Program-made: the position numbers and the translations under genes
Assembly (NCBI RefSeq): GCF_000001735.4
Contig: NC_003070.9
Location: 29,373,971 to 29,437,970 of the forward strand
Direction of reading: 5' to 3'
Length of the DNA: 64,000 nt
Source: Arabidopsis thaliana
Taxonomy: Eukaryota; Streptophyta; Magnoliopsida; Brassicales; Brassicaceae
Notes under the pieces: model-generated
Databases searched by the model: none
The model's input: only the letters and a program-made list of their open reading frames with translations
Told to the model about the DNA's origin: nothing
Part shown: positions 1-64,000 of the stretch, in pieces
Layout of the letters: the number at the start of each line of letters is the position of its first letter
How positions within the stretch are numbered: the stretch's first letter is position 1

Positions 1-2325
1 TCATCGTTTCCGACAGGAAACCCATCTTGGGTTTGAAAACCATCACTGTCTCTGTCTCTAACTCTCCTCTGTTCTCTAATTCCTTTCCCACTTACTTTAA
101 CTTCCCTCGTCGAAAGCTCTTGAAACTTCTTGAAGCAGCCGACAAAAACAACTTAGTTGTTGCTCCAAAGATTACGTCTATGATCGATTCCATGCGTGAT
201 TCTTCCCCTACACGTCTCAGATCCTCTTCCTATGACTCTGTTTCAGATAACGACGACAAAACATCTTGGATCGTACGTTAAATATTCGTACCTTAAATCT
301 AAATTAATTAACCCTTTTCAAGATTTTGGAATCTGATCATATATGTCTTGTTTTGTTTAGGTTCGTTTTCCTTCGGCTTTAAATATGTTTGATGAGATTG
401 TGAATGCTGCGAAAGGGAAACAGATTGTCATGTTTCTTGATTACGACGGAACTCTTTCTCCCATAGTTGAAGATCCCGACAAAGCTTTCATAACCCATGA
501 GGTTTTTATTCTCTTCCTACAAAATATCTTTTTGTGGTTAATTTATTTATTAATTATTTTTGTTATTAGATTTAATAATGTATTTTTTTCTTACAGATGA
601 GAGAAGTCGTAAAAGACGTGGCTTCGAATTTCCCGACTGCTATTGTCACCGGGAGATCCATTGAGAAGGTACATTACATTTTTACCAAATATTGACTATT
701 TTCTATATAACAGATCATTTAATTTACATATTAATGGTAAAGACGATATATAACGTACGAGTATGTTTTTGTTATAGGTTCGTAGTTTTGTCCAAGTAAA
801 CGAGATTTACTACGCCGGAAGCCACGGCATGGACATTGAAGGTCCGACCAACGAAAATAGTAACGGCCAGGTGAGGACACAATGCAGAAAATCGACACAC
901 CACAAATTTTCTTATTTTATTTCTAAAAGTTTTTTTTTTTTTTGTTGTTGTAATGACCACAGAGTAATGAAAGAGTGCTATTCCAACCTGCTCGTGAATT
1001 TTTACCGATGATCGAGAAGGTACATTTTGAGATCTTTTAACATAACAAAACGAATTACGTACACGAGGTAAAACAGTAAAAAAAGTATATTTAACTTTGT
1101 CGGATATAAATAATTTCAGGTGGTTAATATTTTAGAGGAAAAAACAAAATGGATCCCTGGGGCTATGGTGGAGAACAACAAGTTTTGTCTGTCCGTACAT
1201 TTTCGACGTGTTGATGAGAAGGTAAGAACAAAACTGATGATGACAAAGAAACTTTCTCTTACTTGTAAAAATTAAGTGGTCCAAATTATTATTTTTGTTT
1301 CTTAACCCAAAGTACTTAAGAACCTTACAAGACTTTTTCCTTGAAACGAAGTATTTTTTGGTAATGTGACACCTAAGTTTCAAATAAAGATTATTCGATA
1401 TTTCATTTTTCCGCACTAATCACAAAGCAAAACATGCACTAGTGTTATTTTTCGTATTGATCATGATGTTAATGTGACCGTTTACCATATTACTCATATT
1501 TATCAGCAATGACTCGTTTCATTTAGTAAACAAATTATTTATTTACATGTTTCTTTGTAACAGAGATGGCCTGCATTAGCTGAAGTAGTAAAATCAGTTC
1601 TTATTGATTATCCAAAGCTGAAACTAACCCAAGGTAGAAAGGTAAAATTAATCTTAATCTCCCTCTTTTTACTAGTCACTAGGCTAATTAAGTATTTATT
1701 ACATCTTTATTTAATCTATTTCATTTATAAAATCAGGTACTTGAAATCCGCCCCACAATCAAATGGGACAAGGGCCAGGCACTCAATTTTTTACTAAAAT
1801 CATTAGGTGAGAGAGCCCCTCATAAATCTTATTTATTTTTCATTTCGATATGAGAATTTAAAGATCTCAAGTTCTCATATCATTTATCGACTAATTAAAA
1901 TAGGATATGAAAATTCGGATGATGTTGTGCCGGTGTATATCGGGGATGACCGTACTGACGAAGATGCGTTTAAGGTATAGTGACACTTAACTTATACGTA
2001 TTCGTAACATCAGTTAATTAAGTCTTTTTACATTTTGAACAATTTGATTCTATTACTGACGTAATAAATGAACTGTGTAATTCGATAGGTTTTACGTGAA
2101 AGGGGACAAGGTTTTGGGATTCTTGTCTCAAAAGTACCAAAGGACACCAATGCCTCTTATTCTCTTCAAGACCCTTCTCAGGTAAATTAAATCTTACTCT
2201 TCTATAAATAATTTGAAGTTTATTGTTAATTAATTTATTAAATTGGAAACCATTTTATTGTACAGGTTAACAAGTTTCTGGAACGTTTAGTAGAATGGAA
2301 GAGGAAGACAGTGGGAGAAGAGTGA
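1..2325 (+). CDS. TPPB: Trehalose-6-phosphate phosphatase B (TPPB, At1g78090), 5' end cut by window edge
   Basis: The enzyme removes the phosphate of trehalose 6-phosphate to give trehalose, in the plant sugar-signalling pathway. The frame is open from base 1, so the start codon lies upstream. Exons by GT-AG and frame: 1-272, 361-501, 597-668, 778-870, 963-1019, 1120-1221, 1564-1641, 1737-1806, 1904-1974, 2089-2181, 2266-2325. HAD-superfamily phosphatase motifs are visible: DYDGT (nucleophile Asp, near 440), IVTGRS (near 645) and GDDRTDED (Mg-binding acidic loop, near 1945). The many short exons are typical of plant TPP genes. The N-terminal part visible here ([12 protein letters not shown], Ser/Arg-rich) is the variable extension before the catalytic domain. 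The family assignment is certain; the B paralogue is recognised from memory of the protein. Confidence 0.95.
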
Positions 2326-3105
2326 AAGACATGCAACATAATTACACAAATAACACCTGAGTTTTGAGTAGATTATTAATTTATATAAACACCCTTTTTA
2401 AATTAGTAGATGCCTGGAGGGTGTTTCGGCCAGAAGTTTTTCTTTTAATCTACATCGAACCGAAAATTGTAAATTTCGTGTAACGATTTAGAAATGGAAA
2501 AATATATTAATAATTTACTCATTCTTATTTGACCTTTCCTTTGTTCACTTTCTTGTTGTACATTTTTTCTTTCTTTTATAACTTTCATGGTTTAATTACT
2601 GAATATGGGATGATTTTTTTGATACTGGAAAAGTTTTAAAATGTACTGTTGTAAACGAATAAATCAAACAGAGGAATATGCTTGTAGTATTGTTACTATT
2701 TTTCTATTATTATAATTAGTATATACTACCTTTAACAAAACATTAATAAGAAAGAGTAGACATTAATGTCAGTTGTTACAGATGTTAAGACTGTGCGTAA
2801 TACGTGTTTATAATCACTAGTAGTAAATAGATGGTCGCATGCATCAGTATACTTTATGAATATCCAGCAAAATCACCCATTAAATAACTAGCAAATTGTC
2901 ACTGATCTTTTTGTCCAACATACCATTTTTGGTTTTCTTTGTGAGATTCGAGAAACTACGTAAAATCACATGAATACATATGTATGTATTTAAGTACTAC
3001 ATATATAAGTATGATTAAAATGAAAGTGTTAGTTGTATAAAAGTTTTAAATAGTTTTTAACTGAGTCACAAAAAAAAAATCTTTTAACACAAAAGGTATT
3101 AAAAA
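2326..3105. other. TPPB 3' UTR and AT-rich spacer
   Basis: This holds the TPPB 3' untranslated region (the coding end at 2325 is followed by AT-rich DNA with near-AATAAA hexamers) and then spacer up to the transposon. No open frame or RNA gene was seen. Confidence 0.6.
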
Positions 3106-3400
3106 GGACTGCCTATAGGAGGCCCCCTCAAGTATATTGTTTTAACTGGGTTCCACCCAAATTCTTAGTCTCTTTTTATTTCTCCCTAATCAACTTAAAT
3201 TCTTCTCAATTCCACCTAATATATATAATCCCACGTAATTAACCAACATTAATCAAGCTGCTAAAATGCGATTTAAAATCATAAAATCACGTTTTAAAAT
3301 TAATTAGCCTCGATTAAACCGATAATCCTACCATAATCTATTAACCCAAATTGAAGCCACTGTATGAGAAAGAGGTTTCAAATTTTCTTCTTAAAACCCA
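3106..3400 (+). repeat. MULE left terminal inverted repeat
   Basis: Base n in this arm pairs with base 9861-n in 6461-6755 with no insertion or deletion. Most mismatches sit in the outer 85 bp (for example at 3108 and near 3143, 3153, 3162, 3168 and 3182); the next 190 bp are identical. Confidence 0.92.
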
Positions 3401-3781
3401 AAACAAAATCAATTTAGGCATTAGACACACAAAAAAAAAAAACAATTTGGGGAAAAACTTTATTAGGGTCGCACTCGCATATTCTTCTTCTTCCTTGCGA
3501 CTTTTTTTTTTTCTTTGGTGTGAACCCTGCAACTCTATTACTCGAACATCAAATTCGATTTTCTTTGATTCTTCTTCTTATTCTTCGTCTTGTGGTGGTG
3601 CTTCGTCGTGTGGTGGTGCTTGGAATCTTGGTTTGATCGAATCTGAAACGTAAATTGGTTGGAGTCTCATAATTTCCACAAAGATGTCGTAAGTGTTTGT
3701 TATTGATTTTGTATTAATTTTATCTTGTTCGGAATTGTATGTATTTGTTTGGATTAGTTGATATTTGAGAGTGATAAGTAG

Positions 3782-6213
3782 ATGTTTGACGATGATGTTG
3801 ATATGTTTTACAAATATAGTGACGGTGATGTCGAGTACAATGGGGGTAACGAATCAGAGAGTGAAGAGCGGATTGAAGAAGAAATTGTTAGAAGGAAGAA
3901 GAATACGAAGAAGAATAAGAAAGAGAAGAAGAAAAAGGATGAAGAAGATCCTCTTGAGCGTTTTGACTTTGAAGTAGATGATGGAGTAGCAAATTTCGAA
4001 GACGAGATACCGATAGGCCGAGATATAATTCCCGAGAGCTCAGATGAAGACGAGGATCCTATTTTGGTGAGGGATAGAAGAATCAGAAGGGCTATGGGTG
4101 ATAAGTTTGTGATTGGAAGTACATTCTTCACAGGGATTGAGTTCAAAGAAGCTATTTTAGAGGTGACATTAAAGCACGGGCATAATGTTGTTCAAGATAG
4201 ATGGGAAAAGGAGAAGATTTCATTCAAGTGTGGTATGAGCGGGAAATGTAAATGGAGAGTGTATTGTTCATATGATCCAGATAGGCAACTGTTTGTGGTT
4301 AAGACATCATGCACGTGGCATAGTTGCTCACCTAATGGGAAATGTCAGATCTTGAAGAGTCCTGTAATTGCTAGGTTGTTTTTGGACAAGCTGAGGCTAA
4401 ATGAAAAGTTTATGCCTATGGATATTCAGGAATATATCAAAGAGCGTTGGAAAATGGTGTCTACAATCCCACAATGCCAAAGAGGTAGACTTCTTGCCCT
4501 CAAAATGCTTAAAAAGGAGTATGAGGAACAATTTGCTCATATCCGGGGATATGTTGAAGAAATTCATTCTCAAAACCCAGGGTCTGTTGCCTTCATTGAT
4601 ACATATCGAAATGAAAAAGGTGAAGATGTGTTCAATAGGTTTTATGTATGTTTTAATATACTTAGAACACAATGGGCTGGATCTTGTAGACCTATTATAG
4701 GACTAGATGGTACATTTTTGAAAGTTGTTGTGAAAGGAGTTCTATTGACTGCAGTTGGTCACGATCCAAACAATCAAATCTATCCAATTGCTTGGGCTGT
4801 GGTACAATCTGAGAATGCCGAGAACTGGTTGTGGTTTGTCCAGCAAATAAAAAAGGACTTGAACCTAGAGGATGGCAGTCGGTTTGTCATTCTATCAGAT
4901 CGCTCAAAGGTAAGAATCTCATCTCATTCCCTTTGTATATTGGTATGTAACGAAGTTCTCATTATGTTTTTCAAATTGTTTAACAGGGTCTTCTGAGTGC
5001 TGTTAAACAAGAATTGCCAAATGCTGAACATAGAATGTGTGTGAAGCATATTGTAGAGAATCTAAAGAAGAACCATGCCAAGAAGGATATGCTAAAGACA
5101 TTAGTCTGGAAATTGGCTTGGAGTTACAATGAGAAGGAGTATGGGAAGAATCTCAATAACTTGAGATGCTATGATGAAGCATTGTACAATGATGTCTTGA
5201 ATGAGGAACCACATACTTGGTCAAGGTGTTTCTATAAGCTCGGTAGTTGTTGTGAGGATGTTGACAACAATGCTACCGAGTCATTCAACTCAACCATCAC
5301 CAAAGCAAGAGCGAAGTCATTAATTCCAATGCTAGAAACAATAAGGAGGCAAGGAATGACTCGGATTGTTAAGAGGAACAAGAAATCATTGCGCCATGAA
5401 GGTAGATTTACTAAATATGCTTTAAAGATGCTTGCATTAGAGAAGACAGATGCAGATAGAAGTAAGGTATATCGTTGCACACATGGCGTTTTTGAGGTAT
5501 ATATAGATGGGAATGGTCATAGAGTGGATATACCAAAAACACAATGTTCATGTGGGAAGTGGCAAATAAGTGGTATACCTTGTGAGCATGCTTATGGTGC
5601 TATGATAGAGGCTGGTTTGGATGCTGAGAATTACATATCCGAGTTCTTCTCGACAGATCTGTGGAGAGACAGCTATGAGACAGCCACCATGCCATTAAGG
5701 GGACCTAAGTATTGGTTGAATTCTAGTTACGGGTTGGTAACCGCACCACCAGAACCTATTTTGCCTGGAAGAAAGAAAGAAAAATCTAAAAAAGGGAAGT
5801 TTGCAAGGATCAAAGGGAAGAATGAGTCGCCAAAGAAGAAAAAAAGAAAGAAAAATGAAGTTGAAAAGCTTGGAAAAAAAGGTAAAATCATACATTGCAA
5901 GAGCTGTGGTGAAGCTGGGCATAACGCATTAGGATGTAAAAAATTCCCTAAAGAGAAGGTACCGAGAAAGAGAAAGTCAAAGAATGATGGCAATGATGAG
6001 GTATGTTTCTGTTGTATAGTATCTTTCTTCACATTCTCTGTATCTTAGTATCTTTACTTGCTTACTCAGATTGAAAAGAAGGCTAAGAAGGCTAAGAATG
6101 ATAAGAAGGATACAGATGAGAAGAACTCTAAGAAGGAGAAGAAGTCTAAGAAGGAGACTCACATGCCGGATACAATCTTTATCACACAACCTTCTCAAGC
6201 AACACAAGAGTAG
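3782..6213 (+). CDS. MULE transposase (MuDR/MURA type), intact
   Basis: This is the DDE transposase that would mobilise the surrounding element. Exons 3782-4909, 4987-6000 and 6070-6213 join in frame to 761 aa. Order of domains: Asp/Glu/Lys-rich N-terminus (to ~100), MuDR-type N-terminal zinc/DNA-binding region (~115-200, KCGMSGKCKWRVYC), MULE catalytic domain with GLDGTF (Asp309), LSDRSKG (Asp373) and NNATESF (Glu474) as the likely DDE triad, SWIM zinc finger (CSCGKWQISGIPCEHAYGAM, ~575-595), Lys-rich linker, CCHC zinc knuckle (CKSCGEAGHNALGC), and a Lys-rich tail. The start is the first ATG of the long frame. A short upstream ATG at 3684 lies beside a GT, but I found no in-frame splice joining it. 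The length fits autonomous MULE transposases. Confidence 0.92.
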
Positions 6214-6460
6214 TTTATATGTTATGCTTTTCGAGAAATGGCATTTGAATGTGTTGTCATGTTTTTTGGAGTTACTTTAATGTTAACAATATTATTGACG
6301 AATTGGATGTGTTTTGGTTCTAGACTAATGATGATGTTGGTTATTTTGGACTAATTGGCTTGTCTCTGATTCTTACTATTATGGTATCCTTCTCTTTCAT
6401 TCAGATTTTATTTTTTTCCGTGACAAAGGTTTTATAACAGAACAACAATGCTACTAATGA

Positions 6461-6755
6461 TGTGTTTTTAGAAGAAAATTTGAAGCCTCTTTCTCATACA
6501 GTGGCTTCAATTTGGGTTAATAGATTATGGTAGGATTATCGGTTTAATCGAGGCTAATTAATTTTAAAACGTGATTTTATGATTTTAAATCGCATTTTAG
6601 CAGCTTGATTAATGTTGGTTAATTACGTGGGATTATATATATTAGGTGGAATTGAGAAGAATTTAAGTTGATTAGAGGGAAATAAAAAGAGGCTAAGAGT
6701 TTGGGTAGAACCCAGTTGAAACAATATACTTGAGGGGGCCTCCTATAGGCAGCCC
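6461..6755 (-). repeat. MULE right terminal inverted repeat
   Basis: Inverted copy of 3106-3400, ending at the exact 9-bp target duplication TATTAAAAA (6756-6764). Confidence 0.92.
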
Positions 6756-8037
6756 TATTAAAAATGAGTGAAAGTACTGTTTTGCAGTGAAGGAAAAGCT
6801 CTCATTGTCTGCTTATTTATATACTAAAAAGCAAAATGAAATAATACGATTTTGGACAGTCTGAAGGAAACACTTCCGCAAACCCAAGAAATTCAATCCC
6901 AAATAATATCTTAGAACTCTTTCTTTTCTCACACCCACTTGGAGGATTACCTGCTATTATATTTCAGTTTTTATTTATTTATTTATGTTCTTCACCATAG
7001 AGTTAAACTTAAGGAAACTTCTTAAACCGTATTATATATATATATATATGTGTGTGTGTGTGGACACCTAAGATTCGAACAAGTATAATATATCTAATCT
7101 TGATCGTTCCGAAATTTTTCAACACATAAACTCCTTCTGCAGTGAACAAGCTTTAAACAACTTCTGCGTCTTATAAAGGCAAAATGTTACTATCATTTGC
7201 AGGCCATAAATACAAGAAATAGATTACTAATCATTTCAGAATAAACAAGGTTTTTATCAAAAAAAAAAAAAAAAAAAAAACTGAAGAAGAAGAAGACAAG
7301 GCAACTAGCATTTATTTGTGGCCATTTCATGTCACAAGGCTTAACTTCCTAAAAGAAGTTCGAATTATTGGAAGAATAAAGGATACTGTAGGGTGATCAT
7401 ATTATTGACAATCTTTATCCATATATAGAAACTTAAAGTTTATTAATAGACAAAGGAAAATTGAAGAAAGCTATAATTTCCCAGCAAAGTGAATATTTAT
7501 TGTATCCAATTTTGTGTGGGGTTTCAAATTATACTTTCCTATTCTCTTTCCAAGAATTTCGTTATTCATTATGATTAACTACATACCGTAAATAATATCT
7601 AAAGATGAATTACCGTAAATTGGTCAGTTAGCCTTTATCCAAAACTTTTAGATGAAACTATTTACATGTTACTCGCGCGAACTTCACAATGTCATAAGAA
7701 GTAAATTATTAAAGATCTCTATATAAATTTTTAGTTAAGAATCAACTATTATTATTATGCCAAGCAGGGAGATGAAAACATAAGCTACAAGTTGCATGCA
7801 GATCAAGAACATGCAAATTACTGAGACATATTTTGTTTAGTAGTAACTTTTGTTATAAATTAATAGTCTCCAGATATCTGAGACAGCTCAACTGCTAAAG
7901 TCCTAAACTTTTTAAGCAACACTAATTTTAAATATTGTGCATGATCATAACTATATTGAGTAATCTATGATAAAGAAATACACACTATCAATAAAGATAA
8001 GAAAAAATTAACATTAGATGATAGATCTAACCTGCAT

Positions 8038-8146
8038 AGTGCTAAGCAATCGAAGGTATAGTTCAACAAGTGGGAAATAATAAGAGTTAAGTGCTAAGCA
8101 ATCGAAGGTATAGTTCAACAAGTGGGAAATAATAAGAGTTAAGTGC
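8038..8146. repeat. 52-bp direct tandem duplication, about 2.1 copies
   Basis: The unit starting AGTGCTAAGCAATCGAAGG at 8038 is repeated exactly from 8090 to 8141, and a third copy begins for five bases (AGTGC) before diverging. Perfect identity suggests a recent slippage or repair event. It does not lie in a recognised gene. Confidence 0.9.
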
Positions 8147-8392
8147 ATGCGATTATTGACAATACTTCTCTGAATTGGTCTATCCTTTTGTTTCTGTTAA
8201 TGGCTTATTCGATCTTTGATTCATCATGTGCATTCGTTTACCGACAAATACTTCTGAACTGGTTTATCTTAAATGTTTTTAATGGGTATTCGAGTTATCC
8301 CTTTTTAAGTGACAGCCAATTATTATAATATATTTTCATGCTGCCATAAGTTATTATACCATCAAAGAAATACATCAAAACTATATGAAGAT

Positions 8393-8414
8393 ATATATAT
8401 ATATATATATATAT
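8393..8414. repeat. (AT)n microsatellite
   Basis: An uninterrupted AT dinucleotide run of about 11 units; likely polymorphic between accessions. Confidence 0.9.
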
Positions 8415-11400
8415 ACAAAGTACATCCTAGATTTTATAATGACAAACTGACATTGTTAAATAAGTTGGTGTTCTAGACTTATGAATTCAGATGTATAACG
8501 TTTTCGATTTTTAGTAGGACAATGTTCGCAGTAGATTTTAACAAATTTAGATAATATAGATATATTTGTTATATAGAAAATAAAAGGCAACGGAGGAATC
8601 TTGTTAAAGTGAGGTCTCTTTAATTTTGTCTATGAAATGAACTTTTCATTATTTAAACGAAAAGACTATTTATCATATTCTAATATATGCTAATGAATAG
8701 TGAGTTATTTTTTCGAATGGTAGGTGGTGAAAAGGAAAGCCGCGATAAAGTAACACTACTTAGGTTGAATGAGGAGTTGGAATCCACTTAAAGTGGTTCG
8801 AATTAATGAAAATAAACATATAAAAGACTTATATATATAATATATCCTATTATTATTTTACACTAATCCTTTCCTTTCAATATCTTAGATATATTTGGAC
8901 TTCAAGTGGGGCAACCAACATGCTTCCATTCCACGAGAAGACATGACTCGATACGTGTAAAGAAACTAAAGCCGTTAAGTGTGTGTGTATCTTCACTTAT
9001 ATTTACCACATTAATTTCTTATTCAGATATTATCTAAAGAAGAAACCACATCATTGATGGCCCGACTTGGATGGAAAAAAAAAAAAAACTAAGTACGATT
9101 TCCTCCAATTATTGGGATCAACTCTATTTGCTACTTAATTTTAATGGTAGCTTCTACTACCTATTTTTTTTTATACTATGAGTTTCAATTTATATTGCTA
9201 ACCAGACACAGATAGATCAAATCTCTCAAACTTTAGTTGCACACCTAGCTTAGAATACAATATATTTTGTATTGAAGTAAAAATAATGTTTCATTTTGTA
9301 TTTATAAAAGGGAATACATTTTGTATAACAACTTTTTGGTTTCAGCCAAATAATCATTTGATGACGTGGTTTCATGAAACATTTTGTGAAAGATCTATTC
9401 ATCCCGATATTGATGGGACGCTCCCTATAGCAAATAAGATACATTGTATAAACAAATAAAATCATAAGTTGTGCTAAAGACTCGATATTCATGAATAGAT
9501 GCTCTGGATGGTGACAAATAAATAGAAAATAAGGAGATATATGTATGATTAAGGAAATACAGAAGAAATTAAAGAAAAAAAAGAGAGAAAACATAATAGT
9601 TTGTTTTTCTATATGACAGCTATCAATGAGTCACTAATCTATTCACATGAACAATGGGGTTCATGTGTTATTCTTTGGATCCGTGCCCCAAATTAACAAC
9701 TAGTATTATGATAGTTCATTTTTTAAGACCAATTGAAATCTTCAAATCCTAAAATATCCCAACAATAGTTGAGAGTCTTGAGACCGATCTAAATATATCT
9801 AATACTATATGTAAAAATATTTAAATGTCTATAAGATTACTTTTTAGTTGTTTTGGGTACTTTCAAATGTTAAGAATCTAATAAATTTATAAGTGTGTCT
9901 TGTTGCCTAAATCATTCTACTTGGAGCAGTGACAAACTGACAAACAGATTCCTTGTTTGATGTATCACTTAATTAAAACCAACCATATAATAGTTGTTAA
10001 TTTGTAATCTATATTCCTTAACTACAGCTTAAATGGTTAAACCCCATCATGTGAAAGCTATAAGGAACCAATTAAAGCATCTTAAAAAGGTAACGGGGAC
10101 CATTAATCAGATTCTCATTATCAATTAATTACGATTAGTGAGGCAATAATACAGGTTTTAAGCACACACGTGTCACCATAATGGTCCCATCCTCATTCTT
10201 CTCTATTTGCTTCTCCCATGTTGTAGGGTTTAGGCTTCGAGAAAATTTGTGTACTAAACATTAATTTTAAGTTAGAAGTAAAAGATTAAACTTTGATTGG
10301 ATGATTAAGATTTCAGACCATGTGTTTTAGTGATCTTATACTAGGGAGCAGATTTAGTTTCGTCCCAATAATTACCCGCTTTCAGGTTTTAAAACGTTAG
10401 AAACTAATCTTAAACTTTGGGTAGGGGTACTTATTGCACTATTTTTATAATCTTAGCTTATTGCAAGTTATTGGACAAAGGATAATAATAAACAACGTTT
10501 GTTTATAGAAGCTAGAGTTATAGGGTTAGTTGCTTAGATCGGATAAATGATTCTACTGATTATTATTGTTAATTCTAGTACTCAATATAGGTTCTTAGAT
10601 TCCAACTAACAATGTAGATTAAAGTGTTTTTTATACATGAATAAGTAATAGTTAATGGCGTAACGAATATTTTATAATGTTGCATTTGAATATTACTGCA
10701 AGTTGAGTGTAACCAGTAACCACCAAGGAAAAACTCGTTCCATCTTTCTCTGATATTTCATTTTCATAAATTGTATCTTATCTTTGTTTTCATACAATTT
10801 TTATGGCATGCGTTATCAAAACGAAAAATAATAGACACTAACTTACCACCAAAAAAAAAAAAAAAAAAAAACTTGTAAAATCAGGCCTTAAGTTTATTAA
10901 ACAGGCCTCGTATAATTCAATGGCCCAAACAAATCATCAATATTGGTATTACAGATGGGCTGTGAAACGATTCGACCATATCCCAATGGTATAAAATAAC
11001 TGTATTATTAACGGGCCTAAGAGTCCAAAGAGTTGGGAGCCCAAAAGAGAAATTGAAAAAACGAATGCTAATAGAAAACGCCAATTATTAATTTCCGGCC
11101 CAGACCAGACAATGTTGGGCTAATCAATATTAGGCCCAATAGTGTTGATCTGCTGCCACTAATTAGAGCCTAACTACACCGTTATTTCCAACTGGCGACT
11201 TTGATAAGTTTAATTATTTTTCAGATTTATTTTAAATTATTTTAGCTTAGCTGTGCCTGTGCGTGTCGAATAAAAAAAATTCAATAATCAAATACTCTCT
11301 CGCAAATGAATGATGATACACAATAAACCAATGATTAAGATATTTTTATATCTATTGTTTAGTGAGTCGTTGTCACGGTTGAGTTGTCCACTTGTCCCCC

Positions 11401-13804
11401 AAATTTTAAATTAGAATAAGCGCTATCAACTTTCTTTAAATTATTGATCTCTCGGCTTAGTAAAATACTAAAATGGGAGAAGATTTTTTAATTTTATTTT
11501 ATTTTTTAATTGAGAGGAAACTATTCTATCAAGTAAATTGGATATAATTTCAGTAGCTTTCTCCTTTTTTACAATGAAATCATTATAAATAAAAAAATAT
11601 GTTTATATACACAATGTCGTAATTTTCATAGCACAGCACCATTGGCTTAACCAATTAAGAATTTAGATTCAACAAAACCTTTGATTTAAAATTCAATGAA
11701 AAGAATCTCTGATATTTCATTTCCACAGGTTGATACTCTCATAGTTGTCTTAGAGCATGGACAATGTATACATTAAAGCTGAAATTATTCATAGATTTGG
11801 GAAGACAGTGTCAAGTTGCCTGTGACAGACAATAAATCAACAAAGACAAAAATAGGCAAAAAAAAAGAGACAAAAATAAGTGTTGGAAATTGAACCGTAC
11901 CTTTTGTTATCTTCTCCGAGAAAGATGTGTTTTTGGCAATCGCGTAAACTTTGGAAGATGGCATTTTTTTCCGTGCCAATAAATATTTCTCATTGATTCT
12001 CTTCTTTTTTTTGTCAAATAAATGTTTTTTTTTTTAACTCTTTCAGCTACAAATTACTGCATTTGTTACGGAAAGAAAAAAATCAACAAGGAACAATGAA
12101 TCACAACGATTTTCAAGTGTTTAAACTTTGAATCGGAATTTTCAACACACGTGCATTAATGACTTAAACTCAGTTTTGCATTGATCATTAACCAACTGAA
12201 TTGTCAAAAGAAGTTAAATATATGAATAAATGTCTAAACAAAGGAGTGTAATCTACATTGACAACGTTTAATGCCTTGTTAATTTGAGTGTATAATTCAA
12301 CCATAGAAATAGATAGCTTTAAAAGCATTACCACACAACTAACACTATTCTTTTATTATGACGTTATTATCATAATATATAACTCAATGAGTAAGGACTC
12401 GTGAGTAAGACATTTCTACTCAGCCACTAGATCATGCGTATGATGAATGGATCTCCATGGAAGGACGTGTGACAAGATATGCCACAACAACTCCCAAATC
12501 CATGCATTATCTCAGAAGACAAAAAGTGCATTAATACAACCTGTCCCAACTTAATCTCATCACCATCACTCGAGCTTTACATATTCAATTATTCAAATAA
12601 AATAAAGAAAGGATAAAATCGATTTGAAAAATAATGGTAAGATAGAGAAAACTAATATTGATGTTCTAAAACCAAATTGTTGCCTTAAACTAACAAAAAT
12701 AGATATGATTAATAATAAGGTCAGAATGAACCTAGACATACACATATGGGGAAATCGTAATGTTTTAAAGAGTCTTAAGATTTCGGTTTAGTGAATGTCT
12801 GACTAATTCTCACCAATTATTTATCTCGCGCTTTCGTGTGTAGAATAAAAATAACCTATATGTCAGGAATGATTTAGCGACGACTTCGGCTTCTAATGTA
12901 AAGTCTCTCCTGAACATCATCTTGGATTCACGAATAAATTCATAAGACAGTTGTTTTTCTCTCAAATAAACAGAGAGACAAAAACAAGTACAATACAGTG
13001 TTTTTTGTTTGTTCCCTTATCACGATGATACATCAATGCTAAAGCAGAGGGAGATGGAGAGTGCCGCCTTAAGGGTTTGCTTGAAGCTGTGATTTCCGTA
13101 CAAATACAACGGGAGTGTACGAACGAACGATATACAGTACTGATCCTCGTGAACACTACTTATTATATGTTGTAAAAGAACTAAGGTTTCGATTGGTTGT
13201 TCGTTCTCATGCATATCTATTTTTACAAAATAACCACTTTTAAACATTTTAGTATAAGATTTTGATGAACACTAAACATAAAAGTTAGACGTAGATAATC
13301 GGAGAGCATCAACACTTGTAGTATGTTGGAACTAAAACTTGATACTTTTGAGTTTTAAGTTTTAGGTCGTTACTTGACCAAAATCACTTTATTAGGTAAC
13401 ACCATTTAATCTCTTATTATATTTATATTATATCGATTCACTATCAGTTATTAGATTGAATTATTTCAAACAAATATTTATGTTCACAAAATTTTCAAAA
13501 AGTTTATTTAAAGCTATGGTCTGTGTCCATCCAATTCATTTTTTGTATTTAATCAATTATTTCCCGTCCGGTATGGACCGTGATGATTTAATAAAAATAC
13601 GTTAAAGCAGCTTGGACCGTTGATTAAGGACGATGTCGCCGGATAGAGAGCATCACAATCGTTGATGTCTCCTTATTAATTATCAAACCACCAATACAAT
13701 ATTCGAAAAAGCCGTACTTAATGTTCTTTATTTATTAAAATATCATTATACCGACGGCAATTATGGTCCTACATGCCGGTTATTAGAAATCTCTCGTTTC
13801 TCGT

Positions 13805-13820
13805 TTCCTTATTTAAAGTC
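13805..13820 (+). promoter_or_regulatory. Probable TATA box of AUF1
   Basis: TTATTTAAAG at about 13809-13818 lies 120 bp before the AUF1 start codon, followed by a pyrimidine-rich ACTCTCTCTAC stretch typical of an Arabidopsis transcription start and leader. Confidence 0.5.
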
Positions 13821-13936
13821 GCAAAAACTCTCTCTACACAGCTCATAACAGAAAGAAGAAACACAAAGTGAGACAGAACTCTCTAATTAGTCCCGAAGGT
13901 TTCAAAAGGGTATTTTGGTAAAATCGAAAGAGAATC

Positions 13937-14941
13937 ATGGACGCTTTTGATGCGATTCCAGATCCTGTGGTCATCGACATTTTGAACAGAGTCGGTGACG
14001 TCAAAACGTTAATACGATGTCGTTCCGTTTCTAAACGATTCAACTCGTTAGCCACTCAGTCTGAGTCGCTCCTTCTCCAACTCGATCAGATCCTCGGAGC
14101 CACCGAATCTGACTCCGAGATCGATTCTCCTATCGCTAGCTTCTTCCGATCTCTCTTCAAATCCATTCACGGTCTCCTTCCTCCTATCTTCTCCAAACCA
14201 GCTAACTCTGACGAAATCCTAACCCGATCTCCGAAAACTCCGGCTCAGATTCTCTCCGGATTTGAACGGATCCGGAATCTGGAGGTGGAATTATACGGTG
14301 GTGATGTCAAGCTTGAGAAAGGCGCCGCCGTTAAGTGGAAGGCTGAGTTCGGGAAAACTCTCAAGAGCTGCGTCATCGTCGCTTTCCGTTCCGCGACGGT
14401 TAATACTTCAGCAGCTACGGAAGCTGCCGCCGTCGTCGACGGTGTTGTTGAGTCAGATTCGGAGTTTGTTTGTGGATTGAAGACGCGCGTGGTGTGGACG
14501 ATCAGCGCGTTGATGGCGGCTTCCACGCGTCATTACTTGATGAGAGATTTGGTGAAAGATCACAAGGAGATGGAGAAATTGATTGTGCGTGACAGTGATG
14601 GTGAAGGTACGGTGGTGATGGACGCGGCGGGGATGAAAGAATACAGAGAGACGGAGGTGCGTGGGGATAATAAAGAATCAGAGCGCGTGGGGGAACGAAC
14701 TGTGGTACCTAGCGTGAGGATGAGTATGAGACACGCGCCGTCGCTGATGCTGAAGAGCGGGATTTGTCTCGAAGCAGCGACGCTGGTGGTCGTAAGGCCG
14801 ACTGGTGTGGCTTCCGATGATAACGATGTTGAGCTGGTGACGGAGGCGTTCGCCGGAGATGGCGACGATTGTATGTACGGAGAAGCTGTTACGGCGTTGC
14901 TTAAGCGTAGGAGAAATGTGTTAGAGATGAATTCTTTCTAA
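13937..14941 (+). CDS. AUF1: F-box protein AUF1 (auxin up-regulated F-box, At1g78100)
   Basis: A 334-aa protein from one uninterrupted exon. The F-box is at residues ~5-45 (IPDPVVIDILNRVGDVKTLIRCRSVSKRFNSL), the surface that binds SKP1/ASK and makes the protein the substrate-recognition part of an SCF ubiquitin ligase. The rest has no Kelch or LRR repeats and matches the plant-specific C-terminal region of the AUF family. GC content is clearly higher than in the flanking DNA. The first ATG of the frame follows a 5' leader containing no competing in-frame ATG. From the literature, AUF1 is auxin-induced and affects auxin transport in roots, with a paralogue AUF2 (At1g22220). The substrate is not evident from the sequence. 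Confidence 0.93.
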   Translation: MDAFDAIPDPVVIDILNRVGDVKTLIRCRSVSKRFNSLATQSESLLLQLDQILGATESDSEIDSPIASFFRSLFKSIHGLLPPIFSKPANSDEILTRSPKTPAQILSGFERIRNLEVELYGGDVKLEKGAAVKWKAEFGKTLKSCVIVAFRSATVNTSAATEAAAVVDGVVESDSEFVCGLKTRVVWTISALMAASTRHYLMRDLVKDHKEMEKLIVRDSDGEGTVVMDAAGMKEYRETEVRGDNKESERVGERTVVPSVRMSMRHAPSLMLKSGICLEAATLVVVRPTGVASDDNDVELVTEAFAGDGDDCMYGEAVTALLKRRRNVLEMNSF

Positions 14942-17908
14942 GGCCTAGTGGGCTTTTTTTGGGCTTCCGTTTGTTTGGCCCTTTTTAATGTATATACATA
15001 CGCATCGTACAAAGCCAACTGTACTATTGGCGTACGACTTTTGGGTCAAATGACATCAAATCCGAATTATTCCTCTAATATCATATGATTACCACATTAA
15101 ATGCGTTGCAGCATCTAATATTATACATAGATATGATTCGAAAGAATAAATTAATAGCAATAATTTATGAATTTAATACTATCTGTCTATCTCCCAGATC
15201 TAATTATTGTGGATTAAAAAATATGGGCTAATGTAAAATAATTCCTAACACATATTTTTGTTATTGCTTATTATAAGGTGGATATCATGGAATAAAAGGA
15301 ATTTGCAAATTTCAAGCCTATTGGATCCGATTTTAAGCCCATCAAGGCCCGCTAAAATCAGTCAACTTTCAGTTTATGAGCTATATAGTTCGACATTTCA
15401 ATGTCTTTCTTGAACGAATAAAACTCTGTAACTTAATTGATCTGATTTCATTATGAAGTACGACCAGATTGTTTAATATTCCATTGAGTGGTGTCATCAC
15501 TATCACGATCAAAAAGGATGTTATTGATTAGGTCACTAATAATTTTTTTTAACATTAATATAAATTTGCAAAAGGCGATAGAGTGCGGAGAAAGAAAGTA
15601 ATTAAGGTGTTAGTTTCATTAAACCATAAAGTAATCTCCAATTAGAAAACAAAACAAAAAAAGGTGGTCCTAGCTTACAATTTAATGACAAATATTTGTG
15701 CTTTAAATCATATAAAACAGAATATCTTAAATATGTAAACTTGATTAGAGAGTGAAACCCAACCATATGTAGCCTATATGTATGACTGATGATGCTTCAA
15801 ACAAAAACTTTGATTACTAGTTGAAAGTGTTAGGCAATACAAACTTCTAAGGCTTCTTTTTGCCACATTTTATCATGGTTTTATTTTTCTTCATAATTAA
15901 GCATACGTCTACGACGTACTTATATAAAGTTTATCTATAATCAAATATGTATGTTTCATTGTGATTCGAGAAGACCTAAGTTTGTTAAACAAAGTGAACA
16001 AAATGTGAATTGCCTAACTTTTTTCGAGTGAGTCTCTTTGTGCAAAAGGCCTACCCACATGATCTATCAATATTGTCGCTCTCGTTCACAAGGATTGGGG
16101 TACAACTAAATCAAACAGTATCTTCAATCAACATAAATTTAACTTTATGAAAATTGATTAAAAAGATGATATCTTCCTTTTTCTATAATTGTTTCATAAA
16201 TTGAAATTGTTACTTAACTGTTAAATATAAAGTTTTCGTAGTGCTTAAGGCCTACCATCAAATGTTGATGCAACTTATCATGATAAGACATACCTAACTT
16301 TTAGTTTTTCCATCCTTTAATATTTGGGGTCTGATGGTTTATTTTTCTTTTAAGTAATTTTGAAATGCATATTTATCATTCCAACAGTTCTAAACTGTAC
16401 CTGTTTAAAGAGAGATGAACGCAATTAGCGCACCATTAGTAAATTTACCCGTTTCACGTGAATTAAAGTGAAAAATACGAGTTTCATAATTACAAATTCG
16501 GTGAATGTCAAAAGGCAATTTTGCCAAAACTGTTGTTTAATATCAAAGTTAGTTAAAGATTCACTAATTAAAGATTCAAAACGTCCATGTTATACATATT
16601 TTAGCTTTTTTTTTTTTTTTTTTTGTTGTTGTTAAAGTTTACATGTTTTGGTTCGGATGGGGGAATTAACGGTTAAAGCAAGGGTTTCATGAAAATTGCT
16701 GAAACTGTAGAATAGAGAGAAATGAAACTGTCTGAAGTGGAAACACAACTTTTTGTTTGGCTGGTTTTCAGAACATTTTTCTCTGCAATGATGTTTTTCC
16801 ATTGTGAAACAATCATATCAAACAATTCATGCTTCATGTCACAATAATACTTTCACAATACACTATTCCAGTACTTGCTCACATCATTCACATCCCTAAA
16901 TCGTTTGAACTCGAGTTTCATTGTCATTAGATGCTATATAAGTATATAGTTTGGTGATATAGTTAGAAGGTAGTTAAATCGTAAGATGGCAACTGAATAT
17001 GGATGATTGTATGGTTGAAGATAACAACAACAAAAGGAAATGTGACCACACAGCTTGTGAGTACCATTGGTTTAAGAAACAAGCCTCGTGCCCTTCCAAT
17101 CTTTTCCTTTTTCTTCTTTATACCATTGTCTTTCCTTTTTCTATCTTATATTAGTATTATCAATTTATATTGAATTTGCAAAAGTAAAGCCCACGAAACC
17201 TTTCCAACTTTAATCTATTGAGCAATTCGACTATAACCCATCATCACCCTTGTCACATTCACATGTTATTCTCTTTTAATTATCGAAAAAAATGTAAGAA
17301 CTACACCAATACTTTTAATTTTTGGTAATCGAGTTTTATAGATAATAGACGTTAACTAACACCTATTTTACTTTGAGTTCTCATGGACTTCAGAGATGGT
17401 GCTTGAATACATTCAAACACATCATAAATCTCAAACTAAAAATAATTAACTTATGTAAGAATCTATTCAAAAACATGAACAAAGAAGTGGTGACGACCAT
17501 TGAAAGTTGAAAGTGAATGATTCAGTCAAGAAGCTTCTTGTTTACGATCAAATAAAGTTGTAATGAACCCACTTCGCTTCTTTGACCCCATCACTTCTTC
17601 TTCATATTTATCCATCAATTTTTCACAAACATTTTTAATAGCAACATTTTACTAAAAGAAAAACATTTGGCAAAGATGCACCACCGATTTTTATTTTATT
17701 TTTCACTTTTTGAAAAAAGAGGTTAGTGAAAAAGAAAGTTTTTTTTTTCCACGCAAAAGCAAAAAGCATGTAAAGCTGTCACAACACAGGAATATCAAAG
17801 CCTGAAAAAAAGAAGAAGAATTTTATAAATCCAAACATAAAAAGCTGAACCCTTCCATCGATCCAAAAACCAAACACCAAGAAAACAAAAGCAGACTTAA
17901 AAGAAGCT
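14942..17908. other. Spacer between AUF1 and the acidic protein gene
   Basis: AUF1 3' UTR, then AT-rich spacer with scattered GGCCC/TGGGC motifs (14950-14985, 15335-15355) and a poly(T) run near 16605-16624. No gene was seen. Confidence 0.55.
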
Positions 17909-18937
17909 ATGATCAAAGGAAACAATGGAAACAGAGGATCTTCTTCTTCTGGTTACTCTGCAGATTTGTTGGTTTGTTTCCCTTCAAGAACCCACTTAGC
18001 TCTGACTCCTAAGCCCATTTGTAGCCCATCTCGTCCCTCAGACTCTTCCACTAACCGTCGTCCTCACCACCGTCGCCAGCTCAGTAAACTCTCCGGCGGC
18101 GGTGGAGGAGGACACGGTAGTCCTGTTTTGTGGGCTAAACAAGCAAGTAGTAAGAATATGGGAGGTGACGAAATAGCAGAACCAACTTCTCCTAAAGTAA
18201 CTTGCGCAGGTCAGATCAAAGTCCGGCCAAGTAAATGCGGAGGGAGAGGAAAGAACTGGCAATCGGTGATGGAAGAGATTGAGAGGATACATGATAATAG
18301 ATCGCAAAGCAAGTTTTTTGGGTTGAAGAAAGATGTGATGGGTTTCTTGACTTGTCTTAGAAACATCAAATTCGATTTCAGGTGTTTTGGTGATTTCCGA
18401 CATGCTGATGTCACTAGCGACGACGATGAGGAAGAAGATGATGATGATGATGAGGAAGAAGAGGTAGTGGAAGGAGAAGAAGAAGAGAATTCAAAGACTG
18501 TTTTCTCTAAATGGTTTATGGTTTTACAAGAGGAACAGAACAACAAAGATGACGACAAGAACAACAACAAGTGTGATGAGAAACGCGATCTTGAAGACAC
18601 AGAGACAGAACCAGCGGTTCCGCCGCCAAACGCGCTTTTGTTGATGCGGTGTAGATCAGCTCCAGCGAAGAGTTGGTTAGAAGAGAGAATGAAAGTAAAA
18701 ACAGAGCAAGAAAAGAGAGAAGAACAAAAAGAGGAAAAAGAAACAGAGGATCAAGAAACGAGTATGAAGACAAAGAAGAAGGATTTGAGATCATTAATGG
18801 AAGAAGAGAAGATGGAATTGGTGTTGATGAGATACGATACTGAGTTTTACAGACTCTCTTCAGACATAGCTAAGGAAACTTGGGTTGTCGGAGGAATTCA
18901 AGATCCTCTGTCTCGGAGTCGAAGCTGGAAAAATTGA
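17909..18937 (+). CDS. Acidic plant-specific protein of unknown function (At1g78110)
   Basis: A single-exon gene for 342 aa. The N-terminus (1-75) is Ser/Arg/Pro-rich with the conserved-looking segment SADLLVCFPSRTHLALTPKPICSP. A central ordered part (~105-165, RGKNWQSVMEEIERIHDNR and FLTCLRNIKFDFRCFGDF) is followed by a long Asp/Glu run (~170-195), a Lys/Glu-rich region (~255-305) and a conserved C-terminus ending in PLSRSRSWKN. I see no catalytic motif. Some databases label relatives as nucleolar GTP-binding, but no G1-G4 GTPase motifs are present, so I would not use that name. The motif MRCRSAPAKSW (~247-257) resembles Arg/Ser phosphorylation sites in related plant proteins. Confidence 0.88.
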   Translation: MIKGNNGNRGSSSSGYSADLLVCFPSRTHLALTPKPICSPSRPSDSSTNRRPHHRRQLSKLSGGGGGGHGSPVLWAKQASSKNMGGDEIAEPTSPKVTCAGQIKVRPSKCGGRGKNWQSVMEEIERIHDNRSQSKFFGLKKDVMGFLTCLRNIKFDFRCFGDFRHADVTSDDDEEEDDDDDEEEEVVEGEEEENSKTVFSKWFMVLQEEQNNKDDDKNNNKCDEKRDLEDTETEPAVPPPNALLLMRCRSAPAKSWLEERMKVKTEQEKREEQKEEKETEDQETSMKTKKKDLRSLMEEEKMELVLMRYDTEFYRLSSDIAKETWVVGGIQDPLSRSRSWKN

Positions 18938-20050
18938 TTACACAGATTCATCGTTACTCATCAGTAAACATCGTATTTTAAAAACCTAATCAAGCGTTTT
19001 TACTATAATTTGATTATCTGTTAATTAATTTTGATACTTACATTTTTTTTTTTTTGGGTTTCTTGAGTTTTTTTTAATGGTTCTTCTCCCTTTTGTTTCG
19101 TATCTCAAAGGTTTTTTTTTGTTTACCTTCTTTGTTTTGTGTTTTTCATCACAACGTTTGTAATGTAATGCAAAATATGTACAGGCTTTTTACGTTTTAC
19201 GCAAATCTGCTTAATAGATCATTTTTTTTTGTATTTCATGTTTGATCATACGTTTTGTGCATGTAGAATAAAATTTCAGATGGGATGAAACATTTCAATT
19301 TGCACAATTGCACCATGTATAATTTGTCATTTCATGTGTTCAATAATACTTAACTTAGACTAGAGGATTCACTGCCAATCTCCATATATAGCAGCACGCT
19401 TGGTCTCTTTTCACTTTTCTTGCCCTTCTTGAAAGAGACACAATCAACAAAGAACCAATATATAACCGAATTGAAGGTTACATTCTTTGAACACGGCAAG
19501 CAATAACAGGCAAGTTAGCTCTTTTCTTCCTAATAATAGTATCCAAGAATAAGCGACATCAGCCAACAATGTATGAGTTTTCTCAATATTATAGAGAAGT
19601 ACATCACGATCAGTCAGAAGACATATAATAGATGAATGATCACAAGAAACAAACCTAGGATCGTTGTCATTTGTCAAATGTCCATGAACAAAGTTTCGTC
19701 GGTCTTCTTTTTAGCATTGGAGTTTTGAGACCATGACTTGTTATCTAGTGATTTGTGCAAGTACATGGCTTTGTTACCACTCGAATTCAAGCTTGCATAT
19801 TACATGTTTAGAGTTTATGGTTTTCGCAATATGACAAAAAAAAAAAAAAATTGGGTTTAAAAAAAGATGAATTATATGATTATCTTCCTTATGAGGTATT
19901 ATTCCGTTTGATACAAAATTTAGATGTTAAAAAACAGAAAATGACAAAATTAGCAACAAAGAAAAAGGGCAAACAAACACGCATACAAAATTAAATCATT
20001 AAGAATTTCCTTTTAAAACTATACAATTCGGCTTAGCCAAATCTCACACT
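18938..20050. other. Convergent spacer
   Basis: 3' UTR of the acidic protein gene (T-rich, 18938-19250), then AT-rich spacer up to the 3' end of the TPR gene on the other strand. A poly(A) run lies near 19837-19850. No gene was seen. Confidence 0.55.
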
Positions 20051-22033
20051 TCAATTAGCCACAACCAATTCCGAGCCGACTCCTTTAAACCGGACATCTC
20101 CACCGGTCTGTTTCTTAAACCGGACATTCACCTCAGTTAAGGCTCTTCTAGTCTCTTCGTCTTCAGGTGTCTCCATCATCAACAACTCATAATCTTGAAT
20201 CGCGTGTTGCCATTTCTCCAACTACTCACACAGCGTAAACCAAACAAAACATTCATCACAAATTACACCACACTTAAAAAACCACACTAATATCATTTCG
20301 AAATCGGTCGGACCGGTTAAATTAAGCTTTTGAATACCTTGGCATAAGAATCTGCCCTGCGCCGCCTCGCCTTCCGGTACGATGGCTGGAGACTGAGAGC
20401 CAATGTGCAATCTTCAATAGCTTTCTCGAACAGATCAAGCTTGAATCTTGAAGCAGCTCTGTTACAGAGCAAGAGAGCATTATATGGATCGTTCTCAAGT
20501 CCTTCCGTGTAAACCACGCTAGCCCCTTCAAATTTTGATGCGTTGAAAAGCAAATTTCCACTCAGTCTTGCAGAAGCAACCGCTCTCGCTTTTCTAGCCA
20601 CCGCGTTTACTTCTTCGCTGCTTGGATCAAGTCGAGCCGCTTGCCTTGACGCCGTTACTGCATCTTCAAACCTTCCTACTGCTATGTAGACCTGAGCTCC
20701 GACCATCAAGAGGTAAGAAGTGAGGGAAAGACCAAAAATCTTTATGAAACTATCGATGTCGAAGCGTTTTGTTCCTTTCTGATACACGCTGTATGCTTCC
20801 TCGTGTCGCTGAAGATGCAATAAAGCCTCGGTTTGGAGTGCATAGACCTTATGAGATTGAAGATTTTATAAGTTTAATCAGTCAAAACAAGAGTCCATAC
20901 ATATAATATCCAGTTAGCTAAACCAACACAACCAGGCAAATAAAACTTGCTATATTTGGCTCCTTATTGATAAATGGTATAAACAAGGAGACAAAGCTAA
21001 CCCGAGGAGAAGAATCTGCTCCATATGATATCGCAAAAAGAGTCTCTTTCAATGCAACATTCCATTCCTTTGATCTTCGAGCTTCGTCACACCTCCTTAA
21101 GCATTTAACAACATCTTCAACTTGTTCAATATGTTTTGTCTCTGTATATTTTCCAGCTTCATTATAGTGACACAAAGCTTTCTCAACCTCACCCAATCTG
21201 GTCAAAAACAAAAATCCAGGGTGCAAAGTTCTATTTAATAATTTATTTAGTACCATAAAGTAATAATCTGAAACTTAGAGGGACCAATTAGAGAAAAACA
21301 AAAGTGAAAGACTCTACCTGAGTTGGAGGGAAGCTAGTCTCTGATGAGCTCTCTCGTAAGTTGGGTTTAGTCTTAAAGCTTCTTCACAAGCATCAGAAGC
21401 TTCAAGAAGACGACCGAGACTGATCAAAGCGGCGGATTTGTTAGACCAATACGTCGGCGTTTTGGGGTCAGCTGAAATGGCTCTCTCGTAAAACACGAGA
21501 GCTTGTCCAAACCTCCCACGACAATACTCTTCGTTTCCCATTTTCTTCAGAGTCTCTGGATCGAGTCTGTGATTTACCGGTTTACCCTCCCACCGACTTT
21601 TCGTCTGTGTCACGTCAGTTTTAACGGCTGGCTGTGGTTTCACGATGATGTTTCCCATAACGCCGTTAAGTGAGAATCTCTTGCTCTCTGTTCTTGATGA
21701 GCCTGACGAAATCGATTTTCTTGCGGAATCAGATGATTTTCTGGCGGATTCCGATGATTTTCGCGGGTGATTCTCATCTGGTTTTGGCTTTTGTTGGGGT
21801 TTCTGGGAGTCAGATTTCTTTGGTTGAGAAGAAGTATCGGTGGATTTTCTTGGGAGGATTTTAGGGTTTGTAACGGTTGTTGATGACTTGGAAGACAAGT
21901 TATCTTTTGCCCGATGATCCTTTTCCGGTAAAGAGGGTTTTCGACGGCGAGGGCTCCAGCTCTGGAAAATGCACCCAAGGAGACTCTCACAACCAAATAT
22001 TTGACCTGTAGAAATTTTCTTCGATTTTGCCAT
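20051..22033 (-). CDS. TPR12: Tetratricopeptide-repeat protein TPR12 (At1g78120)
   Basis: Exons on the minus strand 22033-21318, 21197-21002, 20847-20338 and 20221-20051 join in frame to 530 aa. Residues 1-140 are low-complexity, Ser/Lys/Pro-rich and probably disordered (repeated ARKSSDSARKS). TPR helices follow from ~165: GNEEYCRGRFGQALVFYERAISADP and SNKSAALISLGRLLEASDACEEALRLNP are textbook units, and more occur at 400-500 (GNLLFNASKFEGASVVYTEGLE, LCNRAASRFKLDLFEKAIEDCTLALSLQP). This matches the TTL-like and carboxylate-clamp TPR proteins of plants that bind HSP70/HSP90 tails. A thioredoxin-like C-terminus as in TTL1 is absent. The start ATG is the first in the frame. The specific symbol comes from memory. 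Confidence 0.92.
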
Positions 22034-25000
22034 TGCAAGAAGGAAAAAAAGAAATTTGAAGCTTTGAAGAAAATAAGAAGCACTGATGAAGAGTTTGATG
22101 AAACAGAGGAGAAAGAGAGTTTTTTCTTAGTTGAAGATGAAAGTTGTTTATGTATTATTTATATAAGTCTAAGAAAAGAGTTACAGTGGAGTACTTTCCA
22201 AGAAACCAACTTTTTGATTTGTCTGCCTTTTGCTATAACACAAAAATCTTACTTTTGTTTTCTAAAATCCAAAAATTAGATCTTAATTTGATTTAATGGG
22301 GTCGATTCGTTAAAACATTCCTGTTATTTGCTGACCCTATCGTTGATTGTTTATTGTCTTAATTGATAAAGACGAAATATTTTTCAAATATTTTTGGAGC
22401 CTAGTGAAAGATTAATACTATTGTTGTTGTTATCATTATTTATCGACATTTACGGAAATAATTAATACAAAGATAGCGAAACTTTTTAACATACAGGACT
22501 ATCATAGAGCACAAAAACTCAAAACCTTTAGTTAGACAATTATGAGTTACGAGCACTACTAGCAATTGATTCATATTAAAGTAAGCAATTCTGTTAGTAG
22601 TTGCTGTGCACTATAATTATATAACTTTGTGGTTGTTTTCTTTTGAATAAATCTTTCTCATATTGCTAATTTGAAACTTTTTTAATTCCAACTAATAGTA
22701 GCAACAGCAATTTAGGTAAACAACATCAAAATTGTATTAAAAATATATCCAATGACTCTTATTGATGTGGATATTAAAGCTAATATCCTACAATGATTAG
22801 CTAATATGCTATGTTAAGTAATAAAAACATCAACGATATTTTGGTGTTTTATGATGTGATTTTGACTGATAAAACGTAAAAGTCATGAATTTGTGATATG
22901 GATGGAAGTAAAATTTGTCTATTTCGACCAACTTATGATAATGGCATTAGCCTGTGGTACACTAACAAAAAAGTTAAGAACCAACGGGTCAATGCTTAAT
23001 AGTGGCTTTATTAAAAGTAAGTAATGGAATAATTAAGTCTATCCTCTTAAACGCCCAAAGCATCCGCAATAATAAAGTGGGTCATATCCATATTAGTATA
23101 TTGATAATCACCACCAAATTATTATCGTGAATAGATTCTGCTGAAATTACGCTTAAACCATTAAAATAATATTAACGAGAACTTTTTTTTTTTAACTAAG
23201 ACTTGTACGTGAGATAAGTGATGATTCATTTTTCTTAGTTGAGATAAACTGATTTTATTATGTTCATACAGTGTGTGGAAGAGGACAGTGATACGGTCTC
23301 GTGACTCTCGTATCGTCTTGTTCGTTCGTGTGAGTTCGTCGGTGCCGGCTTTGTTGGGGACCTTCTGTCTCTTACGGCAGCTTTTCATATCTCTTTGTCT
23401 GTTGTTGTATGTTTGATTTAGCTTTGACCGCTTTATCTTCATTTTTTGTCCTCTCACCTACACACGTATGCCTCCAAAGTCCAAACCTTTTTATAGATTT
23501 CACTAAAAAATCGGACTAAAGAGAAGCTAGAGCAAACAAATTAAAGCTTCATCTACATAGTACTTCTGCTTAGAAATTGGCTTAGATTATCTGAATATAT
23601 GACAGTTTTTACAGATTATGATCTAGTTCATGATATATTTCAGCAAATTGGTATGATAAGCATAGTTTTTTTTTTTCATTCTTAGAAAGTGTACATGTAA
23701 TGAATGGGCTTATATCTTCCTGCCGACAACTTGGCAAACTCGTGCTAGCTTAAAATTAAAGAAGACGACGAAGAAGGCCAAAGGTATATTAATGAATCCA
23801 AAACTAGCCAGATTCTCTTAAATCTCTCTTTTTCCAAAAATATTCAACAAAAATACCAAAAGTAGTCAAAAACCAACGATTTCTATTCGAAATAATGATT
23901 TATATACTTGTTTCAAGATTTCTTTCCTCCAAGAACGCAAACATAATTTCAATATACTATTCATCATAATGTGGGGCTGTATATGGACCATATACAGTAC
24001 GACTCTAGTCTAACAAATAAAGCATTTTTCCACATAAAAACCACTGATTTAAAATTCGGTTATGAATTAAAAACATAACGTAACCCATTATAAAAAATGA
24101 TTGCTAGTTTCAGAAATAAGTAAAACGGTGGTAATTTTTTCTAGTATATAGGCTCATAGCAATTGTTTTAGTAGCATTAAGGTAGAAGACATGCATATAT
24201 ATTGTGATTTATTTAACACACAAAAAACAATTTATGTACTAATTTCTTAGGCATGGCTAATTTTAACTCAAAGCATATATGTTACAGACTGATTCATATT
24301 TTTGAGTATGATGCATTAAAGAGGATCGATATATACACACACACACAAAGGAATATATTTAATAAAGTGCTTCAACCAAATATATATATACAAGGAAAGT
24401 CATTCGATAAACCTCTACTATACTCAAAGTGCATAAATTCTTTTATATGCAACCACACGAATTTTTTTTTTTTTTTTTTTTTTTACATCTTGTGCAACTA
24501 AATGATTACAAATTTGACATAAGCAATACATCTATGACTTCTTTTTCCCCGTTAATTATCATAGTTTCTAAAAAGACAAGATGAAACTAAAGAGGAAATA
24601 GGTGATAAAATGATTGCGGTATATTATATACTTGAAGTCATCATACTTGTACATATGTATAATTCATAATACGAATGTAAACATGTATATTAGACGGGTA
24701 ATTAAAAATAAGGGATAACTAATAATTATTTATATGACTCATATCATTTATATAATTATTTATATAAGCATATCATTTGATCCACTTTTAAAATTTGTAA
24801 ACTTGGAGAAAAAAATCAGCCCGCGAAAAACTTTTCAATTGGCTTAATTTAAGTTTCGTAAACAAAATCAGTTGCCAAAAAAGTTGTCTGTAGATTATCA
24901 ACTAGTTTTGTTTTAGCGATTAAAAACAATAGATATCGATTTATCTTCATAGCATGGATTTGAACACTAAATTACCACGCATAATGTAAAAGATGGCAAA

Positions 25001-26200
25001 CAATATGATTGGATATATGGCGTGTGGACTTTGTAAAGGGAAAATAATAAATGAAAACGAAGAACAGAATAACGAAGTTGGCTTTGGGTCAGTTTATTAC
25101 TCGTACATGCATTTCAAAGCTAATAAAAAAACGATGTGAATGTCTATTTGTGATTCATTTTCAAAATTGGATACTTAATTGGTATAGGGATATAAGGTTT
25201 TATTGTTAGTGAAAAACTAAAATATTATCTAATTATTCATAGGTTAGAAGTTGCTTTATCGTCTTATTGATCAACTCGATTTTTAATTGATGGTGGAAGA
25301 TGTTGCCAATTGATTTGAAATATCAAAATATAACAATCAAAGAAAATGCTTTATTTATTTATTAATAGGCACATGATCCAAAGGCACATTGGGACTACCG
25401 TTACCATATATACTTGGCTTAGAAGGGAAAAAGAATAAAAGAAGAAGACTTACTATTTTTGGATATTTCTTCACTTAGGGGATTTAGCTCCAATCCAAAC
25501 TCTTTACTAAACAAGGGCCGTTGCTTATTCATGAATTTCAATCGTTGGAACTTGGAATATGAGACTTGTTCAAACAACAGTAAGTGGAAGAATAGGCCCA
25601 TGTACGGTCCTTATTAAAAAATCAATTATACGATTTAGGGTCCACATAAGCCCATGCTTAATCCCCAAGCTAAGCATGAAGAGAGATTAGAACTTATAAT
25701 GACACTGTAAACAAAGTGTTTTTTTTTTTCTTCCAAAAAAGTGAAAAACCTAGTTCCATATCTATATAAACCAACGAAAACATGTAGATCCGTATCAATA
25801 TTAAGTCTTCACGTGAATACCTTTTGTATTTCTATTACCAGATCATTAGCAGTTAACATTTAGTCGTATTTATTATAGACTTGAAACTTAAAAAGTTGTG
25901 ATCAAAAGTCAGAACATTACCGTGTTTAAAAGGAAGATTGGTAAGATTGGTTTGTAGATAAACTTATGAAAATATGGGCCTAAGCCCATAGGTTGTGGAA
26001 AACAGTAATACGACCCAGTTCGGAATCAACGAACCTACTTTGACAATTCTCACGCGCCACCGTCAGCGACCACGTACTGTGATTGGCTTACACTCCCCAC
26101 CGTCAACTTTGATGATTCACATCCCAAATTATTTTTCAGTTACGAATTAGACTCAAAGAAAGAAAAAATCAGATTTTTGTTTTGTTTTTAATCGGGAAAG
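22034..26200. other. 4.2-kb AT-rich intergenic region
   Basis: The left part is the promoter of the TPR gene (minus). The rest is AT-rich with an (AC)n tract near 24337, a poly(T) run of about 22 near 24463-24484, and a GC-richer island at about 23260-23460 carrying a 98-codon minus-strand frame of unknown status. Just upstream of UNE2, 25978-25992 contains GGGCCTAAGCCCA site II motifs. Confidence 0.5.
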
Positions 26201-27844
26201 ATGAAGGCGGAGACGATGACGCTGCTTCTTGTGAATCTAGCCGGAATAATGGAAAGAGCCGATGAATCTCTGCTTCCAGGTGTATACAAAGAGGTCGGTT
26301 TAGCTCTTCATACCGATCCAACCGGACTCGGGTCATTAACGTTGCTACGATCCATGGTTCAAGCCGCTTGCTATCCCTTAGCTGCTTACATGGCCATTAG
26401 ACATAACCGAGCTCACGTTATAGCTCTGGGTGCATTTCTCTGGTCCGCTGCTACTTTCCTTGTCGCTTTCTCTTCCACTTTCTTCCAGGTTTTGTCCTTT
26501 TTTCCACAATTAAGGTTTATGGTTTGGGTTTAGTGAGATACACAAATCTCTTGTGGCATTTCTGATAGAGCAGGTAGCAGTGTCTAGAGCTCTGAATGGA
26601 ATTGGTCTTGCTCTTGTGGCTCCAGCTATTCAGTCTCTCGTTGCTGACTCAACTGATGATGCTAACCGTGGTACTGCTTTTGGATGGTTACAATTAACAG
26701 CAAATATTGGTTCGATTTTAGGCGGGCTTTGCTCTGTTTTAATAGCTCCATTAACCTTTATGGGCATACCTGGTTGGAGAGTTGCTTTCCATATCGTAGG
26801 TGTGATCAGTGTTATTGTTGGTGTGCTAGTTAGAGTTTTCGCCAATGATCCACATTTTGTGAAGGATGGTGTTGATGTTTCGAATCAACCAGGTTCGAGG
26901 AAACCTTTTTGTACAGAGGTGAAGGATTTGGTCCGGGAAGCTGATACTGTCATAAAGATTCGGTCTTTTCAGATCATTGTAGCTCAGGGAGTGACAGGAT
27001 CGTTTCCTTGGTCTGCTCTTTCTTTTGCACCTATGTGGTTGGAACTCATTGGGTTCTCACACGGGAAAACTGCATTCTTGATGGGTCTTTTCGTGGCTGC
27101 ATCTTCTCTTGGTGGCTTGTTTGGAGGCAAAATGGGAGATTTTCTGTCTACTCGTCTTCCCAATTCCGGAAGAATCATTCTCGCGCAGATTAGTTCAGCC
27201 TCAGCGATCCCGCTCGCTGCAATTCTCTTGTTGGTCTTACCAGATGATCCATCTACAGCTGCAATCCATGGTCTGATCTTAGTCCTATTGGGGCTATTTG
27301 TTTCTTGGAATGCTCCTGCTACCAACAAGTAAAGTTTCTCTCTTTACTATGCCTAAAGACTTTATATCTCTCTATCGTTTAACTGTTTTTGCTGACCTGG
27401 TGAAACAAACGCAGCCCAATCTTCGCAGAGATCGTTCCAGAGAAATCAAGAACAAGCGTCTACGCACTGGACAAATCGTTTGAGTCTATCTTGTCATCGT
27501 TTGCACCTCCTATAGTTGGAATCCTGGCACAACATGTTTATGGATACAAGCCAATCCCTGAAGGGTCATCGAGGTCAACAGAGATAGCCACAGATAGAGA
27601 GAATGCAGCATCTCTGGCAAAAGCTCTTTATACATCTATAGGACTCCCAATGGCGGCTTGCTGCTTCATATACTCCTTTCTTTACCGTTCCTATCCTCTA
27701 GACAGAGATCGTGCTCGGATGGAAGCTTTTATAGATTCTGAGATGCGTGAACTTCTTCCAGAAAGTTCCAATCGAGACATTGAGTTTTCACAAGAAGAAG
27801 ACCCCTTTGCAAACCATGTTAACCCCAATTTACAAGCTAGATAA
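26201..27844 (+). CDS. UNE2: Major facilitator superfamily transporter UNE2 (At1g78130)
   Basis: Exons 26201-26488, 26574-27328 and 27415-27844 encode 490 aa. The protein is strongly hydrophobic, with about 10-12 membrane helices. It carries MFS features: a basic/acidic loop after helix 2 (AIRHNRAHVIALGAFLWS) and, in the second half, a loop GGKMGDFLSTRLPNSGRI resembling the conserved G-x-x-x-D-R/K loop-2/3 motif. The C-terminus (~440-490) is hydrophilic and acidic. The substrate is unknown. The name comes from the 'unfertilized embryo sac' mutant collection. It ends tail to tail with the methyltransferase gene, with 122 bp between stop codons, so the 3' UTRs probably overlap. The ATG was chosen because it opens the hydrophobic frame after a leader without in-frame starts. 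Confidence 0.93.
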
Positions 27845-27966
27845 TAGGAACATTTGCAAAAAGCTTTACAAATTAGGTATACTGTATGGAACTCAAGTTG
27901 TTATAATGTTTATAACTTTATACCAATTTTTTACAGAAAAGTATATATACTTTAAAGAGGGTGAGC

Positions 27967-29908
27967 TTAGCTGGGTTTTGTTGCAGATAGCATTATAAAT
28001 GGCCCGTTTCTAACACGAGTGAAGTTAACGAGACCACAGGCTTTGCAGATATCTTCAAGCTCACGTTCATTTAGGAAAATGTGAGAACCTGAATATCTCA
28101 TTATTTCCTACAATATTATGAATGACCAGAATGCATAATCAGCCATAGACCACCTCAGGGAGCAAAAGAGAAGAAAATGCAAGACATGAATGAAAGTTTT
28201 AAGGCTTAGAAGTAACTTATACACACACCTGACGAAGATTCTTCAAGAAGGGGATAAAACTGAATGGACCGTCATAGATAAATGTGGTGGCCACAAATAC
28301 TCCTCCAGGTCTAAGAACACGGCTTATCTCAGCAACCTAGAAGATCCAAGGGAAAATAAACACAATGTATCATTGTATGTGTTGTTTTTGTAAAATGTTG
28401 AATTAGGAGAAAAGCTTTACGGCTGAGGATGGTGAAGGCCAGCAATGCAGAGCAGCACCAGCATGGACAGCGTCAACTGAACCCGAAAGGAAAGGGAGTC
28501 TAGCAATGTCAGCTCGGACTAGAACAAGTTTCCTGGAAACGAGACAGCAGGAGTAAAAATAACACATCTGGTAACCCAAGATCTAAAGACAATAAAGAAA
28601 GCAAAAGGTGAAAGTACAAACTCTTTGTTGGGAAAGTTTTCTTCTTTATTTAAGAGTTCATAGCATTGTCGCAGCATATTCTCTGAGTAATCTAGAGCAA
28701 TAACCAGAGAAAATAGATCACTTCTAGTGAATAACCTCGAGAACATCCCACTTCCACAACTAGCATCAATGATATTGCCTCCCAAAACAGGCTTCAGATA
28801 GGCCTTAGCCATTTCAAACTGTGGAATGCAACTTTATCAGTGTTCTTAAATTTTTGGTTCATGTATTGCTAATCAATGTAAGCTTCATTATGTTAAGTGA
28901 AATATACTAAATGGGACAAACAATCAGAAATTTGACGCATTTCCTGAAAGATAATTGCCGCCAAAGAAGAGGCCTTTGAATATTGAGATAGGTTTTTTTT
29001 GTCTCACCTCTTTCTCTGGTCCTGGAAAACCTCCCCATATGAAATTCTGACGCCAACCCCTCTCATAGAGAAACGAGACCAGTGGAGTCCTATAAAAAAA
29101 CAATTCCAAAAAAATCTCAGTTTCCACATAGAAGACAGGACATTGACAAAGAATCCAATGAAGCATATCATCTACCTAAATAACTCAGTGGAAAGAGGCA
29201 TCGGTTCACTGTATCTCTTGCTTCCACTAGCAACAGCCAAATCAAGATGCGTCTCATTACCCGAGTAACTCCTTTTACATGTATTGCATTGTACTTGAAT
29301 ACCAGAGGCAGCAGATTCTCTGTAAAATACAAAACTTCGATAACTTGCCTCTCAAGAAAATTGGAACATTCACTTATTCTCTCAATCCAATTTCTGAACA
29401 AACGATAAAAATTAGTGAAAAGTAAAACTCACATTAATCCATTAGGTTGACTAATCCATGCTAAGGAGTTATAACAGATGGGACAAGCTAGAATCTTCTT
29501 CTCTCCTCTGTTCTTATCCTTCTTCTCGATAACAAAATCCACCTGCACACCAATCAAATTGAATCATCTGATATTCGAGATCATCAAGCAAAATCAAATT
29601 CACAACAAAGTAGTATCAAATACACGTAAAACTCAAACAAAAAACTAATTATGATTTCTTTCGGGAATATCATGATAACATATACAAGTAGAATCTGTTC
29701 CTACAAAAAGTTGGAGAAGAACTAAGGCACGTACATTCGAATTCGAATTTGTCTCAACGGAGACGGAGGCTGAAGAGGCGTGAGCTGATCTGGAAACGAA
29801 AACAACCCGTCTTTGAGCGGCGTACTTGACGGAATGCAACCGCGACAAGGAAAAGCAAGTAGGGAGCAACGCCGTTGAGAATCGACCGGAAACAACCGTC
29901 ATCGGCAT
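27967..29908 (-). CDS. Plastid SAM-dependent methyltransferase, UbiE-like (At1g78140)
   Basis: Eight minus-strand exons (29908-29735, 29542-29433, 29319-29176, 29089-29008, 28818-28622, 28532-28421, 28336-28229, 28107-27967) give 355 aa. Residues 1-55 look like a chloroplast transit peptide: no acidic residues early, rich in Ser, Arg, Ala and Val. A zinc-ribbon-like pair CPIC...CNTC follows (~75-110). The Rossmann methyltransferase core starts near residue 190 with motif I IIDASCGSGMFSRLF, then LDYSENML (binding of the SAM ribose by acidic Asp), ARLPFLSGSVDAVHAGAALHCWPSP (motif post-I/II) and RVLRPGG. From the literature the protein occurs in plastoglobules and is called UbiE-related; the methyl acceptor is unknown. 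The promoter to the right (30070-30130) carries GGCCCA/TGGGCC motifs. Confidence 0.93.
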
Positions 29909-31025
29909 TTTTCAGGCTCGCCTCCGTGGCAGCCTATTGAGCACGAAGCTTTATTAAAGGCAAAGAAAGAAATCACACAAAATGCGTGGAAACAAGTTTT
30001 AAAATGGTAAAACTTAACAATTTTGGAATTTGTGAAAGAGAAGCCTTTATTATGGTCTTTGATGGATCCTCAAATAAAGGCCCAAACATTGTTCAATATA
30101 ATTGGTTTGGGTCTAGGTTTTGGGCCTAGTGGTTTCTTCATTTTCTTGTCAACAACAACATAAAGCTTCGAATTAAACGTTTTGGGCTTAGTAGATTACA
30201 TGTTTTTTAATCTAGATTAACTAATTAATCAAATTACTGTGTATATTCCTGTCTAACCACAATTTATTTGGACGCATGTTCTTTTAAGGATCCGTGTAAA
30301 AAACTGCATATCTCCGTGACAATTTGAATTTACTAATTTAGTTTTCGTTACGAAGAATCAGGATTAAAGATTGCGGAAAATAATTAAGTTTAGTTATGAA
30401 GGCCTAATTGAGAGGATAAAATCACGGCTTTTGAAATAATTACACTTTTAATCAAATTACATGTTGTATGCTAAATGGCTAATAAAAGGTTGGCATCACG
30501 TGATCACACTGCTTAAATAAAACGTTGGTAAAAGTCTTTATTAGTTTTGATGGCTTCACATGGTCTTGTGTCAGAAAAAAAAAGAGAAGAATATGATTGA
30601 CCATAATTCTATCTAATGCGCTTCAATTATTATTTTTTCCCTAATAACAACTTTTTTTACATTCTAAAATATTAATCCCAATTCCTTACAAGAAGAAAAG
30701 TATTCGAATATTCCCGTTAAACGCCAACAAATTATACTACTAATCACAACAATTTTCTGATTAGAAAATCTGATTTTGAATTTAATGATCATGACCACTT
30801 GTTAAATCACACGTGGCAGCGTAGAGAAGAAGCTTCCAGATCAAAATGAGATTTACGAACAAAGTAAAGGGTAATAGAGTCAATTAACACAATCGATTAA
30901 TCTTAAACCAAGTGGGAAGAAGAAGCTGAAAAGAGAGAGACTAATCTTCTTCTTCTTCTTCCTCTCTGTATTTTTCTCATTCTCTTCGATTTGTTTGCTT
31001 GCTAGTGACTAGTGAGTGAGAGAGT
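29909..31025. other. Divergent promoter region
   Basis: Lies between the methyltransferase gene (minus) and the DUF4057 gene (plus). Site II motifs occur at about 30078-30084 (GGCCCA) and 30119-30127 (TGGGCCT). The right edge is a CTTCTT-rich leader (30945-30995). No other gene was seen. Confidence 0.5.
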
Positions 31026-32371
31026 ATGGAGAGAAGTACTCCGGTGAGAAAGCCACACACATCGACCGCAGATCTACTTACTTGGTCGGAAGTTCCACCG
31101 CCGGATTCTCCTTCCTCCGCTTCTCGCTCCGCCGTTCGTTCCCACCAGGTACTTGCACCGTTTCGAAATTCATGAAATTTCACTTTGATTTTGATCAATC
31201 TGGTAATAGTATTTGTTTCAATTTTGGTTTAATGTGTTTGTAGCCATCGGATGGGATTAGCAAAGTGGTGTTTGGTGGTCAAGTCACCGATGAAGAAGTT
31301 GAGAGCTTGAACCGCAGGTTAAACTTACTTCCTTATCACTATTTCATTTCCAATTCGATTTCTTTGAAAATTAGTTTCCAATTTTGTCCATATATCTGAA
31401 AGTTGAAAACTTTTTGTGAATTGAATTCATACTCTGTTTATGCCATCAAAAGTTAGATCATAGAGAGTAATCTTCAAGTGTGACTTGTATTTAAGGATTC
31501 TTGATGATGCATTTGACAGCTTCATGAGATTGGTTATTTATACTAATGTCAAAACTTGTGAAAATGTTTATGATGTCATTAGGAAGCCTTGCTCAGAACA
31601 TAAAATGAAGGAGATAACTGGCAGTGGGATCTTTTCTCGTAACGAAAAAGATGATGCGTCAGAGCCATTACCAGTTTATCAGGTACCAGTTTGTGTAGAG
31701 AGTGAGACTTGTTCCGTTATGTTATTAGTCATATTACTGAAACTCTTGATTATCTTTCAGCAAGCAGTTAATGGTATAAGCCAGATATCATTTGGTGAAG
31801 AGGAAAATCTATCTCCTAAAAAGCCGGCTACTGTACCTGAAGTGGCGAAACAGCGAGAGCTCAGTGGGACTATGGAGAATGAATCAGCTAATAAGCTACA
31901 GAAGCAGCTCTCTGATGCTAAATACAAAGAGATCAGTGGACAGAACATCTTTGCACCACCGCCTGAGATCAAACCTCGATCTGGAACTAATCGTGCATTG
32001 GCTCTTAAGGACAATTTCAACCTCGGAGCTGAATCTCAAGTAAGACTTTTCCAATGTGTTTCTTGATATCTCTTAGCAATCATTGTTATATATAGTCTAA
32101 TCAGAGAAACGCTATTCTGCAGACTGCTGAAGAAGACTCATCTGTGAAGACAGCAAAGAAGATTTATGACAAGAAATTCGCAGAACTTTCAGGAAACGAC
32201 ATATTCAAGGGAGATGCGGCGTCATCTAATGTTGAAAAGCATCTGAGTCAAGCGAAGCTAAAGGAGATAGGAGGAAACAACATATTTGCAGATGGGAAAG
32301 TAGAAGCAAGAGACTATTTAGGCGGTGTCCGTAAACCACCAGGTGGAGAGACAAGCATCGCACTTGTTTAA
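31026..32371 (+). CDS. DUF4057 family protein (At1g78150)
   Basis: Exons 31026-31148, 31244-31317, 31583-31682, 31761-32039 and 32123-32371 give 274 aa. The N-terminus MERSTPVRKPHTSTADLLTW is the invariant signature of a plant DUF4057 family, some members of which are annotated as HN1/Jupiter-like. The rest is hydrophilic and probably disordered, with four copies of a short motif K-E-[IL]-x-G-x-x-I-F: KEITGSGIF (~75), KEISGQNIF (~155), AELSGNDIF (~210) and KEIGGNNIF (~240). Such a repeat suggests a short linear docking motif. No enzyme motif is present, so the 'N-lysine methyltransferase' label sometimes attached to this locus is not supported by what I can see. Confidence 0.9.
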
Positions 32372-33929
32372 AATCATCTTTTTCGGTAACAACTTAACTC
32401 TTTTATAAACCGCGGTTGTTCGGTGTGTGTTCTTGTGGTTTCCCATACACTTCAGCTCAAAGTGTGATTTGTATTTTGCGGTTTCGTGGTTGTTATTTTT
32501 ATTGAGTTGGTTTTTAAGCCGTTAGGGCTTTCTAATGTAAGTTCGAGCTTAAACTGTTGGGAGATTATAAGCATTACTACGGGACAGAGGATGTTGCTTG
32601 TTTCAGAAGTTATTGTTTTTCTTTTCCGGGTCTTCTGAAACCGGAAAACCAAACTTGTTTCAGCAGTTTGTACCACAAAAGTTATGAGTATGTCTTAGTA
32701 TTGATATTGCAATGTGCAGTAAGCATGTATTGATGTACACTATAGCAAACGCTCACACTTAGATGAGAAGTAAACTTCAATTGATTTTGCGACTACGTAA
32801 GCTATATCGTTGAGAGAAGAGAAGAAAAAAGGAGTTTGTTGGGAAATTTAGAGAAGAGTTTGATGCATTTGCCACTATGAAAAAGGAAGATGATTTAGGT
32901 CTAAAAATAGAAAAGAGTAGTAGTTTCCAAGTAGGAAAATAGAAAAGTGAGATAGATGTGATGGAGACCTCTTCGGCTCTTCGCTAACTTCCATAATTGT
33001 AGGAAAACCAAGTCACTGTACGTGACATCGCTATTGCTTTTATGTTATTTTCTGGTTTATTTTCACTTTTTAAGATGTTACACCACACCATAAAATAAAA
33101 CTAGAAATATTTTTGTACAATTCTATTTATACTTTTTTTACATCTACCACTAAATAAGAAATATAAAACATTTTTCTGCCTAGAACACACAAAAAAAAAA
33201 TTTATAAAAAATGATAACTATCTTTTTGATATTGAAATTTACAATTAAATTTAGAATGCTTTTAAATCGTTCTTTATTTAGGAGTAGTACATCTAACGAC
33301 TAACGTTTTATGTGGAAATATTAATTAATTGCTTTAACTGAGGAAAAGTTTTTTGAAAAAATCTAATTTAAGAAAGTTTTACTCATTCAAAACTTAAAGA
33401 TAATTAATAAAGATTTAGTCTTATACTAAAAGGGTTGATTCAGTCTTACATATCAAAATCAGTAAAAAATAGAAAACGATTATAGAAAATCAAGCAGAAA
33501 TGTGTGTCATCTTAATTATTTCTTTGAAAATTAATCATTTACTTAAAAGCCAAAACCGTTAGAGAAAAAATAGAAGATCAAGTAGAAAATCATATCTAAG
33601 ATTTCCAATTTAAAATATAAACGAGAGAATCTACAATCCTTCATTCTATCTCTCTCTCTCTATCTCTCTAGAGTAACCACTGTGTGGATATTTTGCAGCC
33701 TTTCACTGTTATTTTAATGGCGTAAACGACGAAACGATTATACGTTTTCTTCTTTATAAGGTAAACACACACAAACAAATCTAGCTAACGTTATTGTTTT
33801 CTTCTTCTTCTGTACATATTTTTAGATGTAAGATCTTTTGATTACGGTTTGAGATATATCATCTATGTGAAAGAAATAATTCGTTGGGTTAGTGTTGTTG
33901 TTACAGAGAGATTTATAACAATAATGAAG
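32372..33929. other. Spacer and APUM7 promoter/leader
   Basis: 3' UTR of the DUF4057 gene, AT-rich spacer, a (CT)n tract at about 33643-33673, then the APUM7 5' region. No gene was seen. Confidence 0.5.
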
Positions 33930-36214
33930 ATGGATGAGTTTCGTGAAGCTTCTTCGGTCTCTTCGTCTCCTTCGACTCCACTACGAACACCCTTACATTC
34001 TCCAAACCTCTTTAATGGAGATTTCTCCGTTAGCAACAGATTCTCTTTCAAGTCTTCATCAGACTATTCTTTATCAAGTTCCTTCTCTAATGGACTCTGT
34101 TCTCCTGAAGATAGTTCTTCTCCGTTTTCTTCTCCTCCGTTTAACGGGATCATTCCTAAGCACAATCACACTTCATCATCACCTGTCTCTTTTGATTCAT
34201 TGTTTTTCAAGGATCATGAAAAGAGTCATGTTAATGGTACTGATGATTTAGGTTTGTGTGAAGATCTCTATCGTATGAATATCAAGGAGGATGTTGAAGA
34301 AGATCAAATACGTTACGCACGAACCGAGACTCTTAAAGATCCTCTTCCTAAGTCTGATCACACTGACTTCACTCCAGATCCACTCTACAACTTTTCACCT
34401 AAACACTATGAACCTAGCAATGGTGGATTTGTCTCTGGAGGCTTTCCATATGGATTCTTTCGTCCACCAAAGGAGTCTAGTATTAACCAGTCATGTGCCT
34501 CGTGGTCTGGATTCGATCAAAGCAAAAATGACGACAAGAGAAACATGTTTGGGAACAATCCTCAACAATTTGGATGGCCTAGCTACTCAAGCAGTAATAG
34601 TGGTACTAGTCCTTACAACAATGGTCAGGAGATTTTCGAAAATCGAGGCGGAATGAGAGAGTACTCAGCTTACTCGCCCCCACATCAACCCGAAGTTTCT
34701 TATAAGCATCAAAATTACAGAACAACAACATCAGACATATTACCATTGTTCTGCCAACGAACTCAAGTCCCTATGGTTTCAAAATGCTCTGAGCCATTTA
34801 GCTCTGATGAGAGTTTCTTCATGAATGGTAAAAGCATTGATCATCAGAGAAGCAATACTCGAGCATTGATGTCTAATAATGGAAATCCTACGGAGATATG
34901 TCATCCAAGTCTGCCTAACATGTGTGACATTCAAGGATATGTTTACTTAATGGCTAAAGATCAACACGGATGTCGATTCTTGCAGAGGATTTTCGATGAA
35001 GGAACTTCTGTTGACGCGATGATTATATTCAATGAAGTTATTGCTCATGTTGTTGAGCTTATGATGGATCCTTTTGGGAATTACCTGATGCAGAAACTCT
35101 TAGATGTTTGTACTGAAGAACAGAGGACACAGATCGTGCTCGTGGCAACTGAGGAGCCTGGTCAACTTATCCGGATATCTCTCAATGCATACGGGTAAAA
35201 TATTACATTCTAAGATATCATTTTGGTATCTTATGCTTATTAAACATTTTTTGTTTATCTTTGTTTTGTAGTACTCGAGTTGTCCAAAGATTAGTGGAAA
35301 CAATCAGAAGCGGAAAACAGATTTCTCTGGTGAAATTGGCTTTGAGACCCGGTTTTCTTGATTTGATCAAAGATTTAAATGGAAACCATGTGATTCAACG
35401 TTGCTTGCAATGCCTTAGCACTGAAGATAACAAGGTCAAATAACTAAAGTCACTTCCTTTTAACTCTCTCAATCATCAGATTATATTATAGCTAAATCTT
35501 GTTCTGTTTTTTCAACAGTTTATCTTTGACGCGGCGACAAAGTTCTGCACTGAAATCGCAACACATCGACATGGATGTTGTGTGCTACAAAAATGCATTG
35601 CTTATTCAATGAGACAACAACGAGAGAAACTGATCGCTGAGATCTCTAGAAACAGTCTCCTTCTTGCTCAAGACCCCTTTGGGTAAATTTATCAAACAAA
35701 ACAAACATTTATACGGAAGAACCTAATAACAAACTTTTTTTGGATGATCAATATTTTGCAGGAACTACGCAGTCCAATTTGTTATAGAACTAAGGATTCC
35801 TTCTGCGGTGGCGATGATGCTGGCTCAATTAAAAGGGCATTACGTTCAGCTTTCGATGCAGAAATTCAGTAGCCACATGGTGGAACGATGTCTCATGCAT
35901 TGTCCAGAGAGTCGTCCACAAATCGTGCGTGAGCTCGTCTCTGTTCCTCACTTTGATCAGCTTCTTCAAGACCCTTACGCAAATTTCGTCATCCAAGCCG
36001 CTCTTGCTGCCACAAAGGTACTAACTTTACTTTACGTACAAGTTATATGAATTACATTCCAATCCAGTTTTCGGTTCGGTTATATATCGGTTTATGAAAT
36101 TTGTGACAGGGTCCACTTCATGCTTCACTAGTGGAAGTCATAAGGCCACATTCGATTCTACGTAATAATCCTTATTGCAAGAGGATTTTCTCGAGGAATC
36201 TATTGAAGAAGTGA
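33930..36214 (+). CDS. APUM7: Pumilio-family RNA-binding protein APUM7 (At1g78160)
   Basis: Exons 33930-35194, 35272-35434, 35519-35682, 35762-36017 and 36110-36214 encode 650 aa. An alternative ATG two codons earlier (33924) would give 652. Residues 1-330 are Ser/Asn/Pro-rich and disordered. From ~335 eight PUF repeats are visible by their core helices: QHGCRFLQ, PFGNYLMQ, AYGTRVVQ, LNGNHVIQ, RHGCCVLQ, PFGNYAVQ, KFSSHMVE and PYANFVIQ. PUF proteins bind UGUA-containing 3' UTRs and repress or destabilise mRNAs in the cytoplasm. Repeats 8 to 5 carry N-Q, S-E, N-Q and C-Q, which read U-G-U-A in the established code. The 3' UTR contains the hairpin-forming palindrome at 36462-36476 and AATAAA at 36489. 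Confidence 0.94.
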
Positions 36215-39200
36215 AGGATAATGATGATAATGAGTCTGTAACTTTGATGTTGTTGTGTTTCTTTTTCTTCTCTCAAGTTTCTTCTGTGTTTTCTCGTATG
36301 TTCTTATGAATAATCTCTGGACAATGGTCTAGATCCAGAGACAAAGACCTTAGTGTTTGATTCTTCTGTATTGTTCTCTGTTGTTTCTTTTGTTGTTGTT
36401 GTTTTTTTTTCTCACCTTATGTTGTTTGGGTTTCGGGAATGGAATTTCTGTTGTAAAAAATCGGGTTTTAAACCCGGTTTTGTCTTTGAATAAAAGTCTT
36501 CTTTAGTTCTTCTTACTGAGAAAATAGAATATTCGCAATTCATATAAATTATTACTGAATATAAATCCAAGATTTAGATGGGCTTTGTTTCTGTTTTAAC
36601 CTACTGATCAATCAAAGCCCATTAGTTTTCACTCTTCAGTCTTTAACAATCAGTTGTGGATGTGGTTTCTTATGGCTACATTGAAAAAGATGGAGACTTC
36701 TTTACTAGGGTTTTATTATTTTCATTTTTCAACGAAGCCCGTTTTTAAAAATCTCCTCACTCTCCGATCCCAACGAAAGAAAAAACTATCCAATCCGAAT
36801 CATTCACAAATAACAAAACTATCATCATAATAATATCTAAACAAACTTTATAGTAAAGCGTTAAATGATGTACGATCAGGTGTGTATGACACACTTTCTT
36901 AAAATAAAATAATATATACACCTTCTTAATTAAATAAGTTTTGCACCCTTGACATTTTGAATTTTTTTATCAAATAAATACATAGATGATAGATGATAAG
37001 GATTTTGATTTTTTGAAAGATAGACGATGATAAGGATAAGCAAAAAAAATAGTATGACTATAATTATTTAATATCTATAGTATGTTTTTCCGGCAGACAA
37101 TAAAAAACTCGAATAAATTGGTATTGCATTTAAAGTTTTATTTGACATAATTTATGGGTAATGCATTTATTTCACTTGATCAACACACCTTCTCAGACCT
37201 AATTCTTGGGCAAATCGACCGTAATTAATAGGAACATATACCCTATTATTTAATGTTCATCGTCACATGCATTTTGTTTCCAACAAAATTGTTTACTCTT
37301 ATAAACTTTCAATTAAACTCGGCTTATGTTGTTGACTTTTTAATAACAGAAGCCGATCCTAACACTTAAAGAGTTGACACGACTTAAAATGGCACAAAGG
37401 GTCAAAACTTAAAAAGCATTGGCTTTCATCCTTGTGCACGTGAATATATCATGACATTGAATTGCATGGAATCATCCGCACAAACGAAAACATTAGAAGT
37501 TACAAACACTATAGTTGAAAACACAATGACACATATATTTGTATGCAGAATCTTAAAATACACAAAATGAAAGAAAAGGTAAGTTTAGTAGAATCTGAAA
37601 TGGTATTTTATTTCAGTATGTAGAAAAAAAGAATCTAAAAGTGACATTATTACGGAAAGGAAGGAAATATTACACATATGAAAATTCCGTAAAACTAAGA
37701 TACGTTGTAAAAATGTTGGCCTTATTAATATATATGTAATTTAGATGGTTCGATAGATACTTTTCCCGAAATGTGTGATAAAATTTATGTTCTATTGACA
37801 AGTAGATATATGCAACGCATATAATTGAATTTTGCATTTATAATCGTTTCAAAATTATTCAATGGAAACGGGTAGACAAGTACCAAATATTTAATTCTTC
37901 CACCAGGAATTTACAACTAATTTATTTCAGAAAAATAACTATATTAACTGAGGGACTCAGAAATATGATTCTCCATCTAACCTTGCAATTTAATTTATAC
38001 TAGTATTTATTATTCGATGTAGCTTTCAAACACATTTTTTCTTTTTTTCTTATTTCTTATTATTCAATTTATGAAATTTAAAGTATTGTATTTATATATA
38101 GGGAGAGTTTATAGTACGAGATTTAAATAAATTGGAGAGAAGTTGACAAAAAAGAAGAAGAGACATGAATCTTTATTATATATGCATACATGGAGGAGCT
38201 AGCGGATGTTAGGAGCTTTCAAAGCTTGTTTTTATTTATTTTAATTTTTAGCTTCAGTGTTTTTTTTTCTCAAGAATAGTTTTAATTTGTTTGCATATGT
38301 AACAATTAGGTTCTATTTAGGCATGAGTTTAAAGGCTATGGACCGATTTATCCAAACATAAATACTTGTGTTGTGACTTGTGTAGTACAGTACTGATAGT
38401 CTGATACTCCAATAACTGCAGTTTTTAGATGAGACAATTTTTTATTGTAAATCGCAACCGCAAAACAAGAATGAAATTCGTTGTTCTATTTGGAATTTTA
38501 TTTTTAATTTGCACTGAAAATTGAATTTTATATGATGTCTAATAAACACACTAAAGTGTTATGTTTGTTTTCTCTGAAAACAAAAAGTAAACACAATCAA
38601 ACTAGCAAACCCTAAACGAAAAATATGGCTCATACGACGTTTTGGTTCTTAATTTAAAATGCATGATCACCCTCCTTGACTAATAGTAATTCGAGACATA
38701 GCTGAAGCAGTGATTTCTGACTTGACATTCTGATATTACCTAAAAGAAAAATAGAAAAGAAGAAAAAATCATTTCATACATGATACATCCTTCTCTCTCG
38801 GTGTCACGTACGGCTTTTTGTCGCTGTTCTTTATCATATCACATTATCACTAGACCGACAATTTCTCGAAATAATCACTAGACCAAAGTTCTATATTCCC
38901 CAATCATCGTTTTTCTTTTCCCCAATCGTCGTTAATCGTAAAGTGAATCACAAAGATATTTCTATTGACAAAGTAAACTATAAATGGTCACTTTTCATTG
39001 TGACTTTTCTTTTCATTAATTGAAAGAGCAAAAGAAAATATATTTATGCAAAACGTAGTAATATATCATCGATTCATATTGTTAAAAAGGGAGAAAATAA
39101 AGGTTGGGAATATATGAGGAAAATAGCCACAAAGAGTCGTAATTATAAACGAGGAAACGAAGCTCATGTCTCATGACATGACATGAGATAGGAGGCCGTT

Positions 39201-40189
39201 GAAAGGCTTTAACTATTTGAAAACTTAATAGAATTTCATTTCGAATATCTTAGTTTTTTTTTTTTTTAAACCAAAAAAAAAGAAAGAATAATAATGATTG
39301 TGGAAGGAGGTTGGTTAGTATTGTGTATATTTGTGTTATATAACCAAAAATGGGAGTAGGAGGAGTTAATGTGTGTATTAAAGTTGCATCGGCATTCATC
39401 AATTCATCAACCTTCCCTTCTCCCATCTTTAATTCTCTTTATTGTTTTCTCCATTTATTGACCTCTCTATTTCCCAACTCTTCTTCTCTCACTTCCTCCT
39501 CCTCCATCTTTATCATCATCATTAATCATTCATGTACATACACTTATACATACATACATACATACATCTATCCATAATCCATTCATATGATTTTACCAAC
39601 AACGAAGTGGTTTCTTTCTACTACAAGATGTGATAACAAAACGCTCTTCTTTATCGCATCATCATCTACCTAGCTACATGCATCATAATAAAGACTTACA
39701 TGCATCATACGTCTAGATGACAATATGGTGATGATGATGATGGTTGAGAGGAAAGCGAAAACAGAAAGAGAAGTTGGTTAGAACTTCACATCTAAGCATT
39801 TAAATGAGACTGTTTGGAGTTATTGAACACACCCAACTTGGAACTCACACATCATGTTTCACATTACTTCCCCCTCTCTTTTTAGTTTATTTTATTCCTC
39901 CATAAATTTTAAAATATCCAAATTAAAATACAATAGTTTCACTTTCAATTATCTAATTTATCAAACCATTTTTTTGTTATCATAATGGTATCTAATTCAA
40001 TTACTCCATATGAACCGGTAGAGACAATAACTCCCCTGGAGATTTTCCTTCATGTATATATATAGTGATGATCATCACGTTACTCTTTAAGTCTATCTGC
40101 TCATTTCCTCACACGATCAAAAAGATAGTTCAAATTTTTCTTTAAAGCTTAAGAAACCACTCAGTGGAAACCAAGACTAATTAAGGCTA
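36215..40189. other. 4-kb AT-rich intergenic region
   Basis: APUM7 3' UTR to about 36520, then AT-rich spacer. It includes an 8-bp inverted repeat CTCATGTC/GACATGAG at 39163-39187 and a (CATA)n microsatellite near 39540-39567. A TATATATATAG motif near 40055-40065 may be the TATA box of the next gene. No coding gene was seen. Confidence 0.5.
36462..36476. repeat. Perfect inverted repeat in APUM7 3' UTR
   Basis: CGGGTTT T AAACCCG, 13 bases before an AATAAA polyadenylation hexamer (36489-36494). It could form a small hairpin in the mRNA; function unknown. Confidence 0.5.
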
Positions 40190-40971
40190 ATGGTTTCTCG
40201 ACAAGAAGGAACCCTCTACTCTAGAAAGAGGGATTTCACAGTCTGTGGAGAAGAGTTTCACAATTCATTCAAGAAGAGCAAACAAGAAGATCAATCACAG
40301 AGCACTCTGTTCAATGAACGACCAAAATCGGAGAGTATGAGATCAATTACCTTTGATTTTGAACTTCATCTCCACACTCCTCTACCATCAGATTGGCAAA
40401 CTAAGGTATCTATATTCATATATGAATTGAAGTATCTTATATTTGTATCAATATGAAGATAAATATGCGTTATGATATGTGCATAAACATGCATCTAAAA
40501 CAACGATACTTATATTTTCAGGGATATTCAAGAACATCTGATGAGCATAGGGCATATCCCAAAGATCCAGTGATTTTTGGACAACCTAAGATGAGCCTAG
40601 ACCTTGAGCTGAACCTTTCACCTTCAGGTTCACCTTCACGAACCACAACGAAGAAATATGAATCCTCCTCAATTCACAATGAAACAGTATCATCATCAAA
40701 GATTAAAGTTTTGACGAACACAAGTAAGAAGAGCATAATTGGGACAGGACTAAGTCGATCACCATCCTGGCTAGCGTTTGAAGGTGGTGATGATAACGAT
40801 GTTGATCACAAGGGGCAAGAGATGGTAACAACAGTTTGCATGAAATGCCACATGCTGGTTATGTTGTGTACATCAACTCCTGTTTGTCCCAACTGCAAGT
40901 TCATGCACCCACACGATCACAGCTCTACAAAACTGTTTAAACCATCAAATTTGCTTAGGCTTCTATGCTAG
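40190..40971 (+). CDS. EAR-motif, zinc-ribbon protein of the GIR-like family (At1g78170)
   Basis: Exons 40190-40405 and 40522-40971 give 221 aa. Residues ~103-111 read SLDLELNLS, an LxLxL EAR motif of the type that recruits TOPLESS co-repressors. The C-terminus holds a compact Cys module CMKCHMLVMLCTSTPVCPNC (~182-201) followed by KFMHPH, the arrangement seen in GL2-interacting repressor (GIR1/GIR2) proteins. A basic stretch KKSK (~28-32) could act as a nuclear signal. Public labels call this locus an 'E3 ubiquitin ligase', but the Cys spacing is too short for a RING finger (only two CxxC pairs, no His), so transcriptional co-repression is the better inference. At1g22250 is the expected paralogue. 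Confidence 0.88.
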
Positions 40972-41559
40972 GCTCTTTCAAGGTTACTGAATCTATAAAA
41001 TTTGTACGGCAGATAATAAGCCAAGAGACTAGATATGGACAAAGTTATGTATATACTAAAAGTACCAGAAAGTTTGTATTAATTCTCTGCTTCTATGAAC
41101 GATCATGCTTTAGATCTCTAAACATATCAGTATTTTGCATTGAATTGTACTTGGGGAATAACACGTACACACGGAATAATATCAACTAGTATTGCACTAA
41201 AACATATATGGATACTGACTAAATAGCTTTATTCAAGGTAAGATATACCAGAGTTTGAGTTCCGAGTGTAGTCACTATCAATAATAGAACCAGAGGTAAA
41301 ATGGTTTAACTTGAATCTACCAATGGTTCAGTAGCAAGCGACGATGCTTGTGTTATTTGTACTATTGACATTAAATAAATTAACTAACCCCAAAACACTT
41401 TGGAGGGAAAATCTCGAAAATAGAAGTGGGACATTTTCATTTTCCGGGTAGAGTCAACTAATCATATATTGACACCTGTCACATTGAACCCTTCATTGAG
41501 AATCTGGCGTAGAAGTTTTGAAACTCAAAAAATCAAAAACAGAAAGAAGCAGAGAGACG
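40972..41559. other. Spacer
   Basis: 3' UTR of the EAR-motif gene and the short promoter of the next gene. No other gene was seen. Confidence 0.5.
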
Positions 41560-41951
41560 ATGGCGAGCAAAGACGAATTTTCCCGAGATCTCACTGCGAT
41601 TCGCTGCGCCAGAGCTACGATGCTTCTCTATTCACTTGCATCATCTCGCACAATCGATTCCGCCGGCGAGGTTAGTTCGATCCCTTCTTCTTCCGATTGG
41701 AATCGATTTTGCTACAATCGACTCTTAAATTACGAAATTGCCATGCGAAATCTCATCTCTGGTGTTTTGTTTAGAAGCAGGAGAAAGGAGAAACGCGAAG
41801 AGAGATAGAGGATCTGAGGAGAAAGCTTACCATGGTGAAGATAAAGATGAATCGGATTAAGCTTTGCGGATTGATGGAACTGCTTCTTCTCGTCTTTTTG
41901 GTACTGTTGCTTTCCACTTTCTTCCTTGTCTTCTTCCTTGGATCTACTTGA
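41560..41951 (+). CDS. Small tail-anchored-type membrane protein, 95 aa (At1g78172-like)
   Basis: Two exons, 41560-41670 and 41775-41951, join in frame at GAG|AAG. Residues ~38-58 are a charged helix (EKGETRREIEDLRRKLTMVK) suited to a coiled coil. Residues ~70-92 form one strongly hydrophobic helix (LMELLLLVFLVLLLSTFFLV and two more Phe) with only a Gly-Ser-Thr tail after it. That is the layout of a tail-anchored membrane protein with its N-terminus in the cytosol. No domain is recognised. The start was chosen because the MASKDEF context (GACGATGGCG) is a good plant initiation site. Confidence 0.75.
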
Positions 41952-42948
41952 TCCTTCCCTTGGAATCATCAGCTTATGCAACATTATGGTTATTAGAGTA
42001 AGGAAACTATTTTAGAAGTCGAGATTTGTGCAGTAGAAGAATCGGATAACTGTAGAAGTCAGTCATTAGTTTTAAAACTTAACGTTTGCATCTTCTAATG
42101 AATGAATCTTGTTATAAACACTTAACTATTTGAACTCTGGAGATTTAGTAGTTCTTCTTGCAATCATCTTCTTATATGCTTTTAACTGAATACATTATGC
42201 TCTTTCCTGAATGTGAAACTTGTTTTAGTACATCATCTTGCTTGGCTTTGACCTCTAGATATATAATTCTTGCTCCAGTCATCTTCTTGAATGCTTTCAA
42301 TTGAAAACATGAGTGCTCGTTCCTGAATGTTGTTAGCAGAGACTTACTGGTTGAGCTCTGAAGATCTTGTTCTTCTTGCAATCATCATCTCGAATGCTTT
42401 CAACTGAACATCATGCTCGTTTCTGAGTGTTATTTTTTCAAAGTCAGAGCAGCCTGAATCTGAGCTTTTCTCAGTTCCTCATCATGCTTGGCTTTGACCT
42501 CTGGAGATCTAATTCTTATTGCAACAATCTTCTTGTAACATCATGCTCATTCCTGACTGTTGTTATCAGAGGCCTCATATTCCTAGGCTTCATATTCTGA
42601 GCTTGGCTTCAGTTTCTCATTGTGATTGGCTTTGTGCTACAAAGAAAACGCCAAAGAAAAGGGACTTTGATTCAGATATCTCATATCTGCATCTTCTGCT
42701 GCTAAACCTATAATTAAGAGGGGTTAAAATCTTAGAAAACTCCATCTAACATATAGTTCCTCAGCATTATATCCTTTTCAGAATCAATAATTTCATGCTT
42801 TCCTTACCTTTACTTTTGGAGCCACAGAATTTAAAGTATAAAAAGCCCAAAAACGGTTCCACCGGTCCAACCACTCAATTTTGGCCGATTCCCACAAATT
42901 AGCTTTTCTCTACAAATTCAAATCAATTTTGCTCCTTTCATTATCCAA
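41952..42948. other. Spacer with pseudo-coding repeats
   Basis: Apart from the repeat array (42125-42640) this holds the 3' UTR of the 95-aa gene and the short promoter of the carrier gene. Confidence 0.5.
42125..42640 (-). pseudogene. Array of decayed coding-like repeats
   Basis: On the minus strand a module reading roughly NEHDVQLKAFKKMIARR followed by RSPEVKAKHDEELRKAQIQA recurs with decay. The first half has copies near 42160-42216, 42274-42341, 42378-42434 and 42521-42572. The second half has copies near 42228-42263, 42430-42510 and 42586-42636. Frames are interrupted by stops and indels, so this is not a working gene. It looks like a broken, internally repetitive, charged (coiled-coil-like) protein gene or part of a transposon. 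No parent family is recognised. Confidence 0.5.
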
Positions 42949-44555
42949 ATGTCAGGACTCGATATCTATCCTCACGATCCTTCTTCTTCTTCTTCGACCA
43001 GCTCTATCGATCTATCCAATGAAGCTTTCTTCAGCACCGGTGGTCTGTTTCTCGAACCACCAGGCGTTTCCTCTTCCTTCTTCGACTCTATCTCCTCCAA
43101 ATGCTCCGACTCAGAGCCACTGCATTTCCCCGGTTACTGGAGAAACAAAACCCGTCTCCGCTCCGGTAAGAACTTTATGTTCCTGTCCGTGAGCTTGAGT
43201 AAAGACAGATCTGAGCAGCAATGTAAGAAGGCTTTGGCGCAAAACGACGAAATTCCCGGCAAGGATAATCGAAAACGAAGTGTTATCGGTGGCGTGAGGA
43301 GACGCGGGACCATGAACACAAGGAAGCATCTCTGGGCTGGTGCTGTAGCTGCCATGGTTTCAAAGTATATATATTATTGAATCAGAGCGCATATAACTTG
43401 TTTGATGAAATGCCTGAACCAAAACCATGATTTTTTGTATTGGTATTAATATTACACTTTTTGTTGTTGATGATGGCAGAACATTCTTAGCTCCACTTGA
43501 GAGACTAAAGCTTGAATATACAGTTCGTGGTGAACAGAGGAACTTGTTGGTGGTTGCTAAGTCAATTGCAACTACACAGGGCTTGACTGGATTCTGGAAA
43601 GGTAATTTGCTCAATGTTCTTCGAACTGCTCCTTTCAAAGCCGTCAATTTTTGTGCCTATGATACCTATAGAAAGCAATTGCTTAAAATCGCTGGGAATC
43701 AAGAAGCAACCAACTTTGAAAGATTCGTTGCTGGTGCCGCTGCTGGGATTACTGCTACTGTGCTCTGCTTGCCACTCGACACTGTATGTTTTTGATTCCT
43801 TAAACCATTTTAGATCAAATATGACAAAGTTCTCTGCTTTAGAGTGACATAAGTCTACTGTTAGTGTTCGACAGGACAATTATGAGCATGTGTAACCAAT
43901 TTGACTGAAATGTGTTCTTCTACTGGCACAGATACGAACCAAACTAGTGGCTCGGGGTGGAGAAGCCTTGGGGGGAATCGGAGGAGCTTTTCGGTATATG
44001 ATCCAAACAGAAGGGTTGTTCTCCCTCTACAAGGGTCTAGTGCCGTCCATAGCAAGCATGGCTCTGTCCGGTGCAGTTTTCTATGGCGTTTACGACATCC
44101 TTAAGTCATCGTTTCTGCATACACCAGAAGGCCGGAAAAGACTGATAGACATGAAGCAGCAGGGACAAGAACTCAATGCTCTAGACAGGCTCGAGTTAGG
44201 ACCCATCAGAACTCTCATGTACGGTGCTATAGCAGGTGCTTGTACTGAAGTAGCCACTTATCCTTTCGAAGTAGTGAGACGACAGCTTCAGATGCAGATG
44301 GGTAAAAACAAGCTCAATGCTTTAGCTATGGGATTCAATATCATTGAAAGAGGAGGGATCCCAGCTTTATACGCTGGACTTTTACCTAGCTTGCTCCAGG
44401 TTTGCATAATACTTGTTTCATTACTAAACTCAACTTGTGTATCTACTGTTTCCAAAAGCTTGATATGTTCTGTTTCACATCTCCAGGTATTGCCTTCGGC
44501 TTCAATAAGTTACTTTGTCTACGAGTGTATGAAGATAGTACTTAAAGTAGAATAA
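42949..44555 (+). CDS. Mitochondrial substrate carrier family protein (At1g78180)
   Basis: Exons 42949-43364, 43480-43783, 43932-44399 and 44487-44555 give 418 aa. After a ~120-residue N-terminal extension rich in Ser, three Solcar repeats follow, each with the P-x-[DE]-x-x-[KR] signature: APLERLK (~144), LPLDTIR (~237) and YPFEVVR (~349). Each spans two membrane helices, giving the six-helix carrier fold of the organellar inner membrane. The long N-terminal extension could be a targeting sequence. It resembles the nucleotide/adenylate carrier branch, but the substrate cannot be assigned by eye. The 3' end faces the TRM112 gene, with 94 bp between stop codons. Confidence 0.92.
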
Positions 44556-44649
44556 CAAGATTATGATATTGGAAGAGTACTAGAGCTTAAAGAATCATCC
44601 ATTACACAATGCATTGCGTGATGAATCAATCTAAAACACAATGCTTAAT

Positions 44650-45024
44650 TTAAACTTCATCTTCGTGGAGAAGCATATTGGGAATTCCTTTGCTAACCGA
44701 AAACTTCCTACCGGTTTCTGGGCAGACGAGTGAGCCTTCCTCAAGGTGAAGCTCGAGCAACGCGTGGTGGAATTTCCTTAGGAATGTTTCGTCAGATTCC
44801 AGCGTCGTCGTGTCTGGTGCGTTATCGGGAAGTTCGGTGTATTCCATAGAACGTGCACCATCCACTAGAGCCTTCCAATCGATTTTGGCAAACATGTACC
44901 TGAGAAAATCCGGGTTGAAATCAACCTCTTTTACTGTTACCTTCTCCGCTTCGATTCGCAGAGGAAACTTGTTGACCACTCCTTTAATGTTGCAAGACAA
45001 CATATTGTGCACTATCAACCTCAT
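44650..45024 (-). CDS. TRM112B: TRM112-like zinc protein (At1g78190)
   Basis: A single-exon 124-aa protein, the usual length of TRM112. It starts MRLIVHNMLSCN and ends with the conserved CPETGRKFSVSKGIPNMLL, the zinc-binding and partner-binding segment. TRM112 is the obligate activator of several SAM methyltransferases that modify tRNA, rRNA and release factor eRF1. In yeast there are four Zn-ligating Cys; only LSCN and LVCP are seen here, as expected for many plant and animal members in which the N-terminal pair is lost. The paralogue At1g22270 (SMO2/TRM112A) is needed for organ growth. The promoter carries an AAGGCCCA site II motif (45172-45179). Confidence 0.93.
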   Translation of the reverse strand: MRLIVHNMLSCNIKGVVNKFPLRIEAEKVTVKEVDFNPDFLRYMFAKIDWKALVDGARSMEYTELPDNAPDTTTLESDETFLRKFHHALLELHLEEGSLVCPETGRKFSVSKGIPNMLLHEDEV

Positions 45025-46512
45025 CTTTTCTCCTTCTCTCTCTCTGCATCGAGCAAGAGACGCGCGACGAAGACGAAAAAATGTCTTGGTAGCTGACGAT
45101 GTACCCTAATGGACTTGCGAGCTTTTTATGAGTATTATGATTCAGTTTTTCTAAATGGGCCTTTTCCATGTAAGGCCCATAACTAGATACGAGAAGATCA
45201 GTAAAGTCTCCAAGTCTATGGTTGACAGTCAAGAGTCAACCGTTGACTATTTATGTGGCCAAGCAAAAGCATGGTTTTCGTTTTATTCTAGGATTATAAA
45301 TTAATCACAAATTTACAAAATATGTGATAACAACAAAAAGAAATAAATTTGCATAAGATTAAACACAAACTGACAAAAGAGTTCAAATAATCGAAATGAT
45401 AGAAAATATTGGAAAATTTCATGGAAAAAGTTTATTGTGTATATCAATTTAAGAAAGACAAACTTTTTTTTTTTTTTAATATACTAATATATATTTATGA
45501 GTTAATTACAAAATAGGCATTTATTTTGGTTATATATTTACTTTAAGGCACTTCTTACATAACATTCAAAAACAGATACTCTTCCCTGGTGAAAAGTCAT
45601 CTATATCCTCCAGTCATTGACATCATCTTCTCCAAAGAATTGTTGAATCACAGAAAACTCCCACGAAAAATATCCCAAATCCTACAACTTGCACTTTCCT
45701 ATTCTTCTTTTTCTTCCTTTATCTTTCCAAGAAACCAAAGCATAGACACATCAACTTGAAAGAGAGAAAGAGTTTGATTTGATTAAAACTAAAATTCAAT
45801 AAAATCTATAAATTTTTTTGCTTGGGTTCTCTATGTACTATCTTAGGGTTTAGTATTGTATAATTAAAAACGATTTTAAGTTTGCTTGAAAAATAATGAA
45901 GAAATTGATTTGGTCAGATTTTGCAACCATGCTCGATGAAGAAGAAGAGGAAAAGAAGAAAGGGGAAGAAGAAGAGGAGAAGAAGATAGGGGCAAAATTG
46001 TCTCAATTAAAGTAATAAGTCGACACTATTATATTCTACTGTAGAACATACCTATTTTGAAAGAACTTTATTTAAAATGCCTATTTTGAATATAAGCTCT
46101 ATATTTATTATTAAAGCAATATCAAAAACAATACCTTAGTTTGCTTTCCAAAATTTTAAGTTGGACTAAGATGTCAGTAAATTACCAAAAAATTAATTGT
46201 ATGCATTTGTGTTAAGCAAGTTACCAAAGTCAAATAGTTAATAACTTAATAACGTTAGATTTGGGTGTGAATAAAAAAAACCAAACCAGAATTATTAAAT
46301 TTGATTTCAGTGGATATAAATTTCTCTCAAGAAAACGACATTAACGAAGGAGAGCCAAAGCTTCGTCGTTGATCATTCCTCCGTAGTTGCGGAATTGAAC
46401 CCAACTTAGGGTTTGTTTACTTCTCATTTCTCTCTTCAATTTCGTCTCTTGCTTCCATTTCTCAACTCAAAATCGTAAATTTCGCGGATTTTTTTGTTCA
46501 ATTCAGAATCAA
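45025..46512. other. TRM112B promoter, TIR element and PP2C promoter
   Basis: The TRM112B leader and promoter are at 45025-45200, the TIR element at 45509-46088, and the PP2C promoter and leader (with an AACTTAGGGTTTG telo-box at about 46403) up to 46512. Confidence 0.5.
45509..46088. mobile_element. Small TIR element, probably non-autonomous (MULE/MITE-like)
   Basis: CAAAATAGGCATTTA at 45509-45523 is repeated inverted as TAAATGCCTATTTTG-like sequence (one base different) ending at 46088, and a second CCTATTTTGAAAGAAC occurs just inside (46051-46066). The interior is AT-rich and contains a 39-codon open frame on the plus strand (45897-46016) starting MKKLIWSDFATMLDEEEEE and then Glu/Lys-rich. 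I could not find a clean target-site duplication (left flank GAGTTAATTA, right flank AATATAAGCT), so the outer limits are uncertain. Confidence 0.45.
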
Positions 46513-47680
46513 ATGCCCAAGATCTGCTGCTCTCGTTCCGCTACACAAGTAAAAATCCAAACTTTTTTTCATTTCCTCAGTGTTTTCTGTAAAGTTTTGT
46601 GATCTTTGGTAATGTTTTAAGGTTGTGGTAGCACAAAAATCAAACTCGGGTAAAGGAAGAAACGGTGAAGGAGGAATCAAGTATGGATTTAGTTTGATAA
46701 AAGGGAAATCTAACCATTCAATGGAGGATTATCATGTTGCTAAGTTTACCAATTTCAATGGCAATGAATTGGGGCTTTTTGCAATCTTTGATGGTCATAA
46801 AGGTGATCATGTTGCTGCTTATCTGCAGAAACATCTCTTCTCTAATATCCTTAAAGATGTAAGCTTTATTAAAGATTGTTGCTTTTTTGTGTGTGTGTTA
46901 TGTATGTTTAGTATGTGTGATGATAGTTTGATGTTTACTTCTAGGGAGAGTTCTTGGTTGATCCTCGAAGAGCAATTGCGAAAGCTTATGAGAATACAGA
47001 TCAAAAGATTTTAGCAGATAATAGAACGGATTTAGAGAGTGGTGGTTCGACTGCTGTGACTGCGATTTTGATCAATGGGAAAGCTTTGTGGATAGCTAAT
47101 GTTGGTGATTCACGAGCTATTGTTTCTAGTCGAGGTAAAGCAAAACAGATGAGTGTTGATCATGATCCTGATGATGATACTGAGAGGAGTATGATTGAGA
47201 GTAAAGGTGGATTTGTGACCAACAGACCAGGTTAAGAGCAGCTTTTAGTGATCTTTCATTATATAAGGTTATTAGATATAAGGATGATTCTGATGTTTGT
47301 GAATTGAACAGGTGATGTTCCTCGAGTGAACGGTTTGTTAGCGGTCTCTCGTGTCTTTGGAGATAAAAACCTTAAAGCATATTTGAACTCAGAGCCTGAG
47401 ATTAAGGACGTAACCATTGATAGTCACACAGATTTTCTTATTCTGGCTAGTGACGGTATTTCGAAGGTAAAGTTGCGAATTGTAGTCTGGATTTGAGTAA
47501 AGGATAAATGGTGTTTATTGAAGTGAGTTTTTGGTTGAACAGGTGATGTCAAACCAAGAAGCAGTTGATGTAGCTAAGAAGTTGAAAGATCCAAAGGAAG
47601 CGGCGAGGCAAGTAGTTGCTGAAGCATTGAAAAGAAACAGCAAGGATGACATATCTTGCATTGTTGTCCGGTTTAGATGA
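46513..47680 (+). CDS. Protein phosphatase 2C (At1g78200)
   Basis: Exons 46513-46548, 46622-46858, 46945-47230, 47312-47466 and 47543-47680 encode 283 aa. All PP2C metal- and phosphate-site motifs are present: SMEDYHV (~43), DGHKG (~65), GGSTAV (~120), NVGDSRAI (~137), the Asp of ASDGISK (~230) and [10 protein letters not shown] at the C-terminus. It is a Mg/Mn-dependent Ser/Thr phosphatase of the short plant clade F-type, with no regulatory extension. The first coding exon is only 12 codons ([12 protein letters not shown]), accepted because it joins in frame and provides the only ATG. The related At1g22280 (PAPP2C) is reported to act on phytochrome; a similar role here is inference only. Confidence 0.94.
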
Positions 47681-48246
47681 TAACCAAGAAGACTCAGCTT
47701 ATATTGGATTTGGAGCTTCCTTTGCTTCACCATGATTCTTTTGGGGTCCGGTTTAGTTTGATTCTGGGTCTTGGTTACTTGTGCATTTTTAAGAACATGA
47801 GTTTGAATAGGACTATTATATATTACTAGTTTGACAAACCAGATATTTTATCATATAAATTACATGAAAAGAATAGTCGATTTTAAATGGTTTCAATTTG
47901 TTCTTGGAATCGTGGATAATTAATCATCTACTCATTAATCAATGTTAACAAGAAAATAAACAATCATTCAGTCAACTGCATTCATATCAGACAGACTCAT
48001 TATTTTTCTGGGCTTTATTGAAAAGGCCCATTATAGCCCATAAAACGTTAGACCTAAAGGGAAATTAGGGTTTCTGAAGCTGGAGGCGGACACTATATAT
48101 ACCAATGCTCTTCTCTGTTAACATAATCGTGTTCTTGATGGTTCTCAAAGCCGAATCGTTTTTCTTTCAAATTTGTTCTCGTTTAATCATTGATGATAGA
48201 CTAAGAAAATTAGGGTTTTTTATTTTTGGTTTTTGATAAAGAGAAA
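47681..48246. other. PP2C 3' UTR and MIR775A promoter region
   Basis: PP2C 3' UTR to about 47880, spacer, then the promoter at 48009-48101 and the presumed transcribed leader. A second TTAGGGTTT lies at about 48210. Confidence 0.5.
48009..48101 (+). promoter_or_regulatory. Site II / telo-box / TATA promoter of the MIR775A unit
   Basis: TGGGCT (48009), GGCCCA (48025), AGCCCA (48035), the telo-box TTAGGGTTT (48065-48073) and TATATATA (48094-48101) are lined up in the order typical of Arabidopsis ribosomal-protein and snoRNA genes. No protein-coding gene starts downstream on the plus strand before MIR775A. Confidence 0.65.
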
Positions 48247-48390
48247 GATGCCTCTTCTTTCAGCAGCAAGATTATTCTTGTTAGCTTTGTTCTGGAGGCA
48301 CAGATCAATCGCCATTATGAGAGGGATTTTTTTATAATTTGCAGAGTTGTTCTTCCTTCTTTGCTGATTATCCCTCTTTGTGGTACATAA
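48247..48390 (+). ncRNA. Candidate H/ACA box snoRNA upstream of MIR775A
   Basis: A two-hairpin layout with both boxes. The 5' hairpin has a basal stem TGCCTC (48249) / GAGGCA (48295), open pockets, and an apical stem 48262-48271 / 48276-48286 with a TTAT loop. The H box AGATCA (ANANNA) is at 48302-48307, and 15 nt separate the upper stem from it, as the family rule requires. The 3' hairpin has AGAGGGAT (48320) / ATCCCTCT (48370), GCCA / TGGT outer pairs and an inner GCAGAG / CTTTGC. ACA at 48385-48387 is three bases from the proposed end. The 3' pocket geometry is less regular. The upstream promoter type supports a snoRNA. The RNA target was not identified. Confidence 0.45.
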
Positions 48391-48484
48391 TCTCTTAGTT
48401 TTTCTTCGTATTAACATAATAGTGTTGGAGTGAGGATTTTGATGAAAGAACATCATGGCGGTTGGCGACTGAATAAGAGGATTT

Positions 48485-48603
48485 AAACGTTGCACTACGT
48501 GACATTGAAACTGTCTTTCAACATTCCAATATTTCAACTTTCGAATACCCAATATTTGGTTTGTTCAAAGACATTTTCGATGTCTAGCAGTGCCAATGTT
48601 TAA
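48485..48603 (+). ncRNA. MIR775A: MIR775A hairpin (At1g78206)
   Basis: The 20-nt mature miR775 TTCGATGTCTAGCAGTGCCA is at 48576-48595, on the 3' arm. The 5' arm 48485-48521 (AAACGTTGCACTACGTGACA, then TTGAAACTGTCTTTCAA) pairs back to it and to the flanking CAAAGACATTTT, giving a stem of about 35 bp with a few bulges and an AT-rich loop. From the literature miR775 is a young, Arabidopsis-lineage miRNA that guides cleavage of a galactosyltransferase mRNA (At1g53290). Confidence 0.92.
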
Positions 48604-48849
48604 AATCAACTGATAATTTTGGAATTAATGTGTATAAAGATTCGAACTTTTATTTGTTTGACTCTGATTGTATTCTCTTTGCCTAATTGATGATTTCATT
48701 GTGATATGCACTGAATGATTCAAACTTTATCTTGTGGACAACAAATTAAACTTAAAACTGAGCAACGAAGTGGTAATGTGAAAATGATATATATGTTATT
48801 AATCCTTGGAAATTACTTATGAGAGGATCTTCAAAACGATGACTAAGAA

Positions 48850-50324
48850 TCAAACATTAGAGACAGGAATCTGTGGTTTACTAGTCTCTAGAAGAAAAGA
48901 TTTGAGAAGTTTGATAAACTTTTTAGGTTTCTCGAAGTTAAAGATATGACCAGTTCTCTTGATGATAACGAGTTTCCCATTATCTCCTACATGCTTCTCA
49001 AGTCTCTTGCCCATCTCCAATGGGAACACTTGATCATGCTCTCCCCATATTATCAATGTTGGCTGCGTTAATTCCATTAATTAAAATTAGGACTCACTAA
49101 TTACTTTTATAAGAGTGAATACATATGACAAATTTTGGAGGAAGAAGATTGTTTGATACCTGTTTGAGCTTTGGAATCTCTGAGATTATTCTGTCTTTTG
49201 GTATGGCTTTGATCAGTTCTCTCTTCTCTTCCATATTATCTCTTGTCAAAGCCTGTGTAGTTTCACATTGTACCAAGTTAAATATATTGTAAAGAACACC
49301 AAATATAATTCTTATTGGCACGAATATAATGTTTACTCGTTTTTTACCGTGTCTTAGTATTCAACAAAGAACTACCGAACGAATTTTATTTACTATATAA
49401 GATCTGTTAGTGGAATTATCAATTATGTTGATAGATCTAATGAACCCATTAACTCAAAATGTGACAAATTTTACTTTAAACTCCAAGTTGACAATTTAAG
49501 TACATTATCTTCAAACAGATAGAATCTTTAAAAGTTCAAATCTTACTATTTCTAAACTATATTCGCACTTACTAGATTTTCAACATTTAAATCACTTTTT
49601 CGTATAGTATATGTTCTTAAGACATGTAGACACGTGTCGTAATATGATTTGGTTGAAGAAGTAAAAAAAGAAGAAAGTAGCTCACATGTTCGATGAAATC
49701 ATGGAGAAGACAAGTAGGAACCAGTCTTGCCAACGCCGGTTTGTAAAATATGTAACCCATAAGTTCCCGGAGCTTTTTCACAGACTCCGGCACAAGAATC
49801 TTCGAAGCTTCATCAAGATCCGACACCTTGAAAACACCGGCTTTCATATCTTTCTCCTCCACGCACACGGCGGCGCAGCATATCACCACCTTCTCCACCG
49901 CGTCTGCGTACATCGACGCCATTCGATAACCAACGAATCCGCCGTAGCTAAGACCGACGAGGCTAAACTTTTTGACGGATTGGGCTTCTAAGGCCCGCAT
50001 GAGTGTTTGGGCTTGGAAAATATCGGATCTTTCGGGTCGGGTCGTGGAAGATCCGCCGAAGAAGACTAGGTCGGGGATGTAGAGGTTGAAATAACGTGAG
50101 AGACGGCGAGCTACGTCGTACCATTGCCAGATGGCAGTAGCTCCGAGGCCGTGGATGAGGAGGAGATTAGGTTTGGGTTTGGATTCGGGTTTGGTTTTGG
50201 ATACCCAAAAGTTGACTACGGTTCCATCTTTCAAGTCGATGGTTACGGGTCGTAGACCGGATCTTTTGAACCCGGATTTGTAAGTTCGTTCTAATGCTTC
50301 AGACAAGCTAAAGCAACCTGTCAT
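48850..50324 (-). CDS. Alpha/beta-hydrolase fold protein (At1g78210)
   Basis: Minus-strand exons 50324-49686, 49252-49160 and 49062-48850 give 314 aa. The complete catalytic set is visible: oxyanion HG motif LLLIHGLG (~54-61), nucleophile elbow GLSYGG with Ser126, acid Asp254 in GEHDQVFP and His283 in RTGHIFNFEKP. The fold family covers esterases, lipases and epoxide-type hydrolases, and the substrate is not deducible. The start was set at MTGCFSLSEALERTYK, which matches the N-terminus usual in this plant subfamily. The open frame continues upstream to 50468, but that part encodes an Asn/Thr-rich run with no conservation signal. Confidence 0.92.
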
Positions 50325-51750
50325 TACAAAAGAATAAAAATATGAGGAGGATACAGAGAAATGAAAAAGATTTTGAGTTGAAAGATATTGTGTTGTGTTG
50401 TGTTTGGTTCTCTGGTATCGGTTGGGGGATTTATTACGAATGAGCACATTTTTATTATTAATTAACAATAAATTTGAAGGAGACTTAAATTGAAATGTGG
50501 TTATAAGTTATAACGGTGGAGTGACTGGAGTCGCATCACATGTAAAATAATTAATAATTTACGAATTTCTTATTTGTGTTAAGAGAAAATAAAACGTTTT
50601 TATCGTTCCTCGTAAATTGTTTTTTTTTTCTTTTCTTATAATTTGTTATATAATTATATTAATGTATCTATTTGTATTTTGGTCTCATGTAAACTCTATC
50701 TATAAGTCAAAAGATTGCATTGCATGTGTACACATTATTCTAGTAAGAGAAAAAAGGTTTTCTACAAGAGTCTGGATTATTTTATTTTTTTGGGCAAAGA
50801 GTCTGGATTATTTAATTTTTCGAAATTGAGAAAAAACGAAATTGAATGAAGTTGTGTGCAAAATGTGTGTTATGTGACCTAAAGTATAGGCTTTTTTATT
50901 TGGCAGCACATACAATTGTTATTATTTGTGATAAAAAGTAGATGGCACGAATGTTACAAAAATCTTTGTATCTGAGATCGAGAGGCATGTGGTTAGTCTT
51001 TAATGTGAACATAAGGTTGCGACAGTGCGTAGGTTGGGAAATTAAATTCGACTATCTAACTTAATATTCAAGTTTTTCTTAAAAAGAAAAGTATATTAGA
51101 CTGAGACACAGATATTTTGTTGAAGACCAAAAATTATATAGACGACTTAGAAAGCTTTGTCAATTTTGGTTATAAGCGTCTTTTCTTTGTCAAAGTTTGG
51201 AGAGTCTTGAATCCGCCAATACTCTAGAAGAAGAAGAAAAAAAAATCATTTTTCACAGAATTATTTGAAATAAAAAAACGTTCATTTCTTCAGCTTATGG
51301 CTAACCTAATTTTAATTAGAGTTTAGGACACGTTACGAGGACAATCAATTGAAGACAAAGTGGTAGATATGTTGGTAGCTTACTTATTACTACAATATTT
51401 AAGATGTACTTTGCATGTATCAGGTTATTACTGGCGTGGCTTCATGTATGTACTTATATACTCGTAATAAATATTTTGGATTAAATGATGCTATAGTTTT
51501 ACAAAGTTCGATAACTAATTAGTGCATGATGATCAAAATGGTGTGGAACAGTTGTATATAAAACTGAAATGATAGATGAACCAAAGCACAAAGCCGAGAG
51601 TTAAAATACACAGTAGACGACAAAAAACAAATACACAGTATTATTGTAAACTAGGAGTTAACAAGAAGACTAATTGAGTTATGTAAACTATTAAACCTGA
51701 TAAACACGATCAATGATTTACCTTCATCATATCGCCTCAAATTACATTTT
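50325..51750. other. Spacer between hydrolase and GRF13
   Basis: Promoter of the hydrolase gene (minus), AT-rich spacer and the GRF13 3' UTR. No gene was seen. Confidence 0.5.
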
Positions 51751-53211
51751 CTAACCGTCTGTCTTATTACCATTACCATCGCCTGAAGTCCACGTAGAAA
51801 GATTGTATTTAAGCATCTCTATGATATACATGCTCTCTTCGCATATATTCTTGTCAAGGCCATCGAGTTCAGTGATTGCTTCATCGTAAGCTTTCTTAAC
51901 CAATTTACATGCGCTGTATAAATTCACATATAAAATTACTATTAGTTAACTGTAAGAAACTAAGATATTCAAAAAACTGTAAAAAACTGTTCATTAAAAT
52001 TAATTGGCAATGAAAATATAAATTAGTTATTATATATACAAAGTTTTTGATAGATTTTGAAACGCCGCACTTATTTTATTTATAAGCAAATGTGATATTA
52101 CCTTTCAATAGATTTATGGATCTCATAATTGAATATCGAGAAATTTAAAGCCAATCCAAGTCTAACCATATTGGTGGGTGCTAAACTATTCTCTGCCATT
52201 TCCATTGCAACCTACAAAATATATGCCTTTTTCATGTTTTTCCATGCTTTTTCCAAACTAATATTTCGAAGAAAATAGGGGAAAATAAAATATTAAAGTT
52301 GAGGGTAAACATGATTGAAAGAAGACCTTATATGCATCTAGAGAATTATCTGCATTTTCTTTACGTTCAGCATCAGAACCAAACTCTGCCATATATCGAA
52401 AATAATCTCCTTTCCTACACATACCAAGAAACAATATAACAAAATGCTAATTAAAAAAAAAAAAAAAAAAAGAGTTGATCATGATTATGATAACGGAATA
52501 TGACTTACACTCTGTTAAAAAGGACAATTGATTCGACATTAGTAGTAGTTGATGGTATGAGATGAGAATCAATGAGAGACAAAATGTCATTACAAACATT
52601 GAAAAACTCATATTTAACCATTTCTTGTTGTCCTTTTATCAGTTTCACATTTTGGTCGTTTCCTTTCGAGTCTTCCATTTTTTCAATGGATGATATTACT
52701 CTCAATGAAACTCTCTTAGCCTCCATGACATTCTTGTATCCAGTTGTTAGTAGGTCTCTTTCCTCTTCACTTAGCTCTATATCAAGCTCACATACTTTTC
52801 TCATCGATTTCATCACATCTGCCACAACAACCGCTTAGTTACTTCTTATAAGGTTATAGAAAGATGGATAAAGTTGCTACACTGATTTCTTCGTATACAA
52901 GAGTAATTTTGGGCATTTCTAAGACCCTGATAATAGATATCAAATGAAATGATTTGATATTTGAAGAGAGACATAACACATCTTCTGTTATCATATGATT
53001 CGAGTAACCATAAGTTTGTTTAAAACACACAAACTGGATCGGTGACAACATGAAAAACATAAACCAATATGATAATTAACCTCCTAGTTTAAATCAAATC
53101 AACTATCTCTATGAAAAGGGCAAATATGTGAGAATATGTGATACCATCATATCTTCCAGCTTGGCAACCGAGCTTAGCCAAGTAAATCAGCTTTTCTCTC
53201 TCATTCTCCAT
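51751..53211 (-). CDS. GRF13: 14-3-3 protein GRF13 / GF14 pi (At1g78220), divergent
   Basis: Minus-strand exons 53211-53145, 52818-52509, 52414-52327, 52211-52102 and 51913-51751 give 245 aa. 14-3-3 proteins are dimeric adaptors that bind phosphorylated Ser/Thr peptides. The core binding residues are kept: the Lys and Arg of YKNV...KRVSLR, and the Arg-Tyr of [11 protein letters not shown]. Several normally invariant positions differ: GARRSSWR has become EAKRVSLR, and NLTLWTSD has become NLSTWTSG. This suggests relaxed constraint or a specialised role. The [12 protein letters not shown] tail is short. The gene is complete, with consistent splice phases. Confidence 0.92.
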
Positions 53212-53960
53212 AACTTTGATCTCTAAGTTCTCTCGGTCTATGTTTATTATGTGAGTTAAGGGATGCTCGATGTTGATAGAAATGTAATATATATGGTGAC
53301 AAATATATATATATATAATATATATGGATTGTTGAATCCAATTATGTGTCGAAGCAGATCTCGTTTATCAGATGATATATAGAAATGAACTTAAAAATCA
53401 AATAAATAAGATACTACCAAGTTTGTAATAAAGGATTGACAAAAAATAGTTTGTAATAAAGGAAAAAAACTAAGAAAGATAGATAGGTATACTTTTGTAA
53501 AATGAACAAATATCTACATATGTTTTACTAATGTTATTTAAATTTAATATATCTAGATATTTTCATTCATTAATTTAAATTGAAATAATTTAAAAAACTA
53601 TATTAAAGTTATAAAATAGGATGCAGATGAAATTAATCTTATTACTATTATGCTTCTATAGAAACATTAAAGTAGAAGAAGATCTGCACAAGTTGGTGGA
53701 GAAGTCCATATATACTTGGACGATAGTATGGGCCTTTTAAAAGCCCAACAGTTAGAACCCAAAAAATAAGAGATTGATATAACCGTAAATAAACAATACG
53801 ACGATATTTAAGTCTCCCTCTTGGCTAAAATATGTTGACTTGGTGGTAAATGATCCACATACGCGTAATATATTCTGGTTATGAAAATCTTTAGTGAACC
53901 GGATTAAACCCGGAATTAAGTTGTGTGTTTAAAACGTTTAATTATCTATAAAATAGAAAA
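53212..53960. other. GRF13 promoter and AT-rich spacer
   Basis: Contains an (AT)n stretch at 53306-53330 and GGGCC motifs near 53725. No gene was seen. Confidence 0.5.
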
Positions 53961-54286
53961 GGGACACCAATACTCACCCAGCAAAGTGGTAGTGACTCAG
54001 CATGATGCTGGAGTCGCACCAGGGTTCGAGTAACGAAATTGGTACCCCGAGTGAGAAGGAAAAATTGTTTCCTCTCGACTTCCATCGAGTGATGATGGTT
54101 GGCTTCCACTGAGTGTCAATGGAAGATGAATGACAAAGGAGTTTATTGTGACTCCGTCATGACCAGACTGCAGTCTGGTGTCCGGGTCTTCCCTGAAGTG
54201 AAGATTCGGGGTCGGGAATGTTTATCACAGAGAATCATGCCTCTGGTGATAGCCGAAATGAGGTAATCCAAATTACCTCTTTTTTT
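53961..54286 (+). mobile_element. tRNA-derived SINE
   Basis: A pol III internal promoter is visible: an A box CAGCAAAGTGG near 53979 and a B box GGTTCGAGTAA at 54023, about 34 bp apart. The ~250-bp body that follows is GC-richer than its surroundings and free of open frames. The 3' end is a perfect hairpin GAGGTAAT CCAA ATTACCTC (54260-54279) followed by seven T. Imperfect flanking repeats TATAAAATAGA (53948) and TATAAAAGACA (54286) may be the target-site duplication. No family name is assigned with certainty. Confidence 0.65.
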
Positions 54287-56555
54287 ATAAAAGACAGAGA
54301 ATCAACTTCTGTTACTACAAACGAGGAACAGAGCATCACCTTAATTATCTGCAAATTAAAAGACATTGACTTGTTCTTTGAATAGTGTGTTTGGCTGATT
54401 CATTCAAACTTCCCATCATACTACTACTAAACCGACTCTGACCAGTGCAAAAAATACCAGCTTTCCACCAAAATTCACTATTTCGTTTCATATTATTCTG
54501 ATTTCTGAATATATGCAACTATAATATATTATGAGGTTTTTTCATTCATTTATCTTTATGTAGAATTATCTTCTTCTTCTTTTTTTTGACTCTATGTAGA
54601 ATTATCTTAATGTAGCTTTTATCTATAAGTGTTGAAATTTTATTCTGTTCAAAATAATCGTTGAGGCAAATCGTCCGTACTATATTTAGATTGGACCCAT
54701 TCTCTTATAATATTTGTTTAGTTTATTGCTCAAATCTAATAAGATTTTATTGTGGAGATAACATAACAAAATGTTAGTAGATTTTCTTTAGTATGTTTAA
54801 TGTAACTTGTAACGACATAAAAAAAAAAAAAAAATTGTAACGACACGTATATATAAAATGAAGGACAAAATGGTTTTAACTTCATATCGCTTACGTCCAC
54901 CTTTTGCATATTTTCTTATAACCGTTTGGATTTGTTTTGAAATTAATTATTCTTAGAGATTGTGTGATTAACGATAAGATTTTGTGCCAAGTTTCATGAT
55001 TTTTTTGTAAGAAAATGAAAAGGAATCTAGAAACAAAAAGGAATGTCATTTTCCCAGAAAAAAGCACTAACAATTTATAAATTAAATATATTTTCTATCT
55101 GATGTTTGATTCTTTTGTCCTCGTACAAGAATGGAGTATATATTTTAATTGGAACCTGATTTTCTTTATCATTTTCAATAATTTAAAAATCGAACACTAT
55201 TTAAAAACACAGTATGATTGTATTAATGTTTACTGCATAACCATACAATATAATCTTCAAAAGTAATTATATTCTTGCAATAATGTTGTCAGGTATGAGT
55301 TGTTTTATTTTATTCTAAATGATTTGAGTTGTATGTTTTGGAGCATGTTACACGACATAAGGGACCATTACATGGATATAGAGTGCTACCAATGAAATAT
55401 AGCCACGTCATCACTAACAGCTGCGATTATGATGGTGGGACCATAGATATCTGACTTTGACGGCTAAGATTGAGTGGAGAAATTAGAGTCCATGTGAGAT
55501 TGGGTGGACTACAAAGCAGGAGAGAGTTTGATGGACGTCGTTACTTGCAGCTACCGGACGCAACAAACCGGACTTGATGCTTACCATCTCTTGTTTCTCT
55601 TACTCTCTTCAATTGTTTTGTCTTTTCTTTACAACTATTTCGAGAAGAAAAAAGTTCTCACATTTCATTATTGCTACATAATTTATTATTTTCTACAAAT
55701 TATGAGGATAAGTATAAATTTCATTTATCAAAAACAAAAAAGTATGAATTTAAAAAATCTAACAGTATAAGAATTTATCAGTTATAGTTTGGATTTTCGT
55801 ACCTAAGAGTTTTACACCTAAAATCCATCAGAATTTATTTCAAATCCTTCAAACTTCAGCACATTAATATATATCACTACTTTAAATTTTGTTATAAAAT
55901 ATCACTAGAAAAATATATAATCTGATGTCAATATATATAATACAAAAATATGGTATATTTAACTGCTTTTTAATGTATTTAATTAATTTTGTTGCCACCA
56001 ACTAATCATGTTTCTTCAATGCATTGCGATTATTATTCAAAAAACATTATAATAGGGAAGAAATATATAAATAAGAAACTCCGTGTATTGGACGCGGATA
56101 CATAGATAGAAATACATTAAAATTTTAGGAATGAATAATATATTATTATAATTATGGTTGAAAATTGAAAGTGAAGAATAAAAGAAATAAATACGTACAC
56201 ACATCTTTTTCTCTGTCTTTAAGAGTTAACGAAAACACCATTAGATTTAAGTCACATGTGGCTCTTTTGCATGTTCTGTCATAAACACGTCCATTTCATT
56301 CATCCTCTTCTTCTTCTTCTCCTTCTATCCTCTGTTTTTTGCCCTCTCTCTTTGTTTAGTGGCTGTGGTCGTTTGTATTTGGTGAAACATAATTTAAAAA
56401 CAAGTGCGGCTATCTTTAACTCTGGCCGACACATCGGCGGATTCGACTGTGGTCGGATCAAGAAGTGCTTCCTTTTTTTCCGGCGTCGTTTCTTCTTTTA
56501 TATTCATCGATTTGGTGCTCTCGCAACTTCCAATAGATTACGGCTAATTTCTAAA
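54287..56555. other. Spacer and LRR-gene promoter
   Basis: Mostly AT-rich. A GC-richer island at about 55385-55620 carries a short open frame of unclear status. The 5' leader of the LRR gene, with CTTCTT tracts, is at about 56300-56555. No convincing gene was seen. Confidence 0.5.
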
Positions 56556-58546
56556 ATGAAGATATTACCATGCTTTGGATTTATCCGTAGAAAGAAAAAT
56601 AAGGTAACGTAATTACTACTATTTAGTATTATTCTTGTGAATATTCCGGCGAAACAGATTTTGCGTTGAACTCGTTCTGTTGGCTGAAACAGGGGAATTC
56701 AAAACCTCAGAAAACGCAGAGAATACTTCAGATCAGACTTGAAGAGCCAGTGAAGCCTTTGGAGAATGATGAGCCTAACAACAAGGACAGTCCTATCAAG
56801 CACGAGTCATATGACGGCGAAGATGAACGTGACGATAAGGATTCAACGAACCGTGAGTTTTCTAAATTCCACGTTCACGAACGAGCCGTTGAATCTGTGA
56901 AAAGCAAGGAGGAAGTCACAGATACTTCTGAAAACGGCGATGACAATGACGAGGATGAAGGAGGTCACGTCAGTGATCCTGGATTAGGCAAAACTACGGC
57001 TTGGGTGACGTCTCCTAAGCTTAAACGATCTTGCTCCACTCTCAGCAAGTTTAATGGCCGGTTCCATGGTTCTGATCTCCATGACCTGAAAGAGACCGTT
57101 CCAGTTAGTAATGAATCAGTGAGGTCTCATAGAAGTGCAGATAGAGTGATGCTCAAGAAACATTCGTCGATGCAGATACTTCCCTCTGGGAGCCGGCGGC
57201 TCTGGTGGAAGTTGTTCCTATGGAGCCATAGGAACCTTCACAAACACCGTGTCTCGCTAAAGTCACAGCCTTTAAACAAGAACCAGCAGTCTGGATACAC
57301 CTCTGACTTTGCTGAGCACAACCAATCCAGCCATGAAGAAGAATCTACAAACTATTGCGCTGATTTCACCAACCAGTCATCAAACTTGTGGCCTCATCAT
57401 AATCAGTGGGTCGCGTTCTCTGCCGAGTCCTCGTCAATGAAGCGAGTGGACGAGTGGGTAAGAGGACTGGATGTCGAAACCGTGGTTCCAGTGAACGAGG
57501 ATAAGGATGTCTTGGCCATCTTCCCAACCTCTCCTAATACTGAGAGATCACCCTTAGGAAATGTGGTTCAGTCCGGAAACGTCTCAGAGGCTATAGTGCA
57601 CGCAAATAGCCTTATTCAATCGCTGAGCAAATCATCGAGCGTGGCTCACATCTCGAGCATCGGCTTGAAAGCTATCCCGAGCATCTCACATTTTACCAGC
57701 CTCAAGTCGATTGATCTATCAAACAACTTCATAGGTACACACTCTTGGATACTACACATTGTTCTGTTTTCTAAAGTGTGTGTTGCTTACTGGACATTGT
57801 TCTGTTTACTGCAGTTCAAATTACTCCTGCATCGCTTCCTAAGGGCCTCCACGCGTTGAACCTTTCCAAGAACAAGATCAGTGTTATCGAAGGACTAAGA
57901 GATTTGACACGCCTAAGAGTACTCGATCTAAGTTACAACCGAATTTCTCGCATTGGACAAGGTAAGATTGCAGTCATTAAGTAGAAAACATACAATGCTT
58001 GTTTGTTTCCCTGTCTTAATCAAAAGCTATTTATCAGGTTTATCAAACTGTACACTGATCAAAGAACTATACCTAGCTGGGAACAAGATCAGCAATGTAG
58101 AAGGCTTACACAGATTGCTGAAACTTATTGTTCTTGATCTTAGTTTCAACAAGATCGCCACCACCAAAGCAATAGGCCAGCTTGTAGCCAACTACAACTC
58201 TCTCGTTGCTTTGAACATCCTCGGAAACCCGATCCAGAACAATGTAGGCGAGGACCAGCTACGCAAGACCGTTTCCAGCCTTCTCCCTAAGCTAGTTTAC
58301 CATAACAAGCAGCTCATTAAGCCACAACGAGCCAGGGAAGTTCTCAAAGATAGTGTAGCGAGAGCTGCGTTTGGTGGTGGAGATTCTTTGCACCACAGGC
58401 GCAAAAGAACATCCACCAAGAGTGTTGTTGGATCAGCCTCCCCTAGCGTTCACCACCGAGGCCACATTGCAAAAGGACGTGGATCCAAAAACAGAAGCCA
58501 ACGTCAACTAAGAAAAACTTCAGCTGCAGGGACGCCATCACATTGA
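56556..58546 (+). CDS. Leucine-rich-repeat protein, outer-arm dynein light chain 1-like (At1g78230)
   Basis: Exons 56556-56603, 56693-57734, 57815-57961 and 58038-58546 give 581 aa from the chosen ATG (MKILPCFGFIRRKKNK). The frame is open upstream to ATGs at 56256 and 56271, which would add about 95-100 residues, and some models use them. Residues 20-300 are hydrophilic, acidic and Ser-rich. The C-terminal half (~330-500) holds SDS22-type LRRs: LKSIDLSNNFI, LHALNLSKNKISVIEGL, LRVLDLSYNRISRIG, IKELYLAGNKISNVEGL and LIVLDLSFNKIATT. A basic Arg/Lys/His-rich tail follows. LRRs of this class form protein-binding surfaces; plants without flagellar outer arms keep them for unknown purposes, so the dynein name is only homology. 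Confidence 0.9.
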
Positions 58547-59202
58547 ATTGTTCTTTTTGTTTGAATCTCATGAATTGGCCAATGCAAATTGCAAAGCCAT
58601 CTCCATTCTTTGATTTTATAATTCAGCATCTTTTCTAACGCTTATGTTTCCGGTTCGGTTTCAATTCTGGTTTACTGTCTTTTTACTTTTTAGTTGATCC
58701 GGTTCTCGGAAACATGTAAAACCGAATAACACTTTCCGGTTTAACTCAATTTTGGAGATTTTTCATATAATCAATTTCAAAAAGAATCGTAACTAATCTC
58801 GGGTTAATTCCGGTACGGTACAATGTTGGGTAAGTATCTCGGATTCGGTGAACAAACAGAGAAACTCAGTGAAAATTTACTAAAAAGCTTTGAACTTATT
58901 TCATAAACATCTTCACAAATATTGAATCATATTCTTTTTTCGCTGTATAATAAGAGTTGTTATAGAACCAAAGTTGTAAAGAAAAAAAAAATCTAGATTC
59001 TGTAAAATGGGAACTCACGGAACCAGATAAAGAAATTTCACCGGCGGTCTTACGTCCCCGGCGGGATATATATTTCATCTCTTCCTCCTTTCTTCCCCGT
59101 ATCGCCAACACAAGTTGGATGATTTGATTCCAAAATGTGAGGCATTGGAACAAAAAAATTAAAAAAGTGGAGAAAAACCTGTGTCTATGTTCTTCTTCTT
59201 CT
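58547..59202. other. Convergent spacer between the LRR gene and QUA2
   Basis: Contains the two 3' UTRs. Several near copies of CCGGTT (58650-58830) are scattered in it. No gene was seen. Confidence 0.5.
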
Positions 59203-61845
59203 TCAGATTGATTGTCGCTTGGTGAATGGTTTTTGGCAGATGAGAAGTCTTTGTTCACTGCTGCTTTCAACCTCTATTACTCGAGCTTCCCACTTCAACT
59301 GCGTTATCGTCTCTCTCGCCTTTTCCACCAGCTGTGCCGTGTCACGGATTATCACCCATCCCTGTACAAAGTTTTGTTTATTATAGCTACCAGAATACAA
59401 GAAACAATAATGTTCTTTACAAAGTAAACAAATGTGTACCTCTGGACGAAGCAATCGGTCAATCTCTGTGAATATATCAATAAGTAGACATGTTTTTCGG
59501 GGCTGACTTGTCTGAAGCGACAAGAGATTGTCTGCATGTACCAGGTCATATGTTCTCGGGTAAGTCGGGAATGGTTCACACCTGAAGAAAAAGAGATGTT
59601 CAGAAACACTTCTATGGCTAAAATGAAAATCCAATAAGGCTTTTGAACTGACCAGTTGTGCAAAACTCCGACAAAGCCACGGTCAAGTATCATGGGGAGG
59701 TGGTTAGGTCCAGCTGTAGGGACCACATTCATGACCCAGACTGATTTTCTTGCTTCCAACAAGGCGGAATTGAGACCACCGAATTGAGCATTCATATCCA
59801 GTACGTTTCTGAGCATGTTATAAGGCGGTGATGGATCTTCATCGCCGGGTCTTTTTGGATGATCAGAGAATATCAGAGGAGACAAGAGAGACCAGTATTC
59901 TCTCACTGTTATCTTCCAGTTCTCAGCATCCTCTCCAAGCACCTCGGGGTGAAGACCTAAACCAACCCCAGGAATCAAAATGAGATAACAAAAACTGCAG
60001 ACATATGGATTCAGAAGCAATTTGTTACTACGGAGACTAACCATATAATGAAAGTTCAGTCTTGTTCATGTTAGACCGGCTAGGCCATCTTGTCCTGCCT
60101 TCAATGGGAATCCACCTCCGGCTACGTGTTCCACCTATACACATCTGAAGCGGCCTGTAATAAGGAGACTCAACATCGTGCCCTTTGGTACACACAGAAG
60201 GGCCCACTCCAGGTTTCCTGTTTATAGGCAAAGCATCCATTTTTAGAGGACTTGATAAATAACCATAAATGTATCCATATGCAGATTCTGTAATACAACA
60301 GTGGTGTGTGTGAATCACTGACCGGGAACTATAACATTTGGTGTTGATAGTCTTTTTCCAGACAACTGTCTCATCTTGCTGATTTAAAAGAGTCCAACAG
60401 ATGCTTTCAGCAAAATCATGAACAAAGTTCCATCTTTTAAGATGATCCTTGTTACGAGGGTTTGTGAGCGGAGATGTCCATACAAAGTAACCACCGGGCT
60501 TGAGAACCCTGTCAATTTCTACAAGGAGAAGCCCATCTACACAGCAGATTGAAACAGTAAAGTTGGATCTTCCATCGGGTTAAGGACATGAAAAAAATCA
60601 TTCTGGGGTGTCATTAAACTGTTACCTTTCTGGTCCCAATCAATGCCACATCTTAAGCAATGCAACATATCAAAGGAAAGAGAAGGATATGGCAATTGCT
60701 TTGATATAAAAGAGCCAATCATTGCAGGAAGACCCCTTTCGAGTGTTAGCTGAACTTGGCTACCCGAAGCTTCGTAGTTTGCTATGCACATAGTTAAAAT
60801 CTGTTTGGACAATAGATGTGCCCCAAAGCTACCATAACCACATCCAATATCCAAGATAGTTCTCACCTGAAACAGTATTAAAAGGAAAATAGCAAATAAG
60901 AAACTGAACTAATGAGATAGATAAAGATTGACTCTTTCGAATGTGTGTGTGACTTACACCAGCTTCTATGAAGTTATCCTTCTTAATCCCGATCATTTCA
61001 GCGATCTGATGGGAATAGTCTTCAACCTCATCAGACATAGGAGATGCTGACCTGAAAGATATCTGATCATCTTCCATCATCATCATCCTGGAAAAAAATG
61101 CATCATTAGCAATGGAACCAGTCAACTTTAGCAAGAGAGAAGCAACGATTCATCACCTCTTGGTTATGCTACCAGAAGACACAACTTCTTGAGCAGTAAT
61201 CTTAACATTAGAATGCCAGATTATATCTTTACCAGTCGGCCACCTAAGAGGGACTCGATATTTCACCGGTGGCAACTCTAAACATTCTTGCTTTGATCCA
61301 GGCCCACAAAACCGATCATTTTCATCACCATTGGAGTAACCCAGAGCAAGATTCTCAGAAACATTAAAGCAAGGGACAAAATTCTCAGATTCTATATTAC
61401 AATATTCAAGCTCCTTCCACCTATTAGGACCAAGAGAAATCTCCCCAATATCCCATAAGTCTGAAACAAGCTGCTCCTGTAACCTCCTATAATTGTGATA
61501 TACATGACCTCTGGAAGAAGTCGAAATGGAAATAGTCCACCAGAAAGAACCAGCAAGAGCAATAACCACAATAAGAACCAAACTGATCTTGAGAAACAAC
61601 AACATCAATCTATGCCTGCTTCTTGCACTATATGGATCAGCAGAAAAACCGTTTTCGCCACCACCACCGTGTTTGGAAGAAGATTGATTACTAAAGAGGA
61701 AACCAAAAGGAAACCTTAAGGTTAAGTTGTTGTTCTCAGTAGAACGAGCTCTTTCAGTTTTGTCTTTCATTTGAGAGTCTCTCAAATCATCACTGCTATC
61801 AGAAACTCGTACTCCAGAGATGCCACGTTGTAGTGGCATTGACAT
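59203..61845 (-). CDS. QUA2: QUASIMODO2 / TUMOROUS SHOOT DEVELOPMENT2 putative pectin methyltransferase (At1g78240)
   Basis: Eight minus-strand exons (61845-61157, 61087-60958, 60866-60626, 60536-60323, 60217-60042, 59956-59653, 59581-59440, 59361-59203) give 684 aa. It is a type II membrane protein: a Ser/Gly-rich cytosolic tail, one signal-anchor helix at ~81-105 (LLFLKISLVLIVVIALAGSF) and a large lumenal DUF248 domain. SAM motif I is ILDIGCGYGSFGAHL (~277-291). The conserved PCFN, RVPLRWP, VLKPGGYFVWTSP, RNVLDMNAQFGG and DLVHADNLLS are in place. Known as QUA2/TSD2/OSU1, it acts in the Golgi in homogalacturonan synthesis or methylation and in cell adhesion. A 5'-UTR intron is likely, with an acceptor near 61876. 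Confidence 0.95.
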
Positions 61846-62460
61846 TTTTTTGTTGCTGCTATAAATCTAAGATCCCTGTAAATAAAAAACAAGTCCATCA
61901 GATTATAAAAATTTAAGCTTTGAGATCTCTGAAACTCGAGATCACGCGTTTGTAAACAAATTCGAACAAAACAAGTAAAAAGACTCAATTTTTACATAAG
62001 CAGATCCACAAATTCTGAGGAGAGACGAAATTGGTAAACTCGTGGAAATCGAAATCGAACGAAAACCCAGAAAAATTGGACAAAAAACCCCAACAACCCT
62101 TAAATTAATCAAGCGAATAAACACCAAATCGAATCAAAATCAAGAAGATGAATAAGAGTGAGGAAAAGAAGCAAAAATCGTACTTTTCTACGCTGCTCTG
62201 TATATATATATATACAAACGATTATAAATCTGGAGATTTCCCTCAGCAAAAAGTTGATGGAATATTGGAGAATACTAATCAGATTGTGTCTTCTTCAATT
62301 TCTCCGAGAGCTATCACTCTCACTCTCTCTCTCTTTATCTCTATCTCTCTCTGTATATCAAGAGAGTTGAAGCTGGAACAGTGGGAGAGAGTGAAGAAGC
62401 AGGCGTCGTGCAGATTTTGTATGGATCCAATCTCGACACAGCTCGTGAGACACTGAATTA
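61846..62460 (-). promoter_or_regulatory. QUA2 5' UTR and promoter
   Basis: On the minus strand a CAG acceptor near 61876 suggests an intron in the leader. A CT/GA-rich microsatellite is at about 62310-62355, and a TATATATATATA stretch at 62200-62212 may be a TATA element. Confidence 0.45.
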
Positions 62461-64000
62461 TTTAAACCAAAACAAACAAAAAATGAATTAAGAAACACTT
62501 CCGTTGGCTTTGGTATATAAACAAAAGAAAGAGAGTAAATTAGTTGAGATGCCTAAGCGTATTTAAGGGGGGAGAACGAAGAGAAGCTTCCCATGGGTAC
62601 ATGTCTAATTAGTACTATCTACTGCTAATTACTAGTACTATAATCGTATTAACTTCACGCTCTGTTTTCTTTCTACTTTTTAATGTTTTTTACCTCTCTT
62701 TCTGTCTCTTTCTTCTTCCCATAAAAAAATATATGAAATCTTGGCGGTGCATAAAAACAAACATTTATTTCTTTTAATTAAGTTCACTAATTGGTCGACT
62801 GAAAAATTAGAAGATGCTTTATAGTAGTAGTTGACCAAAAATATTAGAAGATGTTCAATAATAGTATTTTGACATTTATAGAATTAATGAACCGGTTGAA
62901 AAAATGTGTTAGGTCAAACATGAGATTTCCTAAAGGTTATTTTGTCGATAGTAAATGATTTTTTTTTACGGGGACTGTTTTTTTTTTATGTAGAAAAGTT
63001 AATGATCTTTTTTAAGGTAGATGTATCGAGCTTGTTTTATAGCGTCAATGGAATTTATATAAACATCATAAAGTTTAGTGGAAACAAAACATCATGATTA
63101 TGACCAAAAGAATCATGAATATAGAAGGTACAATATGGGTGTTTTGGATGCAGATCTGAATGTGTAAAAATGTTGACTTTGTAGTTTATTCATCAAATTT
63201 TGAACTGTTTAAAGGAGGACAAAAAACACATGATCAAATTCCATGAGAAAAAAATGGTCGGTTTAGGCCAAGTTCCTCTCGCAAGAAAACGAGTGATCGT
63301 CCCCTAATTGGAATAAGACGAGTTTCTTCACAAATGTCCTCGATTTGGTTTTGTTTTTTTTACACTCATCGATTTGGTTAATTTATCTTCTTATCCATAG
63401 ACTAATGTTTTTGCGAAAAAGATATTTCTAAGAATCACGATCATTTATTACCAAACGCATTATTAGGAGACCAGTTGCCCACTTGTACACGCCAACCACG
63501 ATAAGGTTAAAATTGTGTCAATACGAGGCAAATTTTGTACTTTTAAATATCCCACTCACGATAAGATTTTCTACTTTTATTTGATCTTCAAAATCTGTAT
63601 TTTATGGTAAATTTGGTAAATTTCATTTGATTTTTTCTTATATTCCGTATGATATAAGTCGAGTGAGTCACTGAGTTGTTTTGTTTCACAGCTCATGCAT
63701 ATTTATTTAGTGGATTTATAAATCTGCATGTACCTAAATATATAAAGTGTAAGAGGGTGGTGAAATATTTGCAATTTTGTTTTATATGTTTGTACTCATC
63801 AAATAAAAAAGATACTACGGATGATTTGACATAGCATCATCACATAAAAACAACGTACGAACATAAAAGCCACGTAAAATATATGTTATTGTAATAATGT
63901 AATATAGAATAAGCCACAATATATGAAGATTGGATGATTGATGTAACACAAAATTAGCCATGTTATATTGTTATTATCGACTATATATACGCAATAGAAA
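62461..64000. other. AT-rich region with no visible gene
   Basis: No open frame of note, RNA gene or repeat structure was recognised to the window end. Confidence 0.55.

Follow-up and report, generated by a model that had tools for sequence, protein, structure and literature searches.

Layout and promoter of the locus

The window analysed here, a stretch of 64,000 nt of Arabidopsis thaliana DNA (C1:29373971-29437970, in a genome of 119.7 Mb and 7 contigs), contains an H/ACA snoRNA, snoR775, and the miRNA gene MIR775 (Table 1). On the forward strand, three Site II elements, a Telo-box and a TATA box are followed by a two-hairpin structure and then by the MIR775 hairpin. The snoRNA and the miRNA hairpin are thus found on one strand behind a single Telo-box/Site II promoter, as in a dicistronic gene. 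The snoRNA-type promoter that an earlier note on this DNA had placed upstream was present, with its Site II, Telo-box and TATA elements all lying within 48009-48100. A Telo-box/Site II combination and a TATA box have also been described upstream of the sno-miR775 gene (Qu et al., 2015; PMC4660826). The window holds eight Telo-boxes. Within 150 bp of two of them there are two or more Site II elements, and the Telo-box at 48065 is alone in having three. Another copy of the Telo-box TTAGGGTTT was observed at 48210-48218, 3' of the TATA box and probably within the transcribed leader.

Table 1. Features of the snoR775/MIR775 locus, in positions of the window.
Feature	Position	Strand	Details or basis
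Three Site II elements	48009..48040	+	TGGGCT at 48009, GGCCCA at 48025, AGCCCA at 48035
Telo-box TTAGGGTTT	48065..48073	+	motif search
TATA box TATATAT	48094..48100	+	motif search
snoR775 (H/ACA snoRNA), 144 nt, probable mature form	48247..48390	+	fold, ACA scan, snoR144 match, published northern
5' hairpin	48249..48300	+	pocket strands 48256-48261 and 48287-48293
H box AGATCA	48302..48307	+	unpaired in the fold
3' hairpin	48311..48384	+	fold
ACA box	48385..48387	+	unpaired; followed by TAA to 48390, i.e., three bases before the proposed 3' end
MIR775 hairpin	48482..48604	+	limits by fold
Mature miR775	48576..48595	+	complement matched exactly here

Fold and probable mature limits of snoR775

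The segment 48247-48390 folded at -47.6 kcal/mol, compared with -29.2 ± 2.9 for shuffled sequences (z -6.38; 0 of 200 as good), and each of its hairpins was stable when folded alone, with z -4.20 for the 5' hairpin (48247-48301; 1 of 200 shuffles as good) and z -4.67 for the 3' hairpin (48308-48390; 0 of 200). Two hairpins joined by a hinge, an unpaired AGATCA that fits the H box pattern ANANNA and an ACA box three bases from the end were found, all as the earlier note had proposed, together with its 15-nt spacing, measured to the H box from 48287, at which the unpaired right strand of the open 5' pocket begins. In H/ACA RNAs, 14–16 nt separate the open pocket from its H or ACA box. The height of the 3' pocket was correct, but in the minimum-energy fold the pocket was closed, its guide strand being paired. 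Extending the segment by 7 nt at the 5' end and 5 nt at the 3' end (48240-48395), a fold that the same note had suggested, left the 5' hairpin in place (-49.8; z -4.43). With 4 extra 5' bases (148 nt), the minimum-energy fold (-48.2) contained a rearranged 5' hairpin, and in segments of 136 and 140 nt the lower stem of this hairpin was gone.

All 2460 ACA trinucleotides on both strands of the window were then scanned as the ends of segments of six lengths (14760 segments), using an H/ACA-like filter; 26 segments, with ends at 21 different positions, passed it. Among these, 48247-48390 had the most stable fold, the runner-up reaching -35.5 kcal/mol (a gap of 12), in a scan biased toward this candidate because the lengths took in its own 144 nt. 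The snoR775 sequence was single-copy in the genome by DNA search. An RNA of ~150 nt has been detected by northern analysis in seedlings, leaves and flowers (PMC4660826), a size close to the ~144 nt expected in the earlier note. The observation of this snoRNA in the bare sequence is confirmed.

The targets of the two pockets were also considered. The published prediction for snoR775 is 25S U1465 (PMC4660826); no confirmation of this site was seen, since "1465" is absent from the main text of a review of Arabidopsis rRNA modification (PMC8351944). Both pockets were compared with seven snRNA sequences, comprising 2 of 5 matches to U2, 3 of 14 to U5 and 2 of 22 to U6, and the best scores were at the level of chance (matched by 32 and 44 of 200 shuffles). 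Since 4 pocket positions entered the shuffled control and 9 and 16 the real scan, the true support for an snRNA target is weaker still.

The limits given above are in conflict with those of the Rfam family RF02705 (B_rapa_snoR775). The match of this model, the only one listed for the genome, spans 48179-48305 on the + strand with 164.6 bits (gathering cut-off, 64), and of its 127 consensus positions, 126 are identical in the window. The two forms belong to one locus, with RF02705 starting 68 nt and ending 85 nt further 5' than the 144-nt form, so that it comprises a leader and the 5' hairpin and leaves out the stable 3' hairpin. If the mature snoRNA were this 127-nt span, the H box would be AGAGAA (48240-48245), the ACA box would lie at 48300-48302, and 48311-48384 would be merely flanking transcript. 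Precisely these limits are covered by the model, the ACA stands three bases from its end, and AGAGAA is unpaired in the fold and fits the H motif ANANAA printed in the Results of PMC4660826, which AGATCA does not; the Background of the same paper, however, writes the usual ANANNA. The fold in this register was weak. The leader (48179-48246) folded like its shuffles (z -0.09; 86 of 200 as good), and the whole span reached z -1.45 (18 of 200). Moreover, the ACA at 48300-48302 overlaps the last stem pair and lies 13 nt from the pocket instead of 14–16, the strong 3' hairpin would have no role, and 127 nt matches the ~150-nt band less well. We consider these limits very unlikely. Because RF02705 holds only the 5' hairpin and a shuffle-like leader, the published size is better accounted for by the 144-nt limits, and the true mature snoR775 is most likely 48247-48390, with the RF02705 match apparently out of register.

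The MIR775 hairpin and candidate miR775 sites

The segment 48480-48607 folded at -45.2 (z -8.78; 0 of 200 shuffles as good) into a long hairpin carrying mature miR775 in one arm, as is required of a plant miRNA gene. The snoRNA does lie upstream of it, as claimed in the earlier note, at a distance of 91 bases and not 95, since the fold places the hairpin at 48482-48604. No second copy of the hairpin was found in the genome by DNA search, in which it matched itself alone.

The complement of miR775, used as the query, occurred with up to three mismatches at three places in the genome (MIR775, C1:19872174 and C1:27227), compared with four for a reversed control. The place at C1:19872174-19872193 is presumably, by its position, the site in the galactosyltransferase gene GALT9. 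PMC3925372 gives galactosyltransferase as the target of miR775, and the miR775 sequence printed in PMC4354979 differs from our query in the last base. The third place, C1:27227-27246 (L020:1501-1520), is a sense-strand site in DCL1 that departs from the miR775 complement at three positions, and sites of this kind occur at chance frequency; its letters are identical to a published prediction for AT1G01040 (PMC4354979), and it is therefore not new.

A possible origin of MIR775 by inverted duplication was checked by comparing its arms with the galactosyltransferase gene. In reverse complement, the 3' arm matched the galactosyltransferase site with a score of 30, which 3 of 500 shuffles attained. 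Against this gene, the three remaining readings of the arms stayed at chance level (284, 403 and 500 of 500 as good), and no similarity between the arms and the gene extended past 21 nt.

One transcript, possible kinship and related systems

A locus where the snoRNA and MIR775 are neighbours with separate promoters and without a common precursor would suit a possible response of MIR775 to its own regulators. Such an arrangement is extremely improbable, as published data contradict separate transcripts. A transcript of 655 nt was obtained by 5' and 3' RACE, and the 605-nt cDNA BX818024 spans both snoR775 and miR775; RT-PCR across both RNAs is also reported there, as data not shown (PMC4660826). 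In the same paper, snoR775 was unaffected in dcl1-7, dcl3, dcl4, rdr2 and rdr6 mutants, and miR775 was DCL1-dependent. Qu et al. (2015) named the gene sno-miR775; it is one of two Arabidopsis genes for which they reported a precursor shared by a snoRNA and a miRNA. The shared transcript proposed in the earlier note is therefore backed by published RACE, cDNA, RT-PCR and dcl/rdr northern results. The dicistron interpretation is supported, and it was already known, having been described and tested in 2015. We are highly confident that this locus corresponds to sno-miR775, a known gene of Arabidopsis thaliana, with one transcript giving rise to snoR775, most probably in its 144-nt register, and to miR775.

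Transcription of sno-miR775 starts at the Telo-box/Site II/TATA promoter, of the type used by plant snoRNA genes, and yields one transcript of ~655 nt, as shown in print. An H/ACA snoRNP would presumably assemble on 48247-48390 and protect snoR775, a likely pseudouridylation guide for which the target is a printed prediction. From the downstream hairpin, miR775 is cut by DCL1, and the snoRNA has no need of DCL1, as the published mutants show. The idea in the earlier note that miR775 could have gained its expression through the snoRNA promoter fits this layout. The arrival of a miRNA in a pre-existing snoRNA precursor is discussed in PMC4660826. The gene provides an example of how a young miRNA could make use of an existing promoter, an arrangement already considered in print. 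Later mentions of snoRNA-miRNA genes, citing that paper, occur in PMC8351944 and PMC7464842, and in the literature searched the name snoR775 was found in PMC4660826 alone.

A possible kinship with another H/ACA snoRNA, snoR144, was also analyzed. At a permissive threshold, the Rfam model of snoR144 (RF02412) aligned over its entire length on exactly 48247-48390, with 33.9 bits (E 1.6e-4). As this score is far below the gathering cut-off of 100, kinship is only suggested; snoR775 was likewise absent from the RF02412 search of the genome at E ≤0.001. On the MIR775 hairpin, E values down to 0.003 were obtained with sub-threshold miRNA-family models, taken as chance matches; the value for snoR144 is therefore not far from chance. 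The genomic snoR144 itself lies at C5:142346-142489 (174.4 bits). Over the whole length, the global alignment score of the two snoRNAs was 79 and the local score 80; dinucleotide shuffles gave global scores of 44 ± 8, with 0 of 1000 as good, and 3 of 1000 were as good for the local score. The similarity was weaker when the hairpins were taken separately. For the 5' hairpins, 23 of 2000 single-base shuffles were as good, and the similarity of the 3' hairpins was modest, with 102 of 2000 as good when the terminal ACATAA was kept fixed and 89 of 2000 when it was removed. In the sole reverse control, the snoR144 locus matched none of the other H/ACA families at E ≤1.

The pattern CCTCTTTGN{3,6}TACATA was found at six places in the genome, compared with five for its reversed control. 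Apart from the two snoRNAs, these comprised four places, which were rejected as a third member of the group, having no two-hairpin H/ACA fold by eye; none matched a snoRNA family at E ≤1, and one gave a sub-threshold miRNA-family match. The name snoR144 was not found in the literature searched. On the - strand at L002:1709-1770, ~65 nt upstream of snoR144, a C/D-like match to snoR442 was observed (20.6 bits; cut-off, 50; E 0.26), which is perhaps a second snoRNA of the snoR144 transcription unit and perhaps a product of chance.

The combined proposal that snoR775 is a paralogue that has diverged from snoR144, that RF02705 is out of register and that an old snoRNA unit was later used by a young MIR775 for its expression is unlikely to hold as a whole, and we offer it tentatively. 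What is left beyond the published account is the probable database correction of the RF02705 register and the possible link to snoR144. The register conflict has the main practical use.

Compared with known systems, snoR144 is equal in length to snoR775 (144 nt), shares with it CCTCTTTG, which starts 12–13 nt before the ACA box, and differs from it in the 5' pocket strands. Upstream of snoR144, a Telo-box and Site II elements are found as at snoR775, but farther away, at -301 and at -379 to -493, respectively. The published sno-miR775 shares with the locus in the window the organism, the miR775, the upstream H/ACA snoRNA and the Telo-box/Site II/TATA promoter, and no difference was seen between the two, as far as the text of PMC4660826 describes the snoRNA. 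By contrast, sno-miR779 (snoR128/snoR129 and miR779) contains two C/D snoRNAs and no H/ACA snoRNA; here too, a single Telo-box/Site II gene gives rise to both kinds of RNA, snoRNA and miRNA (PMC4660826).
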